Below, piece by piece: positions 1 through 32,988 of a DNA stretch of 32,988 nt. This stretch comes from Acidimicrobiia bacterium (lineage in GTDB: Bacteria > Actinomycetota > Acidimicrobiia > Spongiisociales > UBA5794). Under the pieces are notes generated by a model. That model did no database searches and was not told the origin of the DNA. It saw only the letters and a program-made list of their open reading frames with translations. Each line of letters opens with the position of its first letter. The stretch's first letter is position 1. The DNA lies in assembly GCA_030066755.1 (NCBI GenBank), contig JASJAX010000026.1, positions 1 to 32,988 on the forward strand, read 5' to 3'. Both the position numbers and the translations under genes were made by a program.

Positions 1-402
1 CAGTTCTACGCCGAGTTTGTGGGGCTGCTCGGTCTCGACCCGGCCGATCTCCCGCCGCAACTGGACGCGACCGCGTGGCCGGCGGTGAAGGAGCGGTTTG
101 CGGCGGCGTTCCTCTCGGCTACCCGCGCCGAGTGGGTAGCGCGATTCGCCGGAACCGATGCGTGTGTTGCCCCCGTGCTGTCGTTGAGCGAGGCTCCGGT
201 CGATCCCCACAATCGGGAGCGGAGAACGTTCGTGGAGGTGGACGGTGTGGTGCAGCCGGCGCCTGCGCCACGGTTCGACCGTTCGGCGCCGGACCCGCCG
301 ACGCCGCCGGTGGCACCGGGTCGTCACACTGCGGAGATCCTCGACGAGCTCGGCCTGTCCGACGAGCAAGCCGGTCTGTTCGAAGCCGGCGTGGTGGCCT
401 GA
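1..402 (+). CDS. CaiB/BaiF family CoA-transferase, C-terminal part (5' truncated by window edge)
   Basis: Open frame from base 1; C-terminal pattern ..CVAPVLSLSEAPVDPHNRERRTFVEVDGVVQPAPAPRFDRS.. typical of the CaiB/BaiF (alpha-methylacyl-CoA racemase-like) family. Confidence 0.85.
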   Translation, partial: QFYAEFVGLLGLDPADLPPQLDATAWPAVKERFAAAFLSATRAEWVARFAGTDACVAPVLSLSEAPVDPHNRERRTFVEVDGVVQPAPAPRFDRSAPDPPTPPVAPGRHTAEILDELGLSDEQAGLFEAGVVA

Positions 403-473
403 GCTCCTACCAATCCTGACCGAGAGTCGACCATAATGCCGCTCAGCAGGGGGCGCGCGCTCGAGGAGGGCGA

Positions 474-1922
474 ATGAAAGCCATCGTGGTCGGTGCCGGT
501 GGTACCACCAGGGAGCTGCTCCGCCGCCTCGGCGAACGGTGGGATGTCGTCGTGGTTGAGGCCGACGAGGACCGGTTCACCCAGGCCGAAGGGATTCGGG
601 ACTTCGAGCGGGTGATCGGTGACGGATCATCGGGCCTCGTCCTCAAACGGGCGGGCCTCGACGATGCGGACGCCCTGATCGCCGGTACTCACGATGACGA
701 CGTCAACCTCGAGGCGTTGCGGATTGCGAAGGACGCCGGGCTGCTTCGGGTCGTCGGGGTGGCCGCAGATCCAGAACGTCTCCCGGACTACCGGGCCCTC
801 GAGGTGCCGGTCTTTGCTCCCGACTCCATGACGGCTCGCAACGTCGAAGTGTTGCTCGAGCCGCGGCGGGTGGCATCGACGACCTTCGCCCAGGGCAAGG
901 CGGAAGCCATCGAGTTCCGAATCTCCCCGGACGCTCCTGTGGCTGGGAAGCGACTGCTCGATCTCCATGCCGAGACATGGGTGATCGCTGCCGTCTTGCG
1001 TGAAGGCGAGCTCATCGTCCCGCACGGGAGCACGCGGCTCCAACCGGGCGACAGCGTCACCGTGGTCGGGGCTGCTTCTGACTTCGCCGCCATCGTCCGC
1101 ACGTTCACCGCAGGCGAGTCCCGGTTCCCGCTCTCGTTCGGCCGCAAGGTGGTGGTCGGCCTGACGTCGGTGAGCGACCTCGACGACGCCGTCAGCGAGG
1201 CGATGAGCTTCGTCCGCAACACGCAGGCCGAGCAACTCGTTGTCGTCTACCCGGATCCCGCTACCCAGCGAGATGACGCCGCCGAGGAGGAGCTCGCACC
1301 GCTCCTCGAGAAGCTGCAGCTGCGGACCGATGGCCTTGAGCTCGAGCTGCGTCCGACGTCGGATTCGATCAAGGACACGCTGCTCCAACTCGCCGATCAG
1401 GAGAGCGTCGGTGCGCTCGTTGTTCCGGCCCCGGGTGGCGGCGAGCTGCTCGGTCGGGTTCGGACGGCCAAAGTGCTCAATGACTACGGATCCGCCGGCG
1501 TACCTCTCTTGCTGTCACGCAGCCGTCATCCGTACAGCAACATCCTGGTGCCGGCTCGGCGCACCACTGCGGGTGAGTTGGCAGGCAGAGCCGGCATCGA
1601 TATCGCCCACACGTCGGGTGCCGGACTCACGGGAGTTGCAGTGGTGCCTCCGTCCTTCGTCTCGGGCTCCGAAGAAGCCCTCGAACAGGCCCGCCGCGCT
1701 GCGGCGTGGCTGCGCGAGGAAGCTGCGGTGCAGGGTGTACACGTCCGTCGTCGACTCGGTCGAGGAAACCCGGTTCGCGTCCTCGAGGAGATGGCCGGCA
1801 CGGCCAGCCTCGTGGTGTTGTCGCTCCCGGAGCTTCCGATGAGCCCGCTTCGCCCCGGGATCGTTGGACACGTCATCCGCCGCGTCCCGGCCTCGTTGCT
1901 GCTGGTACCGGTTTCCCTCTGA
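474..1922 (+). CDS. TrkA-N/TrkA-C NAD-binding protein with C-terminal universal-stress-protein-like domains
   Basis: N-term MKAIVVGAGGTTRELLRRLGERWDVVVVEAD Rossmann/TrkA-N; TrkA-C-like RLLDLHAETWVIAAVLREGELIVPHGSTRLQPGDSVTVVG; C-term NILVPARRT.. USP-like. Confidence 0.8.
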   Translation: MKAIVVGAGGTTRELLRRLGERWDVVVVEADEDRFTQAEGIRDFERVIGDGSSGLVLKRAGLDDADALIAGTHDDDVNLEALRIAKDAGLLRVVGVAADPERLPDYRALEVPVFAPDSMTARNVEVLLEPRRVASTTFAQGKAEAIEFRISPDAPVAGKRLLDLHAETWVIAAVLREGELIVPHGSTRLQPGDSVTVVGAASDFAAIVRTFTAGESRFPLSFGRKVVVGLTSVSDLDDAVSEAMSFVRNTQAEQLVVVYPDPATQRDDAAEEELAPLLEKLQLRTDGLELELRPTSDSIKDTLLQLADQESVGALVVPAPGGGELLGRVRTAKVLNDYGSAGVPLLLSRSRHPYSNILVPARRTTAGELAGRAGIDIAHTSGAGLTGVAVVPPSFVSGSEEALEQARRAAAWLREEAAVQGVHVRRRLGRGNPVRVLEEMAGTASLVVLSLPELPMSPLRPGIVGHVIRRVPASLLLVPVSL

Positions 1923-3157
1923 TGCCCTTCGGAGCTGCCGAGGTCGCCGAGTTCCTCCCGAGCGGATGGGGATTCATCCTCATCGGGCTGGGTGCTTTCG
2001 GACTTCCGATCCTGGCCCGACGCCTCGGTCTGCCGTCGGTCGTTCTCGAGATCCTCTTCGGACTGATGATCGGTCCGGAGTTGCTGAACATCGTCCGGGC
2101 AACGTCGCCCGACGCAGAGTTCATCGAGCTGCTCGCCGAGCTCGGGCTCTTCCTGCTCATGTTCCTCGCCGGTTTCGAGGTTGACTTCGAACGGCTCGAG
2201 CGCCAGGGCGCCGGACCGATACTCACCGGCCTCGGCGTGTTCGGGGCAATCCTGGTGGTCGCTTGGTTCGGGTTTGCGTTGATCAACCCCGAGACCGTCG
2301 AGCAACGGGTGTTCCTGATGCTGCTCACGTCGGCCGCTTCACTCGGCATCGTGATTCCGGCGTTACGCGCTACCGGGCGGACCACAACCCGGCTCGGCCA
2401 GCTCACGCTGGTCACCGCGGTGCTCGCCGAGTTCCTCTCCGCAGCGGCCATCGTGGTCTTCGGAGTCCTGCAGCGCGAGGGGTTTGGCGTCGGCCTGCTG
2501 TCCGTCCCGGCGCTCTTCGGCGTGTTGGCTCTGGCGTTTGTGGTGATCCGGCGCCTGGCGTGGTGGTACCCGGAGCGGTTCGAGCGCCTCTTTGCCACTG
2601 AGGATCCCGATGAGCTCGGGATTCGAGCCAGCCTCGCGCTCCTCTTCGTGTTCCTCGGCATCTCCGTGTGGCTCAACATCGAGCCGATTCTCGGAGCGTT
2701 CCTCGCCGGTGCGATGTTCGCGTTCATCTTCCGCAACACCGGCGTGTTGGAGGAACGGCTGTCCGGGTTCTCCTACGGATTCTTCATTCCGGTGTTCTTC
2801 ATCAACGTCGGGATCCAGTTCCCGTTGGGGGAGCTTGCCGACGTCTCGGTGCTCACGAAGGCGCTCTTGCTCATCACCATCGCCATCGGGATCAAGATCA
2901 TCCCGTCGATCCTCTTCGTTGCGAGGGGCCTGAGCGTCCGAGAGTCGCTGGCCGCCGGCGTGCTACTCAGCGGCCAGTTGTCGGTGATCATTGCGCTCGC
3001 TGAGCTGGGGGTGCAGCTCGAGGTGATCGATCAGGGTCTCGAGGCTGGTGCCATCCTCCTCGTCGGTGTGAGCGCCATCGCTGCGCCGATCGTGTTTCGT
3101 GTGCTTGCGCCACCCCTCGAGATCGAACCGATCGGCTCCTCCGACGGGACGCGCTGA
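1922..3157 (+). CDS. cation:proton antiporter, CPA2/KefB-type membrane domain
   Basis: ATG overlaps upstream stop (ATGA at 1921-1924 region); multi-TM protein with LFLLMFLAGFEVDFERL and GAFLAGAMFAF..FFIPVFFINVGIQF motifs of Na+/H+ exchanger family. Confidence 0.88.
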   Translation: MPFGAAEVAEFLPSGWGFILIGLGAFGLPILARRLGLPSVVLEILFGLMIGPELLNIVRATSPDAEFIELLAELGLFLLMFLAGFEVDFERLERQGAGPILTGLGVFGAILVVAWFGFALINPETVEQRVFLMLLTSAASLGIVIPALRATGRTTTRLGQLTLVTAVLAEFLSAAAIVVFGVLQREGFGVGLLSVPALFGVLALAFVVIRRLAWWYPERFERLFATEDPDELGIRASLALLFVFLGISVWLNIEPILGAFLAGAMFAFIFRNTGVLEERLSGFSYGFFIPVFFINVGIQFPLGELADVSVLTKALLLITIAIGIKIIPSILFVARGLSVRESLAAGVLLSGQLSVIIALAELGVQLEVIDQGLEAGAILLVGVSAIAAPIVFRVLAPPLEIEPIGSSDGTR

Positions 3158-3207
3158 CCCGCTCGACGGTTTAGCCTCGGCACTGAGTCGCAGATCGGAG
3201 CGGAAGC

Positions 3208-4110
3208 ATGGAGTTCGGGCTGGTGCTGTCCCAGTTCAACACCCGGTGGTCCCACGTGGAGACGGATGCGCGAGCCGCCGAGGCGGTTGGGCTCGACTCG
3301 GTGTGGCTCGCCGATCACCTGTTGGGGACGACCGGTGCCGAGTCGCCGGTGTTCGAAGCATGGACGGCACTGGCGTACCTCGCCGGAATCACCGAGCGTG
3401 TCCGGCTCGGCCACTTGGTCAACTGCGTGTCGTTTCGCAATGTTGGGCTGATGGCCAAGATGGCGAGCACGCTCGATCACGCGTCCGGGGGTCGATTCGA
3501 GCTCGGGCTCGGCGCCGGATGGCATGAGCCCGAATACACCGCCTTCGGGTATCCGTTCGGTTCGGCGGGGGAGCGACGCCGGTACTTCGAGGAGTACCTC
3601 GACGCATTGATTGCCCTGTTCACGGGCGCGCCGGTCGACATGGCCGGCGAGTACATCACGCTGGAACATGCTGTGTGTAACCCACCGCCACTGCAGGAGC
3701 CGTATCCGCCGATCGTGGTTGGAACGGGCGGCGAACTCATGCGGCGCGTCACCGGAGCGAAAGCGGACGTGTGGAACTGTCCGGCAGGGCTCATCCCCGA
3801 TCTCGACGCAGCGAAGCAGGTCGTCGACGACGCGGCCGGTGACCGGAAGGTGCGCACCACGTTGCAGATCCCGGTGGCGGTCGGCCGCAATCGAGAGGAG
3901 GCCGACGCGGCGCTTGCCGTCGGCCGGATGCACATGGCATGGATGGGCGACATCGAGTCGATCGGTATCGTCGGTACGCTCGACGAGGCGGCTGACATCG
4001 TTGCCGGCTACCGAGCACGTGGTGTCGACGGATTGATCGGGGTGTTGCCCGGCTCACGGCAGCGCCCGGACTTCATTGCAGCGTATGGCGAACTTGCCTC
4101 CCAGTTCTGA
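3208..4110 (+). CDS. LLM-class (luciferase-like) F420/flavin-dependent oxidoreductase
   Basis: MEFGLVLSQFN...LDSVWLADHLLG...FELGLGAGWHEPEYTAFGYPF; classic LLM motifs. Confidence 0.92.
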   Translation: MEFGLVLSQFNTRWSHVETDARAAEAVGLDSVWLADHLLGTTGAESPVFEAWTALAYLAGITERVRLGHLVNCVSFRNVGLMAKMASTLDHASGGRFELGLGAGWHEPEYTAFGYPFGSAGERRRYFEEYLDALIALFTGAPVDMAGEYITLEHAVCNPPPLQEPYPPIVVGTGGELMRRVTGAKADVWNCPAGLIPDLDAAKQVVDDAAGDRKVRTTLQIPVAVGRNREEADAALAVGRMHMAWMGDIESIGIVGTLDEAADIVAGYRARGVDGLIGVLPGSRQRPDFIAAYGELASQF

Positions 4111-4339
4111 CCCGCACGGGGACGAGGGGCTAGTCCCAATTGACCAAAACGGGAATGACGCGCTCGAGCCGTCAAGATTCGACCACGTCACCACCGATAT
4201 CTGGGGTGTAACAGTTCCCTCGCTGGAGGTGCGTTCGATGCGAGTCGATCAGATCCGGCGGGAGATCGCGGAGGGCAGCTACGACGTTCCCGGTGAAGCG
4301 GTGGCCGACGCCATCATCCGCTTCTTTTCCCGGGACTGA
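4085..4339 (+). CDS. FlgM-like (anti-sigma-28 C-terminal domain) small protein; true start may be 4238
   Basis: MRVDQIRREIAEGSYDVPGEAVADAIIRFF resembles FlgM C-terminal helices; GGAGGTG 6 nt before ATG at 4238 is a strong alternative start. Confidence 0.6.
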   Translation: MANLPPSSDPHGDEGLVPIDQNGNDALEPSRFDHVTTDIWGVTVPSLEVRSMRVDQIRREIAEGSYDVPGEAVADAIIRFFSRD

Positions 4340-4358
4340 GCTCCGCCGTTCTTGCGGC

Positions 4359-5276
4359 TCACTCCGGTGTCAGCACCGATGAATGGGCCGCCCGAGCGGC
4401 GCGTCCGATTCGGCCCAGAATCAACACCACACCGAGGGCAACGAGCGCAAGCGCCAGCGTGACGATCAGATCGTCACCGGGGGCGCCGATCGCCGTGCTG
4501 TCCAGGCCGTCGGGCCACGGCCAGAGGATTCTCAGCGACCCGGCCATCAGACCGATCAGCGCCGCCATCACGCTGTCGTGGTGATGCTCGAGCGCCCAGT
4601 TGAGGAGCTGCGAGAACAAGGCCAGGCCGGTCACCGTACCGATCACGAAGACCCCGAGTGTGGCGTACTCTCGATCGTTGACCGCATCGAGCACCGGACC
4701 GTACATACCGAGCAGCACCAGGAGGAATGATCCGCTCACCCCGGGCAGGATCATCGCGCAGATAGCGATGGCTCCGGCGACGAAGAACGCCACCATCGTT
4801 GGGTTGACGACCTGGCTCACCGTGTCCTCCGTCGTGCCCCCGCGCAACCCGAGCAGCAGGAATACGCCAACCGCAACGACAGCCATGATGGCGTACCGGC
4901 TCGACGTCCAGCGAGAGACGAGCGGCCAGGCAATGACGACGGATCCGGCGATCAAGCCGGTGAACAGGCCCGCCATTTCCTCCGGATGATCGTGGAGCAG
5001 GGACTCGAGCACGCTGGCCAGCGACAGAACCGCAAGCAAGATTCCCGCAGCGAGCGGGAGGATGAACGCCCACTCGACGGCACGGAACCATCGCCCAAAG
5101 CCTGAGATGTCACCCCGAAGCAGATGTCCGAGCGCGGAGCTTCCTGCCCGGACCGATCGCACGAGTCGCTCGTAGATGCCCAGCACGAGGGCGATCGTTC
5201 CGCCGGAGACGCCCGGCACGATATCCGCGGCACCCATCAGGATGCCGCGACCCACGTTCCAACTGGCTTCTCGCAT
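4359..5276 (-). CDS. DUF368 family membrane protein (polyprenyl-phosphate transporter family)
   Basis: GRGILMGAADIVPGVSGGTIALVLGIYERLV and ILPGVSGSFLLVLLGMYGPVL: two DUF368 signature repeats; GTG at 5279 / ATG at 5276 preferred over 5315 because a TACACT -10 lies at 5292-5287. Confidence 0.9.
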   Translation of the reverse strand: MREASWNVGRGILMGAADIVPGVSGGTIALVLGIYERLVRSVRAGSSALGHLLRGDISGFGRWFRAVEWAFILPLAAGILLAVLSLASVLESLLHDHPEEMAGLFTGLIAGSVVIAWPLVSRWTSSRYAIMAVVAVGVFLLLGLRGGTTEDTVSQVVNPTMVAFFVAGAIAICAMILPGVSGSFLLVLLGMYGPVLDAVNDREYATLGVFVIGTVTGLALFSQLLNWALEHHHDSVMAALIGLMAGSLRILWPWPDGLDSTAIGAPGDDLIVTLALALVALGVVLILGRIGRAARAAHSSVLTPE

Positions 5277-5331
5277 CACCGCCGGGAGTGTAGGAACGGG
5301 GGACCGGAGGGCCAACGATGGCGCACGAAGC

Positions 5332-5355
5332 GGGGCGGGGCCGCAGCCCCGCCCC
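5332..5355. terminator. Perfect 10-bp GC hairpin with CGCA loop downstream of the 5402-5908 gene
   Basis: GGGGCGGGGC-CGCA-GCCCCGCCCC; no U-tract. Confidence 0.45.
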
Positions 5356-5401
5356 TGCTCCGGCGGGTGGTATCGCTCTCCGGTCGGTCACGGTTCGTTG
5401 C

Positions 5402-5908
5402 TCAGAGCACGACCGTCGAGTTGCCGTCGTAGCGAAGGCCGTGTCCCCAGAACCCGCGATCGTGCCGGGTCTTCCACCAGCCGTGACCCGTCAATGTGAC
5501 CGTCCCGGCGCCCTTGGCGCGGAGTTTCTTGACATTGCCGTCGGCATCGAGGCTGAAGTCGCTTCCCCGGATCCAGATCACGCCGCGGAAGTCGGTGAAC
5601 TCATACGTCGTTGTCGAGTCCACCATCCGCTTGGCGTCCAGTGCCTTGGCGTCACGATTCCATGAACGTACGTGAATCACGGCGTCGCCGGCATGATCGA
5701 CGATCGTCACATCGCCGGCGATCCGTAGCTTGACCTTGCCCTTGCCGTCGAGGTCGACGCTGCCGACACCCTTGGCGACGAGGACACCACGACCTTCGAG
5801 GGTCGTACCGCCGGTGTCGCTCTCCGGGGCCTCCTGCGCCAGGGCCGTACCGGAGATCAACGAGGCGGCCAGCGCCGCCGCGAGGATCACACTCAATCGT
5901 CTGCGCAT
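5402..5908 (-). CDS. secreted/periplasmic protein of unknown function
   Basis: Signal peptide [25 protein letters not shown]; repeated glycine/Val beta-like pattern [25 protein letters not shown]. Confidence 0.75.
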
Positions 5909-6029
5909 GTTCACGCTCCTTCTGTGCTGCGCTCGGTCGTTCCGGGCGCATTTCCAGGTTCGGGAGCGATTGTTCGAACTCTGTGAGGTGCTCGCGAGAA
6001 TCTCCGTCGCTGCGCGGTACGCTCGCACC

Positions 6030-6485
6030 ATGCGTGCGGTTGTTCAGCGAGTTCGTGAGGCTTCGGTGACCGTCGATGGAGCCGTCGTCGGTGCGATCGG
6101 GCCGGGGTTGCTCGTCCTGGCCGGTGCAGGACACGACGACACCGACCGCGATGTCGATTCGTTGGCCGACAAGCTCGCGGGCCTGCGCATCTTCCGAGAT
6201 GAGGAGGACCGAATGAACCGGTCTGTGGCAGATGTCTCGGGCTCGGTTCTCGTCGTCAGCCAGTTCACACTCATGGCAGACGTGCGACGCGGCCGACGTC
6301 CATCCTTCACGGCGGCTGCACCTCCGGACCGTGCGGAACCGCTCGTTGCCGCATTGGCCGATGCCCTGAGGGCTCGAGGGCTCGAGGTCGCCGAAGGTCG
6401 TTTTGGCGCCATGATGGACGTCCACCTCGTCAACGATGGTCCGGTCACCATCGTCATCGACACCGCCGACGGACGGGTGGTATGA
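6030..6485 (+). CDS. dtd: D-aminoacyl-tRNA (D-Tyr-tRNA) deacylase
   Basis: [17 protein letters not shown]..; [34 protein letters not shown] family motifs. Confidence 0.96.
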
Positions 6486-6919
6486 CACCGTCCGGAGTCG
6501 AGATCCGGCGGGTCCATGCCGACGACGCCGAGACCGTGCTCTCCGCGGACGTCTTCGACGGACCTGCCCGACCCGGCTGGACGGCCGACTTCCTGGCACG
6601 GTCTGGGCATCACCTGTTGTTGGCACGCGTCGGGACACGTGTCGTCGGTTTTGTGTCCGGCATCGAGATCGCTCATCCCGACAAAGCGCCCGAGATGCTG
6701 CTCTACGAGCTCGGGGTGCTGGTGACGGACCGGCGCAAGGGGATCGGCACTGCACTCGTTGCCGCGTTGCGCGACCACGCAATGGAGCTCGGTTGTCGAG
6801 GGATGTGGGTTCCAACCGACCGGCAGTCTCCCGGCGCCATCGCAACGTACCGAGCTGCTGGTGCGGCAGAGCCCGACGACGGCGTGATTCTCAGCTGGAC
6901 GTTCGGCAATCCGAGCTGA
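6482..6919 (+). CDS. GNAT family N-acetyltransferase
   Basis: [54 protein letters not shown] acetyl-CoA binding motif A; 4-bp overlap with dtd. Confidence 0.9.
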
Positions 6920-6982
6920 TCTCGTAGGCGCCGGCCTCGAGGCAGATGATCCACTCCTCCTCCAGCCATCCACGGAGTGGTG

Positions 6983-7123
6983 TCATCGTTGATCGTCCGA
7001 CTGCTGGAGCCGAAGCGCGTCCGCGAGGGCTTGCTGCTCCCGCCGGATCGCGTCGAGCTCACGCAGGATGGACTCCAGCATGTCGACAATCCGGTCGTTG
7101 GTCGGCGCCGTTCGTTCCGCCAT
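6983..7123 (-). CDS. 46-aa coiled-coil-like small protein, MAERTAPTNDRIVDMLESILRELDAIRREQQALADALRLQQSDDQR
   Basis: Manual reverse-strand translation; strong SD (AGGGGAGGTGG) just upstream of ATG; below the ORF-track length cutoff. Confidence 0.5.
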   Translation of the reverse strand: MAERTAPTNDRIVDMLESILRELDAIRREQQALADALRLQQSDDQR

Positions 7124-7204
7124 CGCCACCTCCCCTCTCGTGTGACCGTATCGCGTCAAGTCCTACCTTGGAACCCTGGGGGCGCCGGCAGCGCCGGCGA
7201 CGCG

Positions 7205-7582
7205 TCACGGCGCAGTCGGCTGATACGTGCCAACAGCCCAGGTATTGCCCTCCGGATCGCGCACGGCGTACTCCCGCGAGCCGTAGTCCTGGTCGGTGAT
7301 GGGCATCGTCACGTCGGCCCCCGCTTCGACGGCAACGGCGTAATGCTCGTCGACATCGGGGCGGGCGAGGTAGACCGTCTGCGTGCCGGGCGGCGGCTGC
7401 GGAGTGGAACCCAGCATGATCAGATCCTCACCGAACACCAGTTGTGCGTGCTGGACGGTGCCGTCGTCGGCCAGGTGCATCTCGTGCTCGACGAACCCGA
7501 GCGTCTGCGTCAGCCACTCGATCGCGGCGAGGGCATCGACGTAGCGGAGGGTGACGTACACGTGTTGGCGGCGATCAGTCAT
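7205..7582 (-). CDS. VOC-superfamily (glyoxalase/bleomycin resistance-like) protein
   Basis: YVTLRYVDALAAIEWLTQTLGF..; DYGSREYAVRDPEGNTWAVGTY; ATG overlaps the stop of the helicase gene. Confidence 0.9.
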   Translation of the reverse strand: MTDRRQHVYVTLRYVDALAAIEWLTQTLGFVEHEMHLADDGTVQHAQLVFGEDLIMLGSTPQPPPGTQTVYLARPDVDEHYAVAVEAGADVTMPITDQDYGSREYAVRDPEGNTWAVGTYQPTAP

Positions 7583-10500
7583 CGCTGGGTTCCTTCCTTG
7601 GGGTTTGGGGCACTGGGCCCGATGCTTCCTCCAGGTAGGCCGTGCCGGCCTCGCAGAATCTGACGAAGTCGCAGTGGTTGCAGGCCGCGCTCGGGGTCGG
7701 GTCGAAGGTTTCTGAGGTCATGGCGTCAACGAGTTCGTGCAGCGCCGCCCGAGCATCGGCGAGCCAGTCATCCGTGACCGAGACCGTCACCTCCTCGGCG
7801 GTCCCGGTTCCCAAGTAGACAAACGTGACGTCCATGGCATCGGGCGCGTCCGTGCTCACCGCGCCGTCTGCGGCGGCAACTGCGTAGGCCTGGAGCTGCA
7901 CGATTGCGGCGGGATCGTTGCGGCGGCGTCCGCTCTTGAAGTCGACGATTTCCCAATGTCCGGGACGGGATTCGTAGACGGCATCGATCCGGCCCCGAAT
8001 CCGGGCGTCGTCGACACGGAGATCGATCGGCGTTTCAACGAAGCGAGGCCGCGCGTCGGCAAAGCGCGAAGCGCGAAACGCCTCGAGAGCGTTCCCGATC
8101 GGCGCATCTTCGCCGGGGGCTTCGCCGACCGTGTCATACAGTTCGGAGCTGATGTCGTCGAATGCCAGTCGACCCAGGTTGTGGAGCTCGATCTGGCGGT
8201 GGACCTCGACTCCGCGCGCCAACCACTGTGCCGGGCGCCGGGGCAACCGATCGACCTCGCTCCAGTAGAAGCGCTGGGGGCACGACGCCAGCGTGACCAA
8301 GCCGGTGACGGACGTGCCGGGCGTCGACGCCTCAACGACGGTCTCCGGTTCGGCGGGGAGCTCTTCGACCATCATTCGTAGCTGGTCCACGTGCGTATCG
8401 TACGCCTCGCGATGCTCCACCTTCGTGTGGATCCATGCCGGATCGCGCATCATCGAGCGCAGCGCAGACTGCCATCCATCCGGGAACACTGGGTCCGGGG
8501 CGCCGACCGTGTCGTCGAGGATCAACCGTTCCGGCGCGTCACCGGGTTCGTCGAGCCACGATCCGATTGTGACGCCATCGAGTCCTCGTGCGAGCTCGAT
8601 GAGCGGCGAGGGAAGCTGTGGTTCTTTGGTGCCCTGCCAGAACGCACCGCTCAGGTAGCAACGATTCCGGGCCCGAGTCACGGCCACATACGCCGTCCGC
8701 CACTCGGCCGCCTCATGGTGAGCTCGGAGCCGGCTGCGACGCTCGGTCGGCGATCCGTTGAGGTCTGGCAGCGTGTCGGCATCGAGCCGGAGCGAATACG
8801 GGAGGAACCGGGCCGAGTCTTCGGGGTTGTCGAACCGTTGTGATTGTGCCGGGAATGTGCGGTGCATGAGCGCGGGGAGGAATACGACATCCCACTCGAG
8901 ACCTTTGGCACGATGCACGGTCAGCAACGTCACCGCGTCGTCGCCGCCGACCCGGGCGGTGTCGAGTTCGTCGGCGCGCGTCTCGTCGGAGAGCAATTGC
9001 AGATAGCCGAGGAACGCAACCAGTGACGTGCGACCTTCGAGCGGACTCCACTCGCGGGCGAGGTCGAGGAATCGATAGAGGTTCAATCGGGCGGAGAGAC
9101 CGGCAGCCGACTCCATTGACTCGACCTCGGCCCAGGCGTCGATCGTGTCGAGGATGCGTCGGCAGAGTTCGTCGAGCGCGACTCCCTGGGCGATCACCAG
9201 CAGGTCCCGGTACGCCGCCCGGAACTCGACCAGCCGACGAGTCGCTTCGGGACGCAGATCGGTGATTGCTTCGACGTGGTCGATGGCTTCGAGGAGCGGG
9301 ACCGTCCGCTCGTCATGATCTCCGGCCTCAGGACGTTGTGAGCGGAGCCAGCGAGTCAACGGAGCGATGTCGCCCAGACCAAGGCGATATCGGCTGCCGA
9401 GCAGGATGCGCAGCACCGCGGGAGCATCGTCTGGATCGCCCAAGACCCGGAGCCACGCGTGGAGGTCGGCGACTTCCGGAACATCGAGCAGACCGCCGAG
9501 CGAGGCGACCTCGGTGGGGACTCCCACGGCCTCGAGTGCGTCGCGCACCATGGGGATGTGACGGTTCTTGCGGAACAGCACGGCGACGTCACGCCACTCG
9601 ATCCCGTCTTCATCGTGGAGTCGACGGATCTCCTCGGCGATCGACCGGGCCTCCTGGGCGGCGTCGTTGAACCAGGATGCCTCGATGTGCCCCGACTTCG
9701 TCTGCGGAGGCGCGGTCAACGGATCGAACGTGGCAGTTCCGTGGATCTCGGCGCGGACAGCATTGGCGAGGTCGAGCACGGCGGTGCCGGATCGATGGTT
9801 GATCGTGAGCGGCAAGGTGGCGATCGCTGGACCATCCGGTGCCGCAAAGTGGTCGGGGAACCCGGCGAAGTTGGCGAGTGACGCGCCGCGCCATTCGTAG
9901 ATCGTCTGGTCGGCGTCGCCGACGGCAGTGACCGGGAAGCCGTCACCGAAGATGGCGCGGAGCAGTTCTCGCTGTGCCGGCGCCGTGTCTTGGTATTCGT
10001 CGAGGAGAACGGCCCGGTATCGCCCGCGGATCCGAGTGGCGACCGACGGGTGTTCGGTCACGAGACGGTGCGCAAACCTGATGAGGTCTGGGTAGTCGAC
10101 CACGCCGAGCTCGCGCTTTCGTGTGTCGTAGGCGGCAACGATCTCGGCCAGTTCTCGTCGAGCATCCCAAACTGGGCCGGTCTGGAAGGCAGCGAGCCCG
10201 ATGAGCTGCTCCGGGGTTGCGAGGTTGTCGCCGAGTTGACCGGCGAGGGTTGCGACCTCATCGACACGAGCCGGCGGGAAGGTCATGTCGAGGTGCTCGT
10301 ATGCCCGGCCGGGTAGGGCCTCGAGGATGAGCTGACGAACGTACCCGGGCCCGATGACTTCGGTGTCTCGTTCGATGCCCACGAACGCTCCGAACTCCTG
10401 GAGGAGCGAGAAGGCGAAGCCGTGGTACGTCGTGACCTCGACCTCTCGACCCTCGAGGGCGTGTTCCGGCAGGGAACGGCGAAGCCGGTCGGCGAGCTCC

Positions 10501-10688
10501 TCGGCCGCCTTGTTCGTGAACGTGACACCGAGAGCAGCTTCCGGTTCCAGGCCCTCGGTGACGAACTGCACCAGTCGGGCGACGATCGTCGACGTCTTGC
10601 CGGTGCCTGCTCCCGCAGCGATTCGGACCGGGATGAGTCCATGGTCCACAATCGCCCGCTGCTCGGTGGTGAGCGCCCAGTCGGTCAC
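7575..10688 (-). CDS. AdnB-like UvrD-family helicase with C-terminal RecB-like (PD-(D/E)XK, Fe-S) nuclease domain
   Basis: Walker A IAAGAGTGKTSTIVARL; LLDEYQDTAPAQ; TVHRAKGLEWDVVFLP; C-term IRGRIDAVYES..WEIVDFKSG and CX..CNHCDFVRFC. GTG start (10688) overlaps the upstream stop (GTGA). Confidence 0.93.
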   Translation of the reverse strand: MTDWALTTEQRAIVDHGLIPVRIAAGAGTGKTSTIVARLVQFVTEGLEPEAALGVTFTNKAAEELADRLRRSLPEHALEGREVEVTTYHGFAFSLLQEFGAFVGIERDTEVIGPGYVRQLILEALPGRAYEHLDMTFPPARVDEVATLAGQLGDNLATPEQLIGLAAFQTGPVWDARRELAEIVAAYDTRKRELGVVDYPDLIRFAHRLVTEHPSVATRIRGRYRAVLLDEYQDTAPAQRELLRAIFGDGFPVTAVGDADQTIYEWRGASLANFAGFPDHFAAPDGPAIATLPLTINHRSGTAVLDLANAVRAEIHGTATFDPLTAPPQTKSGHIEASWFNDAAQEARSIAEEIRRLHDEDGIEWRDVAVLFRKNRHIPMVRDALEAVGVPTEVASLGGLLDVPEVADLHAWLRVLGDPDDAPAVLRILLGSRYRLGLGDIAPLTRWLRSQRPEAGDHDERTVPLLEAIDHVEAITDLRPEATRRLVEFRAAYRDLLVIAQGVALDELCRRILDTIDAWAEVESMESAAGLSARLNLYRFLDLAREWSPLEGRTSLVAFLGYLQLLSDETRADELDTARVGGDDAVTLLTVHRAKGLEWDVVFLPALMHRTFPAQSQRFDNPEDSARFLPYSLRLDADTLPDLNGSPTERRSRLRAHHEAAEWRTAYVAVTRARNRCYLSGAFWQGTKEPQLPSPLIELARGLDGVTIGSWLDEPGDAPERLILDDTVGAPDPVFPDGWQSALRSMMRDPAWIHTKVEHREAYDTHVDQLRMMVEELPAEPETVVEASTPGTSVTGLVTLASCPQRFYWSEVDRLPRRPAQWLARGVEVHRQIELHNLGRLAFDDISSELYDTVGEAPGEDAPIGNALEAFRASRFADARPRFVETPIDLRVDDARIRGRIDAVYESRPGHWEIVDFKSGRRRNDPAAIVQLQAYAVAAADGAVSTDAPDAMDVTFVYLGTGTAEEVTVSVTDDWLADARAALHELVDAMTSETFDPTPSAACNHCDFVRFCEAGTAYLEEASGPVPQTPRKEPSDD

Positions 10689-13684
10689 GATGTGAAGCCT
10701 TCCTTGCCCTGCGGCCACGCTGGACACAGTTCACGGACTCGGCAGCGATCACACCGATCGTTCGGTGTCGGTTCCCAGTTCTCGGCGGCGATCTTCTCGG
10801 ACACTTCCCGGAGCCGTTCGTGGACGACCTCGAGATTCGTCATGTCGAACGCTCGAGTAGCCAACGACCGCTTCTGGTCCTTGAGCGGGAACCACATCTC
10901 GGCGGCATGCGGCGGGCCGTGGTGCGCCAGCTCGCGATCGGCAGCCAGCGCAAGCACGTAGAAGCCGAGCTGGAGCGACGACTCGACGTCGGCCTTGGTG
11001 GGAGGGTTCTTCGTAGTCTTGTAGTCGACGACCTTGAGGCCGAGCTCGTCCGCTTCGACCCGATCCGCATATCCACGCCAGCGCACCCCGCCGATGTCCA
11101 GAGTCAGGTACCGCTCGAGATCGACGACGGCGCCGCGCGACGGCCACATCGCATAGAGCCGCTGGAGACCGTCGATGCCGCGGCGTCGCCACGCCTCGGC
11201 GTACGGATCGCCGCCGAAGACCCCGGGTTCGAACTCCTGGTCGAGGATCGCGAGGGCCCGATCGAGGTCTCCGCGCGACTCGCCCTGTTGATGGGCCTCG
11301 GCCTCGGTCAGCTCGAGGACTCGGTGAATGAGCGTCCCGAACTCCGCGTAGACGGTGGTTTCGTCGCCCACCCTGAGCCATCGTTCGACGGCGTACCGCC
11401 GTGGGCAAGCGGCGTAGGCCTCGGCCTGGCTGGGAGACATCTGTACGTCGGGCGGAATCAGGCCCGAGTCGGGCCCGCGCGCTCGCACGCCGGCAAAGGC
11501 ATCTGGTGACCGCAGCACGGCGGACGGCGCAGTGAGCACCTTCAGTGCGGCAAGGCGCTCCGGGGCACCGGCACCTGGATCCGTCAATCGACGACGAAGC
11601 TCAGCCTCGGCTTCGAGGGGGGTGACCGGGTGGGTGCGCGGCGCCGGGCGGGTGACCGCTTCGGCCACGGTGGGTGTTCCAGCGACGAGTGCGAGGAAGC
11701 GGCTCGGAATGCCGCGACCTTCCTCGAATCCCGTGGCGGTGGCCGTCCAGACGACACGGCGGCGGGCTCGAGTCATCGCGGTGTAGGCCAGGCGCCGCTC
11801 CTCTTGGAGACGAAACGCCCGGTACTCCGCAGTGCCGGTCGGGACGTGCGGAAGGAGATGGCGGACTCCCAGAAGCGAGTCCCGGGTCCGCAGATCTGGG
11901 AACACGCCCTCAACTGCGTCGGCGATGAAGACCACGTCACACTCGAGCCCCTTCGACTGATGGAGCGTGGTGAGGATCAATCGGTCTTCCTCGGGCGGCC
12001 GGTAGGACAACAGCGGCTGCGCTTCGAAGTCCTCCTGCTCGCTGAGGCGTCGGTAGTCGTCCAGGGTCGCCGCAGGGTTCCGTTCGTTCCACCGACTCAG
12101 GACCTGGGCCAGAGAGGACCAGGCCGCTCGTTCGTCGGCCCGGGCTGGATCTGCGACGATCGCAGCCAGGTCCGGCAGCTCCGACCAAACGTGCCAGAAG
12201 CCGTCCTGGGCGGGTATCGAGTGGGCCCAGGCGGGATCGGCGAGCAGGGCACCGAGTGCAGCGAAGTGTTCGGACTGCGCCAAGACGGCCGGCCAACTCC
12301 CGGGTTCGCTCAAGGCCTCTCGTTCGAGGGATCGAACCACGCCGAGGGGGGCGCGGTAGACGGCCCCGAGGAGGAGCCGGCGCACGGCCCGTGTGGTTTC
12401 GCTCGGCCCGTCGGTACCGGTCGCGGCGACGACCGCATCGAGGAGAAACCGCACCGCGGGATGGTCGGCCAGGCGGCTGTCCGGCGTGTCGTGCGGGACC
12501 GACCGACGTTCGAGTGCTCGCGACAGGTTGCGCAGGAACCGACGTTTGCTGCGGACAAACACGCCGATCGAACGGTACGGGATCCCTTCGTCGAGATGGA
12601 GGCGCACGACCTCGCTGGCGATCCACTCGGCCTCCTCAGTCTCTTGGTTGAACTGGTGGACGTCGACGCGTCCTGCTCCCGGAGCAGGCGTCACCGGTCC
12701 GGCGGCCCCTGGGAGGCCGCCGCCGGTGACCCTGACCGCCGACTCGAGAATCGCCTCAGGCGTGCGGAACGAGGTCGTCAACACCAGGCGTTCGGCCGGT
12801 CCGTGCGTGCCACCGAACTCTGCCGGGAACCGGGCAACGTTCTCGAGGGCGGCACCGCGGAACGAATAGATGGACTGGTAGGGATCGGCTGCGGCTGTGA
12901 GCGAGGCACCCCCGAGGCCGACGGCTCGGAGGAGCCGGGCCTGTGCATGCGTCGTGTCCTGGTACTCGTCGACCAGGACGTGGTTCATGGCGAACGGAGC
13001 GTGCGCTCCGCCAACCTCCTCGAGTGCCCAGACGGCCTCGGCGAGCAACGTGCCGTAGTCGGTGCGGTGCAACTCGCGCAGCGTGGCGTCGTAGCGAGCG
13101 ATGAAGCGGGGGAGGCCTCGCCAGTCGCTGCGAGACGCCGCACGATCCGCGAGCTGCTCACCGTTGAGGAGTTCCTCGCGGGTTCGCAGGATGAAGTCGG
13201 TGACTTCGCGGGCGAACGTCGTCGTCCCCAGAACGCTGCGGAACGCAGGGGACCACCGTTGCGGATCCTCGGTTCGCAGGAGCCGTTGGACGAGCGCTAC
13301 TTGCTCGGGTCCCGTGAGCACCTCCGGAGCCGTCGCCCAGCCACGACGATGGGACAGCAGTTCGAGGACGCGGGCGGCAAAGGCGTGGAACGTTGCGACG
13401 TCGATGTGGCTGACCGAGGCGCCGAGGCCGGCTCGTACGCGATCACGGAGGTCGGCGACGCCTCTCCGCCCGAACGAGAGCAGGAGGATCCCGGTGGGAT
13501 CGACGCCCTCGTGCTCGATGAGGTGGAGCGTTCGGCGCACCAGGAATTCGGTCTTCCCGGTGCCGGGTCCTCCGACGACGATCTGCGCCGGCCCGACGGC
13601 CGCTACTGCGTCGTCCCATGCGTCGGGGTCAACGCGTCGCTCCGCAACCGCCGGTGAAGCGGACTCCATGTCGCCCGTAGCCAT
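10685..13684 (-). CDS. AdnA-like UvrD-family helicase with C-terminal RecB-like Fe-S nuclease domain
   Basis: IVVGGPGTGKTEFLVRR; LVDEYQDTTHAQ; TLHQSKGLECDVVFIADAVEG; C-term WRGYADRVEADELGLKVVDYKTTK and CDRCRVRELC. Confidence 0.92.
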   Translation of the reverse strand: MATGDMESASPAVAERRVDPDAWDDAVAAVGPAQIVVGGPGTGKTEFLVRRTLHLIEHEGVDPTGILLLSFGRRGVADLRDRVRAGLGASVSHIDVATFHAFAARVLELLSHRRGWATAPEVLTGPEQVALVQRLLRTEDPQRWSPAFRSVLGTTTFAREVTDFILRTREELLNGEQLADRAASRSDWRGLPRFIARYDATLRELHRTDYGTLLAEAVWALEEVGGAHAPFAMNHVLVDEYQDTTHAQARLLRAVGLGGASLTAAADPYQSIYSFRGAALENVARFPAEFGGTHGPAERLVLTTSFRTPEAILESAVRVTGGGLPGAAGPVTPAPGAGRVDVHQFNQETEEAEWIASEVVRLHLDEGIPYRSIGVFVRSKRRFLRNLSRALERRSVPHDTPDSRLADHPAVRFLLDAVVAATGTDGPSETTRAVRRLLLGAVYRAPLGVVRSLEREALSEPGSWPAVLAQSEHFAALGALLADPAWAHSIPAQDGFWHVWSELPDLAAIVADPARADERAAWSSLAQVLSRWNERNPAATLDDYRRLSEQEDFEAQPLLSYRPPEEDRLILTTLHQSKGLECDVVFIADAVEGVFPDLRTRDSLLGVRHLLPHVPTGTAEYRAFRLQEERRLAYTAMTRARRRVVWTATATGFEEGRGIPSRFLALVAGTPTVAEAVTRPAPRTHPVTPLEAEAELRRRLTDPGAGAPERLAALKVLTAPSAVLRSPDAFAGVRARGPDSGLIPPDVQMSPSQAEAYAACPRRYAVERWLRVGDETTVYAEFGTLIHRVLELTEAEAHQQGESRGDLDRALAILDQEFEPGVFGGDPYAEAWRRRGIDGLQRLYAMWPSRGAVVDLERYLTLDIGGVRWRGYADRVEADELGLKVVDYKTTKNPPTKADVESSLQLGFYVLALAADRELAHHGPPHAAEMWFPLKDQKRSLATRAFDMTNLEVVHERLREVSEKIAAENWEPTPNDRCDRCRVRELCPAWPQGKEGFTS

Positions 13685-13728
13685 GTCGTCAACCTATCGC
13701 GTGACAGTGACGGGAACGGCCGGTCGCA

Positions 13729-14214
13729 TCACAGTCCGAGGTTCGGTTGGTGCCGATCCGCTGCCCCATCGGCATCGATGTGCCAGACGTGGGCGCCGGC
13801 GTCCTCGAGCTTCTGGGCGATCCACGTGGTGCGATGACAGTGCCGAGGATCCAGCTCGGAGCACAACACCACGACTCGCGAGGTTTGGGCGACACCAAGC
13901 AGCTCCTCGATCCCGGCGCGGAAGTGGGAACTCGCCACCACCTTGTCCATGTCTGGTACTCCGTCGGTGAGCAGCTCGGGATCGGTCGGCCGCCCGCCGA
14001 GGTGGTCGCCGAGCCACCGGTAGCCCAAGCCGGCTTCCGCCGCGATGGCTTCGAGCTCGGCCTTGGTGAACTCCGGGGCGTGTCGGGAGTACGGGATCGA
14101 TCGGACATCCACGATCGCCTGGATTCGATGGGGAGCGATCCGTTGTTCGAGCTCGCCGAAGGACTGGTCGCCGTGCCCGATCGTGTAGATCGTCACGTCG
14201 CCGACCGGCGTCAT
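13729..14214 (-). CDS. DUF488 domain-containing protein
   Basis: MTPVGDVTIYTIGHGDQSFGELEQRIAPHRIQAIVDVRSIPYSRHAPEF; VVVLCSELDPRHCHRTT; ATG overlaps the recB-like stop. Confidence 0.9.
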   Translation of the reverse strand: MTPVGDVTIYTIGHGDQSFGELEQRIAPHRIQAIVDVRSIPYSRHAPEFTKAELEAIAAEAGLGYRWLGDHLGGRPTDPELLTDGVPDMDKVVASSHFRAGIEELLGVAQTSRVVVLCSELDPRHCHRTTWIAQKLEDAGAHVWHIDADGAADRHQPNLGL

Positions 14215-15053
14215 CCGGTCTCTCCCCCCGACACATCGGTGAACGCAGGACACCGATCCTGGAACGAGCACCACGAGCACAACCTGCCCGGCCTGGGGGG
14301 GAAGCTTCCCGTCTCCAAGGCTCGCTCGATCGCAGTCCACAACGCGTCGAGTTGCCGCTCCATTGCATCGAGTTGGCGATCTGTGACCGGAATCTCGTAG
14401 ACCGTTGGGCCGTTGAGGTAGATCAGCTTGAGGGCAGCCGGTGTGCGCCCCGTGCGCTGACGGATCAGGAGTCCGTAGATCTTCAAGGCGAAGAAGGCCG
14501 GCAGGGCGTACCGCTCTGGGGGAGCCTTGCCGGTCTTGTAGTCCGTGATGACGAGGCCCTCCGGCCCTTCTTCCATCCGGTCGAGGATGCCTCGGATCGT
14601 CAACCGCCCGATGTCCTCGAGCATGTCGAGTTCACGGTCCAGCGGTTCGAAGGCGGCTGGGTCCTCGATTGCGAAGTAGTTCGCCAGCACCTCGAGGCTC
14701 TCGATACCCCACGCCCGCTCACTCTCCGTGTCATCGAACAGATCGGCATACTCGAGCGGCTTCAGCTCACTCCAGGCAACACGGAAGAGGTCGTAGAGCC
14801 GATCCGGTGTCCGATCTGCTGCCGGATGGTCGAACAACCGCTGGAGTGCCAGGTGAGCCGTCGTACCCCGAGCCTGATGCACTGTTGGTGGGGCCTCGAG
14901 CTTGTCGATCGCTTTGAACTTGAAGAGCTGCGGGCACACCTTGAAGTCGCTTGCCCGGCTGGGGGACAAGGTCTCGAGACGCAGCGGCGTTTCGACAGGA
15001 TCGGCGAGTGGTGGCGCCGAGGCCTCGATCGACGGAATGGTGTCAACGGTCAT
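14211..15053 (-). CDS. stand-alone RecB-family PD-(D/E)XK nuclease with Fe-S cysteines
   Basis: LSPSRASDFKVCPQLFKFKAID; IRGILDRMEEGPEGLVITDYKTGKAP; CSWCSFQDRCPAF; ATG at 15053 preceded by TATGAT -10. Confidence 0.88.
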   Translation of the reverse strand: MTVDTIPSIEASAPPLADPVETPLRLETLSPSRASDFKVCPQLFKFKAIDKLEAPPTVHQARGTTAHLALQRLFDHPAADRTPDRLYDLFRVAWSELKPLEYADLFDDTESERAWGIESLEVLANYFAIEDPAAFEPLDRELDMLEDIGRLTIRGILDRMEEGPEGLVITDYKTGKAPPERYALPAFFALKIYGLLIRQRTGRTPAALKLIYLNGPTVYEIPVTDRQLDAMERQLDALWTAIERALETGSFPPRPGRLCSWCSFQDRCPAFTDVSGGETG

Positions 15054-15146
15054 CGGTTCCCGATCATACGGAACCCGAGTGACGAAAACCACACGCATGT
15101 AGTTTCGGGCCGTTTCGGGCCGAGCAGGGGGACGGCTGGAGCTTTT

Positions 15147-15275
15147 CCCCTCAGACACCCCCTTTGCATCGGCTTCGGCAACGGCGGCGCAAGCCGCTTC
15201 GGACGCGTTGGGCGGGCCTGCCTGCGGTCTCTGCACTCAGTACTCGGTACTCAGTACTGGCCGCCGCAGGCGGCC
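15147..15275. repeat. Composite intergenic repeat, copy A
   Basis: CCCCTCAGACACCCCC (15147-15162), GCAAGCCGCTTCGGACGCGTT (15189-15209), CTCAG-TACTCGG-TACTCAG-TACT (15236-15258), hairpin GGCCGCC-GCA-GGCGGCC (15259-15275). Confidence 0.8.
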
Positions 15276-15286
15276 GAGACCCGCCT

Positions 15287-15361
15287 CGCGAAATCTCTTC
15301 TGGACTCGCGAAAACTAGGGACGAATCTGGGTTGACGCGGCCGTTGTTGGTGTCGTACCTT
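15287..15361 (+). promoter_or_regulatory. Promoter of ncRNA locus 1 with CGCGAAA direct repeats
   Basis: CGCGAAA at 15287 and 15307 (20-bp period), TTGACG 15332-15337, 18-bp spacer, TACCTT 15356-15361; same layout as at 18180-18253. Confidence 0.7.
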
Positions 15362-15367
15362 GCCATT

Positions 15368-16193
15368 CCTCGACGGGGCCTTCGGGCGCCGGCGGGGCCT
15401 GAAGGGGAGGCTTCGGCCGAACCGGAGGGAGTCCTACGGGGAGGCTTCGGCTGAACCGGAGGGCAGCGGCAACGCTTGCGTTGCCGGCCTCGGAAGGGCT
15501 TCGGCCCGGAGGAGGCATGTCCGGAGGACCCGGTTACCGGGCCACCACGGAGACGGCTTCGGCCGCCGACGGGGTGGACACCAAAGGACCGCCCACGACG
15601 GGACCGTTTCGGCGGACCTGGAGCGGGCAAACCGGCCGCAGTCGAAAGGCAGCGGCAGCTCTGGAGAGGGCCTCGGTTCTCGAAGGAGTACCGGAAGGGG
15701 CTTCGGCCCCGGATGGACTGTCCGAGCGAGCTTCGGCTGGCTGCGGACCGGTGCGGCGGCGCACCGAACGTACGACCGGGAAACCGGACGAGCGGGAGGA
15801 AGCCGGCGGACCAACCCCGAAGGGGAGGCTTCGGCCAAACCGGAGGGACGTGGAAACGGCCGAGAGGTCGGGACCACACGCCCGAGGCGGTCTTCTAGGC
15901 GGCCGCAACGGGAACGCCCGCCTCACGGCGGGTACCGCCAACGGGGCCTCGGCTCCGGGAAGCGGATGGCCTGACGGGCCCGGCCCCCTCTGGGGGGCGC
16001 CGACGGTGACTTCGGTTGGCGTCGAGGGAACGAAAGGCCGCCCCGAAAGGGACGGTTTCGGCCGGACCTGACGGGATCGGAGTGGCGACACTTCGAGACC
16101 GCCACGCCGACGGCAGCCGCAAGGCACCGCCGACGGCAGGCAACTGAGAACCCCGAGAGGGCCGAGCTCACGCAAAGCTCCCTCGGGGTTTCT
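15368..16193 (+). ncRNA. Putative large structured non-coding RNA, locus 1 (~825 nt)
   Basis: Promoter and terminator bracket a region with no credible CDS; many C(UUCG)G hairpins (e.g. GGGCTTCGGCCC 15496-15507, CGGCTTCGGCCG 15554-15565, GGGGCTTCGGCCCC 15697-15710) and GNRA hairpins (CCGG-GAAA-CCGG 15776-15787, GCC-GCAA-GGC 16116-16125). Confidence 0.65.
16149..16193 (+). terminator. Terminator-like hairpin of ncRNA locus 1
   Basis: AACCCCGAGAGGG...GCTCCCTCGGGGTTT; nearly the same arms as 18473-18516. Confidence 0.7.
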
Positions 16194-16235
16194 CGCGTCC
16201 GGCGGGGCGCGCGGAATCGACGCTCAACCGGGTCG

Positions 16236-17306
16236 TCACCCGCGATTACGCAAGGCGCGCTGCACTTCGTCGGTTGGATAGACCGCGTGGCGATCTTCGA
16301 AGCGAAGACGCCGATAGAAGTCGTTGATGATCGCGGCGACCGGCGCGTTTCGCCGAACGAGGCCTGTCGCTGATGGCCCGAGGTGTTCTATCCCGTCAGA
16401 ATTGCCGTCGCGTACCTGTCGGATTCGCTCGTCTCGCGTCTGCCAGTCCTGCGCGTCGGTCAAGGTGGAGATGGTCCAGTCGACGAGTCGGGTCAACGCG
16501 TGACATCGGTCGTGCGTCGCGTTGGCTACGACGAATCGCCTTTCCGAGTCGGACAGCTGGAAGCGAGGCGACGACGCGAGGCCGAAGTCAGCGAAGTAGA
16601 CACGGTTTCCGTCGGTGAGCATGTTGCCGAGATGCGCGTCGAAGTGGAGCAACTCCGCCAGTTCCAGCTCGCCGAGCCCCGAGAGTAGGCCGTTCTCCAC
16701 GACCTCAATGGCCGCGTCCGCAGCGTCAACCCCGAGAGCTGCCTGCGCATCGAGCCAGCTAGGCAACGCCGTTGGGATGTGCTCGAAGAACAGAAGCACG
16801 GTCGCCGGGGCGTTGGCCATGGCGTCGAGGCGGTTCGCCACCGCAGGTGCACCGTTCCAGTAGTCGCCGACCTCTGCCACCACCGCGTCGAAGGCTGTTG
16901 ACGCCAGCGGATCCTCCTGGACGCGCCAGTGATACAGGATGGGAAAGGACTCGGCACGGCCATCCAGGACCAGCCGGGTTGCCCTCTCGTTGGCGGCGAC
17001 CTCGCGCCACGCACCGAATCCCGGCGACGCGATCCCGTAGTGACACGCCATCGGGAGATCGAAGAGGTTTGCGGTCGACCGAAGGCCCTGCCGTGTCAGC
17101 TCGGACTGAGTCAGCGGCACACGTTTCACAAACACTGGTACGTCCGCGATCTCCGTCAGTTCCCGGACTCCCCCGATACCAGAACCAAGGGGCTCGGATC
17201 GATCAAGGAGGCTCGCCACCTCGTCATCCGAGAGCCGCTCGAGAACGCCGGACACGGTGTTGTGACGACGGCGGCGAGCCGTGGTCGTGCTATGAGGATC
17301 CGGCAT
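16236..17306 (-). CDS. protein-kinase/aminoglycoside-phosphotransferase-fold protein
   Basis: VPVFVKRVPLT (Lys), HFDAHLGNML catalytic loop, VYFADFGLA metal-binding DFG-like motif. Confidence 0.8.
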   Translation of the reverse strand: MPDPHSTTTARRRRHNTVSGVLERLSDDEVASLLDRSEPLGSGIGGVRELTEIADVPVFVKRVPLTQSELTRQGLRSTANLFDLPMACHYGIASPGFGAWREVAANERATRLVLDGRAESFPILYHWRVQEDPLASTAFDAVVAEVGDYWNGAPAVANRLDAMANAPATVLLFFEHIPTALPSWLDAQAALGVDAADAAIEVVENGLLSGLGELELAELLHFDAHLGNMLTDGNRVYFADFGLASSPRFQLSDSERRFVVANATHDRCHALTRLVDWTISTLTDAQDWQTRDERIRQVRDGNSDGIEHLGPSATGLVRRNAPVAAIINDFYRRLRFEDRHAVYPTDEVQRALRNRG

Positions 17307-17347
17307 CACCGAGATCACGGTACACCGGTCCGTCTGCCGGCCTGCCC

Positions 17348-17378
17348 TTGACTCTCACGTTACGTTAGGGTTTATCGT
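17348..17378 (+). promoter_or_regulatory. MerR-type promoter/operator of the TipA-like regulator
   Basis: TTGACT (17348-17353), 19-bp spacer, TATCGT (17373-17378); dyad CTCACG-TTA-CGTTAG inside the spacer. Confidence 0.65.
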
Positions 17379-17399
17379 CGTGGCGACGGAGGTGGTCCG

Positions 17400-18158
17400 A
17401 TGGCCCACACAGTGAGTGAAGTTGCCCGGTTGGCGGGGGTGAGCGTGCGGACGCTGCATCACTATGACGACGTCGGGTTGCTGTCGCCGAGCTCGCGAAG
17501 CGAGTCCGGATACCGGCTCTATCACCACACCGACCTGGAGCGGCTCCACGAGGTCCTGTTCTTGAGGGAGCTCGGGTTCGCTCTCGACGAGATCCGGCAT
17601 GTGCTGGACGATCCGGGTCACGACCGGTTGGCGTCGTTGCGAGATCAGCGGACGATGATCAACGGGAAGATCGCTCACCTTCGGAGACTCGTCGTATCAC
17701 TGGATGCGGCGATCAACGCACACGAAGAAGGAATCCCCATGAACGAAGACGAGATGTTCGAGGTGTTCGGCGACTTCGATCCGCGCGAGTACGAAGCGGA
17801 GGTAGAAGAACGCTGGTCGGGCGAGCTGCTCGACGAGTCCCGTCGCCGCACCTCGAGCTACACCAAGCAGCAGTGGAAAGCGGCGATGGCCGAGAGTGAA
17901 GCCGTCACGAACGACTTCGCCGCTGCGAAGCGCGCCGGCGACGCGGCGGACAGCGAGGCCGTGATGGCGATTGCCGAGCGACATCGGCTGCAGATCGACC
18001 GATGGTTCTATCCGTGCTCGTATGAGATCCATACCGGCCTTGCCGAGATGTACGTGACCGATGCGCGATTCACGGCTCACTACGAGCAATCGGAGGCAGG
18101 TCTCGCGGCGTACATCCACGATGCCATCAAGGCGAATGCCGCCCGCGCCGGCGGGTGA
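17400..18158 (+). CDS. MerR-family transcriptional regulator with TipAS-like effector domain
   Basis: VSEVARLAGVSVRTLHHYDDVGLLSPSSRSESGYRLY HTH; C-terminal WFYPCSYEIHTGLAEMYVTDARFTAHYE TipAS pattern; SD GGAGGTGG. Confidence 0.93.
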   Translation: MAHTVSEVARLAGVSVRTLHHYDDVGLLSPSSRSESGYRLYHHTDLERLHEVLFLRELGFALDEIRHVLDDPGHDRLASLRDQRTMINGKIAHLRRLVVSLDAAINAHEEGIPMNEDEMFEVFGDFDPREYEAEVEERWSGELLDESRRRTSSYTKQQWKAAMAESEAVTNDFAAAKRAGDAADSEAVMAIAERHRLQIDRWFYPCSYEIHTGLAEMYVTDARFTAHYEQSEAGLAAYIHDAIKANAARAGG

Positions 18159-18179
18159 TCGGGCACGTCGAATGCACGT

Positions 18180-18253
18180 CGCGAAACATCGAGCTGAGAC
18201 GCGAAAACTCTCCACGGATTCCGCTTGACCCTGTCGGTTGCGGCGAATACGTT
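18180..18253 (+). promoter_or_regulatory. Promoter of ncRNA locus 2 with CGCGAAA direct repeats
   Basis: CGCGAAA at 18180 and 18200, TTGACC 18225-18230, 17-bp spacer, TACGTT 18248-18253. Confidence 0.7.
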
Positions 18254-18259
18254 TCATAG

Positions 18260-18516
18260 CGTCGCTGGAACGGGCAACCGGAACGGCGGCGGGCGGCCCG
18301 CAAGGGTCGCAGGCCCGGAAGGGTCGCCCGGCCGCAAGGCTGGGGGACTGGTCTCCTCGGAGATCCCGGAGCCGGGTCTTCGGGCTCGGGTTCGGACCGG
18401 AAGGGCCACCCGAAACGGGCTTCGGCCCGGGTCGGGCGGTCGTCCAGCCGAAAGGCGGGATGGCCCAGGGACAACCCCGAGAGGGCAGCGCTTCGGTGAG
18501 GCTCCCTCGGGGTTTC
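18260..18516 (+). ncRNA. Putative structured non-coding RNA, locus 2 (~255 nt)
   Basis: Serial hairpins: CGG-GCAA-CCG, CCC-GCAA-GGG, CCC-GGAA-GGG, GCC-GCAA-GGC, CCGGGUC-UUCG-GGCUCGG (7 bp), GGGC-UUCG-GCCC, GCC-GAAA-GGC; ends in a terminator. Confidence 0.65.
18473..18516 (+). terminator. Terminator-like hairpin of ncRNA locus 2
   Basis: AACCCCGAGAGGGC...GCTCCCTCGGGGTTTC. Confidence 0.7.
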
Positions 18517-18523
18517 CCGCGTC

Positions 18524-18578
18524 CCGGCGCCTTCGGCGCCGGAGTACTGAGTAGCGAGTATTGAGTAGCGAGAGACCG
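18524..18578. repeat. Composite intergenic repeat, inverted partial copy E
   Basis: Hairpin CCGGCGCC-TTC-GGCGCCGG then GAGTACTGAGTAGCGAGTATTGAGTAGCGAGAGACCG, the reverse complement layout of copy C. Confidence 0.7.
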
Positions 18579-18621
18579 AGTTGCCTGAGGGCAACTCGAA
18601 CGTGTCGCCGAAGGCGGCACG

Positions 18622-18753
18622 CCCCCTCAGACACCCCCCACGGTGGCTCGCTTCGCAACCGACGAGTCAGCGGCGCTTGGGACGCGTTCAACCCGGGTGG
18701 TTGCGGTCTCGGTACTGAGTACTCGGTACTCGGTACTGCGGCCGTAAGGCCGC
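18622..18753. repeat. Composite intergenic repeat, copy B
   Basis: CCCCCTCAGACACCCCCC (18622-18639), GCGCTTGGGACGCGTT (18673-18688), GGTCTCGG-TACTGAG-TACTCGG-TACTCGG-TACT, hairpin GCGGCC-GTAA-GGCCGC (18738-18753). Confidence 0.8.
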
Positions 18754-18795
18754 CGGCAACCCGCCCCGAGACCCCAATGTCGTAAACTCAGCGCT

Positions 18796-19419
18796 ATGTC
18801 CTATCCCGAGAAGTTCCTGACTGAGGGTGAGCAGGTCGTCACGCAGTTCCGGCCGCATTGGCGACTGCTCGTGATTCCGGTTCTGTGGGTGATTGCGGCG
18901 ATCGCAGCGATCATCCTGGCCTATCAGGTGATCCCCGGTGAGGGAGCCATCGACCTCGTGATCACGCTTGCGGTGATCGTTGCGCTCGTGCCGCTCGCCG
19001 TCGTGCCGTTCGTCAAGTACTGGTTCACGGCGTATGTGTTGACCAACGAGCGGTTGATCACGCGCAGCGGCGTGATCGCCCGCAGCGGCATCGAGATTCC
19101 CCTGGACAACATCACGAACGTGGTGTTCAACCAATCGATCCTCGAGCGCCTCCTCAAATCGGGTGACCTGCTCATCGAGTCGGCGGGGGAGAGCGGCCAG
19201 AGCCGCTTCTCCGACATCCCCGAACCAGAGGCGTTTCAGTCGCTGCTCTACAAGGTCCGAGAGGATCGTGAGGACGCCCACCGTGCGAGGGCGGCCATGC
19301 CGACGCCCGGCGGTGATGCCACGGAACGGCTGGAGCGACTGGCCAGGTTGCACGCCGACGGTGTCATCTCCGACGAGGAATACGAAGAGAAGCGCCGCGA
19401 GCTCCTCGACGAGATCTGA
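18796..19419 (+). CDS. PH (bPH2-like) domain membrane protein with C-terminal SHOCT domain
   Basis: YVLTNERLITRSGVIARSGIEIPLDNITNVVFNQSILERLL; C-term LERLARLHADGVISDEEYEEKRRELLDEI = SHOCT. Confidence 0.9.
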   Translation: MSYPEKFLTEGEQVVTQFRPHWRLLVIPVLWVIAAIAAIILAYQVIPGEGAIDLVITLAVIVALVPLAVVPFVKYWFTAYVLTNERLITRSGVIARSGIEIPLDNITNVVFNQSILERLLKSGDLLIESAGESGQSRFSDIPEPEAFQSLLYKVREDREDAHRARAAMPTPGGDATERLERLARLHADGVISDEEYEEKRRELLDEI

Positions 19420-19421
19420 CT

Positions 19422-19856
19422 GTGGCTACGTCACGGCGGTCTCGCAAGGTCCTGACCGAGACCATGCAGATCGACCCTGCCCAGCATGCTGCCGTGACGA
19501 GCGACGGACGCTGGACGAGCTTCCTGCATGCGCTCGCCGGGATCCTGTATGCGCTTCGCCATCAACGCAACACCTGGATCATGGGCTCTGCGACGGTCGT
19601 CGTCGTCGGCGTTGCGATCTGGGCTGGGGTGAGCCGCCTCGAGTGGGCGTTGCTCGTCGTGACCATCGGGATGGTGTGGGTGGCCGAGTTCCTCAACTCG
19701 GCGGTCGAGGCAGCCGTCGACGTAGCGTCGCCACAACACCACCCGATGGCCAAGGTCGCCAAGGACGTTGCCGCCGGGGCCGTCCTGACCGCATCGGTCA
19801 TTGCGCTCATCGTCGGCTTGGTCGTGCTCGGCCCGGCGGTCGCAGACCGGCTCTGA
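19422..19856 (+). CDS. diacylglycerol kinase/undecaprenol kinase family (DgkA-like) membrane protein
   Basis: SFLHALAGILYALRHQRNTWIM; EFLNSAVEAAVDVASPQHHPMAKVAKDVAAGAVL. Confidence 0.88.
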   Translation: MATSRRSRKVLTETMQIDPAQHAAVTSDGRWTSFLHALAGILYALRHQRNTWIMGSATVVVVGVAIWAGVSRLEWALLVVTIGMVWVAEFLNSAVEAAVDVASPQHHPMAKVAKDVAAGAVLTASVIALIVGLVVLGPAVADRL

Positions 19857-19868
19857 CGCCGGAAAGCG

Positions 19869-20237
19869 CTACTCGGCCTCGTCGCGGGGTCCGAGGACCT
19901 CGTAGACGTTCCCGTCGGGCCCACGGAAGTGCTGCCACCGTAGGTGGTCGTTCGCATCGCCTGTCCCGATCAGTTCGACGCCCGCTTCAACCAGTCGCTG
20001 CAGCGCAGTCGCGAAGTCGTCGACCATGAAGCCGATCACGGGCCCGTCACCGAAGAACGTGTGATCGACGTCCCGATCGTCGTAGATCTGGATTTCCGCA
20101 CCGTCGTCGAGCTCGAACCACGTGACGCCTTCCGACTCGTGAGTCGTGCGCATGTTGAGGACGGATCCGAACAAGTCGTTCAGTTCTGCGAACGCCGGTG
20201 TCCTCACGCCCATCCAGACGACGCCGGTGACCTTCAC
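19869..20237 (-). CDS. VOC-superfamily protein
   Basis: MKVTGVVWMGVRTPAFAELNDLFGSVLNM; WQHFRGPDGNVYEVLGPRDE. Confidence 0.87.
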   Translation of the reverse strand: MKVTGVVWMGVRTPAFAELNDLFGSVLNMRTTHESEGVTWFELDDGAEIQIYDDRDVDHTFFGDGPVIGFMVDDFATALQRLVEAGVELIGTGDANDHLRWQHFRGPDGNVYEVLGPRDEAE

Positions 20238-21451
20238 TCCTCGTCACCACGGACGAATCTGGCCACTGCTTCGATGTGGAACGTCTGGGGGAACAGATCG
20301 ACCGGGGCGACCCAGTCGAGTCGGTATCCCCGCTCGCCGAGATACTTCGTGTCTCGGGCGAGCGCAGCCGGGTCACAAGCCACGTATGCGATCGTGCGTG
20401 GCATGGCGGCCGTCACCGCATCGACACCCCCGATACCCAGTCCGTCCCTCGTTGGGTCGACCACCGCCAGGTCCCAGTACTCGTCCAGTCGTTCGGCAAT
20501 CTCCTCGAATGCCCCTTTGACGATGCGATGGTCGGCGACGTCCGATCGGGTGAGATTCGAGTCCAGGTCGCTGACGGCCATCGGACTGATCTCGACGGCC
20601 AATACACGTGCCGCCGCACGACCAACGGTCGCCCCGAACAGCCCCCCGCCGGCGTACGCGTCGAGCAACGTGTCCTCCGGCTCGGGTTGCAGTGCCTCAT
20701 CCACAAGATTGACGAGGGTTGATGCGCCGGCCGTGTTGTTCTGGAAGAACGTTCCGCCGGTGATACGGAGCCGAACGCCGTCGATCTCCTCGTGAATCGT
20801 TCCGGCGCCCTTGACGACGGTCAGACCTTGTCGGGTCCGATGCGCCACGGAAGATCCCCACGACTCGGCGTCTGCAGGTACCTCGCCCTCCAGGATGACG
20901 AGCTTCTCGCCGGTAGTGACGCCGGCGCGCAGGATCAAGCGGCGGACCCCACTGAGGTCACCGAGGTTCTCGAACACCGGCTCGAGGATGGGATGCAGCA
21001 GATGGCACTCGTCGAGCGGAACGAGCTCCTTGGACCGCTGGCGGTGCATGGCGGGCCGACCATCAACCACTCGGAAGTCCATCCGATTGCGATACCGATA
21101 GGGATCGCCAACGGCCACGGTCGGTCCGACCGGCGGGTCATCGAGCTTGCCGAGATGCCGCAGCTGGCCGGCGATGATCGATCGTTTCCATTCGAGCTGG
21201 GCGGCGTAGTCGGCGAACTGCCATTGGCAGCCGCCACAGGCGGCGAAGTGGGCGCACGGCGGCACCACCCGCTGCGGCGAAGGCTCGATCACATCGACGA
21301 GTTCGACGCGAGCCCATGACCCCTTGTCGATGACGACACGGCCCTGAACGGTCTCGCCCGGCATGGCACCCGCCACGAAGTGCGCCTTGCCGTACACGCG
21401 GCCGACCGCTTCTCCGCCGTGGGCGATATCGGTTGGGTTGATCTCGATCAC
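20234..21451 (-). CDS. class I SAM-dependent RNA methyltransferase, TrmA/RlmD (uracil-5) family
   Basis: TRAM-like N-term; CAHFAACGGCQWQ Fe-S motif; LLDAYAGGGLFG; AYVACDPAALARD catalytic Cys. Confidence 0.93.
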   Translation of the reverse strand: MIEINPTDIAHGGEAVGRVYGKAHFVAGAMPGETVQGRVVIDKGSWARVELVDVIEPSPQRVVPPCAHFAACGGCQWQFADYAAQLEWKRSIIAGQLRHLGKLDDPPVGPTVAVGDPYRYRNRMDFRVVDGRPAMHRQRSKELVPLDECHLLHPILEPVFENLGDLSGVRRLILRAGVTTGEKLVILEGEVPADAESWGSSVAHRTRQGLTVVKGAGTIHEEIDGVRLRITGGTFFQNNTAGASTLVNLVDEALQPEPEDTLLDAYAGGGLFGATVGRAAARVLAVEISPMAVSDLDSNLTRSDVADHRIVKGAFEEIAERLDEYWDLAVVDPTRDGLGIGGVDAVTAAMPRTIAYVACDPAALARDTKYLGERGYRLDWVAPVDLFPQTFHIEAVARFVRGDEE

Positions 21452-21480
21452 CGGGGCACGTTACTGCGACGGGATCGGGG

Positions 21481-22650
21481 TCAGCGCGTCAGGACGACGC
21501 GCAGCCGCCAGATCGCAAGTGCGTAGAAGACCACGGCATACCCGACGAGGATCAGCAGGAATACGGCAATGTCGGTGAAGGTGCCGTTGCTGAGCACGAT
21601 CGAGTCAAACGCCTCGAGCCCCCACGCATGCGGTGTGATGTGTGCAACGGTGTAGAGCCCCGGTGCGATCAGCTCGAAGACCTGGAGCGGCATCATGCAC
21701 CCGCCGAGGGCGGCGAGGCCGAGGCCCAGCAGTACACCCATGCCGCCCGCCTGTTCATCGTTCGAGAACACGGCGCCCATCAGCATCGCAGCGCCGCTGC
21801 CGACCAACGAGAACAGCAGCAGGATGACCGTGGCGAGGATCGGGTCACCCCAGTCGACACCGAAGATGAGCCACGTCCCGATCATGATGAACAGCCCCTG
21901 AACGAGGGCCACGGCGAACCGGCCCAGTCCCTCACCGACGAGCACATTCCGCACCTGGGTCGGGGTGGCGATCATGCGTCGGGCGACCCCGAGACGCCGG
22001 GTCTGGATCAGCGCGGATGATCCGGCCAAGGAAGTGAGGAACACGAACAGCAGCAGCTGGGTCTGGGCGCTCGAGTCGAACTGCCCGAGTTCGTCCAGCG
22101 CAAAGGCCTCGCCGACGGCAACGACGTCAACGGAGACGTCTCCGATGAATCCCTCGGTCGCTGTTGCCGTGCTCAGCGCAGCGTCGAACGTCGCCAGGCC
22201 CTCCGATTCGGCGAAGCGGGCGGCCCGAAGCACGACGGCTTGCTGCGTGATCGCCGATTCGACGTTGCTGCGGAGGCTGCTGGCCTCTTGCGCGGATCGG
22301 GCGAGGAACTCGACCGACACCGTCCTGCCCGAACCGATCGCCTCGTCGTAGTCGGCGGGGATGATCACTGCCGCTTCGAGCTCGCCCCGTTCGACGCTGC
22401 GGAGCGCACCCTCGGCCGAGTCGGCTTCGACAACCGCAACGGTTTCGATCGCCTGCAGTCGCGTGACCAGATCCTGCGCCAACGGGTCTTCGGATTCTGC
22501 GATGACGCCGAGCCGGGCCTGGAAGTCACCGCCGAAGGCCGAGCCGAGCACGAGGATGAGCAGCATCGGAAAGATGAAGACGAAGAAGACGTTGCTGCGA
22601 TCGCGCACGAAGCGTTTCAGGTTGACGGCGGCAATCGTGAAGCTCTTCAA
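21481..22650 (-). CDS. ABC-2 type transporter permease
   Basis: VNLKRFVRDRSNVFFVFIFPMLLILVLG..; C-terminal ABC-2 TM core; overlaps next permease gene. Confidence 0.88.
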   Translation of the reverse strand: MKSFTIAAVNLKRFVRDRSNVFFVFIFPMLLILVLGSAFGGDFQARLGVIAESEDPLAQDLVTRLQAIETVAVVEADSAEGALRSVERGELEAAVIIPADYDEAIGSGRTVSVEFLARSAQEASSLRSNVESAITQQAVVLRAARFAESEGLATFDAALSTATATEGFIGDVSVDVVAVGEAFALDELGQFDSSAQTQLLLFVFLTSLAGSSALIQTRRLGVARRMIATPTQVRNVLVGEGLGRFAVALVQGLFIMIGTWLIFGVDWGDPILATVILLLFSLVGSGAAMLMGAVFSNDEQAGGMGVLLGLGLAALGGCMMPLQVFELIAPGLYTVAHITPHAWGLEAFDSIVLSNGTFTDIAVFLLILVGYAVVFYALAIWRLRVVLTR

Positions 22651-23843
22651 CGGCTCAGCCCCTTCCGCACGCCGTAGAACGAGGCGGCACCGCAGACGAG
22701 CCCGAAGACCACGAGGGCCACGACGGCCGGCAACACATCGGCGACGTTTCCGCCGGCCAGATCACCCAAGCCCTGCATGAACCAGGCGTGTGGCGTGATG
22801 AATCGGAGTTGCGAGAGGATGCCGCCGGCCTGCCCGATCGGGAAGAACGTACCGCCGAGGAATCCGAGGACGACGGCGATGATCGAGGAGAACAGGCCGG
22901 CCTGTTCGGCCGTCTTCGCGAATGCACCGACGATGCCCATGATGCCGATGGCAGAGAAGATCCCGGCCAGGATCAGCAGGAACACTCCGATCGGATTGCC
23001 CCACTCGGCGCCGAACATCAGGGTGCTCGCGGCCACGAGGACGACCATGCTCACGACCCCGAGCACGAACGCGGTGATTGCTTTCCCGCCGATGATCGCC
23101 GCCTGCGGAATCGGCGCTGCCAAGAGGCGGGGGAGGGTTCCCGCATGGCGTTCCTCGAGGAGCCCGTTGACGCCGAACTGCACGGTGAAGAAGAGAAAGA
23201 AGATCGCCAGTCCGGCGGCGTAGAACGTGGTTCCATCGAGGATCTTGCTGGTCGCCTCCGCATCGACCACGGATGCGAGGCTTGGGATGGCGAGGGCACG
23301 GAATCCCGTGTCGGCACGGTCGCCTTCGGCGCCGAGTACTTCGGCAGTTGCGGCCGCGACCCGGGCCGTTTGGATCTCGCCGGCGAACTGCTCGGCGATG
23401 GCCACGGCGACGCCTGCAGCGGTCGAGGAGCCACGGCTCGCCAGCACCTCGAGTCGCGCTTCGTCTGGCGATGCAACTGCGCTCGAGAACCCGGCGGGAA
23501 TGACGAACGCAGCATCGGCCGTCTCCATGTCGGAGAACGGATCGAGTTCGACGTCGACCAACGCGCGAGCCGCATCGACCGTATCGAGTTCTTCCACGGT
23601 GATGTCGTCGCTTGCGGCGAGCCCGCCGAGGACTTGATCAACGAAGAGGCGGGCTGCCGGTCCGCCGTCCTCGTCGACGACGACGTAGTCGGCGCTGAAC
23701 TCGAACTCGGAGATCGGGTTGAACACGAAGCTGAAGATGGCCGCGAGTCCGAGTGGCGCAAGGATCCCGACGATGAGCGCCGACCGGTCGCGGATCCGCT
23801 GCCTGAGATCCTTCCGGGCAATGATCCATGTCGTGCGCATCAT
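22647..23843 (-). CDS. ABC-2 type transporter permease
   Basis: TTWIIARKDLRQRIRDRSALIVGILAPLGLAAIFSFVFNP.. Confidence 0.88.
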   Translation of the reverse strand: MMRTTWIIARKDLRQRIRDRSALIVGILAPLGLAAIFSFVFNPISEFEFSADYVVVDEDGGPAARLFVDQVLGGLAASDDITVEELDTVDAARALVDVELDPFSDMETADAAFVIPAGFSSAVASPDEARLEVLASRGSSTAAGVAVAIAEQFAGEIQTARVAAATAEVLGAEGDRADTGFRALAIPSLASVVDAEATSKILDGTTFYAAGLAIFFLFFTVQFGVNGLLEERHAGTLPRLLAAPIPQAAIIGGKAITAFVLGVVSMVVLVAASTLMFGAEWGNPIGVFLLILAGIFSAIGIMGIVGAFAKTAEQAGLFSSIIAVVLGFLGGTFFPIGQAGGILSQLRFITPHAWFMQGLGDLAGGNVADVLPAVVALVVFGLVCGAASFYGVRKGLSR

Positions 23844-24784
23844 CAGTCCCTGAGGGCCCGTCCCGTGAGGTGGAGGAACACCGATTCGAGGTTGGGTTCG
23901 TCGATATCGACGCCCGAGACGGCGACTCCCGACTCGGTGACGACGGAGAGGATCTCGGTGAGGTGTTCACCCGCTTCGATCACGAGCAGTTCGATCGACC
24001 CATCACCACCGTCGCTCTTGGCAACCCCGTCCAGCGCGTCCAAGGCGGCAACTGCTGCGTCGACGGACCCGGTGGTCTCGAGGCGAACCCGATCGTGTTG
24101 GCCAACCATCTGGACCAACTCGCGTCGGGTCCCCTCAGCCTTGATCTGCCCGTGATCGATGATGCCCACCCGATCACACAGTCGTTCGGCCTCCTCCATG
24201 TAGTGCGTCGTGTAGAGGACGGCCATACCTTCTCGGCTGAGATGCTCGACACTCTCGAGAATGGCGTTGCGGCTCTGCGGATCGACCCCGACGGTCGGCT
24301 CGTCCAGGATGAGCAACGCCGGCTTGTGCAGCAGCCCGATCCCGATGTTGAGGCGACGTTTCATGCCGCCGGAGAAGTCTTCGGTCCGATCGTCGGCGCG
24401 GTCCGACAAGCCGATGATCTCGAGCACCTCGTCGGCGCGTGCCTTCAGCGTCTTGCCGTCCATGTCGTAGAGCCGGCCGAAGAAGGTGAGGTTCTCCCGC
24501 GCCGTGAGATCCGGATAGACGGCGATGTCCTGCGGGACCAGCCCGAGCAGCGCCTTGGCGTCGGTGCTGGTGGTGGTCATCTCGCGACCGCCGACGGTCA
24601 CGGTGCCACCATCCCGCATCAACAGGCCCGAGATCATCGAGATCGACGTCGTCTTGCCGGCTCCGTTGGGGCCGAGCAGGCCGTACGTCTCGCCGGCATC
24701 GATGTGGAAGCCGACATCATCGACGGCAACCAGATCGTCGAAGACCTTTCGTAGGCCGCTGCACTCGAGCGTGCGCTGCGTCAT
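23843..24784 (-). CDS. ABC transporter ATP-binding protein
   Basis: Walker A LLGPNGAGKTTSI; signature FSGGMKRRLNIGIGLLHKPALLILDEPTVGVDP. Confidence 0.96.
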   Translation of the reverse strand: MTQRTLECSGLRKVFDDLVAVDDVGFHIDAGETYGLLGPNGAGKTTSISMISGLLMRDGGTVTVGGREMTTTSTDAKALLGLVPQDIAVYPDLTARENLTFFGRLYDMDGKTLKARADEVLEIIGLSDRADDRTEDFSGGMKRRLNIGIGLLHKPALLILDEPTVGVDPQSRNAILESVEHLSREGMAVLYTTHYMEEAERLCDRVGIIDHGQIKAEGTRRELVQMVGQHDRVRLETTGSVDAAVAALDALDGVAKSDGGDGSIELLVIEAGEHLTEILSVVTESGVAVSGVDIDEPNLESVFLHLTGRALRD

Positions 24785-24878
24785 CCGTCCTCCCCTCGCC
24801 GCCTAACACGAGCATACGTCGATTCGCCGTCGAGCGACCAGATTGGACGGCCGCGAATCGACGGTAGGCTCCCACACC

Positions 24879-25421
24879 ATGCCATTCGATGTCGAAGCGC
24901 TTGCCGACCACGAAGTCGTCGATTCTTCAGGAGCGCCGCAACGTCTGGGTGAGCTGTGGTCCGATCAACCGCAGGTCATTCTCTTCCTGCGGCACTTCGG
25001 TTGACTGACGTGTCGCGAGCGGGCCGGTCAGGTCCGAGATCGGTACGAGGAGATCCTGGCCACCGGGGCCGCCGTCACCGCGATCGGGACGGGCGGGCGG
25101 CGGTATGCCGAGGCGTTCATCGAGGACGAGTCCGTTCCGTTTCCCGTGTTGCTCGACGAGGACGGCACTGCTGCCGGAATCGTCGGAACCAAGAAGGCGG
25201 GCGTGCGGACGGCCTTCCATCCCGGACAGTGGGCGGCCGGCGCCCGGTCGACCATCGGCGGACATCGGCAGCGTCGTGCCGGGAAGCGCCCGATGCAACT
25301 GGGCGCAACGCTCGTCATCGGGCCCGGCGACACGCTGCACTATGCCGACTTCGAGGACTACGCAGGCGATCACGCAGACATCGATGAGATCCTCGAGGTC
25401 TTGCGCGGTCTCGATGCCTGA
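24879..25421 (+). CDS. candidate selenoprotein: AhpC/TSA-like (PRXL2-like, AhpC-TSA_2) redox protein with Sec at codon 42 (in-frame TGA 25002-25004)
   Basis: Continuous frame MPFDVEALADHEVVDSSGAPQRLGELWSDQPQVILFLRHFG-U-LTCRERAGQVRDRYEEILATGAAVTAIGTG... to stop 25421; TGA occupies first Cys of FLRHFG[C]xxCRE; CTGAC/GTCAG stem follows TGA. Confidence 0.8.
25005..25031 (+). promoter_or_regulatory. Possible bacterial SECIS-like stem-loop immediately 3' of the UGA
   Basis: CTGAC (25005-25009) ... GTCAG (25027-25031) with G-rich apical region gtgtcgcgagcgggccg. Confidence 0.45.
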
Positions 25422-25884
25422 GTCGACACCGGCGCTCGAGGCGCTTCAGCACACGGCGATTCCCCATGAGGTGGTGCGCACCGGTCGCGCCGCGAGCCTC
25501 GCCGAGGCAGCCCAAATGCGCGGCGTCGAGGTTCGTGCGCTGCTCAAGACCTTGGTCGTGCGGCGCGGCGACGATGATTACGTGTTCGTCCTCGTACCGG
25601 GGGATCGGGTCATCGACTGGCCCAAGCTTCGAGCGTTGCTCGAGGTGAGGCGCCTCAGCCTGCCGGATGCCGGCGAAGCCCTCGAGGCGACCGGCTACGA
25701 GCGGGGAACGATCACGCCGTTCGGGTCAAGCCGTCCCTGGCCCGTGATCGCCGACGCCACGATCAGCGAACTCGACGAAGTGTCACTCGGTGGTGGAGCG
25801 CACGGCGTGTCGGTGAAGCTCGCCGCCGCGGACCTCCTGCGAGCCGTGGCAGCGACGATCGCCGACGTCACAACATCGAGCTAG
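25414..25884 (+). CDS. YbaK/EbsC (aminoacyl-tRNA editing/deacylase) family protein
   Basis: ALEALQHTAIPHEVVRTGRAASLAEAAQMRGVEVRALLKTLVVRR; GTITPFGSSRPWPVIAD; overlaps preceding gene by 8 nt. Confidence 0.9.
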   Translation: MPESTPALEALQHTAIPHEVVRTGRAASLAEAAQMRGVEVRALLKTLVVRRGDDDYVFVLVPGDRVIDWPKLRALLEVRRLSLPDAGEALEATGYERGTITPFGSSRPWPVIADATISELDEVSLGGGAHGVSVKLAAADLLRAVAATIADVTTSS

Positions 25885-26615
25885 CGCGGCGGTCCCGGCA
25901 TTCCGATTCGCACGTCGACACCGGGGGAGTAGCGCACGTGGGGCGGACCCACGGGCGGAGGGAACCCGGCTGCGGTGATGAGCTCGTCGGTGAGATGATG
26001 CACGGCGCCATGATGCAGCGGCCACGGTGCGTGATCCACCGGGGCATAGCGCGGTCCACGTTTGGTAACCGCCCACAGACCCCATCGCGCGGTGAGGAAG
26101 TGGTCGAAGTCGGTCAAGTCGTCGTCGGCGATGCGCTCGCCGACCTCGACCACCAACTCGCTGGATGCGCCGCGCGGCCCGGGCCAGCGTCGTCGGGTCG
26201 TGTACGTGCGGAAGTCGCCGGCTCTCGAGTAGGTCATCTTCGACCACACATACGGGATCTTGTACGACAGCCATGAGACGAGAACAGCTCCGAGGCGCGT
26301 GATGTCGAGCGAGCAGAACCAGACGCCAGGCCGACCGTCCGGTCCTCGCACGTAGGTCCGTACGTTGGTCTCCGGGAACGTGCCGATCCACGGGATCCCG
26401 CGCGGGAATCCCGGCGGCCGAATGTGTTCCATGGAGAATGGGATCAGTCCGATCCATGCCTTACCGTCGAACGTGTCTGGCACGACGCCGGGCGGAAGCA
26501 GCGACTCGAGGTGCGTCGGCTCGTACGGCCAGTGAAGGAACACGAGATCGGACCAGGTCTGCAGCATCACCGGACGGTCGACGGGTTGTGGGCACTGGGC
26601 CGGGTACTCGGTCAC
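25881..26615 (-). CDS. DUF2071 (YqjF-like) family protein
   Basis: MLQTWSDLVFLHWPYEPTHLESLLPPGVVPDTFDGKAWIGLIPFSMEHIRPPG. Confidence 0.9.
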   Translation of the reverse strand: MTEYPAQCPQPVDRPVMLQTWSDLVFLHWPYEPTHLESLLPPGVVPDTFDGKAWIGLIPFSMEHIRPPGFPRGIPWIGTFPETNVRTYVRGPDGRPGVWFCSLDITRLGAVLVSWLSYKIPYVWSKMTYSRAGDFRTYTTRRRWPGPRGASSELVVEVGERIADDDLTDFDHFLTARWGLWAVTKRGPRYAPVDHAPWPLHHGAVHHLTDELITAAGFPPPVGPPHVRYSPGVDVRIGMPGPPR

Positions 26616-26704
26616 GCGGTCACCGTACCGCGTGAGCGGGGAACAACAGGATTCGCTTTCTCCGGTGAATCAGACGACGCCGGCCGTCGCTACGCTCCCG
26701 AACG

Positions 26705-27076
26705 ATGCGTGACCTCCATGCCACGTGGTTCTGGGTGGCAGTGCTGAGCACCGGCCTCGTCGGTGCGTGGGGCCTGGTGCTCGCCGTTCTCAAGCGACCT
26801 CCCGGCCGCGCCTTCGCGATCGGTCGCGGAGCGGCGATCGGAGCCGCCTTGGTCCAGGTGGGTCTCGGTTTGTTGCTCCTCCAACAGCTCGAGTCGGAGT
26901 TTCCGACATATCAGGCGCCCGGATTCCACGTGTTCTACGGCGTCGTCATCGCCATCACGCTCTCGCTCGCCTATGTCTACCGCGCAGCGATGGCGAAGCG
27001 ACCCGCCCTGACGTACGGCCTCATGCTGCTGTTCGTCATGGGCCTCGGACTCAGGGCCAACGGGTTCGTCAACTGA
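26705..27076 (+). CDS. small integral membrane protein of unknown function (~4 TM)
   Basis: Hydrophobic helices WFWVAVLSTGLVGAWGLVLAVL, AAIGAALVQVGLGLLLLQQL, VFYGVVIAITLSLAYVY, LTYGLMLLFVMGLGL; TACGCT -10 eight nt before ATG. Confidence 0.7.
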   Translation: MRDLHATWFWVAVLSTGLVGAWGLVLAVLKRPPGRAFAIGRGAAIGAALVQVGLGLLLLQQLESEFPTYQAPGFHVFYGVVIAITLSLAYVYRAAMAKRPALTYGLMLLFVMGLGLRANGFVN

Positions 27077-27148
27077 GGCGATCGGCCGATATCCCCGACT
27101 GAGTCAACGGTCTACCATTGCTCGCCGGACCCTGGAGGAGGGGGATAG

Positions 27149-27946
27149 GTGCTGCTCGAAGGCAAGCGACTCGTTATCACCGGTGTGCTCACCGACGGCT
27201 CGATCGCGTGGCACACGGCGCGGGTGGCCCAGGAACAAGGCGCCGAAGTGGTGCTGACGGGTTTCGGGCGGGGAATACGACTGACCCAGCGTTCTGCGGG
27301 GCGCCTGCCGCGGCCCGCCGAGGTGATCGAGCTCGACATCAACGACGAGTCGCACATGGATGCCCTCGTCGCCCACCTCAGGGAGCAATGGGGTGCGGTC
27401 GACGGTGCCCTCCACGCAATCGCCTTTGCCCCGGACGATGCTCTGGGCGGCAATTTCCTGACGGCTCCCGCGGAGAGCGCGTCCACGGCGTTCCTGACCT
27501 CGGCGTTCTCCTACAAGACGCTCGCCGCAGGCCTGCAGCCGCTCATGAGCGAGGCGGGCGGTGGGTCGCTCGTGACGCTGGACTTCGACAACTCACAGGC
27601 CTGGCCGTCGTACGACTGGATGGGCGTGGCCAAATCGGCCCTCCAATCGGTGACTCGCTACTTGGCGCGCGATCTCGGACCGGACAACATCCGCGTCAAC
27701 GCGATTTCGGCGGGACCGCTCGGCACCGTTGCGGCCAAGTCGATCCCAGGATTCATGCAGTACAACGACGTGTGGGCAGCGCGTGCCCCATTGGGGTGGG
27801 ACACCGCCGATCCCGGGCCCGTGGCGAACATGGCATGCGTGCTCTTCTCCGATCTCGCAACGATGGTCACGGGCGAGGTCATCCACGTCGACGGCGGCGT
27901 CCACGCCATCGCTGCCGGCTTCGGGGAGGACGGTGCCGTCCACTGA
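27149..27946 (+). CDS. fabI: enoyl-[acyl-carrier-protein] reductase, FabI/InhA type (GTG start)
   Basis: LLEGKRLVITGVLTDGSIAWHTARVAQEQGAEVVLTGF; catalytic YDWMGVAKSALQSVTRYLARDLG as in InhA. Confidence 0.95.
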   Translation: MLLEGKRLVITGVLTDGSIAWHTARVAQEQGAEVVLTGFGRGIRLTQRSAGRLPRPAEVIELDINDESHMDALVAHLREQWGAVDGALHAIAFAPDDALGGNFLTAPAESASTAFLTSAFSYKTLAAGLQPLMSEAGGGSLVTLDFDNSQAWPSYDWMGVAKSALQSVTRYLARDLGPDNIRVNAISAGPLGTVAAKSIPGFMQYNDVWAARAPLGWDTADPGPVANMACVLFSDLATMVTGEVIHVDGGVHAIAAGFGEDGAVH

Positions 27947-28608
27947 TGGCTGCGACGCCGCTCGTTCTGGTTCACGGCGGCTTGTACGAGGACGTCGACT
28001 CGGCCGCATTCTGGGGCCGGACGGGAATTGGTGCCGGCCTGCGGGCCGCCGGATTCGCCGTGCACGCACCGGCGCGCCCGACGGCCCCACGGTCGTGGGA
28101 GGAGGAACGTGATGGGTTACTCATGGCCATCTCGTCGCGGACGAGTGATCCGGTCGCAGTGGTTGCCGCATCCAACGGCTGCTCGGCAGCACTGCGCGCC
28201 GCCATCGACATGCCGGGTGTGGCGCGTTCGCTCATCCTGTGTTGGCCGGCGACGGCAGGCGACGTGGCCATTGACGCGTCGGTTCGCGAGCGCATCATTC
28301 CAGTCGCCGGCGGAGCGACGGCCGACCGTCTCCTCGCGGGCCAGACGATCCGGGGAGTCCTGGATGTGGAGCTCGAGCACATCGGGATCCCGGTTGCGAT
28401 CGTCCCGTCCGAGGCCGAAGACCCGTTGCACAAGCGGTTGACCGTACAACGCCTCTACCGGCACCTCCCGCAGGTCACGATTCTCGAGCCGGCGCCTCCG
28501 GCGCTTCGATCGAACTTCCGTCACTACCGAGCCCGGTTTGTTGCCAACATCGCCGCGACGATCTCCGGCGAGCGGGTGGTCGACTGGTCCGACTGGCGGG
28601 CAGAGTAG
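27946..28608 (+). CDS. alpha/beta-hydrolase fold protein
   Basis: TPLVLVHGGLYED; VAVVAASNGCSAALRAAI nucleophile-elbow-like; ATG overlaps fabI stop (TGATG). Confidence 0.8.
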   Translation: MAATPLVLVHGGLYEDVDSAAFWGRTGIGAGLRAAGFAVHAPARPTAPRSWEEERDGLLMAISSRTSDPVAVVAASNGCSAALRAAIDMPGVARSLILCWPATAGDVAIDASVRERIIPVAGGATADRLLAGQTIRGVLDVELEHIGIPVAIVPSEAEDPLHKRLTVQRLYRHLPQVTILEPAPPALRSNFRHYRARFVANIAATISGERVVDWSDWRAE

Positions 28609-28617
28609 GAGGGGCGC

Positions 28618-30429
28618 CTAGAAGCCGGGTGACGGCCGCAACGCGGCGGTCATCGGCAGCGCCACCGTGAACGTGGCGCCGCCGCCGACAGTCGGCTCGT
28701 ACCAGACCCTGCCTCCCATGGCCTCCGACAGCCCCCGAACGATCGAGAGACCCAAGCCGGTTCCGCCGACGTGGCGGGTCTCATGTCTGCCGACCTGCGT
28801 GAACGGCTCGAAGATGTGCTCGTGGAGCTCGTACGGAATCCCCGGCCCGTGGTCGATCACGGAGATCCAGACTTCGCCACCATACGAGCGGATCATCACT
28901 TCGATTGGGCTCTCCGGAGCGTATTTCAGTGCGTTCTCTATCAGGTTCGTGACGATCCGTCGCACATGGTCCTGATCGACCTCCATCATCGGGATACGCC
29001 CGGCGGCCTGGACTGTGGCGAGTTCGGATGCTCGCGGGATCTCATCGACGACTTCCTCGATTGCCTCGACGACCGCGGTCGGCAGCGGTCGAACCGGCAG
29101 CGCCTGGTTGTCGAGCCTGGATACCACCAGGAGGTCTTCGATCAACGCTCGCAGTCGGTTGGCTTGGCGTTCTGCCGTCGATACGAGGTCCCGCGCGCTC
29201 GGAGCCGGTGGCGCTAGCTCGGGTCGCTGCAGGGTCTTGAGCGACCCGATGATGGAGGTCAGGGGCGTCCGAAGCTCGTGGCTCACGACCGACACGAAGT
29301 CGGTCTTCATCTGGGCCAGTTCGGCCATCTTCTGCCCGGTCTCCTGCGCTTCTTCGAAGCGGGTGAGCTGGTTGAGGACGAGGGCGGATGGCGCCGCCAG
29401 CGCTTGGAGTCGATCAGCGTCGTCGAGGGTGAACTCGCCCGGGCTCTTGTCGGCGACCATCAGAACTCCGATGGTCTTGCTCTCGACCCGGAGCGGAACG
29501 GCCACCACGTTCGATGTGTCGAGATCCGACAACAACTCATCGCCGGCCCCAGTGCCCGCCAGATCGTTTCGAATCAGCGGCTCACCCGAGGTGAAGACCC
29601 GCTGGATCGTGCCTCGATCGGTCAGTGCGAGGTGATACCCCTCCGCATCGACCGTTTGCCCGGCGACCCAGACCGGAGACAGCAGCTCGAGGGCCTCCTC
29701 TTCCGGGCGGTAGAGGAACACGATGCCGAGCTTGCCGCCGACGGCGGTGACGACACGTCCTACCAACTCGGGGAGCACTTCCTTCAGATTGCTTCCCGAT
29801 CCGATCGTCCGGGATACGGAGTAGAGCTGGTCGAGCTCGCGCTGCTGCGCTTCCAGCCGGCGGCTCTCGTCGTCGAGTCGCTCGAGCTGATCGGAAGCGG
29901 CTCGGAGTTCGCGGTTGATTCCGATCGCAGCGATCAGGGCGAAGACCGTCGTCAAGAGGAAGGCGACGAGGTGGATACCGATGTCGTCGCCGGACAGCGA
30001 GCGGTCGTCGATCCAGAGCGCAAGCCCGTATGCGGCGGTCGACAAGACGGCAACGAGCGCAACCACCGACGGTGGAACCAACAGCGCGCTGGCGAACACG
30101 ATCACGCCCAGATACAAGGCAACGATGGGATCGTTGGGTGTGGCGTCGGCAACAACGAGGAGCGCGACGAGGATGAGCACGCACCAGAGCACGATGGCCG
30201 GGTCGCCGACCCGGCCGCGCAGGAGCCGACGCCACGGGAACACGGTGAGCAGGACGAGGCTCGCTCCCAGGATCGCGATGCGGATGGTGAGATCGTTGGT
30301 CAACCCGTCCTGTGCCGCAGCCCAGAAGAGGGCGCTGACCAGGGTCAACCAGGAGACGGCCAGGCCGAACCACACCACCCGGATGCGATATGTGATGAAC
30401 CGCTCCCGTTCGAGCACCGTCAACCTCAA
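28618..30429 (-). CDS. membrane sensor histidine kinase with GAF domain
   Basis: N-terminal TM helices; GAF region; HisKA FVSVVSHELRTPLTSIIGSLKTL; HATPase ENALKYAPES, DHGPGIPYELHEHIFEPF, GTGLGLSIVRGL. Confidence 0.93.
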   Translation of the reverse strand: MRLTVLERERFITYRIRVVWFGLAVSWLTLVSALFWAAAQDGLTNDLTIRIAILGASLVLLTVFPWRRLLRGRVGDPAIVLWCVLILVALLVVADATPNDPIVALYLGVIVFASALLVPPSVVALVAVLSTAAYGLALWIDDRSLSGDDIGIHLVAFLLTTVFALIAAIGINRELRAASDQLERLDDESRRLEAQQRELDQLYSVSRTIGSGSNLKEVLPELVGRVVTAVGGKLGIVFLYRPEEEALELLSPVWVAGQTVDAEGYHLALTDRGTIQRVFTSGEPLIRNDLAGTGAGDELLSDLDTSNVVAVPLRVESKTIGVLMVADKSPGEFTLDDADRLQALAAPSALVLNQLTRFEEAQETGQKMAELAQMKTDFVSVVSHELRTPLTSIIGSLKTLQRPELAPPAPSARDLVSTAERQANRLRALIEDLLVVSRLDNQALPVRPLPTAVVEAIEEVVDEIPRASELATVQAAGRIPMMEVDQDHVRRIVTNLIENALKYAPESPIEVMIRSYGGEVWISVIDHGPGIPYELHEHIFEPFTQVGRHETRHVGGTGLGLSIVRGLSEAMGGRVWYEPTVGGGATFTVALPMTAALRPSPGF

Positions 30430-30467
30430 TGCCTGCGTTTGTGAGGTTCACGGTAACCTCCATCCGT

Positions 30468-31481
30468 ATGTCACGGGTACTTCTCCTGTACGGGGGGCGC
30501 TCGGCGGAACACGAGGTCTCCTGCACCTCGGCCGTCGCAGTGCGGGAGGCGTTGATCGGCGCCGGTCACCAGGTCATCGCAGTCGGGATCGCCAAAGATG
30601 GGTCCTGGCACCTGGGTGATCAGACGCGTTCTCCGCTGATCGCCGAAGGCCGTCCTGCCACGATCACGGTTCCGAACGGAGTGCTGCGCGTGGGTGACGA
30701 CGAGATCGGGTTCGATGTCGTGTTCCCCGTTCTCCACGGTCCGTATGGCGAGGACGGCACCATCCAGGGACTCTTCGACATGATTGGGGTGCCGTACGCA
30801 GGGTGCGGGGTCTTGCCCTCGGCGGTCGCCATGGAGAAGGACATCGCAAAGCAGCTGTTCAAGGCGGCGGGGATCGACACGGCGGCTTGGGAGGTCGTGC
30901 GCCGCTCCGAGTTCGACGATCCCGATGCCGTCGTCGCCCGGGTTGTCGACGCACTCGGTCTGCCGGTATTCGTGAAGCCGGCAGAACTCGGGTCGTCCGT
31001 CGGCGTGTCGAAGGCGGAGTCTGAAGACGAGCTTCGGTTCGGCATCAAGGACGCACTGCGATACGGCGACAAGGTCATCGTCGAAGAGTCGATCAAGGGT
31101 CGCGAGATCGAGGTCGCCGTGCTCGAAGGCCCTCGAGTCTCCCAACCGGGGGAGATCGTCCTCGAGGCCGATTGGTACGACTACGACGCCAAGTATCGAG
31201 ACGAGGCGAGCCGGTTCATTGCGCCGGCCGAGCTGACCAGTCCCGATGTCCTCGAAGTCCAGGAGTTGGCCGCCCGGGCATTCAGCCTGCTGGAGTGCCG
31301 TGGCCTGGCTCGGGTTGACTTCCTGTTCGAGGAGCGGGGCAGAGGCTTCCTCATCAACGAAGTGAACACCATGCCGGGGTTCACCCCGATCTCAGGGTTC
31401 CCCAAGATGTGGATGGCGAGCGGGATGTCGTACGCAGAGCTGTGCGACGAACTCGTGCAGCTTGCGTTGCGCTCCGACTGA
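30468..31481 (+). CDS. ddl: D-alanine--D-alanine ligase
   Basis: MSRVLLLYGGRSAEHEVSCTSA; FPVLHGPYGEDGTIQGLFDMIGVPYAGCGVLPSAVAMEKDIAK; INEVNTMPGFTPISGFPKMW. Confidence 0.96.
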   Translation: MSRVLLLYGGRSAEHEVSCTSAVAVREALIGAGHQVIAVGIAKDGSWHLGDQTRSPLIAEGRPATITVPNGVLRVGDDEIGFDVVFPVLHGPYGEDGTIQGLFDMIGVPYAGCGVLPSAVAMEKDIAKQLFKAAGIDTAAWEVVRRSEFDDPDAVVARVVDALGLPVFVKPAELGSSVGVSKAESEDELRFGIKDALRYGDKVIVEESIKGREIEVAVLEGPRVSQPGEIVLEADWYDYDAKYRDEASRFIAPAELTSPDVLEVQELAARAFSLLECRGLARVDFLFEERGRGFLINEVNTMPGFTPISGFPKMWMASGMSYAELCDELVQLALRSD

Positions 31482-31505
31482 ACGCGGCGCGGCCTGAAGT
31501 GCCGG

Positions 31506-31739
31506 CTAGATCTTCACGACCGGGCAGGTCAACGTTCGGGTGATGCCCTCGACCGACTGGATCTTGGCGACCACGAGCTTGCCCAGGGAGTCGACGTCTT
31601 CGGCCTGAGCATGGACGATGGCGTCGTACGGGCCGGTCACCGCCTCCGAAGAGGCAACGCCGGGGATCGCGGCGATGGCATCCGCCACCTGTGCGGCACG
31701 CCCGACCTCAGTCTGAATCAGGATGTAGGCCTCGACCAC
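31506..31739 (-). CDS. Lrp/AsnC-type ligand-binding (RAM) domain protein, no HTH
   Basis: MVEAYILIQTEVGRAAQVADAIAAIPGVASSEAVTGPYDAIVHAQAEDVDSLGKLVVAKIQSVEGITRTLTCPVV. Confidence 0.9.
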   Translation of the reverse strand: MVEAYILIQTEVGRAAQVADAIAAIPGVASSEAVTGPYDAIVHAQAEDVDSLGKLVVAKIQSVEGITRTLTCPVVKI

Positions 31740-31831
31740 GGTGGATACCCCTTCTCACAGTGTGTGCTTCTGTCCAGCATACCGGTCGATCTCGGCGCGC
31801 AGGGGCCACGGAGTTGTCGGAGAGGAGTCCG

Positions 31832-31885
31832 TACTTGGTACTCGGTACTTGGTACTCAGTACTCGATCGGCGCTTGCGCCGATCG
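31832..31885. repeat. Heptad array plus hairpin, partial composite copy D
   Basis: TACTTGG-TACTCGG-TACTTGG-TACTCAG-TACTCG then hairpin CGATCGGCG-CTTG-CGCCGATCG (31864-31885). Confidence 0.75.
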
Positions 31886-31886
31886 C

Positions 31887-32099
31887 CTAATAACCGTCGG
31901 AGCCGAACCGCATGCGCGTAGCAACCTCGCGTCCGTCCTGATCTTCGAGATCGAACACGACACGTTGACCCTGACGCAGGGTACGGAACAGCGACCCGGC
32001 CAACGAGCCGGGAGCGATCAGGACTTCACTGCGGTCGTCGTCACGAACGATCACTCCAACACCGGTTTCCGGGTCGTAGACCTTGACGACTCCCTGCAT
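31887..32099 (-). CDS. divergent cold-shock-domain-like (OB-fold) small protein
   Basis: MQGVVKVYDPETGVGVIVRDDDRSEVLIAPGSLAGSLFRTLRQGQRVVFDLEDQDGREVATRMRFG matches the CSD layout. Confidence 0.7.
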   Translation of the reverse strand: MQGVVKVYDPETGVGVIVRDDDRSEVLIAPGSLAGSLFRTLRQGQRVVFDLEDQDGREVATRMRFGSDGY

Positions 32100-32102
32100 C
32101 GA

Positions 32103-32291
32103 TCAGACCTTCTCGATCTTGCCGGCCTTGATGCACGACGTGCAGACCCGAATCCGCTTCGAGTTGCTCCCGTGCTTGACCCGAACACGCTGGATGTTCG
32201 GCAACCAGCGCCGGCTGGATCGCTTGTGCGAGAAACTGACTTGTTTGCCGACCCACGGCTCCTTGCCGCAGATCTCACATCGGTATGCCAA
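32103..32291 (-). CDS. rpmB: 50S ribosomal protein L28 (zinc-ribbon type)
   Basis: YRCEICGKEPWVGKQVSFSHKRSSRRWLPNIQRVRV..RIRVCTSCIKAGKI; two CxxC pairs; TTG start with AGGAGG SD. Confidence 0.95.
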   Translation of the reverse strand: MAYRCEICGKEPWVGKQVSFSHKRSSRRWLPNIQRVRVKHGSNSKRIRVCTSCIKAGKIEKV

Positions 32292-32367
32292 CGGAACGAC
32301 CTCCTGAGGCGGACGGGAGTGTAACAGCTCGCTGCGCTCGCAGATCGCAGGGCTCCGCCCCGCTCCC

Positions 32368-32416
32368 AGTCGCCAGTGCGGCGGCTTCGCCGCCGAGTAG
32401 CCAGTCGCCAGTACGC
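32368..32416. repeat. AGTNNCC-type heptads around a hairpin (variant array)
   Basis: AGTCGCC-AGTGCGG, GCGGCGGCTTCGCCGCCG hairpin, AGTAGCC-AGTCGCC-AGTACGC. Confidence 0.55.
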
Positions 32417-32454
32417 TCGCTGCGATCCCGGACTGAGGGGGATCGGCGGAGCCG

Positions 32455-32587
32455 CCCCCTCAGACACCCCCCAGCCTCGCCTTCGGCATCGGCACCGTGC
32501 AAGCCGCTTCGGGCGCGTTCGGTGGTGGCGGGGGGTTCTGGTCTCTGTACTCAGTACTCGGTACTCAGTACTCCGGCCGAAGGCCGG
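32455..32587. repeat. Composite intergenic repeat, copy C
   Basis: CCCCCTCAGACACCCCCC (32455-32472), GCAAGCCGCTTCGGGCGCGTT (32499-32519), GGTCTCTG-TACTCAG-TACTCGG-TACTCAG-TACT (32548-32572), hairpin CCGGCC-GAA-GGCCGG (32573-32587). Confidence 0.8.
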
Positions 32588-32685
32588 GCCTAACTAGTCC
32601 CACCACCCGAACCGCAATCCCCCTTGTGGAACGCTGATTCGGCTGCTCATACTGGGGCTGGGCAAGAGACGAAGACGGAACGCAC

Positions 32686-32988
32686 ATGGGGGTTTCCGTG
32701 GTCACGCATCGAATTGCGTTCGAATTCTCGGTGTCCCGCCGGATCGGGTGGGACGGTGAAGGCGCGGAGGAGCTCCGCGAGCACTTCAAGTCCGTGTGCA
32801 ACGAGATGGCTCATGCCGACGGCGTGCGTCGAGTCAACGTCCGGGCCGACCTCGACACCGCAGCGCTCTGGATGGAAGTCGACCTCGATGCCGACTCCCA
32901 GTTCGATGCGGAAGTGAGCGCTCGCGAGGCCCTCAGCCAGGCGATCTCGGAATCAGGAGCTGCGCACTTCGGCCTGCTCTCTGAGGTC
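32686..32988 (+). CDS. hypothetical protein, truncated by window end
   Basis: Uninterrupted frame MGVSVVTHRIAFEFSVSRRIGWDGEGAEELREHFKSVCNEMAHADGVRRVNVRADLDTAALWMEVDLDADSQFDAEVSAREALSQAISESGAAHFGLLSEV.. to window edge. Confidence 0.65.
   Translation, partial: MGVSVVTHRIAFEFSVSRRIGWDGEGAEELREHFKSVCNEMAHADGVRRVNVRADLDTAALWMEVDLDADSQFDAEVSAREALSQAISESGAAHFGLLSEV

Follow-up and report, generated by a model that had tools for sequence, protein, structure and literature searches.

Several described bacterial RNAs come close to the two units reported here. OLE, GOLLD, ROOL, HEARO and raiA are long, highly structured RNAs whose function is not obvious from their sequence; they keep conserved sequence cores and are represented in Rfam. 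6S and Ms1 are stand-alone, structured, sequence-poor RNAs conserved by locus, each forming one bubble-bearing rod. The Ms1 locus adjoins a HAD-IB hydrolase/oxidoreductase gene (PMC9130861), and the RNA polymerase-binding RNAs of Actinobacteria are diverse (PMC11077062). CsrB/RsmZ sponges have many hairpins, elastic length and paired paralogues under common control. The alphaproteobacterial CcnA (PMC8959179) and EcpR1 (PMC4414408) are base-pairing sRNAs that tune cell-cycle mRNAs. To our knowledge, no bacterial structured RNA class lies within a replication regulon.

The window analysed here, the whole 32,988-nt stretch of DNA from an Acidimicrobiia genome, carries two units, RNA A and RNA B, that share features with each of these systems. 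Like the large ornate RNAs they are highly structured, reach considerable length and have no sequence-evident function, but they match none of those families in Rfam, range from ~90 to 860 nt, and show no phage or viral association in IMG/VR patterns or phage records. As in 6S and Ms1, they are stand-alone, sequence-poor, conserved by locus and actinobacterial, but they consist of many tetraloop hairpins rather than one rod, occur two per genome, and have a promoter of replication-regulon type. They have the hairpin number, elastic length and paired arrangement of CsrB/RsmZ, but neither a repeated recognition word nor a CsrA-type loop motif, their loops being structural tetraloops. Like CcnA and EcpR1 they appear to be under cell-cycle control along with dnaA and other genes, but they offer neither a free seed nor a conserved sequence for pairing to mRNAs. 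We consider it very likely that RNA A and RNA B belong to a real, expressed and new class of structured RNA in one order of Acidimicrobiia, expression itself being inferred.

Searches with Rfam 15 (4227 families) at the gathering cut-off gave no match in the window and ten related loci (143 kb), relaxed E-values gave chance-level matches only, and ARAGORN found no tRNA or tmRNA gene in the window. Named candidates are each disfavoured: a phage-borne RNA of GOLLD/ROOL type for want of a match in IMG/VR patterns or phage records; 6S RNA on architecture, the MFE and centroid folds being chains of short hairpins with no single bubble-bearing hairpin; Ms1 RNA on architecture and synteny, the neighbours being adnAB/recB-like and bPH_2 genes; and CsrB/RsmZ sponge membership because a repeated recognition word in hairpin loops was not present, only tetraloop words. 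The open-access literature searched held nothing relevant on a CGCGAAA promoter element or on structured RNAs in Acidimicrobiia.

Two structured RNA units in the window

Both units are encoded on the plus strand and are preceded by the same arrangement, CGCGAAA, then CGCGAAAACT 20 bp later, then TTGAC 25 bp further on, then a TAnnnT-type -10 box after 17 or 18 bp. For RNA A (~827 nt, predicted transcript ~15366..16192), the double CGCGAAA element, a pair of direct repeats 20 bp apart that forms a putative activator site, is at 15287..15316, and the sigma-70-type promoter at 15332..15361 (TTGACG, 18 bp, TACCTT). For RNA B (~257 nt, predicted transcript ~18260..18516), the element is at 18180..18209 and the promoter, of the same geometry, at 18225..18253 (TTGACC, 17 bp, TACGTT); both elements match the order-wide pattern exactly. 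When the 3.8-Mb genome of origin was searched with this frame at up to 3 mismatches, three occurrences were found (two exact, one with 3 mismatches), and a reversed control pattern gave none in the same search. Each unit ends in a terminator hairpin on the plus strand, at 16149..16192 (AACCCCGAGAGGG...CUCCCUCGGGGUUUC) for RNA A, with a stem nearly invariant across the order, and at 18473..18516 for RNA B, ~82% identical to the former; the 3' ends of both read AACCCCGAGAGGG...CCCUCGGGGUUUC.

RNA A is predicted to fold into an array of hairpins, most of them capped by GNRA or UUCG tetraloops (17 of 21 hairpin loops are tetraloops), with a z of -4.7 against shuffles and none of 20 shuffles folding as well. 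RNA B forms a well-defined hairpin chain, for which the MFE structure equals the centroid (MFE ensemble frequency 0.27), with a z of -6.0 against dinucleotide shuffles, none of 200 folding as well, and a z of -2.4 for its antisense strand. Tetraloop hairpins on the plus strand of the window numbered six in 15500-16000 and four in 18000-18500, with about one per kb elsewhere. Within RNA A a single hairpin, GGGGAGGCUUCGGCCGAACCGGAGGG, is repeated at 15399, 15433 and 15817, and in degenerate form at 16044; this RNA was enlarged through duplication of that hairpin. The 5' hairpin of RNA B reads CGUCGCUG-GAA-CGG[GCAA]CCG-GAA-CGGCGGCG. RNA A and RNA B are thus very likely stand-alone, terminated, non-coding structured RNA genes, transcription being inferred without transcript evidence.

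The sequence-only reading had described these promoter offsets, near-identical terminator arms and a plus-strand UUCG/GNRA hairpin style; the offsets held exactly, and the arms and the style were confirmed as well, the last with a strong sense/antisense asymmetry. That it recognised no known RNA class in the units agreed with the Rfam searches, and its locus bounds, 15287-16193 and 18180-18516, needed only the small correction to the predicted transcripts given above.

The RNAs occupy one conserved locus in the order, flanked by adnAB/recB-like nuclease genes of DNA repair on one side and by bPH_2 on the other. On the left, in the window, are two minus-strand UvrD helicase and PDDEXK_1 nuclease genes (AdnA/AdnB-like, 7575..13684, from Pfam and synteny), which form the conserved flank, and a minus-strand gene for a RecB-family PD-(D/E)XK nuclease (14211..15236, Pfam PDDEXK_1 E 3e-32, with synteny), the conserved neighbour divergent from RNA A. 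On the right, a plus-strand gene for a bPH_2 and SHOCT protein (18796..19419, Pfam bPH_2 E 1e-18, family F1, present in 33 loci) is the conserved neighbour of RNA B. Two accessory genes are inserted between the RNAs, one for a 360-aa protein of unknown family (16236..17318, minus strand, no Pfam match), missing from this position in most relatives, and one for a MerR-TipAS transcription regulator (17400..18158, plus strand, TipAS E 1e-36, MerR_1 E 1e-18). Nearly all loci of the order keep RNA A before RNA B on the same strand, with a gap of 17 to 5280 bp that accepts accessory genes; at one locus (L102, genome G015), B is inverted and convergent with A.

Conservation of promoter, fold and terminator across the order

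When up to 2 mismatches are allowed, 94 of the 138 genomes in the order carry the promoter frame, most often at two sites of a single contig, and the reversed control at the same threshold was almost always zero in these genomes. The stricter exact frame was found in 83/138 genomes of the order versus 1/257 other Acidimicrobiia, and its reversed control gave none in any of these genomes, in or outside the order. The host genomes are GC-rich and nearly all uncultured MAGs, and named records with the promoter pattern were likewise mostly Acidimicrobiia MAGs. A DNA search of 60 related genomes with RNA A as the query matched 27, nearly always over the terminator, often in 2 or 3 copies separated by between a few hundred and a few thousand bases. 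From the order, 78 promoter-to-terminator units were collected, usually two per genome, with a median predicted transcript length of ~290 nt; three are flawed and were kept without materially changing the totals, one being a likely spurious promoter match in a coding region (L142 at 9893) and two, both at L102, being over-extended past the terminator. Genomes that lack the exact pattern, for example in families f6 and f2, still have dense tetraloop-hairpin RNAs at the same locus. One genome (G019) has short promoter-to-terminator units at two places (L124, L125).

When the same RNAs were sought in other orders, the promoter was absent. In one genome of another order (G142, L176), the same nuclease gene is preceded by a GNRA-hairpin RNA of similar kind whose terminator stem is CCCCGAG. 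This RNA differs in promoter and orientation and has no close relatives; the RNA type may therefore predate the order, but the replication-type promoter does not.

The 78 units had a mean fold z of -5.0 against dinucleotide shuffles. Their folds contained 268 GNRA hairpin loops (19.7 in shuffles, 6 antisense) and 181 UUCG loops (0.85 in shuffles, 1 antisense), and the density of tetraloop hairpins was 13.6 per kb in the RNAs, 0.5 in the antisense and 0.8 in the surrounding DNA. A tetraloop-capped hairpin stands at the predicted transcript start in 58/78 units (shuffle mean 1.75), built as a stem, a symmetric and often purine-rich loop of 1-4 nt, 2-6 bp and a GNRA or UUCG cap, with stem sequences that differ in nearly every genus. 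A residues are 72% unpaired, as in folds of rRNA type. Words enriched over dinucleotide shuffles were tetraloop words only, and no further linear word that might bind a protein was enriched in that comparison. Symmetric purine internal loops (GA/GA, GAA/GGA), including tandem GA, recur; a hairpin and internal-loop module serving as one universal protein site was considered and rejected, the internal loops varying in size and register.

Covariation was assessed in the group that aligned best, made up of five long A RNAs of one genus (g11). Of the 233 pairs that RNAalifold gave, 72 have two-sided changes, and in an independent count 92.9% of cells were paired. The 72 two-sided pairs compare with 32.8 in shuffles and 12-21 with the structure slid, and the covariation score of 0.350 with 0.215 shuffled and at most 0.107 slid; compensatory changes, which include G-U, thus exceed both controls, as required of a structured RNA. 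The lower stem of the terminator is nearly invariant in sequence, and B RNAs of some genera have a covarying variant, CCCCAAG...CUUGGGG.

The primary sequence of the RNAs is not kept between genera. A and B RNAs could be aligned only within groups, their interiors being unalignable between families, and the interiors of RNA A and RNA B do not align beyond the promoter, the 5' hairpin style and the terminator. It is best to regard the two as types of a single kind, either paralogous or convergent. The earlier proposal of a single family thus held for promoter, 5' hairpin style, terminator and locus and not for the interiors, and the proposal that the RNAs are expressed is supported by the conserved promoter and terminator, transcription itself remaining an inference. 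Folding better than shuffles, covariation among homologues (strong) and homologues with the same promoter and terminator (found throughout the order), which that reading had named as checks, all came out in its favour; its observation is confirmed, its interpretation is mostly supported, and no refutation test that was computed went against it.

The CGCGAAA element and replication genes

The order-wide consensus of the double element is CGCGAAAactnnnnntgannCGCGAAAAcnAancAgcgnTntgGnTTGac. Among units aligned with 13-nt spacing, 65 of 66 have TTG at offset 45 from the first CGCGAAA, with a -10 spacing of 17 or 18. The same element, CGCGAAA-N13/14-CGCGAAA, also lies upstream of dnaA, nrdJ, dnaB and ftsK, a sharing that the sequence-only reading had missed. 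A follow-up of all additional element matches placed it ahead of nrdJ in more than 20 genomes, of dnaA in ~14, of dnaB in 3 and of ftsK in 2, the NrdJ, DnaA, DnaB and FtsK identities being confirmed by HMM on representatives. In the genome of origin it precedes nrdJ (L206), dnaA (L207) and dnaB (L136, identified from its translation) in addition to both RNAs. The nrdJ promoters have the -35 TTG at the same offset as the RNAs; at dnaA and ftsK the TTG at this fixed offset is often missing, and the regulator may therefore act differently there.

None of the 16S rRNA genes examined has the double element upstream, and an rRNA-type stable-RNA promoter was rejected on this basis. As the element lies upstream of replication genes and not of the examined 16S genes, the RNAs are assigned to a replication or cell-cycle regulon rather than to a general growth or stable-RNA set, and their control by such a regulon is likely. 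The repeats, 20 bp apart and centred at about -58 and -78, resemble class-I activator sites; activation rather than repression is an inference.

Proposed function and rival explanations

In the explanation we prefer, a regulator would bind the two CGCGAAA repeats, which are direct, separated by two turns of the helix and located ~60 and ~80 bp before the start site. It would turn on A and B in step with chromosome replication, along with dnaA, nrdJ, dnaB and ftsK. Both RNAs would then work in trans through a rigid fold, most likely as the RNA component of a ribonucleoprotein particle. This particle would probably hold or titrate some protein that replication, or repair linked to replication, either requires or is limited by. 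A ribonucleoprotein role is favoured because the loops are sealed by tetraloops and the sequence drifts while pairing, 5' hairpin and 3' hairpin are kept; sealed loops and drifting sequence also make antisense action unlikely. Against a particle, lengths of ~90 to 860 nt and interiors unalignable between families would be unusual for a defined one, and neither a transcript nor a protein partner has been seen. As a whole, this explanation is slightly more likely to fail than to hold. That the RNAs act through proteins as folded molecules, in a particle or by titration, is the better supported part, on balance to be preferred although protein binding is inferred; a role in replication itself, also inferred, is the weaker part and leans towards doubtful.

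The rival that survives best, and remains possible, is a sponge in the CsrB/RsmZ sense, in which the many hairpins would together titrate a single regulator, possibly DnaA or the factor that binds CGCGAAA, as feedback on the replication regulon, and in which length may vary because only the number of sites matters. In its favour are the very elastic number of hairpins, with the enlargement of the window's RNA A by duplication of a hairpin module, the presence of two RNAs under one control, and the recurring symmetric purine internal loops. However, no linear word is enriched outside the tetraloops, the caps are structural tetraloops and not a recognition motif like the GGA of CsrA, and the internal loops are not constant in size or register.

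A 6S/Ms1-like RNA that binds RNA polymerase is unlikely. Stand-alone RNAs that look abundant and have a strong promoter would fit in Actinobacteria, which lack 6S and whose RNA polymerase-binding RNAs are diverse (PMC11077062), but the fold is a chain of short tetraloop hairpins without a long bubble-bearing rod, the synteny of Ms1 (PMC9130861) is absent at the A/B locus, and Rfam gives no 6S match.

Two further readings are very unlikely. Trans-acting sRNAs that tune cell-cycle mRNAs by pairing with them, in the manner of CcnA and EcpR1, would agree with co-regulation with dnaA and other cell-cycle genes, but there is almost no unpaired seed, the loops are closed GNRA or UUCG tetraloops, and targets would demand a kept primary sequence, which is lacking between genera. 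RNA B could instead act in cis on bPH_2, the gene downstream of it, as a leader or attenuator, and A likewise on whatever follows it, given that bPH_2 usually comes after B and on the same strand; against this, A often precedes B or a gene on the opposite strand, gaps between units span 17 to 5280 bp, the units do not share a promoter or terminator but have one of each apiece, and the inversion of B at L102 also argues against a cis-leader role. That there is no RNA, and that the units are merely a mobile repeat or DNA hairpins in GC-rich extragenic sequence, a reading for which the two places in G019 might be cited, is all but excluded by the strand asymmetry of the tetraloops (GNRA 268 sense, 6 antisense), the fixed promoter and terminator geometry, the single conserved locus, and compensatory changes that include G-U.

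A bolder form of the ribonucleoprotein explanation is possible, in which A and B would be a pair of RNA machines for the chromosome cycle, switched on by an S-phase-like regulon (dnaA, dnaB, nrdJ, ftsK) and assembled into a ribonucleoprotein. Such a particle might be required for, or limiting for, the initiation of replication or replication-linked repair and would, by analogy, correspond to eukaryotic Y RNAs in role and not by homology. In an order that is known almost entirely through metagenomes, two large folded RNAs thus retain their fold, locus and promoter even though their sequence drifts freely. The CGCGAAA direct repeats mark an undescribed replication regulon, for whose regulator a search is now possible, and the participation of RNA in the bacterial chromosome cycle becomes a directly testable question.

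Surroundings, copy number and arrangement of the RNA units

Short repeats of the ACTGAGTACT/ACTCGGTACT type were found on the flanks of both RNA genes (window positions 15243-15262, 18542-18572 and 18716-18740). The gap between RNAs A and B appears to be a spot for accessory genes; in genus g11, at one locus (L148:5019-9528), it encodes one protein with a PAP2 domain and one of the LPG_synthase_TM family, and DUF4032 occurs at another (L149). Very short RNA versions of ~150 nt, two or three in tandem, were observed in family f4 (loci L013, L022 and L026). In genome G019, identical short promoter-RNA-terminator units were located at two unrelated sites (L124 on contig C9 and L125 on contig C41), with N runs within the sequence, and these look like possible dispersed copies of one unit.

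An RNA-like unit in a different order

A predicted GNRA-hairpin RNA with a CCCCGAG terminator stem was found in genome G142, from a different order of the same class (L176:2310-2650, minus strand), upstream of the same RecB-family nuclease and codirectional with it. Its promoter differs from that of the order's RNAs, and it may be an ancient relative of them.

The CGCGAAA element and replication genes

CGCGAAA-N13/14-CGCGAAA, upstream of nrdJ, dnaA, dnaB and ftsK, marks a putative order-wide replication regulon, the regulator of which was not identified. Element-bearing loci comprise L206, L207 and L136 in the window's own genome (G000:C50, C197 and C144, respectively), and L191-L205 and L117-L134 in relatives. 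Palindromes of the TAGTTACA/TGTAACTA kind, similar to NrdR boxes, lie 3' of the element in nrdJ leaders (L119, L122 and L128, among others), and two regulators are therefore apparently stacked. In several genomes, the element is borne directly by the promoter of a conserved protein of ~190-280 aa (L208, L131, L212 and L218). This protein has no NCBIfam match (for L212, no Pfam match either) and is a candidate for the regulator, or for an effector, of the replication regulon.
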